Below the pieces are notes generated by a model. The model saw nothing but the letters and a program-made list of their open reading frames with translations, did no database searches and had not been told where the DNA came from. Below, one piece after another: positions 1 through 64,000 of a DNA stretch of 64,000 nucleotides (position 1 is the stretch's first letter; each line of letters begins with the position of its first letter). Location: the NCBI RefSeq assembly GCF_000002995.4, contig NW_025062475.1, positions 5,832,187-5,896,186 on the forward strand. Reading direction: 5' to 3'. Position numbers and translations under genes: made by a program. This DNA comes from Brugia malayi. Its lineage: Eukaryota; Nematoda; Chromadorea; Rhabditida; Onchocercidae.

Positions 1-1420
1 ATTTCACAAATCGATATTCATATGAAAATGCAGCACCACGATGTGGACATTCGATACCTTAAAATGATTCGAAAGTTTTATTACAATGTTTCATACTCTT
101 ATTTGTTGAGCTATTCAAAAGTTTCAAAATGCATGCAGTTTCAATATCAGAAATTGTGAATTTATTATTTAAATAAACATTCAATTAAACAATTTCATTA
201 TTAATTATTTGAAACTAAGTCTTATTTCACTATGATATATATTATGTTATTGTTTAAAAAAAAAAAACCTCCTCAAAGAAAGAAATGAAGGAGCACCTTT
301 TGGTTTTCCGGTTGTGCCAGAGCTATAAACGATATATGCACGATCATCAGGGCCGATTTCAGGTAATTTAATGGACTGTGATGGATTGGGAAGGGAAGAA
401 CCAAATACATACATCGGTGCCAAATCTAAAATTGAAATTGAAACCAACATAAAAAAGTATTAGTAAGAAAAATATATGTAGTAAAAATTATAATAAATTT
501 AAGTAAAATTTTTAGTAAAAAAAAAAAAGTTGCAAATATCTGTTCCACCTGAAATAGAATTAGCAATGTCTGGTGTTGAGCAAATGACTACTGGTTTAAT
601 TTCCGTGATAATATCAATTAACAATGGTTGTGGATAGAAGACGTCCAAAGGAAGATAAGCACAGCCTATAAAAAATATTTTTAAAGCCATTGCTTAAAAG
701 AAATTTTCTTTGCATGACATTAATAATAATTGAGATATGTAAAAATTTTCAATATTTTTTCAATTTGTTTCTGACTTGCAATCTTTTTTCCTTATCGATA
801 TGACTGACATTATGAAAGGAGGAAACAAAGTTTAACTATATTAACTTTTTTGGTGTTATTATTGGTATATTTTTGACAGAACTCTTATTAATTTCGATTT
901 CTTCAAATTACAGATGCACGATTTTAGATACTATTATTTATGATATACCATTCAGTCATTATTATTTACAATGTAACCTCATTTATTGTCATTTGTGTTA
1001 TCTAATCTCAGTTATTGTCATTTGTGATGTATCATCTCATTTATTATCATTTATATGTATGTATAAATCTAATTACTGCTATTTGTCAATGCTATATTAT
1101 GACGTTTAACTTCATCAGATGGTTAGAAAAAAAAATCTGATTTCCAACTTTCAAGAAATATATTTTGATAAGCACAAGAATTGACCAGCTTTTAGGGCAG
1201 CCGTATAGGCTAATGCATAGAATGCGCATTTGTTCATATAGATGCCAATACAGTCTCCTCTTTTAGCACCGTATTTTTCCACAAAATGTTTTGCCAACTT
1301 TTCCGACATAGTATCCAATTCAGCTAACGTCCACTTGGTATCTCCATCACAAACAACAATTTTTGATTTGAGTTCCGCTTGATTTGCTGCTTTACGAAAT
1401 AATTCTACCAATGTTGACAT
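1..1420 (-). CDS. AMP-binding (adenylate-forming) enzyme, 5' part, runs off the left edge
   Basis: Four exons join in phase: 1420-1186, 665-549, 425-297 and 57-1, with the gene continuing beyond base 1. The start is the ATG at 1420 (MSTLVELFRKAA); a possible spliced-leader acceptor (ATGCAG) lies 11 bases upstream at 1431-1432. The joined protein shows adenylation-domain signatures. An A2-like LKAGCAYLPLDVFYP is created across junction 1-2. The phosphate-binding A3 loop YIVYSSGTTGKPKG lies in exon 3 and runs into IECPHRGA in exon 4. Enzymes of this superfamily activate a carboxylic acid as the acyl-adenylate. The AYLPLD form of A2 is typical of amino-acid-activating NRPS-like domains rather than long-chain acyl-CoA synthetases, so an amino acid or small acid substrate is an inference. 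Only about 180 residues are visible; the C-terminal subdomain and any carrier or reductase domain lie outside, so the exact family is open. Confidence 0.85.
978..1090. repeat. 29-bp minisatellite, about 4 imperfect copies
   Basis: Units of about 29 bases beginning CTCATTTATTGTCATTTGT repeat with substitutions inside intron 1 of the AMP-binding gene. The plus-strand open frame over this stretch is a by-product of the repeat. Confidence 0.7.
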
Positions 1421-2769
1421 TTTCAACTTGCTGCATAATTCGGAAAAAACTAGCAGGTAGTTGAAATTTTTTAAAAAAAAGACAGCCCAAAAACGATACC
1501 ATCATTAAGTAGCGATGACATTAAATTCATTTTAGCTTCTCCTTATTTTAAACAAGTAAAATGATTTATGATTTACATTGGTTATTTCAAACAATTCTGT
1601 ATTTGACATTCGCTATTAATTTCTATCTAAGCGAAACTTAGATTCGAATAAGAAATGTCATTTCCTTAAATTTCGGTCAAATTTCACAAAAGTAAGTTTT
1701 TAAAAATAGAAGAAAAATAGTTTTGTTAGAAAAAAATAGAAAAAAAAAAGAAAAAAAAAAACGAAAAATTGAAATCACTTTCAGCATAAGCATCTATCAT
1801 GACAAATATCAATGTCCTCTTTAAATTTCAATGAAGAAACTGAAAATATAGTCAAAGGTCTAATGAAATAGTACTGATGCCATCACTCCGAATGCTACGT
1901 GCGAGTAGCTAAGAAGTGACAATGTGACATGACAGGCAAGTATAATGCTCTTACCAGAAGAACGAAAAATCATTCCTTATTTTAAGTTTTATTTCTTCCA
2001 ACTAAGTTTGTCTTCTTTTCAATTTCTTTTTTTATTCGCATTATGTAGCACTGGTTTAGATTTAGATTAAAGTGTAATGGAAAAGAAGATGCCAAATAAT
2101 TGAAGACATAAATTACACTTATAATTAGTTCTGTAGTAGTTTTCGATTTAAACTATACTATAATAAAATAGTTCTGTGGTAGTTTTTAAACTAAACAAAT
2201 CAACATGTTTATTAATTAATGTAAATTATAAGTGGAAGAAAGAGGAAAAGAAGTAAATAAGTAAGGAAGGAAGAAAGAAGAGAAAATGAAATGAAAGTAA
2301 ATAAACAATATCATTGGACAGGTAAATGGAATGTAGACGAATGAATATGAATGGTGGTAATATTTAACGATGAGATAGACCTGTCTTCAATAGAAAAATG
2401 TGCATTTCTTTTTCAACTCAATGCACAAATCATTAATAAATTACTGAAAACATTATGTTTTAATGGAAAAATGAAAGAAGTAAGAAGAGGGAATTGTTTT
2501 ATGGTAAAATTATTTTGGCATTTTTTTTTTTTTTTTTGATAAGATACACTTCTCAGAATCAGTCACGCGATAATATCATTTGTGTGATTTTTGCGCTTAT
2601 TATTTGCAAAAAAATAAATAATGTACACAAATATATATGATTTATTCCAAAAGTTTCATCAAACTTCATATTAGTTTCTAATTTTGTGCAATTGCTATGA
2701 AAGTAAGACATTGTTAAAATTCTGTTAATAAAATATCTTTGCGAAGTATACATGAAATGACTTTCTTTT

Positions 2770-4400
2770 TCTCTTTTTCTTTTCTTATCAAACTGATAAC
2801 ATCAAAGTATTACAGTAATTATTTTGTATACTAAAAGATAAATTTTGACGCATTGCAACAATATCATAAAATAAAAAAGTTCTTATTAACAAAAGGGATG
2901 TTAATTTATGCGCAACGTGATATTAGTATTGAAAATTATACTCGGTTTTTTTTTCAAGTTTCTGTAAAAACGAAATTTTTTTCACAGCCCTGAAGCGACA
3001 GTGTTTTAATGAACTGTGGAATTTTTTTCCTTTCCTTTTTTTTTTGTTAAATTGTTGAGAGATGAGATTGTTGAAATAATTCAGCTATTAACCTTTTTCG
3101 ACGAAGTTATTTCGATAAAATTTATTTGACAATATCCATCAATACGCTAATCATCTACATGACCTTTGCACTTACCATTGCAAATAGATGTTGTAAAAAA
3201 GTATTATGAGCGCATACAGTATTTATAGATCTTGAAGCCTCTTTGGTTTCCCATGATATCGCCTTCTTTAAACTTTGCAAGAAAGAAGAACTTACCTTTA
3301 ATAGCTTACCTTTCTCGCTCTTTCATATCGTCGTCCTTTAAAAAAGGAGGAAGTCTTCAGAATCCGCTAATGCCTTACCTTTCTTGGTTCTACATAACAT
3401 TGATTACTTCATATTATATCTGTACGGAAGAGTCAGAAGTCTTATAATATACTACAAAATGGCACTAATCTATTTACTGATTAGATGGAAGAAGAAATGA
3501 AGGCAAAGTAAAGTATAATTATCGGTGATGGACTCCAAAAAATGGTAAACAGCAATGATATAAATAGATTATTGGGAAGCACTGATGCTTACTCTTTGAT
3601 AAAATTATTTTGATTGATGCTGATAAAATTTATTTTTTACAATTTATTAATGTGATAACCCTTTGCCTAATCATTGCACTTATCATTGGAAATAACCATT
3701 ATAAAATAGAATACACAAAGGCAGACGACCAGTTATATGCTCTTCAATTTAAGAATCGTAGCAAAATATTAAAAAATGATCAATTATGATATTTAATGAT
3801 TATATGGTTGTATAAAATAAAGAAGGAATAAAATGTAAAATCATTGATGAACTGATTAATGAGCTCTAAAGAATTTTGAAGATAAAAATTATCAGTGATA
3901 TAAATAGATTGTTAACAGTGAGGCCTTCTCTCGATAAAGTTATTTCGATCTTTTTTGATAAGATTAATCTTTTTTTCTACAGCCTATCAATAAAATGATA
4001 ACCATCTAAATATTCTTTGTACTTATTATTGCAAACTGAATTACAAAATAGCAGTGAAGAAATGGCATACAATCACTAATAACTTCTGCAACAATTATTG
4101 AAGCCTTTATAGTACTGCCTTCCTTAAAATTGCTGTAAAGAGGTAGTCCTGATACAATCATGGTAATATAAAATAATCAGGTTGCGCTAGTGAAATGAAA
4201 AATTTAATCTTACATCATTTTTTTTTTTGTCAAATTGATGACATCCGGGTGTTACAGTAATTATTGTGTAATGAAAGATAAATTTTTACACATTGCAACA
4301 ATGTGATAAGGTGAAAATATCATAAGACTTCGTTTTTCATTAGCAAACAAAAAATATTAAACCAAATGCGCAAAGCGATGCAATTTTGAGAAATTACATC
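2770..4400. repeat. Block of diverged direct repeats (module order A-B-B-B-A)
   Basis: Two copies of a ~170-base module A (about 2785-2940 and 4228-4400) share words such as ATTACAGTAATTATT, AAAGATAAATTTT and CATTGCAACAATRTGATAA. Between them are three diverged copies of module B (about 3090-3310, 3580-3760 and 3915-4150), each with a CGATAAARTTATTTCGAT-like start, a TTGCACTTATCATTGCAAAT-like core and, in two copies, a TTGAAGCCT...GCCTTC segment. All copies have the same orientation. No coding frame is kept. This could be a decayed mobile element with direct terminal repeats or an old satellite. Confidence 0.6.
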
Positions 4401-4518
4401 TAATCTTCAACCTTTTCGTCTTCCATTACTTGCTTTTTATTATGCCTAGATAATACAGAATGATAAATTTGTTCCTAATTTTTGTCCTTACCCAATTTCA
4501 TTTATCATATTACTTTTA

Positions 4519-4548
4519 TTTATCACTTGAGTTTACAAGTGATAAATG
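4519..4548. repeat. Short inverted repeat (hairpin)
   Basis: A 12-base perfect stem, ATTTATCACTTG / CAAGTGATAAAT, with a 6-base loop in gene-free DNA. No function is indicated. Confidence 0.5.
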
Positions 4549-7500
4549 AATTAATCATATCTGTTATTTTATTATAATTTCAAACATTTCTAGTAGTTAC
4601 CATTTTTTATTTATTAAATTAATACAACAAATGCGTAGTAAATTACACAAAATTTCATTAATAAAATTAAAAATGGCTATGTTTTAATTGTTGTATAATA
4701 TATATGCAAAATCACTCGCATGTTTTGTTTGCAACCTACCATTGAATTATCACTGTATTGAACTTATATCATTTAATCTATTATCACCAACATGAGAATG
4801 CTAACTTTTTCGAATAAAGCCATGTTTGCCATTTGTGAAAAAAATTGAGATTAATTATTTAAACTGTACTTGATTTGCATACTCGCTTTCTTTTTCTTCT
4901 GCTTTATCAATATTCGCTGCATGTTTTCACTAAAAGTTAACATTATACTCTCCAATATTAAGCATAAATTCTATTCCAAAATTTATACTGCGATAAATAT
5001 AATCAACGAAACTTTGTTTTGGTATTAATATTCCATAATATTTGATAGAACACTTTTTTAATTGCATAATTACATTTTAATCATAACCGTACCGTTTAGG
5101 GTAAACAATTGATTCTTAAATTCTTGAGAGAAAATATGGATAATAAATATATATTGGTTTGGAAAAATATAGATGCTGAGACAGTTTCAATTCTTGAAAT
5201 TTTTTCTTGTTACTGACTTATCTTTGCATGTCGTTTCAAATGTCGTTTATCCCTAGAAAACTTTTCTATGTATGACAGGATCACTTTTTAAAGTTCATGA
5301 TGGGCATATATAACTGAGAACTCGTCATATATTTATAAGCTCATCATAATATTTATAATATATGAGTTGTTAGAATATTAATAAGGTTTAATTAATTAAA
5401 AATAGAGTGAATCCTTTGATTAGTAATTGCAATAATTTGATGGTAGTGCAATTATTCGTATCAATTATAATTTTCCGTTTGGTTGAGAAAAATCTGCTAG
5501 GAAAGATATATTCAATCTGAAAATTACTTTGCAATTATATTAGGCCAAACAAATGTTATTTGCGTTTATATTTGCATAAATTTGATCTGATGGAAATAAC
5601 CTTTTAGGTATTGGTAGTAATTCAAACTGAAAGTCCATAAGATTATTATCAATATGCAAATTCTACGACAGCTCAGCCAAGGAATAAATTAAATAAACAA
5701 ATATTATCTTACGTCTCATCCTTTGCACGTCGATGCATAAACCGTACCTTTCTAAATGCTGATTAAACATTATGACAAAAAATGTTTGATGAATCAAACA
5801 AAGACAGTGCAAAATTTTTCCACCTAAAAACATGATAAGAATATTGAATGATATATTTAATAAATGAAATGTGGAATTAAAAAAACGGTAATTTATTTTT
5901 ACCATTATTTATTATTATTATTATCAGAAAATTATTGGCCAGTAACTTGGAGTTAAAAATTAATGGTTGAACTTCAACCAGAAACGCTGATCCTTTACAT
6001 AGTTTGTCGTATTTCTACTTTCATAAATTTCTTTGTTTTTGACATTTATATAAAATTGATATGGCTTAGGAAGTAATTTAGTGAATGTTTGAAATGGCAT
6101 AAAATGATCACTGTAAGATTCTCGTAAGAATCATCACAACAATTTTCGTAAGAATCATTTACTTACTTTGGCAACCCATCATTTGCATCGGGGAGATAAT
6201 AGATCACTTCAGCAGAACTGTTTCAAGCAACAAATTATAAGTGGTAGATAAAATGTAGTTATCATTAACTTCAAGCATTTACATCAATCAAATTACCTTG
6301 GAGAAAGGTATTAATGGTTTTGTTTGCTAAATTGTGGGAGGAAAAGACATCACAGAAGAACGGTGAATAAACAAAAGGAAGGACTTCAGTGCTTAATTCT
6401 TATGAAATGAAAAATTCTTTATGAAATTGCAAGCATTTTCTCTACAATAGCACTAATCCATCCTTTACAAGGCTTCTTTAGTTTCTAGGTCAATTAAGAG
6501 ATAATTAGCAGCATATAATAGAAATACACAAATGAATAGAAGTGTACATTATGGTACGGCAGTAGAAATATTTGATGTATGATATACAATATATATATTA
6601 GCATTAAATAACTTAAAAAATAATTCAATTCTAAAGGTTTGATGAAACGAAGGGGATAACATTACTATTACTAAGAATGGGTCTGTTACCTGGAAGAAAG
6701 AAAATCAATTTTTATTGTTCTAATCTGGAAGTAAAATAATTCAGTTCTTGTTGTTTTAATAATCTGTGATAACAATTATTTCAAAGAATATAAATAATCA
6801 TGAATGATAGCAAAAATGCCTATAAGAAAGTTGCTCATTAATATCACTTAATTTGTGTTAATATCTGAATGTATAATTTATTCACTTGTAATTTGCATTG
6901 GATTTACTTCAGTTATGTTTTTCAATAGCAGCTAAAAAGTGCAAAATCTTGATTTAGTGATTTTTACAACTATAACAACATTACAATGTCAATACGAGAA
7001 CCCAAAGTGTGAAAAGTTTATGACATTTCTATGGTCGTTTCCGCATGTCAGTGATATGAGGAAAAAATGTAATTTCTGCAGAGACTTTTACAAAGAAATG
7101 ATAAACGTTTTGATCATGATTTTTGGGTAATAATGAAATCTTACTAGTTTTAAAATGCTAACAACTTCCTGCAATATAAAGTTTTCATTTTACGTCACTA
7201 GAAAATAAGGCAAACATCACTGTAGTTAATGCAATTAGAATACACCTATTAACTCAATAAAGTTTGTACGACCTTCAGCTAATAAGATAGCCACCGATGT
7301 GTAACTCGTGGTAATTATGGATACAACCGCATCTATCGACTTTTATCCTTCTAAAGCAGTTTAATCAGTTATGTGACATCTAATGGAATAGAGCATTGGA
7401 ATATTGGTAAAAGCCAATAGGATGTATTAATACTCTTCATTGAAAGCATATATGTATAATAACGCAACAGCAGCAAGATATCCAAAAGATTAAAGAACAT

Positions 7501-9212
7501 TCAGAAAGTAAATAACACTCATGAATATTGTATTCATATTTAGCAACACCTACCACGCATGCAACAAAGCGATAAACAAAAAATCACGTTAATATTCCAC
7601 CCGTTGATATTCAACGATGCCAAATATTTTTTGTACATTTCACAAACATCACTCGATTAACTACAACAAAAAAAAAAAAAAAGAAACTGCAAATTATTCA
7701 GTTACCACATTAAATTTCTGCAAACTTGAAGTTACAGTAGAACTGTAAATAGAATTGAAAAAAATCTCAGAAGAAGGAAGGCTTTAAAACACTACTCATA
7801 AAATACCGTAAATCAGAAAAATCACCCATCTACACTTAAAACACATCCGATTTTGGAATACTCATATCTGATGACATCTCTGTATACACAATACGGTGAA
7901 TGATAAAGGACTAAAAATTTCAAGAATTTTTCAGTGAACTTAATCTTATTTTTGCTTGGATAATAAAGCTTGTGAAATAATTAATTGGATTCAGCAAATA
8001 TCAAAATTCAATAATAAAACAATTGATTTCAAAATCACAAAACCAAACTGATGCTAATTATACACAAAAAGCTAAGCTGACAAAATGAAAAAACACTGAC
8101 AAATGCATGACATACGAAGTTGTGGTATGAGCTGCAGAGCTAAAACACCTCTATTTCTATTATATGGAATGAAAACGCTACACAGAGCAACTCCATATTC
8201 ACTCACAAATTTCTATTTACTGAAAAACTTAATAGAATTAAGTAGTTTTATCTACATAACATATCTAATTTTAGAAACTATGCGAAGACGACTAATGTGA
8301 TAAAAACTCTGCTTAGAGAACTTTTTATTCACAGCTCTGCTAGAAAAGAAAATTACTAAATTTCATATTTCAATATAAGATATAGATCACATGCATTGCA
8401 GCACAATGAGAATCCAAAAAAAACGGATCGGTCTTCATAGAAAATCAATGCAAAAAGTCAATCGATGCATGTTAGAAGCGGAAAAAGAATAGATATCACC
8501 CCCTCTCCCCCCGAAAACGGAATTTTGAAACTACGTAATGATAAAAGTGTACAATATAATCAAAGTATGTAGCACACAATTGTTCGCGAAACTTATCGGT
8601 GACTGGCATGTTCAAGACAAAAAAATCAAATACAGAAAATGCTTGAAATAATTGTATAACCTAACATATATGCAGTGCTGTGTTCCTTGTTCTCAGTCCT
8701 TTCCCATCTAAACATTTCAAAAAATAGTATTTGCAGAGATACGCACCATAGGCATCTGATAAAAAAAAATAAAGATAAATACCTAGTGAGAAAGATACTA
8801 AAACAGAATTAAAAATAACATGTTATATGAACTAACCAGACATTGTAGTGAAGAAAGGGAACCACAATGAAGTTATCCAGAGAAAATAGTAGTAAAAACC
8901 TCGGGACCGATTTTTAAAATGAAAAGAACGCAATAATAAATGAATAATAAAATAACAATTGGAAAAGTAAATAACTTCACAATCACTAGCTAAGCAATTA
9001 AAAAATTATGAAAACATAAATTTTTTTATTACGGAGATGAAAAAAATGTTATAAAGATTAGTCACTATTCTCTTTCGTAATGCCTTAATAAATACAAATT
9101 GTTATATGTAAGAGGAAGTATAATTATCTATTAAAGGAGAACCTGAAATGTCTCACAGTTACCCAAAATGTACAACTTCTGACAATAATGAGAGAACAAG
9201 GATACACCAACA

Positions 9213-12200
9213 TTATGAATTTACATTGTGGGCACTGAGACTTTCATGAATACGTACTGCATCAGTGAACTTCAGAGGTCTCGAATTATCGATCAGTTGC
9301 CCACCATTCTCGACAAACCGAAAACCAGTAGCAGGATCTGAATTAACATTAGCAAATACACTTTCCGAACGAATTATTTCGAAATCACTTAGGGTAGCCG
9401 GTGATGTAACTGATTTCTTGTCATTAGTGGTTACTGCAGTCATCTTAGTATCATTTGTGCTGCATTGAATAGCAATCCTATTGTGTGCTGAACGCATTGA
9501 TTCTTCCACAGCTGCCTGAAATTATTTAGCGATTTAATCAAAAGTGCAACGCTATAAACTTTTGCATAGAAAAATAACACAGTTAATATTTCAAAACGTA
9601 ACTGCCTATTAAACAATAGCTGACCATCGAAATACTATCAAGAATCTTGCAGTAATTAGATAATGTCTACAAGAGAAACTGGTAAAGATTTAAAGCAAAA
9701 TGTATGCTCAAACAAAATGTTATAAGAAAATTTTGAGCAGAAAATCTTCTGCTCAGATCCTCTCGGGGGCGGATGGAACTATGAAGTTATTATACTTACA
9801 TGATATATAGCACTTTGACGGCGGAAACTTTTATTATCCTGCTCGTCGAATAAATTACATTTAGATCCCTTTTCTGGAATGTCCTTGCGAAATGAATGGC
9901 CTACCGAAATTGCAGTGCCAACAGACTGATCATCTTCTGGAACTTGCCGCATCTAAAGTTTCCAATTATAAGCAACATAAATGACGATGTATATATCAAA
10001 CGCATTTAACATTCATAAATGTTCAATCATGTTTATAAATAATGAATAAGAAAAACATACCCTAATAAGTCCACCTCCTCTAGAGAAAGAATTTTTGTCA
10101 GGAACATATACCACAGACGGCATACCATCTAGAAAACCTTTTTTACCTTTTCGACTTTCCTTTGCTGATATTGTCTCGAAGCTGAAATTTTGCAGTCAGT
10201 AGTCTGACGAGTTCCTCATGGAAAATAACTTCATCAAAAAGTGAAAACACCATAATAAATAAGATTTTCTGTTAAAATTGTACTTACAACCCAACCTCAT
10301 TAACTGAAGACGGTAGAAATATACGAGTGCACATATATGTGCAAACATTCAGCTTAAATAAATGAGTTATTCTCAGATATTTTATCTTTGTTCTAGTGGT
10401 GAAAAAAAAAAGCACATACGAAGGATATTGACTTGCACATAAAGTACGGCGAACATTGCCCCAGCAACCAACTGTAAATGGATTGTACCCCGATCGAAAT
10501 TTCCCCGTTACCTAAAAATATTCTATGTTAAAGAAAATAAGTATGAAAATTTGTGGAAAATGTGGAACAAAGTAATAAGAGCTGAAACCTGTTCATTGGT
10601 TGTGCGGCCACGAACAACTAAAACAACATGGAAACCGGTCAAGCCAACAACAGGTACCGCCAGCAACACACAAAGTGCCATTAAAACAATTGAACACATA
10701 TTTGGCCTTGTTAGCAAATCCGCCCTGGAACAAACACTTAGAAAGTACAAAGCTATAGTATTATCCAAGGAGCATGTTCCAAAATCCACTCAAAAGAATG
10801 GATTAGTCCATAACTTTAAAAAAAAATAAAGGAAATATTGTAAGTTAGTGCTTTTTGAAACAACTATAGAACAAACCTGTTCAAAACTGTGTAACTCAGC
10901 GCCAACGAGAAAACACAAATCATATGCAGACTAAGAAAAAACAAAAATAAGAAGAAATAACGATAGTTGCGTCGACCAACGCAATTGTGTACCCATGGAC
11001 AATGATGATCAAAAGCATCTATGCATCTGAAAATAGTTGTAGCAAGAACAATGCTACATTTTTAAAAAATTCTTTATTTCTTATGTGTCACTTGCTTCTG
11101 CTTCTTATTGATAAAGACCATTAATAAGCAAAATTAAAGGAACTAGGTTTAATATCGAGTACAACAAGATTCTATCTAGTAAAGTATACAGTTTCCCGGT
11201 AGTAAAAATGTTGGGTCCTCAAAAACACTGTGAATTTTGAAGTAAGAATGTAACTAGAGGAAATTTTTGCAAACCAATTAATTTTCACCTTGGAAAAAAA
11301 TATGAAAAAAGAAAGCGAATTTAGCATAGCATTATTTAGCATTACTGTAATGAAATGACCTTAGAGCTTTACAAGAAAAAAGAAAGAAAAAAAATAAGCA
11401 AAACATAAGCCAACTTGCCGATTACAAACCGAGCAATGTGACGCTCTCGGTGGCCGATAGAATTTACATGTAACACACCATTTCATACGAACCGTGATAC
11501 CATTGATCTCCACGTTTTTATAAAGCGGTGAACGAAAGTCGTCCAACTGCGTTTCTTCCGCAGCACTTGCTATAGCGATGGATCATTTTTGAATAAGAAA
11601 CTATTGACATCTCACGAGCAACCCAACTAGAGATACTTGAACGAAAATATTGAAACTATTCTGAACAATATAACATCAAAACTCTTATGGTCATTAAATG
11701 CAGATGTCTAAGACCAGTACAACTGTATGTGTTATGTCTGGTTTTCCTGAAACAGACTACTGTCAAACTACTCTACTAAGCCTTTATGCTTATACTATTC
11801 GACTATTATCCAGAAAAAAAAAAAAACAATTCCTGAACGACTTAGAACACTACTAAATAAAATGATTCAGTAAAATGAATCGGTGAAGTTTTATGATTTT
11901 ACTTAGTAGTGACTGTTGCAATATTTCTATTTCTTATGTCTTTATACTAAATTCATTGTTAACGTTAACGAAGTGAACCAACCAAGAGGATGAACGCCAG
12001 GATCCATAGTGGTTGCCATAAACAAATTGGACATTACAAAAAGAAACAGAATAGCATCGACAGCACACATAACATAGCCCCAAGCCGAGAATTGTAAAAC
12101 TATTGCCGGTGCGAGCAGATAGAAAAAACATCCTGTGCAAACGATTATTAACGACCAAGCTACTGTTGCAGGCAATGCCTGTGACACACTTTTGCATATC

Positions 12201-12214
12201 TTTCGTAACGACAT
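9213..12214 (-). CDS. DHHC-type protein S-acyltransferase, ZDHHC5/8-like
   Basis: Eight exons join in phase: 12214-11983, 11569-11419, 11026-10877, 10724-10589, 10511-10420, 10181-10061, 9952-9800 and 9515-9213, giving 445 aa. The enzyme transfers palmitate to protein cysteines at membranes. Two N-terminal TM segments are followed by MDPGVHP and then [16 protein letters not shown], close to ZDHHC5/8. The cysteine-rich domain reads [19 protein letters not shown], then [20 protein letters not shown] with DHHC at about residues 134-137. A third TM and [12 protein letters not shown] (TM4) follow, then the TTxE motif ([13 protein letters not shown]) and [10 protein letters not shown]. The C-terminal tail of about 190 residues is polar and shorter than in vertebrate ZDHHC5/8. 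The start is the first in-frame ATG; a strong acceptor (TTTTTGTTCCAG, 12248-12249) 34 bases upstream suggests spliced-leader addition. Intron 2 begins with GC (11418-11417). Confidence 0.93.
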
Positions 12215-13255
12215 AGTCTTTCCCAATATCAGTTACACTCGCAAACACTGGAACAAAAACAAAAACTTCACACTTACGATACTTAAAAACACTACAAAGA
12301 CTATTTCAGACAGGATATTGAGTTCAATATAACTAAATCATCTGTCTCAACACTGTTTTTAAAGTTTAAAAAATATCAAAGTTATAAATATTTTAAAGTT
12401 ATTCTGTTACATTGACAACAAAGTATTCATGCTCCTCAATTGTGTGTGTGGATAGACTACAAACTAACAAAAGAAATAGCAAGGGTAAAAGAAGAAATGA
12501 CTACCACCAAGATTTCATGCCTATAGGATAAGACAAAGATGACCACTTTTCGATGGAAGTATATAACAAACAGTCATATATAAACAAGAAGTAAATCTCA
12601 ACTTATTACCATTATTGCCACGGTAAGCATCATATTTATTGCTTGATTCATATTATTTGTTTCTTACGGAATTTCTAGACTTACCTAAAAAAAGATTAAA
12701 GGAAGATTCACAAACATTAAACATGAATATAAGTATAAATATTCTTCGACAGTTTACCTCTTAGCAAACAAGCTAACAATCAGTACATATCCTCCATCCC
12801 CCATGATCCCCACGTTTCATATTCTGTTGTGAGTCCAATTCGCCCATTGTAACAATAGACACGCCTGTGAAAAATAAGTTGTTAATATATAAAAGTATTA
12901 TAAAACGAAGGACATATTATAAACGAATTTTTTGCGCTGTTACACAAAAGAGAATTTTATACCATTCTACAATAAAGAATCGAAGTTTTGATATGTCGCA
13001 TAAGCACCAGGATATCCCAGAACACCTCATCAACACAGCAAACTCATCATCTCTGGCAATGCCACACAACAGAAAAATCGGAAAACAGAAGGACGGATTA
13101 ACCATCGAAACGTTTGCTATTGATGGCAGAAAAGGATTCCATAACTACTTGTGACAGTAGCAGCTTCATTTCTGTTTGTTTTGAAGTTGGTCAAAGGATG
13201 GAACCTACAAGTGTGCAGTCATTTATGAGTGAAAGAAATAGGAATTGGTACATCG

Positions 13256-13345
13256 AGCTAGTCAATGTCACCCTGGGCTTGTTAATGTCATCTTGAGGTT
13301 GTCATTGTCACCTTAAGCTCGTCAATGTTATCTTGAACTTATTGT
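13256..13345. repeat. 20-bp minisatellite, about 4.5 copies
   Basis: Head-to-tail units of the form GCTNGTCAATGTCACCTTGA repeat with a 20-base period and a few substitutions each. The period is not a multiple of three, so it is not a coding repeat. Confidence 0.75.
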
Positions 13346-15351
13346 CAATTTTAGCTTGTCAACAAAATGCTCGCTTCTACCCATTTTACTTCCACATATG
13401 CATTATTTGAAGAAATGAAGGAATTCAGCACGACTGTAACTTCATCGATCTCTTTGAAAAGCAATAAATATAGCGGTACGTACATTTTATCAATACTTCA
13501 AAGATTTTCACAAATGATATGCTTTTGTTATCAGTCTTCTTTCTTATCACTATATCTTCTCCATTCGTTTCACATTCTATATTTTCTCTCCAATAATCAT
13601 GATTGTAATGATCAGGTAATCTTGTACATGACTTCTTCTTGCGGCTTTATTGCATTGCTTCTATCATGCTTAGATGATAGCTTACAATGCTAAATTTGAA
13701 AATATGCGAAGACAACATGGAGTAGATCTCTGATGATGTGATAATTACGGCTAAAATATCTGAGATTTTTTCTAAGCTTTTATTAATTGGAATGTTCCTT
13801 TACTTTTGCTTACTTCAGAATCTTTCCTTCACAACTATTGTTGTTACCTTACATCTCATAGCAGTAATAAAATTTCAACCGAATGATCATTGAAATAAAT
13901 TATTTTCTCCTCTACTATCTTTCCTCTTAATTTCATTTTTTTTTTTTCTTCTGTACAATTTCTGCTCAGTGTATTATCTTCCTTAACATAAAATTCTTTT
14001 AGCATTAAATTTGATTCAAACTTTCATGCAGCAAATTATGATTGCTATTTTATCGTAATGCAATAGTATCATAATGTTGTTTTTATCTTCAACTCATTTT
14101 CTCAATTTGTGTCACATATCTTGTCAACTGTAACGTTCTTTTATCATAACGCTTCTTCTGGATTGCATTCAAATGCTTTCACATAGAAAACGTGTTTTTC
14201 TTTTGCTGTCTCATTTCCTCTTTTGACATCGAATTCTAAAGTCTATTATTACTCCCAGTTCATCCTTTTCTAAAACAAACCTGTTTGAAATAATTTTTCA
14301 GTTTATTTCTTTCTCCAAAAATTTTATTAATAGATTTGTCAATTTAAAAGGAGTCAATTAACAAATAGATGTGAAATTAGAAATTAAAAATACTCTAATC
14401 AAAAATCTTCAAATAGCACTAATACATAGCTGTTACTGTCATTGTAATCATGTCATCCTTTTAGAAAGCAATTTGCAGAAAAAATGCATTATTAATTTGT
14501 CGTCAAACCTGTTCATTTTTAAACTTACAACTCTAGAGTTTTCCTTCCAATTCGGATGATAAATACGTGACGCAATGTTTCCTCATACAACTTCGTTTTC
14601 TTAAACATTCATTAATCCATTTCGATCAGTATTTTTCCTTTCATTTGTAGGGAAAAAATTTAGGCTCAAGTGATCTTTTGAATGTATTATAAAAGTAGAG
14701 TGAAATATTTGTATAGGAATAATCGAAGATGAAATTTGAAACTACAATCTTAAAGCATATCTCTTCAAGCATTTGTCCAAATGTCAGCTTCGTCTTTACC
14801 TCGGATATGATCACATTGGTTGGATATAATCGCGCGAAATTAAATGCATCGGTCACTCATCCAACGTTGATAGTCATCTGTAACGTATTGTTGTATTCGA
14901 TGACAAATGTAACAAAAGCGAAAATATATTTGGCCTCGAATAGAAATATCGGAGAAAGAATAAAAGCATGATAATTCAGAAGTTCTGAAAAAAAAATGTT
15001 AGGACGACATTTTTGCAATGATTTTGAAATACTACTTTTATTTTCCACCTATCATAAAATAGTGATACTTATAGGAAGTATTGAAACATTTCAAAATGGT
15101 GAAAATAGGCATTTGCCAATAAAATTTCTTTATTTTTGTAAGAAAAATATTAAAAGATTATTGCAGCATTGATTCCTACTTGAACAGTTTACCCTTCTAA
15201 TCTAATAGTTTATCTTTCATAGTGACGTGTCGCACCTTCCATGCATAACTTCAGAATTGAAAATAATTGCAATTCATCACCTCATTTTTCTTAATTAATT
15301 TACTATATTCGTTTGTAACGTGTTTTTTCCCATGAATCCATTCCATTTCAA

Positions 15352-15420
15352 TGTATGCGTATGTATGTATGTGTGTGTGTGTGTGTGTTTGTCTGCCTGT
15401 ATGTGTATGTGTGCACATGT
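15352..15420. repeat. TATG/GT microsatellite
   Basis: A run of TATG and (GT)n units with a pure GT core of about ten units, decaying into TGTCTGCCTGTATGTGTATG. Confidence 0.9.
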
Positions 15421-16667
15421 ATTAGTTGAGTTGTGGTGATTTTCGTCCCTTTAAAACAATAAAAAAAGAACCCTCAGAAAGAAAAAAATGTATCGACGAA
15501 TGTCGAAGGTTAAATGAAGAAATAATTTGTGTTCTAATGTAACAAAAAGAGGACACTGCTGTTTGAAATATATTCCATTTTGAAGGTCATTGATGAGTGA
15601 AAGTGATGGTTACCAGGTTTGAAATTAGCAAAAATCTTGCCTTAATTTTGGGTATAGCTTTCCGGTATACTGAAATATCTTGTCACTTTTTCCTTTTTTT
15701 TCTTTTCATTATCCAAGTTGTAGAAAATAGTTTTGAGTAATACATTAAATGCAAATTAGTGATTGAGAGGTTGAAAAGAAAAGACCGCCACAATGAAATT
15801 AGTAGATCTTAATGGGTTTGATTTTGTTTGATTGAGAAAGGTTCACTAATTTGAAAAAAGCGAGATACGATGAGCAATTTGTACTCATCGATGTATCATA
15901 ATTGGACTACTGGATTTAGTAAGTTAAAAAAAAGTAATTAAGCTTTTTAAAAAAAACGAGATGATAAGTCTCGGAAATAATCTATACGCATACTATCTCC
16001 TTACTAAAAATAAAAATGATAATTAGCCAAGAAGTTGATCAACAATTACTGAAGCTTAATTTACAAATCAGAAAAAAAAAAACTGTTAAGTTGATGACTG
16101 AACATTCTATTTTGATACTATCGTTTATGTAATGAAGGTTAAAGGCTGGTAACAATGAAATATTTGCATGAAATTGAATTGTGTTAATTACCATAAACAT
16201 ACACGGATACACACGTGCACACAGGTATAAGTGCTTTACAGCAAAGTGCTTTATGTTCACAAGTTAAATTAGATTAATATAATATAGGTTAAAATAATAA
16301 ACTAATGTAAATTAGATTGAACAAAAGATAAGCTTTACTGTGATACTGGAATAGACAAACACGGTCATATGTGCACATACAAGGCACAAACAGATTTTTA
16401 CTAATACAAAAGTGAGCCTGGATAATAATTATGTCAGGGAAAGATTTATTAAAGATGTGCTATTACCGGAAAGTGGGTGGAGCGGGCAGAACAGAACAAT
16501 ATTTACATGATTCTGTTCACTTGTATAAAGGCAGACATAAATAAACAAGTTGACATGATGCACGCTATATGAAAAAGTTTACAAAATTTATCTACCATAG
16601 GTAGGGTATGACATATATCTGTTGTGAATATTGCTGGTTGCAACTGAGTTCAGTTGAGGTATCCTTA

Positions 16668-16730
16668 AAAGTGTCGTTGTTGTCGTTGTCATTTCGCTGT
16701 CGTTATAGTCGTCATCACCGTTGTCGTTGG
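16668..16730. repeat. Degenerate GTCGTT-rich simple repeat
   Basis: GTCGTTGTTGTCGTTGTC-like trinucleotide-based sequence with interruptions, clearly richer in CG than its surroundings. Confidence 0.6.
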
Positions 16731-17815
16731 AATGGTCACTCTTTTAATGCAACAGTATGTGTAGTGGTTCTTTTTCTGAAATACTGCTCATTGCTACTTG
16801 TTTCAAATTAATCATATCAGTTTAAACTTCTAATGTTTAAAAGAAAAATGATTTTTTGAAATATTTCATTCTTTACGATCAAGAAGTAATTGAGAATCAA
16901 AATTAATTTGTTTCAAAAATTGAATTTACAGAAATGCTAGCAATGATTGTAATCTTTTGATATTTCGCACTAGTAAAATAATAGCAACGACGATAAAGCA
17001 AAAACAGATATTGTTTGGTATTACATTGTTCTGTTTAGCTTCTTCTAAACTGTGTATTTGATATCTGGGAAAGATTTAAAAGAAAAGAACTGATCAATAT
17101 TATCATTGGTTTCATTTATAATTGACGCACACTAATCTGTAACCGGTATTTACAGGTATTGTAAAAAATTAGTTTTGCTACTGAGAGCAGAATTTTGGTA
17201 ATATATTTTTTTTCTCTTTTTTGATCATCCAAGATACAAGGACATTTAAATTTGTGCGCAGCAGCGCAAAAGTAGCGTCGATGACGCATTTCTAATAGAA
17301 TAACCAGATAGGCGGAATAATCAAACAAGCAACAGATTTTCCCTTCCTTTTTAATGTATGGTTGTTACTTGCTGTTAGCTTTAGTTTAGCATCATTAAGG
17401 TTACGAGATGCCATTTTTAGCAGTTAGATGCGATACTGATGGTAATATCCCGTGAAGGCAAAGCAAGACAAGACAAGGCAAAGCAATCACCACCATCATC
17501 ATCACATCTGCAAGCAGAGTGATACGATAGACCTATTCCGGTTTCCCGCAAGAAGCTCCTTATTTTCGTTATTTCTTTTCGACTTCCACCGTTATTGCTT
17601 GTTGCTAACAACGATAACTGCTATTTGCGCTCTCTTTTCCACCTATCTCTATTGCGTTTTATTTACTCCGAAAAAAAAGTGAAATAATAAACAACGAAAA
17701 AAAAAAAAAAACGAAAAAACGTCGCTAATTAGCCTAATATTTGTTCTTAGACGTAATCGTACGTCTAAAACAATAATTATATCCAAGAATTATTAACTGT
17801 TTTTATACTTATTTG

Positions 17816-20800
17816 ATGATGACTATTGTGGCCCAATTATCACACCTTATTATTTTATTACTACCTATTGAAATATGTGAAGCAATATTGTTAATAAACA
17901 CAACATTACCAATGCTACCCGGTATGGATGTGATGAGTTCAAATAAGGAATTACACATTGGTATCATCGAACGAGTATCCAAAAGTGAATTCAGTTGGCT
18001 CAGGCGTCGACGTCAAATTATTGCTGGACCATTATATGAATGGCCATCCATAACAATCCCCTATATTATATGGGGTGGAGATTGTGAGTTTTTTTTAGCT
18101 TTCTCTTTTTAATTCCTAAAACTTTTCTTAATTCGCAAAACAAAATTTTAATTTTTAAGTATCTTTCTATCAAAATTTTAAGGGTTTTTCTATCATTTTA
18201 GCATAATATTATTCTGTAGGCATCTTCATTCCTTCTGAAACAATTAATTACTTTTCACTTTCACTGAATGCCCCTCAAATTCGAAACAATAATTTATATA
18301 TTTGCTTGATAAGTTAAAAGAAATGCTAACGTATTTGTTTTACAAACAAATTAACATTAGTTATTGTTGCTGCTGTCGTTGTTATTACTGTTGTTTGTTA
18401 AAATGGTTATCTTCTGAAATATTTATGAATTAATAATTAAAAAAGTTTGAAATGCATTCAATGAAACATAATTGCTTGTGTATAGCAAATACTTAAATAT
18501 AAATTGATGTGCTTATTTTATTTTATTCTCCAATAATTTTAAATTTGAACTTTATTATATTATGATGGTATTTGATGCATATGAAACAAGGAGGAGGAAA
18601 ACAACAGAAGGAAAAGATTTCAAATTTCAAGGAGAAGGATGGAAAAGAGCGGAAGGAAGAGGAGGAGGAATTGCAAAACAAGTCTTTCGTTATTTCAAGT
18701 TTTTTGCCCTTTTAAGTCTCTTCGTTTAAGTGTGTAACAATAACAACAACAACAACACTATAGTATTAATTTATATTCAATATTAATTACTTGATTTTCC
18801 TCATCTTTGCTATAGAAATATAATAGCTAATATTAAATTCATTAGCAAATAGATAATGAAACGAATTTATGAATTTCTTTGAAATATAATGGTTAATGCG
18901 ACCTTTCTTAAATGATTGTTTTTTGTGACTTCTAATGAAATATTTCATTCACATTAAATAATCATTAAAAAAAAGGAAGAAAAAGTAATATTAAAAGATA
19001 CATCAAAAAAAAGTTTTATTATCTGCTCCTATCTAGATTATTTGATTTGACGTGATATCAACCTTACCACAAGTATTTCGAAGTTTTGTTACAAATAGTT
19101 GTCTCTATTTGTGAAATGAAACACTTCAGTATGCAAAGAGATAAGACCTATCTTAGTAATCTGATATGTTAGCTGAATCTACTTTAAAAACTTTATGCAT
19201 TATTTCGACCTATCTTAGAAACCTGATGCGTTAGCTCAACCTATATTAGCAATCTGATATGTTAGTTTGACCCCTCTTGACTGCCTTAGAAAGCTATAAT
19301 ATGTATCTCTGAAGAGTTTGTTTTATCACTTATGTCTATAAGTTCTTTAAAAATAATACTTTTACAGGATTTAATTGATTGTTTAAATGCATACACATTT
19401 TACTAATTCCTTTTCGATTCATAGTCTGCAGTTAGGCTTTTGTACACTAATAAATTGTATAATTTTTTAATTAAATTGTATAACTAAACCTCTCGCCATT
19501 TTCTTCTCAACTTACGTTCCATGACTCTAATATTTTCCTTATTTACATTCATAAAAACCCAAATATGATAAAATGGAAAAGTGTTCGGTTCATAGGATAA
19601 AAAAGTATGAAAAAAGTTTTACATCTGATAAAAGTTTCAGTAAAGCTAGTTTTCCTGATTTACAACGAAATAATGTTTTGCAACAGTATTATTTTGATAA
19701 ACTTGAATAATCCTTAAAATTAAGTTATTTACATAAACCAGAATTTTCACTGAATTAAAAAATCTCCTAATTGTTCCTATTCCGCTATTAAAATGCTTCT
19801 TTTCATTCAATTGTTTGAATGCAATTTGTGTGTAATGACGATAAGTGTGCAATTGGTAGAATGAGAGAAATTCTGGTATTTCTGCAGGCTGTTTGACATT
19901 TTTATTCTAAATTCAATTTACAACTCTTTCAATGTCATAATATAACAAACGCATGCTAATAACAATGTTTGATTTGATTGCCAACAAGAAACATTTCAAT
20001 GATATCAACACTGATATCATTAAAATAAATGGCAGCGTAAAAAAGAAAGAATTGTTAATTTATATTGAGGAAAACTATGCAATATGACATCTGATGAGAC
20101 TAATTATTGCATTTTTGATAGAACCGGATGGAACATTTTTTTTTTTTTTTTAATTTTATTTGAGTGATTTAAGACAAATGAAGGCAACTACAAAAATCAA
20201 TTATTTATTTAAAGGATTAAGCGTAATTATTGAGATATGAATGAGATTTCAAACTAATGTAATTTTGTCGATTTGAATAGGCATTAAGCTTGTCGTAAAT
20301 GAAGCAAAACTTTGGTGACAAAAAGCTGATTTCCTCATCAAAATAATCTATTTCTTTTTTACAATCTGACAAGGATAAATATTGTAGCGATAATAATTAT
20401 TAATTAATATATTTATAGGATTGATCATAGTTTACGTTGCAAATTTTTGCTTGATCACCTCTTGTCAAAAGTTTCCAACAAAAAATTTTTATTGAAAATT
20501 TTGAAATTTTAATTTGGCTGTTGAATGCAGTTTAATTTAGCATTTAGCAATTTGGTGGAAAAAATGATAAATGATAGCATTTTACTAATAAAAAGTAAAA
20601 ATTTTAACAAAAAGATAATTTCTTTTATATATCAAAGAGGAATAAAGGTCATTCATTGGTTTAACAAAAGAAGGAATGAAATGTTCCAGATGGTTACACA
20701 TACTGTAATATTTGTTACTTCCCCAAGAGAAGGCATATTTCAAATTAATTGTAAGTAATTCTTCTTGACTTTTCAATTCTTATTTCACTAATTTTATGCA

Positions 20801-22853
20801 ATTTTAAATTAGTTTACAATTTAGCAGATTCATCCGGATAAAAAAATCTCGTTTCCTTCCTTGAATTTAATTAATTGATAGAGATAATGAAACAATACTA
20901 TTGCAAGGAATTAAATAAATCATGAAATGAGGGAGAGAGGGAAAGAGGAAAAGAATGAGAAAGAGAAGAGCAGTACAAGGAAAATATTTGTTTACATTTT
21001 CCTCACTACTACCACTACTTGTTTTTACGTTGCATTTCTGTAACCAGCTTGAATTGGTGATTTTAATTAAAACAGATGATAAGCAGTCATTATCTACATT
21101 ACTATCATCATTATCATCTTCACAAATCATAATCATTGTCATCACTACCATCATCATCATAAATTATAATCATTATCACCATCATTATCAATCAATCAAC
21201 TGAAAAGATTTAAGCTCATTTCACTTTTCGTTAAGCATAATGTAGATTTTATTCGAAAGTTTGAGACCATTAATGGAGAAATTTTTTATCCTGAAAACAT
21301 AGTAAAGGAAACATCATTAAAATAGATAAAATCGATGAGAGTAAAACTAGTGTGAATTTATATTACATCAGAATTTATATTAAAATATTATTTCATTAGT
21401 GTATTACATTAGAATATAGCATTAATTTATATTACATTAGAACCTTTTAGGATTAATGTTATAATTTAAAAAACAATTTATGCATAAAATTTATTGGGAA
21501 CATTTGCTAAACATACTCTTACAAAATTTTTATTAATTTACAACAACTAATCAATAATTCAACAACAAATTTGGTCATTCGTTAAAGTCTGGCGCATATA
21601 TCAATGTTGAATTGTTCGTATTTGCAATTATTTTAGAAACAGATCGATTTGATCATAAATAGCTGAAAATAACAAAAATTCGAAAAAGTTTGGGAATTCA
21701 AGTTGTTCTTATTTTATGATTCTTTAGAGTCAAGTATTCCATCTGAAAATATTTAAGTAAAATAAAATCGAATAATTCAATTTGAAACAATTCAGCTTCT
21801 GATGATGACATTTTTCGCGACAATTGTTCGTTAAGTTTCGCACATATACATCTCTAGCCATTATCTTTCCAATATTTGATCTGATCTGAACTACACGTCA
21901 TTATTTTCTTGTAAAATGTGTGCGTATTTGTTATGTTCTCATGCAATTGACGTCACTCGAATCTTAGATACTTTAATTTTCTAATTTATTGAGCGTTTTT
22001 AATATGACATTTTGTAAGGGTATCACATAATATAATAGTACGAGTTTCATCTTTGGTTGATATCTGTATTAGTAATATGTTAAGAGTATCAGTAGTAGTT
22101 AATAACGATGAAGCAACTTTTCCATGTCCTTATTGAACCACAATTCTTTATTTCATTTATACTACTTGAATACTACTGAATATTCGACAACTTTAGGGAT
22201 ACTTTTAATATTCTCGATGTCCGTCCATTTGTGTATTCATCGAGTATTCAATCGATAATTTAATGTAAAATAATAATTCAAAGAAATATGAAACCACAGT
22301 AAATGCGAAATGCTACTCCTTTTTTCTGAAGCAAGAAGTCAAAATGTCAGGAGTTAAAGATAAAACAATAAATATATGAGTAATGACAATAATAATAACT
22401 AATAATAAATTTTCATGTTTGGTTAATTTATGAAATTAACCTCAACGAACTGAAAGTTTAAATGGTCGTGTTAATTCTGTATATAAACCATGTTTAATGA
22501 AATTTTTTTGATGTAATTAATCATACTGTCAAATTTTTACTACTTTCGTATGACACACATTTGATGAGAAAAATTTCCCATGACATCAGCTGAAAATTAG
22601 CGAGAACAAATAATAACGAACTGAAAGGGAAATTTATTTCAGATGCTTTTCGAAATCTTATCCGACGTGGAATACGTATGTGGGAAGAAGCTACATGTTT
22701 AAGGTTTCAAGAAAATTTGCAAGCAAGAGATGCAATCAGGTATATTTTTTTCCGCTTTTGCAGTGAAAACAGTTTTTCATGTTTACTCTGATGCTTATTT
22801 AAAATGGTAAAATTTTTTTGATCTCAATTTAGTTTATTCAAAATAAGTGAAAT

Positions 22854-22888
<35 letters not shown>

Positions 22889-25800
22889 GTAGTTTATAGA
22901 TATGTACTTGAACGAGGTGATAGTTGTTTCACAGAATATATTGGAAGAAATGGAGGATATCAGGATATCATCATAGGGAGCGAATGTGCCGAGGTAACAA
23001 TTTATGTCTGACTTATCAAAACTCGTTTTTTTTTTTATTTCCAGTTTTTATTTTCTGTCTGGTTTATTTTAATGACTGTGTTTTGATTCACTTTTTATGA
23101 AATTACTCATATGGCTTGCTTATCCAATAACAATAATAGTTTTCTTGATATTAACTAATACAAACATTTTTATTTATACTGAATTGAAAAGGAAAAAAAA
23201 AAACTTATTTCCAAAATCATCAAAAATTCACAAATAGTGATAGCAAGTAAAATTATGTCTATGTCTTAACATTCATTTATATATATGGATCACAAAAAAG
23301 CAAGTTTCAGAATACCAGTTTGAAGACACTTTTGTACGGGGATGGAAGTAAATAGTGGGGGAAAAAAGGAAAGTTATTCAATTCAAATCATTTGAATAAC
23401 CCTCCGTAATTGAAATAGTAATTTAAAAGCGTACTTGAACAATCTTTTTATTTTTGAAGAATCAGTTTTGAAAGAGAATTAACTGATGAATAAATCTTAT
23501 GGCAAAATTTAACAATGAGTGAGTAAATATTAATTTGATGATTTGATTATCTATGGCGAAAATAAAGAGTAGGTATTGTATAGGCAGCATCTCTAAAGGC
23601 ATATAATACGAATAGTCAGTATTTTAACAAACTTATTAAATTTTAAACTGAAATTGTAAGCTTCGTTAAAGATTCAACCATAACAAAGTTCAGTATGTAA
23701 TAGCGAATGCCGTCATCAGTACGATGTGCATAATGATTAGAAAATTTTCATAGTCCGTCACTTGCTGGCAACGTATTTGTCTCACAGGTAGAGTCATCTT
23801 AGTCATCTTATCAAATGTCTCTCCCTAATGGGAAACAATCATTCATCAATGGAATAGCTAGAATATCTAAAGGAATACGTTGTGGCACACGAAACAGGAC
23901 ATGCACTGGGCTTCTGGCATACCCATCAACGGCCTGATCGGGATCGATACATCTCAATCAACTGGAAAAATGTTATGGATGAAGCTACAGCATCTTTCAT
24001 GCCATTTCGGAGTATGCTTCAAGCATTTGGTATTAGACAAGTAAGTTTTATTTTGTATAAAATAAAATTTCAATATTTTTATTTGTGAAAGATTTTTAAA
24101 TTTGTTAGAAATGCTTTCATTGAAAATGGCAGACATTTCTGAACAACTTTAATATAAAATCTAAACGTCACGAATTAATGATACCTTTGCAATGAATATA
24201 ATATATTGTTAAAAATGTTAAAAAATATTTTTTTTAATTTTTAAAAGTTATATTAACGATTTGTAAATATCTTAAGTACGGTAAGTAAACATTTACAAAA
24301 TTTTGATAAAAGCCACTTGAGCTGACATATTATTTTCATCTTGCATTTCATATCATGAATACTTAAAAAATGCTTAGGCTTCTATTCAATCAGTTGTCTG
24401 ATTTCTAAGTTTTTATTATTTCATTTAGTTTTATTCTATTTGCATATGCTTTGTCCTTTTAATCTTAAGAATTTAAAATTCATTTCAGTTTAAAATCACG
24501 AATCAACGAGACATTTGCAATGAATGCATAACACATTGTTAAAAAATAGTTTTAGAATTTTTAAAAGATATAAAACATTAGAGGGCAAAGATGAAGGGAA
24601 AGAATGGAATATTCATCACTGATAATTTAAGTTGTGCATACATTAATTTGTTAAGGAAAATGCCTTGATGTCCTTATTATTGTTCTGTTTTGTAAAAGTT
24701 CTTTATATAATGTTTGATGTGAAGTATTGGTGACAGAGGGCTCAACTTACATGGAATGCTCTTGCTGATACCAAATAATCCGGTAATTATTAATGATCAG
24801 GCAAAAGGTAAATTAAGTATTTTAACATTTGAGACTTTTGGTACCATCAAGAGCACTCCACAGAATGAACTTCCTTCTTCATACTCAATCTATAATATTT
24901 TTGAAGATAAACGTAGAAGAATTATTTTTCAGATTTCTTCAAATTTCTCATATTTTCAGATATCACCTCGACGTATACCTTATGATTATGGTTCATTAAT
25001 GCATTATCATGCTGTGGCGCATGCTGTCCGTGTATCTGATTTCACTATTGTTCCCAAGGAACTGAAATATGTAACGACTATGGGTACCGAGAAAATGGCT
25101 TTTTTGGATGCCAAAGTGATCAATGATATCTACTGCTTAAGTATATCATTCACAATATGCTAAGATTAAGCAATTAAACGTTGAACTCAATATTTAACAA
25201 GGAAAGACAGTTTAAAGTTGGATCATATTTGAACATATCTTATTATATTTACAGATGCTTGTGCAGGTCGACGACTACGGCGTTGTTTAGCAGGAGGTTA
25301 CCCAGATCCAAATAATTGCAATCGATGTCGATGTCCAGAGGGTCTAGGTGGCTATGATTGCAGTATATTGCAACCATCGAGTAAGAAACGTTTTTTTTTT
25401 CCTTTTTTTTTTTTTCTAGAAAAAGTTTCTTCCAACTTTCATGTTTAATTATTCAAGTTATTATCGAGACATGCATTTGTCACTACTGTTTGAAAATATG
25501 CAGAAAAAGGGAATAAGTTTTACGTTGATGAGTTTCATGTACATCTTGATGCCATATAAATTATCGCTCATTATGGAAGCATTCGTTTCAGTTTAAATTT
25601 AAAGTTTCAGCCTATTTTCTTTTAAGCAAAAGATTTCCATTTTACTGATAATCATGCTTATCATAATAATAAACGCGATTATCAGATGTTTCACCTTTCT
25701 TTCCACTCTTCATCAGAACTAGTTTTGAGACGAATTATGTCTTGCGAAAGGAAATTTTCGAAAACAGGTTCACTTCAAGTGCGAAACATACAAGAGATGG

Positions 25801-27062
25801 TACTATGAGAATACTTTACAAGGGAGAGAGAGGTATAGGGAGAGGATGGGAAGAGAGAAAGGATTTACAATTCGCAGATTGAAATTTCACTCATCTCTCT
25901 GGTTGTAAATGACATGTATTTAAGTAAATATGTTTATGTTTGTGAATACTGATTGCTCGGATGTGTTTGTAATCGGAGAAAATGAGAGAGAGAAAGGTCG
26001 GTATGCTGATAAAATTCTAAGAATCTTGAAGAGTTTTTACTGATTTAAGACTTCGAAGAAAAAGCTGAAACGTATAATGGAAATGGAAAACTGAAGGAAG
26101 AAAAGTGAGAACATTAAATGAAAAGAGAATTTAAGTTTAAATCTATTGATGGAATCCTTAGACTAATGGAATTCAAGGTCAAAAAAGGTAATATAGATTC
26201 TAAGAAGGTTTGCTATTGCAATTTTAGTTCGGAAAAATATTTCTAGCATGTGGTGCTGAATTACATGCAACAGATAAATGGCAAACATTAACCAGTCCAA
26301 AAGGTGGAAATATCGATTGTTATTGGAGGATATCGGTAAGCGATATGAATTCTTGATCAATTAGATATTAACATTACTAGTATTAGTGATAGCTTCATTC
26401 ATGTACTGATAATGATTGCTATTAATTATTCCTCTAATCACTCATTATTATTTCCACGCGACACATTTTGTCATTATTTTTTTCCTACATATTTACTATT
26501 TAGTTTTGTTTTTTTTATACTTTTCGTTATTTCTTATGTTCCTTTCTTTCACAAAAGACTGCTTCAGTTCTATTTCTTCATTTCCGGTAAAATAGGCTTA
26601 ATTATTTCAGGTTCCGGCTGGAAATCGAGTACGTTTTCGTCTTAGTGACGGAGAATTTCCATGCTCATACGGGTGCCAATCATATGTAGAAATTAAGCAT
26701 AAGCTTGATATTAGGTTGACTGGTTTTCGAAGGTATGGTTTTAGTTTTCAATTATCTTTCTAACTTCATTTATCATCACTGATATTGCATATCATATATA
26801 GATCATAGTGAGAAATGAGCATAAGCTCAATGTTCTTCTTGTGGTTTCTAGTTTCGTTAGTATTAGAAGCAAGGAGACAAGTGTTAACCACAATTATTTA
26901 TCACAAAGATTTGTGTTTTCCATAATTACTTCCTCTTCTTTTAGTTGTTGCTATCGACCAAAAGAAGATTCTATATCAGAGAGTAATCAAATTTTCGTTA
27001 TCTTCCATCCAAATGGAAAAATGGCAAGATTCACTCTTCGATATATCAGACAACAATTATAG
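17816..27062 (+). CDS. Secreted astacin metalloprotease with EGF and CUB domains (NAS type)
   Basis: Nine exons in phase: 17816-18083, 22643-22739, 22888-22993, 23873-24040, 24960-25140, 25255-25380, 26247-26335, 26611-26732, 26945-27062; 424 aa. Residues 1-23 are a signal peptide. A short prodomain contains LPGMD, possibly the inhibitory aspartate switch, and ends in a furin-type RRRR at 63-66. The astacin domain follows ([13 protein letters not shown]...). The zinc site is [11 protein letters not shown] (His163, Glu164, His167, His173), followed by the RPDRD segment typical of the family; the Met-turn is YGSLMHY. Four cysteines are placed as in astacins. An EGF-like module ([17 protein letters not shown]) and a ~105-residue CUB domain (exons 7-9) end the protein; there is no thrombospondin repeat. 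Worm NAS proteases act in cuticle, hatching or tissue degradation; the role here is unknown. The acceptor of exon 4 is weak, so its start is the least certain (23858 is an in-frame alternative). Confidence 0.92.
19145..19275. repeat. 32-bp minisatellite, three copies
   Basis: Unit ACCTATCTTAGNAATCTGATA continuing as TGTTAGCTNA. The second and third copies are adjacent; the first is separated by about 35 bases. Confidence 0.7.
21070..21195. repeat. ATC/ATTATC simple-sequence tract
   Basis: Degenerate trinucleotide tract (ATCATTATCATC, CATCATCATCAT) in intron 1 of the astacin gene. It creates spurious open frames on both strands. Confidence 0.75.
22856..22884. repeat. T29 tract at an intron end
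   Basis: A run of 29 T followed directly by AAG and exon 3 of the astacin gene (22888), so it acts as the polypyrimidine tract of that acceptor. Confidence 0.85.
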
Positions 27063-29025
27063 TGAATTGATACTAACTTAAATCACCCAATCAAATTTAG
27101 TTTATTCGTAGATTCAGGAGTGAAAACTAAAATGAGAACAATCACTTTTAAGTGATTGAAACAGCTTCATTAGGAAATATTCTTCCATTAGGTTTCTTTT
27201 AACATGATTTTGTATTCATACTTGCTATGTATTAATTTCTTTTCACTTCTCAGTTTTATTGAAATCTTTAATGTAACCATTTTTTCATTTCATTTCATCT
27301 GATAATATCAAAGTTACTACTGATATTCACAATGAATGCTTGAAATACATTCATAAAAGGTTTTCATTAGTCTACTTTCTTTCTTTAGTTTATTGTTCAG
27401 AAGTTTGCAAAAGTCTCTCTTTAAAAAAGCTAAACTTATATTAGAAACTAAGTCGCTTTCACAGTACATTCATATGAACAAGCATATTTACAGATGAAAA
27501 GGGGAAGACAGATCATTAATTTCTATTTTGGATAAGATAACATAAAGTTAGCAAAAAGTTTATGAAAACTAAGTTTTCATTCTACTTCGCTTTCTGTTCG
27601 CCTTTATTTGACGTCAACAAAAAACTGAATACTTTTATATGATGTATAAACATATGCAGTGGTGTCGCGATGCTTTAAATTTCTCCTCAATATAGGCGAA
27701 ATTTTGTAACACGTAAATATTTAAATTGTTGATTTGATTGCGCATATAAGTGAAAGCTTTGTCAAATGGAACATGATGAAATCCTGATAAGCAAGTTAGT
27801 TAATTTCATGGAGCTAATTGCTATTATCTCAAGTTCTTTTTAGTAATTATAGGTTTCTTGAAAGCCCTGAAGCTTCAGTTCATTTTTGTAAATTCTGGTT
27901 TTGCATGAAAGGCTTTCCGATTTTTACTCGCTCAGAAGAAGTATGGTGATAGCAAATGATCCAGAAGATTTAAGTGACTGAATTGAATAGAAATCAAAAA
28001 GCTTTTTTTTTCATTGTTTTTTTGCTACATAATCATCAGTTACCTTTCCATCATTGTCATCGTTTAATTGACAAAGTGCTACCTTTAGTTCAAAAATATA
28101 AAATAGTCTCGATTACAAGAAAAGAATAGTTGTAATGATACGAGACAAACGTATCCTGACGTAAATATGTTAGAATATTAGAACTTGAAGTATTTTAATA
28201 TTTAAAATTTTAATTGATATCTTTTAACGAATTTCTTTTTGGTTCTTTTCATATTACATATAACTATAAATTATAAATGTTGTCATTATGGAGGCGTCAT
28301 TTTCTCATTTCCGCATTAATTTTTGATTATTCTTTGTTTCAATAAAAATTTTGCTTCGATGCATTCTGTTGCTTCTTGACTTTCCTTCTAAACGTTATAA
28401 ACGTTCTCCAACGGATTGCAATAAAGGTGCAAAATCCGGAAACAGTTAAAATGGACAAATAAATTAATGCTGAACCAGCAACTTCGAATACTGAAAATTA
28501 TACTTATAAGTGAATAATCAATCAATCTATCAACACCGTTACTTCATAGTATATATGGGGAAAAATGGCGGAAGTGTTTCCAATGAGAAAAATAAGATAT
28601 AAAGAGTTTCCACGAATGTTTATAACTATTCTACACATCATATCTTTCTTATTTATCCTATCTCTGTTGCTAGTTTACTATACCCAAAAATCATAGTCTA
28701 GCTTTTTCTTTATAAACGCTAAGATACATTAAGGTTTCATTAAATATGTATGACCTTACGCTGGAAATGATTTGCTTTAATTGTTGGGTCTTTGCCCCTT
28801 TCTGCTATTCTTTAAGATACAAAACAGTTAAGAATAAAAGACTTACTATCAACTCGATTTCTATAACAATGAAAGAGATGATATACGAGTGCAATTAATA
28901 GTAAAAATATGATGGCTAGCTGAAATACTGTTCATGGTGATTAATAATAATAATAAAGCAACTAAAAGAAAAAACTTTAATTATGAGAAACAAAAGAAGA
29001 AAAGTTTGAAAAGGATTCTAAATTG
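27063..29025. other. Intergenic region downstream of the astacin gene
   Basis: About 2 kb of AT-rich DNA after the astacin stop codon, including its 3' UTR. No exon with recognisable coding content was seen on either strand. Confidence 0.55.
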
Positions 29026-29259
29026 TCAAAGAGGATAGAAGTTAATTAAAATTAAAACAATAATGATTACCGTTGCAGCAAGTAAGGGCCAAATAAAATT
29101 CTCGTTTATCGCGGAATAAGCCGCCAAAATAGCAATAATGATAAATATAATAAAACAGAGGTAGTCTGCAAGAGCATGCACACCTTTACCTTTCTGGATT
29201 ATAGAAAGTAGCAACAAGAGAATAGCCAAGATGATATTCACTGCGGACATTACATACAT
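29026..29259 (-). CDS. Possible small membrane protein or last exon of one
   Basis: An open frame of 77 codons from the ATG at 29259 to the stop at 29026. It reads as three hydrophobic helices separated by a short charged turn (IIQKGKGVHALADY) and ends in a hydrophobic tail (ILINFYPL). A good acceptor (CTGATTGCAG) lies about 10 bases upstream of the ATG, so it may instead be the final exon of a longer multi-TM gene whose earlier exons I could not place. No family was recognised. The regular TM pattern argues that it is real, but length and AT-richness make chance possible. Confidence 0.4.
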   Translation of the reverse strand: MYVMSAVNIILAILLLLLSIIQKGKGVHALADYLCFIIFIIIAILAAYSAINENFIWPLLAATVIIIVLILINFYPL

Positions 29260-29271
29260 GCATGACTGCAA

Positions 29272-30419
29272 TCAGTGCATGAATATGCAGGAAAATTGTG
29301 ATCAAAGGAATAATTTCATCCACTTCTACGGTTATTTATCAAGTTCCCATTCAATTTCAATATCACATAGGTGGCTGCTTTTTGCATATATATAATATTG
29401 GGATGCCAAAAAAGGATGTAGAATGGGTAGCAGTGGTCATTTCATGTTGAAATGTTCGTTTTGATATGCTCAAGGCTGATTATATCAAATGATTGTGCTA
29501 ACCTTTATTGAGAAGATGCATATTTTAGAATGATGAGCCATAAGTGAATGAAATAACTATTAGTGCTGAATGAAAATTACAGTTTTACAAAAAATAAAGT
29601 ATTATCAAGTGAGTTATATTTGTTTCGGCAAAATAGTTTTTCAAATTAGTCGTAAAAATTTTAATAGTTTATTTTAATTTCTAAATCATTACAGCTACAT
29701 TAATCATTTAGCAAAAACAAAAAATGAATAAATAAACAAATGAATAAATTGATTTCAACTACCTAATGATATGAAATAACATGAAATCGAAAGAAAAGTT
29801 AAATTATATTTTTATTTACTTTCTGATGCTTGTTGCAAAATTGAAAAATTAAAATTAAGAGATGGGTCAGAAGATATTATGGATCACTGCACTCATATTG
29901 AATTACGGAATAACTATTTCTTCACTTGCATTCTAAAACATCACTAATTTTCGGTTTAGTATTTATTTATTGAATTGATGGAACAATAATTAGATATAAA
30001 GATGTAATTGATCCAACCTGTTATTGGCAATGAAAAATTATACAATAAATGATTACACTAAAGCATATCACCTATCAGTGCTCTCAATATATCACCCATG
30101 TAATAAAATATAGAAATGTTCTAGTTTCAGTGTGTATGAAATAAATAATAACTTCGATTTGCTAATGTAATTTTACTTGAAAGCAAGTGAGATATTCTAC
30201 ATGAATATACATGAACTTGTAGAAGTTCATGTAAATTAAATCCTTGAAGTAATGCTATCACGGATAATCGAATAATTGATTATTCATAAACTAATTTAAG
30301 CAAATTTTGCGTAACAATGCTAACATAAATGTAATTATTATGTTGAATTTTTCAACTGTACGGTCTAACTGCAAAAGCATTTCATTCTGATTTATAAGAA
30401 GAAAATTACAAATAGTAGA
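29272..30419. other. Intergenic region before the MSP-domain gene
   Basis: 1.1 kb without recognisable coding sequence. It contains the hairpin at 30208-30233 and probably the promoter of the MSP-domain gene. Confidence 0.5.
30208..30233. repeat. Perfect 11-bp hairpin
   Basis: TACATGAACTT, loop GTAG, AAGTTCATGTA; about 190 bases upstream of the MSP-domain gene start. Function unknown. Confidence 0.55.
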
Positions 30420-31162
30420 ATGGCACTTAATATTGATCCACCTGAGATTACTTTTCCTGCCGCTGGTGGCAGTACAACTGTTAATATTATCAATCAAACA
30501 GAAAGTCGTTTAGGCTTCAAGGTAATATTTTTAGTTCAAATTATAATTTTGCAGTTGTATACTTGAGGCATTTGATTTTCCATATTTACTTATAAGTATT
30601 AATTCAAGAAATATGTTTCAAAAGGCTATAAATCATAAATTGATACTGCATATAAGCTCTAGAAATGAGATGATCAATGTTACAAGCAGTTTTAAGTGAA
30701 TGATACTGCCTGGAAAATTCTGTAACTCATTTATAGATTTGTTTGATAGAGAATAAAGATTACATTTAAGGTTGATTAGCATTGGATGAGTAAGCTTTAA
30801 AATCTATTTTGATACAATAAATGAATTTATTAGAATTTCTCATTTCCAATTTACTTCCTCATTCAACTTTGATAAAATAATCAAATAATTAGTAATTTAT
30901 ATCTATTGTTCAAAAAAAAAAAAAAAAGAGAATCCAGGTAAAATCAACAAACAATGAACATTATCGCGTTACCCCAGTATATGGATTTGTTAATAAAAGT
31001 GACAAAACTGAATTAACGATAATGCGTCTGCAAGGACCACCCAAAGACGATAAATTTGTGGTGCAATGGGCTGAGGTGCCAGATGAAGAAGATGATCCTC
31101 AGGCACCATTTAAAGCTGGGGCTCAAGCTGGTGAAGTGATTCTACCTGTAAAAGCAGAATAA
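30420..31162 (+). CDS. Short MSP-domain protein (sperm-specific protein type)
   Basis: Two exons, 30420-30521 and 30938-31162, join in phase (CTTCAAG|GTAATA, CCAG|GTAAAA) to give 108 aa. The whole protein is one MSP-like immunoglobulin fold: MALNIDPPEITFPAAGGS, then RLGFKVKSTNNEHYRVTPVY across the junction, then LQGPPKDDKFVVQWAEVP. The size and DPPEITFPAAGG start resemble the ~109-aa sperm-specific (SSP) proteins of worms rather than the ~127-aa cytoskeletal MSPs. Nematode MSP-domain proteins of this kind are mostly sperm proteins; sperm expression here is inferred. A polyadenylation signal AATAAA lies at 31244-31249, about 80 bases after the stop. Confidence 0.93.
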
Positions 31163-32247
31163 ATTCCCCGTCGAGTCTTTATATCATTGCTTTCCTATCA
31201 ATTATTTTATATTCACTGTCGAAGTGATTATTAGTTTGCATGCAATAAACTCATCGTTCCTTAATTTTTCAACATATAAAAAAATAACAGTGTTTTCACA
31301 GATTCTTAATGTGAGCTGAGATATTATCATTTGGATATACGTGAAGCATTGTATTTTGGACACACGTGACAACTATCATTCATGTATCAGCATTTAAGTG
31401 CATTTGGATATACGTCAAGCTTAACTTAATAATTGTGTTAATGATTCAGTACATATTTCATCAGTTTAAGTTTTAAAATTGTTAGCAATTTCTGTCTATT
31501 TATAGTCGATCTACTTTTGAACAGTATGTAGTAATCGTTACGTCATATTTCCACAAATATTAATTTTGAAAGAATAAATTTAAATTTGTATAATTTTCTG
31601 AAAAATCGTAAATTTTTAAACCTAAGTTATTAGAAATTTTAGAAATTCTGATTAAGACGGATCAGATAGAAATTCTGATTAAGACGGATTCAGACGGATT
31701 TTATCATTTCATAATATTTTTTGAACAATAATTTCTTGTGTCACTCCTTACTAAATAGTTTATTGATAAATGAATCAGATCAAAATTCAAATTTGCCCTC
31801 AATGACGAAACATATGTGCTGACATCTTTTGTAGATATCATAGCATTTTCCCACTGCTATTTTGCATAAATTGGTTGTTTCTTACTGCAATGCATAAAAA
31901 AGAAAATTTAGAAAGAAAAAAAATCTCGAATAATATAACAAAAAGGATTGCAACACTAGGAGACTCATCATTTAAGAGAATTGAACTGTGAAAGTACTCT
32001 GTCAAATTAGGACGACAACTGAATTACAACTGATACATTAATGAACTTAGCATAATTAATTCGAAACTGTTGAGCAAAATTACGAATATAGTTCGTTTAG
32101 GGTAATATAAAATCGATCATTTCTGATTGTTCAAGTGTAGGAAATAAACAATTTAATAATGCAAGAAAACTAATAAAGAAAAATAAACGACGTAATTAAT
32201 TTTCAACCTAAACTAGACAATATGAAGTTATTAAACGATATTTATGG
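31163..32247. other. Intergenic region between the MSP gene and the inverted duplication
   Basis: About 1.1 kb with no recognisable gene. The MSP-gene 3' UTR comes first. CATTTGGATATACGTSAAGC occurs twice (about 31329 and 31401), and a 27-bp tandem duplication lies at 31641-31700. Confidence 0.55.
31641..31700. repeat. 27-bp tandem duplication
   Basis: AGAAATTCTGATTAAGACGG followed by ATCAGAT is repeated directly with a 27-base offset. Confidence 0.75.
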
Positions 32248-32319
32248 GCGTCAGTGGTGTAATGGTCAGCATGGTTGCCTTCCAAGCAATCGACGGGGGT
32301 TCGATTCCCCCCTGACGCA
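32248..32319 (+). tRNA. tRNA-Gly (anticodon TCC), left-arm copy
   Basis: 72 bases fold as a complete cloverleaf. The acceptor stem is GCGTCAG/CTGACGC with discriminator A, the anticodon stem GTTGC/GCAAT encloses loop CTTCCAA (TCC), and the T arm GGGGG-TTCGATT-CCCCC carries a good B box. TTTT about 15 bases downstream can end Pol III transcription. It is identical to the minus-strand copy at 38417-38488. Its first base is also the first base of the left arm of the inverted duplication, so its 5' flank differs from that of the other copy. Confidence 0.97.
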
Positions 32320-32360
32320 TCTGGGAGCAGTATTTTCTCTGGTCCACCGCCATTTTACAG

Positions 32361-32959
32361 GTTGTGGCCACCACTCAAAATATCCTACAACTCAGTTGCA
32401 ACACACACCATACTGCTCTACATTATGTTGGCTTATGACCTGGTATGTATTTCACATTAAGGTTTCCAAGCAAATTTGGCTATGATACTTGGAAGTAATG
32501 CAGAACAAATAAAGTGCATGCTGAGTGAGAAGCATCTATGATAGATTGATTAAAAATGTACAGGCAGACACACCGACTGTATGCCTAATCGATCCTAAGA
32601 ATGAGAAGTTTTAATCTGTTTGGAAATATCACTGATAATTTACAATGCATGGTCACTCTCAGGTAATCGTGATGATCGCCACTGGTCTTCTTCGTGCGCT
32701 GTTAACTTTTGATAAGCAAATCGTCCGAATGCATTTATGCTTTGATTACTTTGCATTAGCATTCAACGTGATCACATTGGTACTATTCCTTCCGGCCTTA
32801 TTCTTACCAAATTCTGAAGGTCGCAATTTCGCTAATATATTACTGACTGTGTGCTTTCTGACTCAAATACCACTGCAGATATGGGCCATAACGGTGTTGC
32901 GTTCATGTCTGGAATTCTTCGTTTTGGTGCATGTATTGGTTGAATTGGCGGAGAGATGA
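32361..32959 (+). pseudogene. 5'-truncated copy of the four-TM protein gene
   Basis: Copies of exons 3 (32361-32442) and 4 (32663-32959) of the gene at 37777-39699, with intact splice signals and an unbroken frame to the stop. Exons 1 and 2 and the parent promoter are absent because the duplication begins inside intron 2 at the tRNA. Without a start exon it is probably not translated as the parent protein. An ATG at 32645, just before exon 4, opens a 104-codon frame through the acceptor that could in principle give a two- or three-TM fragment. The lack of decay reflects recent origin rather than proven function. Confidence 0.8.
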
Positions 32960-33404
32960 TTCATACAGAAATGAGACATTTGAAGACTGATAATATTACT
33001 AGAATATAAAGCTATGATAATTATTCTCATCATATGTTGCTGATAAAGACAAAAGTAATATTTAAACAAATGAACAACAAAATAGAAAAGTTTCTCGACG
33101 TACTACGGATGTCTTCTGATGAAATCTGTTTAGATCATACCTATCATGCTTAACAACATGAATTTCGCTTTAATTGAAGAACAACAAGCACTCTCTAACA
33201 CTTCGGAATTTTCACCACCATAGCATATTTAGTGTACCGTGTTCAACAAACAGAGTGATAATCTGGCATTGTATCAGTGGTACCACATCACCACATTTAA
33301 TTCTTGGCTTAAAGTTAATTGGATGCTGAAATACCTTGGAAACATTTGTGATACATGTCTATGTAATGCAGCTGTGATGCCGTGTATAAATATTCATACA
33401 GTTT

Positions 33405-33506
33405 AACATAATTTCACAGCTAAAATATGTTATTGTCAACAAATTTGTTTATAAAAACATAATTTCACAGCTAAAATATGTTATTGTCAACAAAAAATTT
33501 GTTTGT
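33405..33506. repeat. 51-bp tandem duplication at the arm end
   Basis: AACATAATTTCACAGCTAAA and the following bases are repeated with a 51-base offset. The first copy belongs to the left arm; the second starts exactly where similarity to the right arm stops (33456). The right arm has a single copy. Confidence 0.85.
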
Positions 33507-35079
33507 TTATATCACTCAGTGTCTTCTCATTCACTTCAAAAACTTGCATCTCATCTGACCATCAACCACATTGAACTTAGTTTTCCCAAAAGAAAATAAT
33601 ATAAGACTTTGAACTAGCTTTCCAACTTATGAGTTTCAGGTTCTTGACATGGATGTCCATATTAACAGCTGAAACTAGTTTATTATTTTGCTTCTTGAAA
33701 AGAATTCCTTAAATCATGAGTCTTAGAATATCGAGTTGTCCGGAAATCAATCCTCTTCCCAGTGTTATTTGAAGTCTATTTTTGAACGAACTGCTTCTCT
33801 ATTTGACAAATAATTTTTCCACACTTTCTTTGAAACATACATCAAAATTCATCTGCTAACTTCCGTTTAAATAACTCTAATCGATAGATAATTTATCTCA
33901 AATGAATTTTATTCATTACAATTGATTAAGTTTAATAAATTTATAAACTTAATCAATTGTAATGATTTTTTGTAATGATTCATAATTGATTTTTTATTTG
34001 TGCGAATTATTCATTTGCATTTATTTTTCCCTTAATTAATCTGATATTATCTTTAATGAAGTAATTATCTCCTTGCAAATTAAGCTTACAAAAGGATAAT
34101 TATACAAGAGCCAAATAGTTTAACACTCAATTTTGCTAGTTAGTCTGTCCAATTGTGACAAAGTATGCGTGAAAAACATAAAGAACAAGTGATCATTTTA
34201 CAGGTCAGTCTTGATGACCTTCCTGTTTAGTTTTCTTCTGACCTTATTCAACCTTACGACAAGTGAAATAATTTTAACAGAGAATGTTAACTATGTATAA
34301 CATATGGATGACAAATCTTCTTCACCAGTCCCTTATTTTCTTTCATTTCAAGTCAGAAAACTTCTTGTCCTTAATGGCTGAACTTCAGACTTAGGTTAAG
34401 AAACTTAGTATGAAATTTTAGTTCATTCAAAGAATTACTACTTCTCTTCTTTATAGCTAACTTGACGTTGCCAGAAATGTGGCAACTTTACATCATTGAA
34501 TCTAATGACGGTTTACTGAGACATCTTGTTATACGATATTTCTCTTCATTAGATTCATTTTCATCATAGTTATTTCGCACTGAACGTCATGACCCCTCGG
34601 AATAATTTCAGTATATAGTATTGGATTAATCAAACAATAGCACGTAATTCTAGTTATGAAAGTTAACGATGCGTAAAAACAATTAAATAGGCAATTAATT
34701 GCTCGCATTATTCATTTCTACTGGTTAGAAGGAATGCGAAAGAAAATGGAAGGACTTCTTGTATGGTATACTGGGCTTTAATTTCTTTCTTACTTTTTGT
34801 ACCTCACATATTGGAGTAATCTTACGGAGATTATACGCTAGCAGACGTATGGATGTAAAATTGTTTGATAGGTTGGATAAGGTATAGCGTAACAAAGTTA
34901 AGAGCCAAGTATTCCATTATCTACAACTATCCAACGTTATATTTTCAGATGAAGGGCATATGTAGACTTAAAGGAATCACAATGGATAAGAATGGGTAGA
35001 AAGCGGTGTAAGGTAGGACGAGAAGCGCGGATGTGAGATTTGCTGGTATTTTGTATGTCTTTTCAAGAATATATTTCAG
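33507..35079. other. Spacer upstream of the coiled-coil gene
   Basis: About 1.6 kb without recognisable exons. It contains a 51-base palindromic hairpin (33914-33964) and presumably the coiled-coil gene's promoter. Confidence 0.55.
33914..33964. repeat. Perfect 20-bp inverted repeat (hairpin)
   Basis: CATTACAATTGATTAAGTTT pairs perfectly with AAACTTAATCAATTGTAATG across 11 bases. It lies in the spacer of the large inverted duplication, 459 bases inside the left arm end. It could be a MITE remnant or a cruciform-forming site. Confidence 0.75.
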
Positions 35080-35092
35080 GCTGTTTGCAAGA

Positions 35093-36964
35093 ATGAATAC
35101 GGAAAGTGATGAATTAGTTGCTGAGTTGCGGAAAGCTGTATCCATCAAGAAATCAGGTTACTATTTATCATATTTAATCTTCTTTAGAGCACTCCTATTA
35201 TTTTAAATTTTTAGGAAGGCGCGATGCAGTTCTTTATCTTTCATTCACTCTCTCTCCTGCTTTACACATAAATGCTTTTAATTGCAGAAGTGGCTCATTT
35301 GAAGGAAGAATTTGGCAATTACAAAAAGCATTTGGCTCTATTGACATCGGAAATTGCTGAAGGTTTGTCTGATCTCTCTTATAAATTTCGAAAATTTCAC
35401 CTTCGGCAACGATTTTTGCGTACTAGTTTTATGATTGCTGATAATATTTTAGCTAACTCTAAATTTTTGGAGTATTGAAGCAGTTTTGATTATCAGATGA
35501 TTTCTCTACTTAGAATTGAAAATCTCTTTCTGAAAATTGGTAGAAAGTTGTATTGCAATTTTCCTACGTAGCATATTGAATGCTTACTGAATATATTCGT
35601 GATGGTTATAATATATAAGCAATACAGATTTCATTATTTATAGGAAGAGCGGAAATAGCTGCTAACAGAATCAAGATTGCCACTTTGGATGCTGACAAAT
35701 TCTCATGCGTTCAGATAGAAAAGCTAAGTACTGAATTAATCGATAAGTAAGCATTTTGATCAACACTTTTTTGTTTATGCAGACTTCTTTTTGTTTTCTT
35801 GATTTACTATTCATACTTTTCAAATTATCCCATCAGTTCAAATAATCGTGTCACACATTCTATTTTGTTTAAAGTTCAATTTACTTCTTTTTGTATTAAT
35901 TGTTGCTTTCCATTTTCTTTTGAAATATCATTTAGATTTGATGTTATGTGTAAAGAAGTATGTGCAATAAACGAAGAAGCAGAGAAACAGGTTGTCGACT
36001 TGCAGTTGGAAATTGAAGCAACAAAGGATGTCAAAAATGTTATTAGCGCTTATGAGGAAACATTAGGAATGTTACGTATTATGGTAGGTCTTTTCTTTGC
36101 TGTTTTTGTGTTCACCAATTGATCATTTCATGTTAGCTTCTCAACTTAGTGCTCTTATCAATTTTGTCTATAGCCATTTCAAATTGAAAAGTTATTTCAA
36201 ATTCTCTGAAACTTACAATAAAAAACCTAAAATTAAAACCTACATCCTTTCTCACTGAATGCTACCTGCTTTTGAGTTTTTTTTTTTTTTTTTTTTTTGG
36301 GATTTTACGAAAGAACTTCTGGGATAAAATTCTAATCAAATTCTTTTAGAGATTTTGTGACAACGATGGCATGAATGATACACGTAGAGATATTGAAAAT
36401 GCACAGAATGAATGTAAGCTACTCATTCTGTTTGGGTATTACTTAATGATTTCTTCTGACGTTTATCAATTGGGGAATTAATGATGTGTTTCAGTGCAGA
36501 TGCTGTCAGATGAGATGCAAGTTTTTGAAGTGAATGAGAAGACACTGAGTGATAAATTGAGTACTGTTGCATACACTGACATTCCACTGGTAGTTAAACA
36601 TCAAATTTAGTAAGTTTTTACTTCCAATTTGCAACATTTTTCATTCATCTAATTAATTATGCAAAATCAATCATACTCATATTTCCAAGAATGGATTTTA
36701 TGTTCATCCTAATGATGCTAATAAGATTCAAGCCCATCTAATAGCCACTCGAAATTCCATTTCCCCATGGAGTTTCAATATACTCTCCCATTAAGGAGGA
36801 CTGATGGGAGAGTGACAAAGTTTTAAAATTTATGTTGTTCACAATAGGAATTCATTTGCAGCGACAATTTAAAGAAGCGTAAAGGGGAATTGATTCGCAA
36901 ACTTATGCATGCACGACTCAGTCGAAGCCGTCTGGATACCAGATTTGTGTTGAGCGATTTGTGA
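35093..36964 (+). CDS. Coiled-coil protein of unknown function
   Basis: Seven exons join in phase: 35093-35156, 35288-35362, 35644-35746, 35936-36083, 36350-36413, 36495-36609 and 36862-36964; 223 aa. The start follows a good acceptor (TATATTTCAG, ending 35079) by 13 bases, as expected for a trans-spliced leader. The protein is almost wholly helical and charged. Heptad-like segments cover about residues 7-45 (ELVAELRKAVSIKKSEVAHL), 55-125 and 140-170, and the C-terminus is basic (NLKKRKGELIRKLMHARL). No signal peptide, TM segment or catalytic motif is visible and I recognise no family; a small structural or complex-forming protein is the best guess. AATAAA lies at 37070-37075. The gene is the only one in the spacer between the two inverted arms and is transcribed toward the right arm. 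Confidence 0.85.
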
Positions 36965-37281
36965 ATATATCATACTACTATACCAATGTATTGGCGTATT
37001 GTTGGAGCTGGAGGTTCTACAGACACTAAGATGAGCAAACTTTTTTACTGATGGCAGAACCCGAGAAGGAATAAAACTAGGAGTATCTTCAGTATTGTTA
37101 TTTTTTGCTGAATTTAAATACGTTGTTTTTCATAACCGTTTGTGGAATATTGCAAGACAGAACAATACTTCATATTGGACAGTAATACAATCTTTTTGTT
37201 TGAGTGATAAAAAGTATCAATTATAAGAAAAAAGGAGATGATGATTAATTTATATTTTGTGTTCAATGATCTTTATGCTTG

Positions 37282-38488
37282 TTTATAAACAAATTTGTTG
37301 ACAATAACATATTTTAGCTGTGAAATTATGTTAAACTGTATGAATATTTATACACGGCATCACAGCTGCATTACATAGACATGTATCACAAATGTTTCCA
37401 AGTATTTCAGCATCCAATTAACTTTAAGCCAAGAATTAAATGTGGTGATGTGGTACCACTGATACAATGCCAGATTATCACTCTGTTTGTTGAACACGGT
37501 ACACTAAATATGCTATGGTGGTGAAAATTCCGAAGTGTTAGAGAGTGCTTGTTGTTCTTCAATTAAAGCGAAATTCATGTTGTTAAGCATGATAGGTATG
37601 ATCTAAACAGATTTCATCAGAAGACATCCGTAGTACGTCGAGAAACTTTTCTATTTTGTTGTTCATTTGTTTAAATATTACTTTTGTCTTTATCAGCAAC
37701 ATATGATGAGAATAATTATCATAGCTTTATATTCTAGTAATATTATCAGTCTTCAAATGTCTCATTTCTGTATGAATCATCTCTCCGCCAATTCAACCAA
37801 TACATGCACCAAAACGAAGAATTCCAGACATGAACGCAACACCGTTATGGCCCATATCTGCAGTGGTATTTGAGTCAGAAAGCACACAGTCAGTAATATA
37901 TTAGCGAAATTGCGACCTTCAGAATTTGGTAAGAATAAGGCCGGAAGGAATAGTACCAATGTGATCACGTTGAATGCTAATGCAAAGTAATCAAAGCATA
38001 AATGCATTCGGACGATTTGCTTATCAAAAGTTAACAGCGCACGAAGAAGACCAGTGGCGATCATCACGATTACCTGAGAGTGACCATGCATTGTAAATTA
38101 TCAGTGATATTTCCAAACAGATTAAAACTTCTCATTCTTAGGATCGATTAGGCATACAGTCGGTGTGTCTGCCTGTACATTTTTAATCAATCTATCATAG
38201 ATGCTTCTCACTCAGCATGCACTTTATTTGTTCTGCATTACTTCCAAGTATCATAGCCAAATTTGCTTGGAAACCTTAATGTGAAATACATACCAGGTCA
38301 TAAGCCAACATAATGTAGAGCAGTATGGTGTGTGTTGCAACTGAGTTGTAGGATATTTTGAGTGGTGGCCACAACCTGTAAAATCGCGGTGGACCAGAGA
38401 AAATACTGCTCCCAGATGCGTCAGGGGGGAATCGAACCCCCGTCGATTGCTTGGAAGGCAACCATGCTGACCATTACACCACTGACGC
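37282..38488 (-). repeat. Right arm of the 1.2 kb inverted duplication
   Basis: Reverse complement of 32248-33455 with two differences seen in 1.2 kb. This arm is the 3' part of the complete four-TM gene (introns 2 and 3, exons 3 and 4, 3' flank), so it is probably the source copy. The homology stops at 38488 at the tRNA 5' end and at 37282 in the 3' flank of the gene. The 317 bases between the coiled-coil stop and this arm hold that gene's 3' UTR and nothing else visible. Confidence 0.95.
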
Positions 38489-39699
38489 GTCAGAAATCTC
38501 TCTAGAAAGCCGTCTGAACAATCTCAAAATAAGTTCGAATTTGAAACAGTTTAACGTACTGAGAAAGTCCACCGCTGTGAAAACGTAGAATAATTGCAGT
38601 AAGTGTAGCGAGGACATAAATGTATTCGAAGATAGCAATGGCTGTACAGCCGCAGCGAATAAGACAAGAAGACGAGCAACACAATGGCTCCAATTCCAAA
38701 TGACGCTCGCAAATCCTGATGATTATTGCAAATGTTTACAGAAAAGGACCAACTACTGGCAGATTATAGTTCGAAAAATGAATAGATCTTATTGTGTAAA
38801 AATGAAATCAGCTAGAAAAAACATGAAAATGGTGTAAACACTTACTTGGGGTCAAGTGGTACAACCTTGTTATTCTTCCTTTGCCTGGAAGTCATCGTAT
38901 GATTTCCGCTTACCGGTATTCTTTGTGTCATTATCATCCGGTGTTTCGGGGAATTCTGTGACGATACTGCAGCAAAAAGGTGTATAAAAGGAAATTATAT
39001 GAGAGATGAAGTAGTTATTGCACTGTAACTGAATGTCTAAGTGCTATCAGTGCTCCCGAGGATTCTGTGAATGGAATGACCACCGAGATCATCAGATCCA
39101 TGGCCCTAATGAAGTCATTCCATATTTCGATTTAACCTCATAAATTTTGCACCTACGCCAAAGCTGAACATGATTTCATGAGATGAACTGCCTAAGATAG
39201 ACAAAACAGAACCTGAGTGACAACAATGGCAGTCGAAATGTCGTAACCACTTAAGCACTGACCAATGTGGAATCACAGGATAGTGCTCTACCCGTCCTCC
39301 AGACACTTCGGTAGATTTGATGTCATTATCTGACACTACCTGTTAATGCACATTGTTCATTATCTTTCTACTACCTGCATCATTCTTTTCTTCCTTAATC
39401 GTAATGAGATTTCGACCGTACCACTAATGAAAGTAGTGAAGTACAGTATCTTTGCTTCGATGAGTGAAGACAAAAGTCATTTAAGCATATATTGATTAAA
39501 TACTGTCATAACATATACTGAAATTGACTTTAAATTGATCAGACAGAAGCTAAACAACTCTGTATACATCACTGAAGTCTTAGCTAATAATAGATAAATG
39601 GCTGGATGGATAGAGAGACACACTTACTTGTTGAGTGGTTACTCTCGTGGCGTTCTTTTCATCTGTCACCGATTGTCCTTCTTCCCTTATCCAAAACAT
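37777..39699 (-). CDS. Four-TM nematode membrane protein; hosts a tRNA gene in an intron
   Basis: The core exons are 38715-38560, 38375-38294 and 38073-37777, preceded by 38966-38846. Two 5' exons (39699-39628, and 39339-39213 whose donor is uncertain) keep phase, giving 284 aa; starting instead at the ATG at 38931 gives 206 aa. A TTTTAG acceptor seven bases before the ATG at 39699 fits a trans-spliced leader. The N-terminal ~110 residues are polar and presumably cytosolic. A cysteine-rich stretch (CCSSSCLIRCGC) then leads into four hydrophobic helices with a conserved-looking central DKQIVRMHLCFDY. The layout recalls small LAPTM/MTP-like tetraspan proteins of nematodes, but I cannot assign a family firmly. 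tRNA-Gly lies in the intron between 38560 and 38375 on the same strand. The last two exons are duplicated in inverted orientation at 32361-32959. Confidence 0.8.
38417..38488 (-). tRNA. tRNA-Gly (anticodon TCC), right-arm copy
   Basis: Same 72-base cloverleaf as 32248-32319, in reverse orientation. It sits within an intron of the four-TM protein gene, in the same transcriptional direction. Its 5' flank (beyond 38488) is not shared with the other copy. Confidence 0.97.
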
Positions 39700-40626
39700 T
39701 CAGCGCCTAAAATAATGCCAGCCATATAACAAACATAAAATGACAACAAATAATAATGACAATGATCATATAAAGGCAATCGTCACAATCCATAAATCAT
39801 TCTCACATTCTTCACTTCAGGAAATTTTCCAGAATCCTTGCTTCTCTTATACTTAATAGAAATTAATAAATAACAAATGACTTGGACAATTCTCTGCTAT
39901 CTTCTCTGATACATTTGACAATGTTAAGCTTAACAACTGTTTATATTAATTCTAAATAGCGAAGTTAGGCTGGATAGAATGAGAATATAACCACTGAGCT
40001 AAAAGCTTAATGGTTATAAAAATACATTTCCGGAATCAAATGGATTATTAGAAGCCATAAGGCAATTCACGCTTTAGTTAGTCCCTGAAACGGAAATATT
40101 TCGCCTTTGAAAAAATTTTATTGGTATTTGTGAATCATTCAATCTGCTGCCATATTTCAAATTTTCTCCATATAATCTTTTCATTTATGCACAGAATTGC
40201 AAAAAACCAGCAATAAATTGCATAAATTGCTCCTTTCATTTATAAATTTAATAAAAAGTAAATCCACCAAACATCACAAGAAATAACTAATCTTAAATGA
40301 TCAAATTATTGTTTGATGATTATTGTGTGTATGATTAGCGAGATTCGCATACAACAAGATTGCCATACAGAACGAGATTGTCTCCATTAAAATGAAATGT
40401 CAGCTATAAAGAAAACAGAGAAGCAATTTAATGATAGCTTTTTATATGGAATATTTAAAACTAGAGATATAAAATACAGTTTTTGTAAACTATCCGAAAG
40501 TATTTCATAAAGAAGTTTTGATAGAGAAAATTGAAGATTGAGAATAACATTAAAATGTATGTGATAGATATGAGCATTGCTTTATCATTTTTGTTTACCA
40601 CTTTTAGTTAGAATAGGAAAAAATTG

Positions 40627-40677
40627 AAAATATTTAAATAGAAATCTGTAGACGGAAATATTTAAATAGAAATCTGT
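40627..40677. repeat. 28-bp direct repeat, two copies
   Basis: AAATATTTAAATAGAAATCT followed by GT occurs twice, 28 bases apart. Confidence 0.7.
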
Positions 40678-42813
40678 CAACAATATTATTTAATTATTTT
40701 AAATCCATTTCTATTCCAAAAACAACTTCCGTTTGGTGGCATATCTATGTCATCATGCAAGCAACATTTTCTTTTTTTTGATAATTTAAATAATATACTT
40801 GATAAAAATGTATACTTCAAATGTTAGCTAAGTTATAAAATGACAATTCATTGTCAACCATATTTTATTTAATCACATTTAAGAAAATAATTCACTATCA
40901 TAATTTAATCATTAATCCAATTGTTATCACTTTACAAACATGATATTTTGTTGAACAAGTAAAAGCCATTTCTATTGCAAAAATAATTTCCAAATGATTA
41001 TATAAAATTAATGCATTATCATTTTTTCACTGACTTGTATCATATTGTGTGGATTTTGACAGCTTTTAATTATATCCCTTTTCCATATAATATGATAGTA
41101 TGAAAAAATACATGTTCTACTGAAGTGGAATTATGTTCTTTTTTTCATAGATTTTGATTTCGATTCAAATAGATAAAAGTGAAACGATATGAAAGGATAT
41201 TTATTGCTTATATCCTCAATTTCACGAATTTGAATGAAAGTAAAGATAAGACGAAAAGTCTTTATGCGATTCATCGTTACTTGTTTCTAATTCTTCATTA
41301 GTATCTATCTTCTTGAGAATATTTAATCTTTAAGAGTACTTCTTTCGATGTTGCTCTATTCAACAACTGCACTTTGGCTGGTAGTGTCGTCTGAGAGAAG
41401 AGTAAGTTGATGACAAACAGATCGAGAAGGAATTTGGACTCGCAGAGTACCCACATATGATAATGTCATCGGTTAAGATTAAATAGATGAACTGAAGTAA
41501 GTAAAGCATATGCCAGATAATATAGTTAAAGACATGGTGAAACACAAAGTTTTATAAAGTGCAATAATGCTCAAATGGAAGCTTTTTATGTCATATTGGT
41601 TAGAATTAAAGACCAAAGGTCAAGTAGTTTTTGATCTGTTCAGTTCGTATTATTTCTCATATTATTTTCTAATATATTCTTCAACTGATAGCTTATGAGT
41701 GCTCTTTTAAATTCACGAAACAAGCATAAAATAACGCATAACTGGATTTAAAGTTATTGCTGCTACCTCGGGTACTCTTGAAGAAGTATAAGTAATATAG
41801 TAGGACCGATAGATATTGTGAGGGATAAGAAATCATTTTTCAAGCACTTAATTTGATGCATTAATAAAGACGAATGTTACACACCAATTGATAATTAGTG
41901 GAACTTCACAAATGAAAGGATGAATTGAAATATTTCAGTTTTGTTAATTACTGCTTTCTGGCATATACCCATAGTTATTCTTGCTATTATGAGAAAAGGT
42001 TTCAACATTGGTGAAATGATGCTTGAAAAGATGAAACAAATTTTAAAAGTTGGAATGATACAAAAAATGTAAAAAAAAAATAAAATTCTTTAACTTGATA
42101 TTGATATCGAATATCAGTAACTGCGAAATAAATTTTGCGGTATTGAATAATCCTGTCTATATTGTTTAATAAAATATAATATGGATGCTTACTAGATATT
42201 GTTGAAAAAAATTCTTCAATTTTTGATTTGGAAATATTAGTTAATTTTGTTCTTTATTCGAGTTGATTTTATCCTTGATTAGCATTCCGATATTAAAAAT
42301 TTTGTAAAACTTATTATTTTTTGGCTTTTATTTTAATAACGCTAGCTAATTTTCAACTGCAAATATATTGGCTTATTTCCGATATTTATCTCTAGACAAT
42401 GTTGGAAATCTTAATTATATTTCAGTTAATATATCGTAATTCCAACTATTCTTCTTTCCTTTTATTTTTTAAATCAATTTCTACACATAATAACTGATCA
42501 GGTGATAAAATAACACTGATAGCATTTAATGATTTTCAGATTCCGATGGCAAATAAATTAAAAGGCTTCAATCTTACAATCAATTCATATTCCTGGAAAT
42601 ATTGAGTTTAGGATTGATCTGAACTCCTAAAATTTCGTCTCGTCTGGTGTGTTTTTAAGTTGATATTGAACTAGCTTCATTAAGAGTGATTATAATAGCT
42701 TATCCCATAGATAAATCTATTTCTTATCACATCTACTATGGAATTATTTGGAACTGTAATATTTTTTATACTATCAAGCAAGAAAGTGAGATTTTAAAAT
42801 TTATTCACTTTTT

Positions 42814-42815
<2 letters not shown>

Positions 42816-42855
<40 letters not shown>
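42816..42855. repeat. T40 homopolymer
   Basis: Forty consecutive T residues on the plus strand, the longest homopolymer in the window. Its length is likely polymorphic or an assembly estimate. A poly-A tail of an inserted minus-strand retroelement is possible, but no element body is visible beside it. Confidence 0.9.
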
Positions 42856-42856
<1 letters not shown>

Positions 42857-43148
42857 TACTATTTTAGAATAGTACTGTTTCAGGGATATGACAATAAGAG
42901 TATGCGAATGAAGTCGAGTTATCTTCATTTCATGTATCTCCTGTAATGGAAATATGAAGCAAATATGGTAAGTTTAGAAAGGCATTCGTGATTGATATAT
43001 CTTTTAACGATTTTAAAAGTGATAAAGACTGATAGGATGATACATTGGGATAGTGATAAGAGAGTCTGTGCTTTAAAGGTTGGTAGTTTAAACACCTATT
43101 TGATATGCACATCAAATTTTATTGTCTGATAAAGAATTCCATTCAAAT

Positions 43149-46100
43149 TTATGAAAGTCTCTGATTAGACAAATGGAAATCCATATCAGTTCGAATGAAA
43201 TTATCTGTTCCAATAAAGGAAGCATTGCTTGATAATGCCAAACGAGGTATTATCACTTCTGTTACATTAATAGTATGCTCCCAAAGTTTCAATTCTTTCA
43301 ATACGTTCTTCGTCACATTTGTTAAGTCATTCAATATCCTGGAGAAAAAAAAAAAGAGATAATTAAATCAGTCCATTAACAACTTTAAAACCAACTCACA
43401 ACTATCATTTATCGAAAAATTTAAGATTTGGCTCCTGTCATAATTCCATCCCAATGATAAAACAACAAGAGTTTTTGGCCTCAATATATACATTTGACCT
43501 CTTTTGCTATTTATTAATATCGTCAAAATGTCAGACGAACAGAATTTTTGGCTCTTAGCTAGATGATGAATCTTACCAACAAATATCAATTACTTTTTTG
43601 CTCTTTTTTTTGAATTACATTTGTCTGAAACAAATAGCCATATTTTTCTAACCTTTTCTTTCCTAAGTTTGTGATATATTTTTAATTGTTAACATGGCTT
43701 ACATCTGATTCAAATTGTCAACTTTGTTTGTTGTTATCATCATTTTTTCAGTGTCTATAGTAATTCCTCGTTGTGTTATTGCCACATTTAACGAGCTTTT
43801 TGTATGAATAGCTGAAAAATTTGTTCCTTAAGAACTGAAGAAATGTCCCTCTCACTTCCCGATATTTTCCAGTGGAGCATGGTTGATGCCATCTAATGTG
43901 TAAATGCAATTGAAACTCTAAAGCCGATCTTTTTTGCACATTTCAATTGACACACTGAACAATTTGCAGAACCGTTTACGTAATATGAGAAAGGTTAAGC
44001 GTTTTTACAGGTGAAGACATCGGTAAGCTTTGATAGTAATGACAAGGAGGAGTGGGTCAAAAGGATGGAAATAGTATGCGTTCCTTTGTTATTCAGTTAA
44101 CTGTTTCAAGTTCATCTTTGTGGAGTAAATTGAAATGTGAAAATAGGAACATTGATGAATGGTCAAACAGTTAGCTCTGTCAATAACTCTGTCAATACAC
44201 TTAGCTCCGTCAAACTAGATTTCTTATATATATATATAGATTTCCTGCTTTATATATTGGACATAAATTTTTCTGAACAAAGTAGTCCTTTTTATCGATC
44301 AACATCACAAACTACTGAATTACTTAGATTATAAAAATGTAAAAATTTACTTAGCTCCGTCAATTTAAGACTGTCTGAATTTTTTGGCGATCGATAAAAA
44401 ACGATTTTCATGCTTGTTTCTATATAAATTCCATTTTCGGCACGTAGAAGCGGTGCTTTCATCAATTGAATGTCCAGCTCAACTTTATTCAGATCATTAA
44501 CTCTCCCGGTGCAGTTCCTTGTTTTTGTACAACTGCAAGTCATAAATTATTTAGAGTTGTACTTGCTAAAATGGATTTATATTTCAGAACAAAAATAATT
44601 GTTCTAAAAGAATTTAAAATATTTTTTAATAAATAACAAGCAAATAAGTGATTTCAGAAAATGGAAATGATGTATCTTGAATTATTTAATTATTGAAGTA
44701 TAAGACATATTTCATTTCTTGGAGTTCAATTCATTGATACTTACTTTACATTGAACAAATCGCGGAATCGTCTAGTATCGATGTTATCTGAGATATACAC
44801 ATGATGGTTCACTGCTTCATACCATGTCTTTAGATAACAATTTATCATAGGCTCACCAAACCACAATACGATCATATGATTCGAAATGATTTGTCCTAGA
44901 AAATAGCGGATATTTAAGAAATGAAATGTTAATTCTGCCAAATAGTCTCTGATAGGAAATGATATTTTCTTTCACATTTTAAAAAACAACAATTAAAATA
45001 AAATGAGGGAAAAAGTAGAGACAGGAGAGAATAACAAGAGATTTTAGTAACAAGTAAGGATTGCATCCAGAATATTTGAAACAAAAGTGGCATTTTTTGT
45101 TGCATTCAAGAAACAAAAAGTGAAAAGTATGGTTGAAGTAAAAAAACTCTATAACATAAAAGAGACCCGTGAAGAACTACAATCATATTACATTCAATCT
45201 TACGAGGAGCAAACTGAGAATGCTAATTGTCGAATCTTTTATTCAATTCGCTGCTATAAAGACATAAATGTGTCGCAGTTATAAGTTGAAGCAATTTGAT
45301 TTCAGATAAAATGGAGAGATGACACTTACGATTATTGTTTATTGATTTTCCTTCTGATTGTAAATAACATTTTCTTCTTCCAAAAGTTGCATAAACAGAA
45401 AAATCGAACTGAATGAAATTTTTTGTGATCTTGGGATCTTCCTGTAATTATTGACTTTTCATTGAGTGAACCTTTCCAAAAGTTTAGAAGATTACATCAG
45501 ATCGGGTCCAAATTAATGATAAATCACTAATTCTAAACCTTTTGTTCTTAATAATTTTAGCCTCACAATGTTAATGAAAAAAAACTACAACAAGTTTTTG
45601 AAGGTACCAGCAGATGATAACTGAGATATACATTATCGACCACGTTGGTTTGTGCTTTTATTGACCACAAATCTTTGTTTAAATGCTCAATGTTATCTCG
45701 TACATTTTTACAAACCTGAAAGTACTGAACTGTGAGTAATTCAGCGCATCGATATTTTATACAGTAAAGCATATTCATATTCCTGAAAGTCTGGTAATAT
45801 ACCGAGGAAAATGAATGATAATCTAGAATCCTGATCATCAGATGGATGTGAAAGAAGGATAAGTAAGTTTGGACTTTCTCATAATTGCTTTATTCCTTTG
45901 ATTTTTTCCTACTGTTACAGTTCTGAAATACCAAATGCCATAGGAAGCGGAGGTAATACCAATTGAACATTCCCGGTGTGTCGTAAAATAAAACGGTTTC
46001 AATCCTTTTATTTTATGGTTTTAACACAGAATTCTTTAAAACAATATTTGGATTTAATAGTAGTGAAATTAACTCATCTATTTTTACTGCTATTCAACAA

Positions 46101-47243
46101 AATTAAAATTGACCAACATCTTTTTCTATTGATCTTTTGATATCATTTTCAGCACCACTCGTGAAATAATTTGCAATCCAACTTCCTATTCCTCCATATA
46201 ATTTCAAATTTAGATTTCCAATCTTCAGTTGGCATTCTTCGAAATGTAACTGAAGTTTTCCTTTCTGTGACAGCATATTTACCCGCGTCAGTGTTTTGAT
46301 ACCACTGATTTTAACTGATAAATCACCCGAGATATACATCTAGACAAATTCAAAATAATATTAATAAATAAAATGTCTGGCAACAGGAATATGAATGAAA
46401 CAGTGTAATCAACATACTTCATTTACTATAGCGATTAAAGGAAATCATTAATTAATGCTCAAATATACATTGAGCATCATCAATAAATCTAATTATTAGT
46501 GATGACATTCCTGAAATTCATTTGGAAAAACTAAGACTGAAATTTAAAACTGAAATTTATTTGGAAAAAGTTATAACTTACAGTCCAAAGAATTCTATAT
46601 GCAGCGTCCCAGGAACCACTTATTGCAACCGAGCCACCGCTGGTGCTGAATATGAGACCATTTGGAGCAACCAAAGAAATCCTAATATCAGGGCTTTCAA
46701 ATGACTCCACTTTTAACTTTTTTATCTCAACTGATCCTGACCCAAACGATACGGTCTGTGAGGGTAATGCCAGCGTTTTCATTTTGTTTTGCAACTAAAT
46801 TGAGCTTTAAAATATTTTAACACTAAAACACATAACAATGGAAATTTTCGAAATTATAAATGACAAAAGTTATTTGCTAAACAAGGCAGATGCTGTAACA
46901 TTCTTCACACTTTTGCTTTTTTTTTTGATTTGATCTGAATGATATGTCGGGCATCAAAGATTCGCGACAGAGCCAAGAAAGTCTTTGGATATTATCTCTT
47001 TATCACTTCATATTGCTGTTTGTTTTCTAATATTATTATCTAAGAGACGTTATTAGCCGAAAGATAAAAGAGGTGAACTTTTCAAAATCTCTCCCAACAT
47101 TAAGAAATCCTAAAACTCACGACATTCTTTGCAAATGAAGCTGAGAATAAGAAAGTTTTCTGGTTGAACCTTGCGCGTAGTGTAGTCTCGCTGCTACTGT
47201 AACTGATGAAAACTTGAACAAGTAATAAGAACTTCACTCTCAT
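43149..47243 (-). CDS. LBP/BPI-family lipid-binding protein, downstream paralogue
   Basis: Nine exons in phase: 47243-47121, 46794-46582, 46339-46118, 45715-45608, 45441-45330, 44895-44745, 44532-44351, 43558-43396, 43338-43149; 487 aa. A signal peptide (MRVKFLLLVQVFISYSSS) makes it secreted. The N-terminal barrel carries FSTSGGSVAISGSW and MYISGDLSVKI, the usual BPI-fold beta signature. The family's conserved disulfide is represented by VCKNVRDN in exon 4 and GRRKCYLQ in exon 5. The C-terminal barrel starts near ISNHMIVLWFGE. Family members bind lipopolysaccharide or lipids; the ligand here is unknown. A CTTCAG acceptor 12 bases before the ATG suggests trans-splicing. Exon 8 (163 bases) is longer than its counterpart in the neighbouring copy and its ends are the least certain. 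The C-terminal strands are more diverged than in the neighbour. Confidence 0.87.
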
Positions 47244-47256
47244 TATATTATTTCCT

Positions 47257-48404
47257 GAAGGATTTTGATATTTGTTCCATAACTTTAATGATTACATCTT
47301 ATTCGAACGGTTAGTTCACGACAGCAACCATCAAAATATTGTTGGCTGAGCAAATTTGTCTCACTTACACAACATTCTAAATCTTATTTTCATGATCATC
47401 TAAGCTAATGACTCTAATTAATGACTGATAGAATTCTCGTATCGCATCCATTTTTATTTGAAACTCTTTCAATTCACTCAAATGGATAACATCTACCTTT
47501 TTACCTGCTATCTTAATATCTTCTTTTAGGAAAACCGTAGTCTTCTTCATTGCAATTTGTTTCGTCTAACTGAAGCAATCTTATCCACAAATAAAAATTG
47601 CTGATGTCGGTTTACAAAGTACCAGTATTGAAGTTAGTGGTATGTCTCATTACTTTACATACCAAAAGTAAGTGCAAAAGCAATAATAGAAACAATTCGT
47701 ACTGACTGTTGAGATGAGATATACATTGAAATTCAATAATTAAAATTTAATTAAAAACGGAATAAAATAGTTTTTAGTCAACTACGCAGTACTTTTTTAT
47801 TGTGTAACAAAAAAGAAAATGGTATGTACGGGTTAAAGAGATATACATTTTAATATATGATGCCAGCGTTAATGAATTCACTTCAGAAATAAATATTCAA
47901 ATAGTGAGTATATAAATATAAATGACACCTGTCAAATATCACACGTTAGTTAAATAGTTATATCGGAAGAAACATTGTAGCTATCAAATTGAGAAGATGT
48001 CAAATTTCATTCCTCCTAAACTTTAAAAATTGTTTGGCAAACAAAATTCATCTAAAAAATTTTTTTCTATGATTAAGAATTGTGAAAAAAAAAAAAAAAA
48101 ACAGTAACAGTGCTGCTTGTTCATCATATTTAGATGAAAAGCTTTGATTGGACCGAATTACAATTGAAGTCAATTGCTAATACCTGCTGCTGAACTTCCT
48201 GGTTCCATATTTAGAAAGCATTTTTGAAATTTTCTTCATACACTGCAACAAATAACTTAAATATGATGCCAAAAAAAGTTGAAAACTTCAAAAATGATTG
48301 AATTTAACTGAAATTACATATGTTATGGGAAAATTATCTGTTATAAATTTTATTAGACTAACGATGACCCGAACAACCGATCTTCTACAGCAAAACAAAT
48401 ATTT

Positions 48405-48442
<38 letters not shown>

Positions 48443-49392
48443 TATATAGACAGGCATATTTTTAATTGAATGCACTTTCGTGATTTTCAGCATAAACTTC
48501 ATCTCTGTGGTTGAATTTTATCTATAAAAGATATCCCAGTCATTTCACGATTACATGATGAGATTACTTTTTTGAGAAGTCTATGAATAATGTGATATTA
48601 TGCTGGTCTTTATGAAGAATGATGCTGAATCTATTTCATTGTATTGTATAAATCGTAACTTGAAGAAACAACTTTGACAAATCCAACTGATTTCTTCCGC
48701 TTACAACGCATTATATCACCCGTAATTTTAATAGCACTAAAATTATGCGTAAAAATTAGTGCGTAAAAATTAACCGTTGATGCACTCAAATGAAATTTCT
48801 ATTTGCTTCGCAAGGTTTTGTTTCTGCAATGAACTTCCTGTCCATTCAATCCTACTTAAATTCATTGACTTAGGAAATTACTTGCATCATAGGCGGACAG
48901 AGTAGATGATTACTTCCATATCAGTTCAACTTAAAAATAACCATTTATTGGAAATGATTTGTTGCAAGAATGACTGCCTTATTTCGTATTTCTTAAAGAA
49001 TAAATCGATAGTGTGCAGGTGCAATTGAAAATATCACTTTTAAACTTTTCTATTAATTCTCAAATTTTTCTATTCATAGGAATTTTTGCGAGGAAAATTT
49101 TCAAACAAGAAAAAGCACTTTGAAACATTTCATATTTGCAATTCTCTTTACCAATGAAAATTAAAAAGAATAATTTATTGTATAGTTTTTGCGAAATTCA
49201 ATGAATAATGCTTGCTTTCAAGTGAAGCATTTATTCTTCAATATTTAATTCTCTTCATTCCTTTCATACATCTCATAACTTTTAATTGTTTCGATGCATC
49301 CCAGAAAATATTCAAATGTCAAATGACTTTCCTTTTTATCAACATTTCATTAAAGCACAATTCTGCGAAAAAATGCATAAAAGTTTTAAATT
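47257..49392. other. Intergenic region between the two BPI-family genes
   Basis: 2.1 kb holding the 3' UTR of the upstream copy and the promoter of the downstream copy. A (CA)n microsatellite of about 15 units lies at 48407-48448. No further exon was recognised. Confidence 0.6.
48407..48448. repeat. (CA)n microsatellite
   Basis: ACATA followed by about 15 CA units and CATACATATATA. Confidence 0.9.
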
Positions 49393-52300
49393 CTATTCAT
49401 AAGTGAAATCAAAATCAACACGAACGTATCCATTTCTTGTAACAATTTGGGCGTCATCCGCGATTGTCACATTATCTATGAGGGGTAGTGGTACACCAAT
49501 TTTAAGTGCTGCTCCTCCAATTAATTTCACAGTTTCCGCCATTATTTTCTCTAAAAGTTTGAGCATCCTAAAACATCAAATATTAAGAGAAAAAGAGAAT
49601 TGACAAGAGAATTGACTCTTAGAATTGACAAGATGCCGTTCCAGAACCTAATTTCGACAAATGTAAGGTCGGCCGAGCAATAGATCCTATTATCTATTTT
49701 CGTACGCCAAAGCATTAAAAGACTGAGAAAGAATGAGTCAAATTCTATTTTAAGGTATGAAATGATAAATAAATAAAAGTGGAAAATGAAAGAAACAAAA
49801 ATAGCATTTGTTATTTTCATTGCCAACTGAGGTCGAACTAATAGAATAATGAAAAAATACTAAAACGCAGTGAAAAAAAACATCACCGAAGGATTCTAAA
49901 ATTCAAATTTAAAAGCATACTGAACATTAAAGTGGCCCACAGTTGAATCTTGTTCATGCAGTACTGTTGTAACATTACTGATAATACCCACAAGTTTCCT
50001 ATGCAGGATTGTTGGAACGGTGTAAGCTGTTGAGGCCATCACTGAACTGATAATGTTAATTGTAGATAATTACAGTACTTAGAGCAGTCATACTGGGTTA
50101 ATTTCGTTTTTCTGCGAACATTAATAATTTTTTGTATAATTATAAAGTTCTTCTAACAACAACAACAAAAAAAAATCTCACTAAGCCTTGCTAATCTGTG
50201 CGATTGTTGCTTCTCTGATGATAAATGTAAATCTACCGTAGAACGCACGAATATTCGTATACCATTTGCATCAATGACAGTGTACGGTGTTTCAGCTAGT
50301 CGAATAAAAAAGTAAGTAGTCCGATTAGGATATTTTAGGCGTAAAGTCGGAAGAAATTTCCCGATACATATTGCAAACAGTTCACAGCTAAATTTGATTA
50401 GAATTGTAGTTATAAAAAATTTTTATTTTTTGGTACTTTGAGGTCGGCAATAGAGGTCAAATTTCTGAGAACTGCAAACTGGTTAAATTATGTTGCATTA
50501 ATTTTGCTAAATTAAAATGAAAATCTTCAAGTTTTTTGATGAAATTTGATGATTTGGACTAAAAAGATGACAATGTTTTAGATAAACGAAAAATGACTCC
50601 GTTCTTAGAAAGTTTGCAAATCGACCAGCACTGGTATTCGGCGTTATAGCAAATGTCAAATTTTCATTGTCGTATACAGTCTTCAGCAAACAATTTGGTA
50701 TATGTTCCGATAGCCAAATATAAGCCATTCGTCTCTTTGAACCAACATCTTAATAATATTCGTTCAATAAATAATATATGATAATCACTGGGATAAGTTT
50801 AACGAGTACTTCCCAATTATTTATTTATTCATTAGTTAAATCGACTGATTGGAGAAGTTCTGAGAGTCTACCATTCCTATCTTTTTTTGGAGAATATCCA
50901 CTTATAATTTAACTTTATTTAAAGTAAATTAAGTAGATAAGATTGCTGCAAATAAACAAATTTCCGAATTGAGCTTCCCCCCAAACACTCATTATTGTTG
51001 TACACATGCACTGCTGTTGTGTTCTTGTAGTCCTCCTCACATTTAGTATACCTTTCAGCAAATTGAAATACTGCGAATGGACAAAGCAAATTTTTATTAA
51101 GGTATACCAATCGATATATTTATGATCAATTGCTCTTTCTTAGAAGACTCTTTCTACACAACAGCTTAATCTGATTTGTCGAAAATCCGAAATTTCTAAG
51201 GCACACATAATTTTTGGAAATTAAAAATAAGAACAAGCTAACCGTTATCCATTTGCTTTGTCGGTAACATACATCTGCTTTTTCCATAAGTTGCATCCAG
51301 TATCATTTCATTTTCAATGTATTTGCTCGTTACTTTAGGTTTCTGCTGAAAATTTTAAAATTATTCGAAGTCAAATTATTTGACAAAAAAAGAAGAATTT
51401 GACAGATATTTAGAATAATTTAAGGAAGATTTTAATCTATAAAAATAAGCAAAACATGACTTATCGGTGATTCTCACAGGAAATGAAATTTCTCAATCTG
51501 AAACCAATAATATTTCCTAATCCTTTCATAATCCTCCAGATTTATTTTCGTATGTGCAATTAAGCCTTTCCGTTCAAACGTGAAAATTTAAATTCGGTTT
51601 TACTTTCTGAGAAAAGGAATAAATCGACAAGAATACCTTGCATAAATAGTTAATATACAGGTTTTTGTATAGTTTAACTTGGGTAGAAAGTGCTGATAAA
51701 GCGCTATTGATATCAACAACAGTCTTGCGTATGACATCACACATCTGTTAAATGTTTATATTTATCATCAATAAACAGCTTTTCGATAGATCCAACTAAA
51801 GCACCACTTTTACGTCTCTTAGATTCATTTCATAATTCGGAACACGCTAAAAGCAGGCACTTATATATAAGAAATTTCCTAGATAAGTTCAAGCAAACAA
51901 TCGTTAGCTTTGACTAGAGAGATAAGTTAGAATAGAACCCTTAGCAAGCCATGAACTCAGTAAGCATGTCACTAATAGCACGAGATTAATAGCCTTCAAA
52001 AAAAAAAAATAATTTCGAAATCCTCCCTACAAAAATGTTAAATTGTCATTGTGTAAAAACACTTTTCAAACAAATATGTATGAATCAAACTTTCTCATGT
52101 ATGGTTTGCTTGATTACAAAAGCTAATTGCGCTCGAAATAAGTTGACAACCCATTGTATGACACCTCCTGTTATGTATACATAAAGGTGCTGAACATCTG
52201 TGGAACAATCAGTGATCTCAACTTGTGGATGGTCATTTCGAACTAATAAATTGGTTTGCATATAAACACGAATATCATCCATTTTCGCCTTAACATATCC

Positions 52301-53110
52301 CGAGAGATAAATCTGCAACAACAAATAGAATCACGAGATTACCCATTAATTTGCACGATATTTGTGATTATTGTGATCTGAGCTGTATCAAATTAGCTAA
52401 GGTTCAGAAAGTTTTCATTAATAATATCTCAAAATTAGTATCATCAACAAAGTTTGCCAGACAAGAGAACTTTGTGATGGATTGTATGAACTAACTGGAA
52501 CAACAAAATAGTAGCCAGCAAGCCAGACAGCTTCCTGCTTCACCGATCCACCTTTCGATTGCCAAATGATACCATTTGGTGAAGCTAATTCAAATGAAAA
52601 GGTTGGCGATTTAAATGCTTGTAATGTGAGTTCAGTTACATTCACTTCACCAGTGCCAGGTCCGTCTTCAATCGGAATTGTTATTTGTGGAAGTGTTACT
52701 TTCCATATTTCTTCGTCAACCTATATTTGATATTCGATCAAATTCTAAATTACAATTATTGTAGACTGCCATTTTTTAGAGTTTCATCCAAATTTCAATC
52801 TCATAATATCATTAAAATTTGTCATAAACTATAATAAATAATCGATTTAGTAAGTAAAAACCGTTATCAATCATAAATGACTGTGGTGAAAATGTTACTG
52901 GGTGAAATAAGAAAGGTTAAAGGTGAATAGTAAACGTACGATATGATGTGCAATTTTGCTGAAAAATTGCAATCCTTCTTCAGCAATTCTCACTCGCACT
53001 GTAGAGAATTGTTCCGCAGCAATCACAGAGTAGTAATTAGCAGTAGTAAGAAGAGTAATGAGCAAAGCAATGTTGCAGATATATGAGGAAATGACGTAGC
53101 AAGTTGCCAT
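49393..53110 (-). CDS. LBP/BPI-family lipid-binding protein, upstream paralogue
   Basis: Nine exons in phase: 53110-52940, 52720-52496, 52312-52091, 51744-51637, 51345-51243, 50748-50598, 50387-50182, 50041-49921, 49567-49393; 493 aa. The N-terminus has a hydrophobic leader (NIALLITLLTTANYYSVIAA), a signal peptide or anchor. The BPI fold follows: FEGLQFF-type helix (EEGLQFFSKIA), TFSFELASPNGIIWQSKGGS, IYLSGYVKAKMDDI. The disulfide cysteines are in MCDVIRK (exon 4) and KSRCMLP (exon 5). The second barrel begins at RRMAYIWLSEHI. The end is the classical NGYVRVDFDFTYE preceded by GVPLPLIDNV. All eight introns sit at the same phases as in the copy at 43149-47243, and exons 3, 4 and 6 have equal lengths, so the two arose by tandem duplication. 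Secretion and lipid or LPS binding are inferred from the family. Confidence 0.92.
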
Positions 53111-53126
53111 GAAGACGCGCTTCCAA

Positions 53127-56082
53127 TGCTTCAATGAACAGTGTCAAAGATAAACACTAGAGCAGAGCAAAACACCTGAAGCATCGCTGAGCGCAACTGT
53201 TTATGCGGAAGGGTAGGCTAGTGAAGATATTCGGTCCATTAGCAGTGCTGGATTTCATACTGTTCGCTCAAATTACATTATCCATTTGAACAGAATTGAA
53301 TAATTAAAACTAAATTATGGAAGAAACATGTAGTGAGGCGCTATTGGTAGTTTACGTTCTTATCTTTCTGACTGACTCAAATGGATCCTTCTCTTTCCTG
53401 CTAAATATTATCAATTGTTTGCTGTTATTTCCTGATCCAATGGACTGGATGATGTCGCTGATTCACCGTAACGGCACGAGCCATTGAAAAGTCCATTGAC
53501 ATGTCGGTTGACAAGCATGTCATCATAGGAAATTGTTTTCCGATCAAACTATCACTTGTTTTCTAGACAACTTTTTACCTTTTTTAATTAATCGGAGGAT
53601 ATAGTTAGGAACAGGTAGTCAAGTGATAATGAAGTATAGATAGCATTGAAACATATAGCACATAAAGCTGTCTTATGCACCAAGTATTGTAATTATATGT
53701 ACTTAGTATAATTATAAAGATCACTTAAATATTATCTTTCTTCGCTCAAAGCCTGGAAAATTACGAAAAATTTAAAGATTGTTAGAAAATCTTTGTTTCT
53801 TATGTCTAGATTTCTGAAGACAGATGGGAAATATTAGGGCGGATTACTAGATTTTTTTTGTTATGAGAAGTAATGGCCAACATTAAACCCTGAACTACTA
53901 TTATGCGAATTCTTTTATTGATTATCTGTCCTACCCACATAATTTTCATTGAAGTCATACTCTGAAGATTTCTCGGAAATGCTTCTCTTGTCATGTGGAG
54001 CATATAAAAACATGGCTAAGTTTTGAAATTTCCAAAATGCATCAGTGCGACTTTTCCGATAGATTTCATTTTCTATTTTTATTGTTTGGCAGAAAATACG
54101 ATAGGAGAACAGATCTGTGTGCTTTCCATCTTTGCTGTTATGAAGTACCAATTAAAAGAATCAGCTCAACAGATGCCTCTCTTACGACTTATGACTTTGT
54201 TCGGGTTAATCTAGTCTTAGAGGAATCAAACGTTACTTCCTACAACTTCCATTTGATTTACAAAGAAGATATAGAAACGAGTCTTAAATTTCAAAACTGA
54301 GCTTACAATTTTCAATTTTAAATGCGATAGACCAAGAATAGGCTTTCATTTCTAAAGATTACTTGTTAAAATGAAGAAATATTAACTGAATGACAAGCAA
54401 TTAGTCACTAATTTTTAATATCTTTGCCTAATAGTTATGACGGTCGAGAGATTATACAGAGTAAGTCAAGCAAATACTACTGAAACTTGGATGACTTTGA
54501 AATGAACGCATATTATAAATTGTCTTATGATACAAAGATATTTACTTGAAGAGTCTTCCTCACAAAAAAAAAAAAAAAAAAACGTTCTCAGGACACTCAA
54601 CAAGGAACCAATGTCTTTGTTCTAATAATATTCATTTCAGTGATGAATACCCACGACCAACCCATCAGTTGGGCATTTCTCACCACAACCGCCACTTTAT
54701 GGAGTGCTGTCAATTCAAGCGGTTTACTACCCGATACGTTGGTCTTTTAGTATAACAAATAATTCAAAACCTATGATGGACCAGAAATTAACTAGCATAT
54801 CCAATCAATCTGATGCTTTCCTAAATAAAACTGTGATTTCTTGCTCTTTCTCATGTCCAAACCATACAACTTCGGATTAGATAGATATTTGTAAGCTCAA
54901 CATACTTCGGCTGTAGGTGTAATTTATGTTTTTTCAAAACACTGTGCATAAGGAACTCAACATAAGTCCAATAAAAAACACAGGTAGGTAACTTTTGCAA
55001 TGCTCCCAAGCGCTACGGTAACTAGTCTGCTCTTGAATTGGCATAATATTCTTTACGGGAAAATAATTCGATTTTATACAAAACGCATAGCACCCAGACC
55101 AAATGCCTCATTTCATCGACATGAACAATTCTTTTACAGTTCTAAAACAACACGACTACTCGAAATTCTGCTAATGTCCATTTCCTATTTCACCTAACCA
55201 AGGCAAACCTATCGACATTAAATAAATTAATCAATTCAAAATAAATGAGAATCTGTAGCCCAGAAAAATATCACGTGAACTTTGAAGAAACCTCTGGGCA
55301 CGAGAATTCTTAGTTATCCTTAGCCGAAAACTTTTGGATATTTCGGCTGTAACACATCGATGATAGTATATTTCTTATGCAAGCAATAAAGAAAATGACG
55401 AAAGTGAAGTGACACGTTGGCATAACAAAGTGAAACAAATAGTCGCAATTATAGCATTGAATTCTAAATATATGGCACAAAATAAAAGCATTTTACACTT
55501 GTGTTTCCAGTAAAATTTGACAGTTCCGTTTAAATGGTTAAAAGCACAAAATGTAGAATGTAGGAGGAAAACATCATTCCAATTCGAAAATAACTAGGAA
55601 ATGCGTTGCTGAATATTAGTAACCCGAAATCCATCAAATTTGCTGCTTGCCTTTATTTCTTAGAAATATTTTATGTGAAATTCTAAACAAAAGGTGAAAA
55701 TTAAATGCAGACCCTAATTAAAATTTTTTTTTTATTGGTAAGATTCTTTAGCCCTTACACTTCAGGAAATAACGTTTTAATCAACTTCACTGTGAAAGCA
55801 GAGTTGCTAGTGTTATAGCATTGTAATGATGGATGACGCGATTGGATTTAAAACTAAACGCTGAAGAACTGATCAAATTAATAAATCATACAGGAAATTT
55901 AAAAATTTGAAGAATCAAAAAGCAGTCAAGGATAACTCTCTGAACTCTACAATGAACAGTAAGAATATTTAAACATATTCAGGACCAAAGATTATCAATA
56001 TACTGAAGATGAGTGCTTTTGTTTTGTGGGAAGATCGTGGTTATGCATTGTTCAGAAAGTTATAAATAAAGGTTAGTAGTCG
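53127..56082. other. Intergenic region between par-3 and the BPI-family genes
   Basis: 3 kb, flanked on both sides by minus-strand genes. It holds the par-3 3' UTR and the upstream BPI gene promoter. Short open frames (53995-54300 and 54546-54755 on plus) show no family motif, although 54580-54760 is less AT-rich than its surroundings and might hide an unrecognised exon or element remnant. Confidence 0.5.
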
Positions 56083-59000
56083 TTAACTACTACTAGTAGC
56101 ATTATATATGGTATTAGGACGAGGGACACGACAAATCGTAGTCCCTCTCATAAACACTGCTTCATCAGGTACCGCTGCAATAAGCGTTATTCGTTGTTTC
56201 TGATCGTTTATACGATTTCGACGAGTCGATCGAAGATATTTCTGATAATCAAATCCACTCGTAGTTTGCTGTTGAGATTGCTGAAGCGAATCACTATTTG
56301 GAGATTGGACAGTCATAGTTCGAGCTCGTAGTGGTTGTTGTTTAGGAGGTGATTGATGAGATGGTCCGTAATGAATTTTGATGTATTTGACTGGTTTCGG
56401 GACATTAAGCACATTTGCATCTTTGCAAATTTTTGCTGGTGATTCCAGCAATGTTTGCAAGTAAGTTGGAGACGAAAAAGTAGCTTCTTCATCAAAAGTA
56501 TAAGGCAAATGCGATGCGGAAGGATGAGGTGATCGGATGAAACTGTCAGGGAAGCCCGGGGTTTGCTTTTCCTGAGATTGGTAGGGACACAGCAGCACTG
56601 GTTCTCGAGTGGAAGAATTCTGCGTCGACTGCTGTTGTTTGTTTTGGTAGGAGTGCTTATTAGTGAACATAGATGTTTGAGATTTCAGAGAATTTCTTGA
56701 TTCAGCTAATGCACATTCTTTGGGCGGCCGAGTGAAAACTGATTGAGTACGATTTCGCAAACTCGAAGGGGCTTTTGCTTGTGAATCATTAGTTCGATAT
56801 CCAGACATCCGTGTAGAAGGAGCAAAAAAGAAATTTCTAGAAGTCGGAAATACGGCCGGAATGGAGGTCATAGCCGGTTGCGTAGTAGGGACCAGTCCTT
56901 TCGATACTCTGTTTCGTTCGCATTCCTGATGAGGAAAACTGAATTGGACATGATCGGAATCTATAAAGAATCACTCCATTTTCTGTTTCACTTATGCGCT
57001 CATTCAGAAAAACTTGGGTTTAGTTTCCAAATCTAGTCAGCAATCTACAACAATAGCAAATAATGTTTGAATCAATTCCATTGAAATGAAGCTATATTAC
57101 ACTGAACTATAGGATAATTGAAGTTAAAATAAAATTGTAATTCATACATATCTTTATCAAGGCGTTAATCGAAATCATAAGCTCCAAACCCTCCCACAAC
57201 TTCAGTGTCGTCATTGCCAAACACTTCAAAGTAAAAAAGTGGATTTTACTGGATTTAATACTAAGCTAATAAACCTTTGATGGTGAATTTGTTGTACTGC
57301 TGCTCTGCTCGATGACACTGTTTCTGCTGCTGCGGAAAAGTAAGTGTGCTGGGATGGATATCCACTTCTTCCTCTTGTAATGATAGGTATATTTCTGCAT
57401 GCGGTAGCTGAACTGTACGCAAACCAAGCGTTGAAGGCGTCGTAATAGTCTGTGCTGTATCCCGTGTAATAGGCCACACGTTGTTGCTGCTGCTCGCGTC
57501 GTCTTTCATAACAACATTGCGGATGGTTTGCATATTGCTGCCGCTGCTGTTGGCGGAGGTGCGCATATAACTCATCACCACATCCACTGAAAAGAAGGAA
57601 AAACAACCTTAAGCTTATTTTTTATCTCATGCTGAAGTTGTTCTCCATGTTATATTTCTTTAAATTATGCTCAGTCTTAAATTCAGCTTTAGAATTATTC
57701 TCATCGAACATACTTCCTTGTTTGGCGATTGACGGATGAATTCCTTCCTTTTCCGCAATTGTATTCGTTGTTGCGAACTGCTGTCTGATATTGTCCTCTC
57801 CATTCCAGCACACCTTTTCCCTAAAAATAATGAATCTGACAATCAAAATTCTTTCCGGATTTTTATAAAGTAAAAACAGAGTTTTGAGAAATGTCACAAA
57901 ACATGCACGGTCAATACATTCTTAAATAAAAGCAATTTTTCTTTTTTTGGTTTGAAAGTATGGCAAAAATTTTCAAAGGACTTTTTTAAAGCAAAGATTA
58001 TTTAAATCTATAGCGCCCTTTGGAAATATCTTGAATTAAGTGAAATATTGTAGAGTCCTATTTACCAAACAACATCTATGCAATGACGCATGAACAAACA
58101 TTTTTAAAATGTTTCATGCAAAAAAGGGATAAACTTTCGTCATGCAAGGTAGGTGTAAATCACGTATTCTGTAGTGTGTAAAGCTTGAAGCGCAATAGAA
58201 AGCTGACTATAAAACACGCTTACTATAATTCAAAACTCACAAAATAAGAGGAGGGAAAATCAACTCTTTCTCATGGAATTCAACAGTACGGAGAATTAAA
58301 ACTATGGTTTTACCTATTATTATGATTAAATCATCATTTTAAGAACAGTACAAAAAACTTTCAAGAGAAGCGGTGGTAGCAATAAACAAGAGGGGTGCCT
58401 GAAGCATGTAGGAAAGAACCTTACAGAAGACTAGCTTAAGCTTGTAAGTTACCCGCCCACCTCTCAACAAAGCTATTGTAGAACTTTGAATTTGCAACCC
58501 GTATATAGCCACCAGCGGGTAATTCCTTTCCGCTGCAAACAGTTTCTGTTTTATGCGTTCCAAGCACTTCCTAAATTTGAGACTTGTTGGTGCTCATTTA
58601 AAAGATTCTCAGTTAATTGTTGTTCTCGCAAATTGCTTGCTTGGTGTATTCATTGTCGCAACAACGTGTTAATGGATTTCTTCAAGAAATTATTAGACAA
58701 TCTATATGGTTTAGGTAAGGAAACTCTACAGTAAGCTACAAAATTTTCAAACAATAAAAATCTTAAAAACGTGGAAACTTAATACATTCTAATTCAGTTA
58801 TAACTGTGTCCCCATGCTAATCGCCTACAGTATTTTGCGATCATCCTATTGTCAGAAAAGAAAAGGCAAACGAGATTTACATTCACATAGCAAGTAGGAT
58901 CTGTTGACTGCAAAATGTCATAGGATGATGGTTTGTACGGTGGTGGTGCTTTGCGTATTGACTGATTACTTCTGCTTTCTTTACTCCATTCTCGATCATC

Positions 59001-62000
59001 TTGTGTCCTAAAAATGACTGAAGAATGAGGACAGGACTTCGCAGGTACTCCAAATAATGCTAAAACTTTAGACTAGCTTAAGCTATTACATTTATCAATT
59101 CGTTCAAAATACAACTTTTATTCATTATAAGTTTTCTAAATATAACTGTGTTTAATTAAAAAATTCATTAACTTCACAAACCTATTTGATTTATCTCTGG
59201 AAGACTTGCTTTCAGCAATGTCGAATGATACCGCTTTTTCTGGAGATGTATCACGCGATCTCGAACCACCGAATCGCTGAGTAATCTTTGAAAATATGCT
59301 ACTACAAATAAAAAAATAGAATATCTGTAAACTACTCAATTAAAATCGGTGCTTACTTCTAATTTCATGACCCACCATTCGCCTAAACGAATACTGATAA
59401 ATGTGAAAAGTAAATAAGCGTCAAATAACAATATAACAAATTGAAGATTATGATTTCTACTTGGAAAACACATGTTAGATGCAACTCACCCTCCAACTGA
59501 TTTCCTTCGCTGCTGTTTTTCCTTAGAAGTAGCAGAAATTTCTCGGGGTAACGATGCATAAGACTCATCCCGACCTTTTCCTAAAAATACCACATTATAT
59601 TAAGAAATAAATTCGTTAAGATTAAAAGAAATAGAGAAAATGGGGTAACATATAAAATTAGTAAAATTACCTGCAGATGTTTGATCTTCCGCATCAGAAA
59701 TAGATGGCTTGATATAGCCATTACATCGAGATTTTTGTGATCGCTTGAGAGTACTCGGATGGCCTCGTTTTGCAGTTTGCTCTATTCGAGTATCTCGAAT
59801 GGCTGGTCCATTAGAATGACTGTAAATGAAGGACTTTCTTTTCTGTGGTGGAAATGGATGAAAGTCAAAAATAAACGTTTAGAAATGGATGATGACATAG
59901 AAAAATATAACTTACGCTGATACAATTGCCAGCGCTGGTGATTGGTGCGTATCCATACTTTCTAGGCTTAATGAACGACGATTAGGAGATGCTGGAATAA
60001 GTATTGGTAAAGATTAATAAAAATTATAACTATTCCACAAGTCAGGGCAATCTAATATTCCGACGTCAAAAAAGCACGGTTAGCGCTATTGCAAGTTAGG
60101 AAAAATCAAGAGTAAATGTTATTGAAACTAAAGCACACACTATATTGTTGATAGTAAATTACGATGAGAAACACAAGCTAAAGGTGAAAAAAAAAATCCT
60201 TAAGCGGTGGATAGCCTCAAGCTAAATTTCTGTATAAATCCATAATTTTTCAGCTTAATTCAAATTCACAATGGAAAATAAAACATGATTTATAAAAGTT
60301 TTATCATGAAAATTGATCAGCAATTAGTTACAAATTATGCTTACATGACGAAGAAGCCACATTTGTGCTCTCATTATTAGTGCTGCTGACGTAACTAGCA
60401 GATATGGGAATACGTTGTTCACGCTTTTCTATAGACCTTCCACTGACAGTTTTTTCTTCAGACGACTGAAGTGATACTAAGCTCCTTCGACGGCATTTTT
60501 CTCGAAGTGATACGGCACTCCGTGAAGAAAACATTGCAAGTGACTTGTGTGTTGGACTAATAAATGGAACGAAACGATGCAAGAGAGGAGCTGAAGCGTT
60601 AATTTATGCCACAGAAGCATCAAACAAATATTAAAAAATAAATAAATAATAATGAAGCAACAAGCGAATTACAAAGAAGAAAAATAAACCTTCAAACCGC
60701 ATTTTTCTCATTAAAACGAAATCACACTGTCATCGTGTTATAAAGGAAATATTGCGAAGCTTTTTCAAACGAATAATAGTGCTTAATTTTCTACAGAAAA
60801 TCAAACTGAATATTAGATGACTCTAAATAAGCGCACTACAGTCATGCATACTGAGCTTTTTCAGAAATAATTATAATTAAGAAATACTTACCACTCATTT
60901 GACGGTTATGTTTGATTTTTTGGAAAAGCATTGTGCTGTTCGCATCCATTCCAACTCCCATATGCCGCTTTTCCGATATCGATCTGGAAAAGTAAGTTTT
61001 TGATGTGAAAAAACTGGAAAAGTTAGTCTCAGAATTATTAGGAAGGTATTAGAAAGATATGTTTATTATCCATTTCGGCAGCATTTCTTGAAATTTTGAT
61101 TTCAGATACAATTTATCAAAAGTCTGCGCTTCTACAGACAATCGAAAATATACCTTTTTTTTCCACAGAAACTTTTAATAACAAACGTCTACCTTCTGGC
61201 AGGATTTTCCCGATTAAAACCACTACCACCAGTACGACTTATTTCATCTTCTGATAGGTATTTCTGCCTATCGCTTGCGGTGGAATCAAAATCTCCATTT
61301 GCATTTCTAAAAATGTTTGCAGATGACATCAGAAATGAAATAAAAAAGTAATTGCTAAAAAGAAGTTTCTAACTTTTAGTAATTTTCGAACTTTCAGTTT
61401 AGAATATTTCAAACAGTCTACTCTAACGTCTATCCTAGTACTGATGATTCCAAGAAATAATCATAATCAAACTGTGTACATCAATAATGCATCATAATTT
61501 GACAATGAAATAAGGGACAGAACATAAAATAACAGTAATTATTTTATAACTTATGACAAATAATCGGAGTATCAGTGTAGCCATACTAAGAAAGCCAATG
61601 ATAATGAAATAAATATATAAACAAAAAGATTACAAAGGACGATCGTCCGAACTACTAAATCTTGGTACGTCTGCATTATAACCATTTGGCGTTTCTTGTT
61701 TCTTTGCAGTCGCATTATCATCATCTATATAAGCGATACATTTATGCATATATTAAAACTATACATTATCAGTAGAGCCTAACCAAAACTGGATTTAAAC
61801 GCATGCATTTACAACAAAATTGATATTCTGCATGGTGGTACTTGCATATATCTGAAATGTGCTTCGCCACTCACAGATGAATTACATTAAACGTTTGCAG
61901 AATTCAATATCCCATTATCTATGCATGACCATGCTTCTATATTAAATATATACATTAATTAAAATTACCTGCAGACTTTGTTTGAGACCTATCATAAATT

Positions 62001-63699
62001 TTCGAACTCTCACAATTTGGAGTCCAAGATTCGTCTGTCGAACTTCTTACACTTGGAAAAGCATTGCTGTGGTTTAGCTCAACCTTTCTTGCTACTCGTA
62101 AGCATACATCATTTGCGTTCGGTCCTAAAATACAGAGACAGGACTTTGATGAAAGAAATAACATTTTGAATATCTTCTCTGCAATACTACCAATCTATTT
62201 AAATTGTATAAATCAATTCAACGTATTTACCTAGGTTTTTCAAACATCTAGTGATAGCATCACTAGCCTCTGAATTCCTTGTCATTCGTCTCAAATCAGT
62301 ATCTTCGATTCCAATCAACTGATCATTCAATCGTAATCTTCCATCTTTATAAGCAGCACCACCATGCAAGACCTGCGGCAGTTGTACAGTTAAATGTGAT
62401 TTTTCAAAAATTTAGTTACTGGAACGAAGGTACCTGAATTTACAATGCAGTATTCAAAAAGCATTACTGAAACCAATGAAGGTACCAATTCCAGCTTAGT
62501 AAACATCCAGAAGATAATAAATTTTACAAGCACCTTTTTGATAAATATTCCACAATCATGACGTGTACCATCAGGCTTCATAACGGCTCTTGCTTTTAAA
62601 CTTACACCTAATCCAGCACTTCCCGTTTCATTTAAGGCAATCTTCAACGTCAAAATCTCCTCCCTGCAATTTTTACTTCATTTCTCATTGTAAAATATGA
62701 GTCATGTCCTAAATTGTCTTACTATATTCGTGAATACAACAGTCAATATGTAGAAGATCCCCAGTTATCTGAATACCCTTAGCGTTTCGCTCATAATGGA
62801 GAATAATCTGATGGTTGTAATTCAAGATCATTGCACTTTGTGAAATCCCCTATCCCCTAAGCAATTTATCAACCGACATTTTTACCCCTTCTACCCTAAA
62901 CTATAGTCAATGCAACAAAATGAAATGCACAGCTTAACATCTTATTTACATTAAAAGAATCATCTGAATAAAAATTGCTAATTAAGTGCACCCGTATCGT
63001 TCCGTTCCTTCACTCGCTCTTTCCTGGTGATAATGTTCACTATCACTGTTATAATTATTTGTTACTACCAATGGATTCTGGTTTTCGTTTTCCTGACTTC
63101 CAATTCGAGAAACTAGTAAGTTTATTGAATCACCAACATCCAGTTTTTTGAGACGCTTGACCATATCACTTTGGGTAAACTCAGCTGTTTTTCTACCATT
63201 AATCTAAAAAATCGAACAGAACGTAAATGTATAACCATTTCCATAAGAAAAAAAAAAAATATTACCTGTAACAACCGATCGCCAGCTCTTAATTTATTTA
63301 CCGCAGCACCACCTGCTTTCACAGTTCCAATATAAAACAGTCGTTCACCTTTAGCAGTTTCACGACTTGTTACGGTAAAACCAAACCCGCCTCTTCCTGA
63401 GATACACTGTATCAGTTATCATACAAAATTAGACAATTTAGTAAACATTGCTTCTTTTCGTTTTTTATTTACAACTTACACAGTCTTCAATACAACATTG
63501 CAATATTTTGAGAGACTGGCACCTCTTTAACTATTTATGGAGATGAACAAATTGTAAAATGATAAACTGGATGACATACTTTTAACAATTTCAACTGGAA
63601 ATGTTATCCCAAGAGCTGTTGTATTGGCTTGCTGCAGTGCAGAGAGAATTGGCCGCTTTTGCAAACTGCTCGTTGATGACTGACTATGATGAGAGATCG
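56083..63699 (-). CDS. par-3: PAR-3 polarity scaffold, 3' two-thirds; 5' end beyond the window
   Basis: Eighteen exons join in phase: 63699-63580, 63396-63266, 63203-62992, 62663-62534, 62372-62231, 62124-61969, 61724-61634, 61306-61193, 60983-60892, 60590-60345, 59991-59916, 59819-59671, 59580-59490, 59301-59182, 59007-58887, 57820-57714, 57586-57275 and 56938-56083; about 1,088 residues visible. PAR-3 is the scaffold of the PAR-3/PAR-6/aPKC complex that sets the anterior or apical cortex. PDZ2 reads LGITFPVEIVK, GRGGFGFTVTSR-like RRGGFGFTVTSR, VKAGGAAVNKLRAGDRLLQ. PDZ3 reads LTLKIALNETGSAGLGVSLK, DCGIFIKK, LHGGAAYKDGRLRLNDQLI. The aPKC-binding region carries RRSISEKRH (exon at 60892) and SPNRRSLSLESM (59916). 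The C-terminal third is low-complexity, Gln/Ser-rich. The oligomerisation domain and PDZ1 should lie to the right. Splice choice in the last exons is uncertain, with two competing acceptors at 56960 and 56938. Confidence 0.92.
57821..58886. other. Large intron in the 3' part of par-3
   Basis: About 1.07 kb between the exons ending at 58887 and starting at 57820. Open frames inside it (58339-58563 minus, 58486-58734 plus) show no motif and no need for an extra exon, since the flanking exons already match in phase. Confidence 0.6.
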
Positions 63700-64000
63700 C
63701 TGGAAATCAAGAAAAAATGTAACTTTTTTTTTTTATTTTTTGCAAGATATTAGTATTAGGATTATCAATATAATAATTTTCACGTCACTAAAATACAAAG
63801 CATAAGGAATTCATCAGAACTGCCTAAATATTAAGTCCATTGTAATTTTGTAATTCAGTTTCACGTCTGATAATATTGGTAATAGCATACCGACTCCACA
63901 GAACGCTCACAGTTCCTGGCATTTATCCATTTTCATTTACCTACTCTGCTATTCACAGTTCAAAATAATAAATGAACAAAGTAACTGACGGCACTAAGAT
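63700..64000. other. par-3 intron at the right edge
   Basis: AT-rich sequence upstream of the acceptor TTTCCAG at 63701-63700. No exon was recognised before the window ends. Confidence 0.6.

What the first reader, a model, noticed from the sequence alone, without database searches (positions are those of the whole stretch)
32248..38488. Nearly identical 1.2 kb inverted duplication flanking a single-copy gene
The arms 32248-33455 and 38488-37282 differ at only two positions that I could find in 1.2 kb. Each carries a tRNA-Gly(TCC) and the last two exons of a four-TM gene. The 3.8 kb spacer contains a seven-exon coiled-coil gene. Such a structure is either very young or kept uniform by gene conversion. 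It could let the spacer invert by recombination between the arms, and readthrough transcripts could form long double-stranded RNA. An assembly artefact (collapsed haplotypes joined head to head) is an alternative.
Basis: partly seen in the sequence, partly recalled or inferred. Interest (0 to 1): 0.75.

Follow-up and report, generated by a model that had tools for sequence, protein, structure and literature searches.

The report
tRNA-anchored inverted gene-fragment duplication
A stretch of worm DNA that begins exactly at a tRNA gene has been copied in reverse a few kilobases away, probably when a broken chromosome used one tRNA gene to invade its twin; it looks like the scar of a repair error, not a working device.

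Summary
The inverted duplication is real: arms 32248-33455 and 38488-37282 differ by one substitution and one 1-nt indel. A genome search with the arm found only these two places plus a bare tRNA. The genome fits Brugia malayi v4 (inference). The right arm is the original: it belongs to a longer gene, and an Onchocerca volvulus protein model has the same tRNA-Gly between the same exons. The left copy lacks the upstream exons and ends in debris: its 1,312 nt (32248-33559) are rebuilt from three successive pieces of the right locus on one strand, with 9 nt unmatched. The outer edge is exactly the tRNA 5' end. In 13 of 13 tRNA pairs examined, 5' identity ends within 6 nt, so two older tRNA genes probably gave the foothold; a Dirofilaria model hints at an upstream tRNA, ambiguously. 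Likely mechanism: break beside the left tRNA, invasion of the right tRNA, 1.2 kb copied, two jumps, end joining. I found no support for a spacer switch or dsRNA role; an assembly artefact is unlikely. It belongs to a known kind: short, partial, inverted local duplicates.

The parts
32248..33455 (+). left (derived) arm: copy of 38488-37282 reversed
32248..32319 (+). left tRNA-Gly(TCC); its 5' end is the outer edge of the repeat
32361..32442 (+). copied exon 3 of the membrane-protein gene, no upstream exons
32663..32959 (+). copied last exon of the membrane-protein gene
33456..33511 (+). second partial copy of 37332->37284 (reversed), with 7 extra nt at 33495-33501; last 2 nt shared with the next piece
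33510..33559 (+). 50-nt copy of 36554->36505 (exon 6 of the spacer gene, reversed); end of the copied material
35093..36964 (+). seven-exon coiled-coil-like gene (223 aa) in the spacer; no second copy among the matches
36505..36554 (+). donor of the 50-nt debris piece
37279..37292 (.). 14-nt perfect palindrome in which both template exits (37282 and 37284) lie
37282..38488 (-). right (original) arm
37777..38895 (-). membrane-protein gene, minimal four-exon model (38895-38846, 38715-38560, 38375-38294, 38073-37777); relatives have further 5' sequence
38417..38488 (-). right tRNA-Gly(TCC) in the second intron of this model, same strand as the gene
   Evidence: O. volvulus P0007

Best explanation
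A recent, probably non-functional, partial inverted duplication made by DNA repair. Two tRNA-Gly(TCC) genes already faced each other a few kb apart: one upstream of the coiled-coil gene, one in an intron of the membrane-protein gene. A break just 3' of the left tRNA let that end invade the right tRNA (72 bp of homology) and copy on through the last two exons for 1.2 kb. The polymerase left the template at an AT-rich palindrome (37282), fell back 51 nt, recopied with 7 extra nt, left again at 37284, jumped to 36554 in the neighbouring gene, copied 50 nt, and was joined at 33560. Shown: arm identity, order and strand of the copied pieces, right arm as the donor. Inferred: the pre-existing left tRNA, the break, the end joining and the polymerase behaviour.
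For: Right copy is the original: the upstream exons lie only there, longer relatives exist in many filariae, and the O. volvulus model P0007 has the translated tRNA between the same two exons. The 1,312 nt of 32248-33559 are rebuilt from three donor pieces in descending order on one strand; unmatched are 1 substitution, one 1-nt and one 7-nt insertion. Both exits from the donor lie 2 nt apart within one 14-nt palindrome (palindromes of 14+ nt cover 0.2% of the window). Homology begins at the exact tRNA 5' end. Among 30 tRNA loci held with flanks (of 58 tRNA matches), 13 pairs have equal length and at most 1 difference: 13 of 13 share 6 nt or fewer just 5' of the tRNA, 12 of 13 share 2 nt or fewer just 3' of it; the exception is this pair, on its 3' side only. 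The third identical tRNA-Gly has unrelated flanks. D. immitis DINM_001600 (P0033) begins with this translated tRNA and runs into the coiled-coil protein (listed, sequence). If no splice lies between, its 5' flank reads ATGGC|GCG, like the window's left flank ATGG|GCG; the O. volvulus flank, read the same way, ends AC|GCG like the right flank.
Against: The upstream tRNA in D. immitis rests on one protein model; an inverted spacer in that species could put the intronic tRNA upstream instead. The 20 residues read 3' of that tRNA resemble the arm's own 3' flank a little (5 of 20 identical; 153 of 10,000 shuffles score as high), which speaks for the intronic tRNA or for an older arm, not for an arm-free left site. 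The 5' flank resemblance is only 4-5 nt. No empty site from a relative was seen. The two junctions between copied pieces show 0 and 2 nt of overlap, so pairing does not explain the jumps. The two short palindromic stretches fold no better than shuffles as single strands (z -0.25 and 0.33).
Confidence: 0.5

Rival explanations
1. De novo replicative template switching (FoSTeS/MMBIR-like): the whole segment, tRNA included, was copied from the right locus into a site that had no tRNA; the outer break fell at the tRNA 5' end because tRNA genes or the local palindrome stall forks.
For: Debris of the switching type at the inner end. Both donor ends lie in perfect palindromes: 12-mer 38482-38493 at the tRNA edge and 14-mer 37279-37292; palindromes of 12+ nt cover 0.9% of the window.
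Against: Requires the break to hit the tRNA edge to the base; the D. immitis model may mean an older left tRNA. The short hairpins are weak.
Confidence: 0.25
2. An older inverted duplication, predating the split from other Brugia, Wuchereria or even Dirofilaria, kept uniform by gene conversion between the arms.
For: A B. timori model (P0036, 67 aa, on a 14.4-kb contig) consists only of the last exon and starts inside the intron, as a left copy would. The D. immitis upstream tRNA model resembles the arm's 3' flank slightly. W. bancrofti models are odd at the same place (P0002, P0032).
Against: P0036 could also be a model of the right copy. B. timori is very close to B. malayi (recalled). B. pahangi is typically >90% identical to B. 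malayi (PMC7330237, whole text), so with arms at 99.8% youth alone suffices.
Confidence: 0.16
3. Assembly artefact.
For: Inverted repeats can arise from chimeric long reads (recalled); the assembly was manually edited (PMC7291094, whole text).
Against: The arms end abruptly in unlike outer flanks; a missed-adapter read would mirror everything outward. The junction holds a three-piece rearrangement, the arms differ at two positions, and the PacBio subreads (N50 8,771, mean 5,930 bp) include many long enough to span 6.2 kb.
Confidence: 0.04
4. A functional device: an invertible spacer, or a hairpin-RNA source silencing the membrane-protein gene.
For: 1.2-kb inverted arms around a gene permit inversion in principle (general knowledge).
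Against: The left arm lacks the upstream exons; the debris looks accidental; two odd gene models are compatible with an ancestral orientation. Neither recombinases nor expression were examined.
Confidence: 0.03

Closest known systems
Newborn partial inverted gene duplicates of C. elegans (PMC2728529 and PMC4546093, passages seen; the authors of the worm study, Katju and Lynch, are recalled)
   Same: Adjacent, inverted, nearly undiverged, span close to the reported 1.4-kb median, structurally incomplete copy.
   Different: Here the outer edge is a tRNA gene and the inner edge carries sequential copied debris, so the event can be read step by step.
One-sided invasion repair: homologous at one end, not at the other (Puchta 1998, as cited in PMC9369344; two passages seen)
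   Same: Homology at one end only, rearranged joining at the other.
   Different: That paper deals with targeted integration in plant cells; here a natural event anchored on facing tRNA genes, inferred and not observed.
Inverted copy-number variants by replication template switching (ODIRA, FoSTeS, MMBIR; PMC10766186, passages seen)
   Same: Inverted copies, changes of template, little microhomology.
   Different: ODIRA predicts an inverted triplication from short inverted repeats 40-80 bp apart; here two copies with 3.8 kb between the arms.

Membership tests
Young local inverted partial gene duplicate (C. elegans type) | Adjacent, inverted orientation | tested here: met
Young local inverted partial gene duplicate (C. 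elegans type) | Partial copy of the ancestral gene, near-zero divergence | tested here: met
   both exons (379 nt) found unchanged in the left arm
One-sided invasion anchored on tRNA | Homology between both sites before the event, at one end | tested here: inconclusive
   exact tRNA edge; D. immitis model P0033 for and partly against; no outgroup DNA available
One-sided invasion anchored on tRNA | Other end without homology, with templated debris | tested here: inconclusive
   templated debris shown; absence of homology at the final join cannot be shown without the empty site
Transposable element insertion | Many copies, terminal repeats, target-site duplication | tested here: not met
   two places found for the arm (counts are lower bounds); no shared flank seen at 32247 and 33560 (by eye)
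Retroposed copy | Introns lost, A tail | tested here: not met
   intron between the exons kept; no A tail at 33559
Gene-conversion-maintained inverted repeat | Arms shared by relatives yet more alike within than between species | not testable with these tools
   states that the genome has no relatives here
ODIRA-type inverted triplication | Three copies with short-spaced palindromic junctions | tested here: not met
   two copies, 3.8-kb spacing; a later loss of a copy is not excluded

The most novel reading that the evidence does not exclude
Facing copies of tRNA genes act as recurrent recombination anchors in filarial genomes: they seed inverted duplications and keep this locus rearranging. 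The W. bancrofti model P0002 leaves the membrane-protein gene and resumes at 36506, within 1-2 nt of where the B. malayi copy tract ends (36505), which could be breakpoint reuse or a shared older event.
Probability: 0.1. Interest if true: 0.55.

Novelty: new member of a known kind. Interest (0 to 1): 0.33.

Why it matters
It is a young, almost undecayed repair scar in a genome that fits a human parasite, and its copying steps can be read: a foothold on a tRNA gene, a long copy tract, two jumps and a join. It offers a concrete test of whether dispersed tRNA genes serve as homology anchors for segmental duplication in nematodes, and it warns that the left partial gene is probably a pseudogene fragment. 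If the spacer ever inverts in populations, the locus would be a natural assay of recombination between inverted repeats.

Tried and rejected
Retroposition from a tRNA read-through transcript: rejected because a TTTT run follows the tRNA within about 20 nt, the intron is kept, and no A tail or target-site duplication is seen. Transposon, and tRNA-derived SINE: rejected, only two places found. Domain searches of the membrane protein gave nothing: 0 Pfam families and 0 PDB matches with alignment A1. NCBIfam was run on three relatives and not on the window's proteins: 0 for P0002 and P0007, two sub-cut-off hits for P0033. The coiled-coil protein gave only sub-cut-off Pfam hits, best ATG14. Hairpin energetics at the two palindromic stretches gave no support; the debris stretch 33395-33520 folds somewhat better than shuffles (z -1.58, 11 of 200 as good). 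The first tRNA-flank comparison had its output cut and was replaced.

Paper searches: ten. Those aimed at this locus or at tRNA-anchored inverted duplication showed no title on either; one search listed 12 of 38 papers. Apart from the six papers opened (PMC7330237 and PMC7291094 whole; PMC10766186, PMC4546093, PMC2728529, PMC9369344 passages) only listings were seen.

Changes made on checking: one search was added; its result (slight resemblance of the D. immitis 3' flank to the arm) lowered the main model from 0.55 to 0.5 and raised the older-duplication rival from 0.12 to 0.16.

Full report
What is there. The window lies at 5.83-5.90 Mb of a 14.7-Mb contig in an 86.8-Mb genome of 139 contigs (contig lengths). 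Size, the 14.2-Mb contig C136 and the relatives fit B. malayi v4 (87 Mb, N50 14.2 Mb, but 196 scaffolds; PMC7291094, whole text); this identification is inference. The two arms are confirmed with one substitution and one 1-nt indel. Searching the genome with the arm finds only these two places plus one further bare tRNA-Gly (the tool calls its counts lower bounds). In 84 kb no other inverted repeat of 100 bp or more was found, low-complexity filter on.

Which arm is original. The right arm belongs to a gene of four exons in the minimal model (194 aa). One search found 21 relatives, in filariae, Thelazia and other nematodes such as Haemonchus, Angiostrongylus and Auanema; several deposited models have further 5' sequence. 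The tRNA sits in the second intron. In the O. volvulus model P0007 the translated tRNA (RQWCNGQHGCLPSNRRGFDSPLTHL) stands between the same two exons, so this intronic tRNA probably predates the split of the two genera. The left arm has only the last two exons and is therefore derived.

How the left insert is built. Beyond the 1,207-nt tract, the insert repeats 37332->37284 with 7 extra nt, then 36554->36505, and ends at 33559. A model of the three donor pieces (1,304 nt) matches the 1,312-nt insert apart from one substitution, one 1-nt and one 7-nt insertion. The pieces lie in the same strand direction. Both departures from the donor fall 2 nt apart inside the palindrome TTGTTTATAAACAA (37279-37292). 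The first junction has no overlap, the second 2 nt (TA; sequences; the second figure printed used a start one base off). As single strands the two short palindromic stretches fold no better than shuffles, so a hairpin stall is a suggestion only.

Why the outer edge is at the tRNA. One search listed 58 tRNA matches (63 of 4,121 candidates scored, so a lower bound); 30 came with flanks, and 13 pairs among them have equal length and at most one difference. In 13 of 13 the 5' identity stops within 6 nt; in 12 of 13 the 3' identity stops within 2 nt; the exception is the arm pair. The tRNA genes sampled therefore behave as bare units with unrelated flanks, and an edge at the tRNA 5' end is what two older tRNA genes would give. 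D. immitis DINM_001600 (P0033) starts with the translated tRNA and continues into the coiled-coil protein, which suggests a tRNA upstream of that gene. Back-translated, its 5' flank (ATGGC) resembles the left flank (ATGG), whereas that of O. volvulus (ending AC) resembles the right flank (GAC). Against this, the 20 residues read after the D. immitis tRNA resemble the arm's 3' flank slightly (5 identical; 153 of 10,000 shuffles as good), and the second D. immitis model, P0030, begins without the tRNA. So D. immitis may show the intronic tRNA with an inverted spacer, or an older arm. The question stays open without DNA.

Age. One substitution in 1,207 bp corresponds to about 0.15 million generations, 95% Poisson range 0.004-0.85 million; counting the indel too, about 0.31 million (C. 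elegans rate 2.7e-9 recalled). B. pahangi and B. malayi typically show >90% identity (PMC7330237). A B. timori model (P0036) could be a left copy, so the event may predate that close split. Gene conversion cannot be excluded.

Consequences. The spacer gene has an open seven-exon reading and no second full copy among the matches. Nothing seen supports a switch or dsRNA function, but no expression data were at hand. The W. bancrofti model P0002, which leaves the last exon near 37864 and resumes at 36506 in antisense of the spacer gene, is unexplained: at face value it implies convergent genes, as here, but no GT donor is visible at that point in the window's sequence, and another W. bancrofti model (P0034) has the intact last exon.

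Verdict. A real, probably young, well-resolved repair-made inverted duplicate of a kind known in nematodes (C. elegans newborn duplicates are often adjacent and inverted, median span 1.4 kb; PMC2728529 and PMC4546093, passages). What stands out is its exact tRNA edge and readable debris.

Noticed in passing
33913-33965: Near-perfect hairpin (22-bp stem, 9-nt loop; DNA fold z-score -7.6) in the spacer; no other copy among the matches listed.
   Followed up: partly
G000 C135:5543569-5544808 (L025-L027): Three identical 74-nt tRNA genes within 1.3 kb, one of them inverted, sharing at most 1 nt outside the tRNA on either side.
   Followed up: partly
protein models P0007 and P0033: A tRNA-Gly gene is translated as part of deposited O. 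volvulus and D. immitis proteins: apparent annotation errors that preserve synteny information.
   Followed up: yes
window 37864 and 36506 (W. bancrofti P0002): A W. bancrofti model joins these two places without a canonical splice donor in the window's sequence, 1-2 nt from the end of the B. malayi copy tract; P0032, a W. bancrofti model of the spacer gene, stops after exon 4.
   Followed up: partly
38482-38493: 12-nt perfect palindrome CTGACGCGTCAG spans the 5' edge of the right tRNA.
   Followed up: partly
homologues P0018-P0020: Relatives of the membrane protein bear UniRef names such as glycerophosphocholine acyltransferase 1, although no Pfam family matched the window's protein.
   Followed up: no
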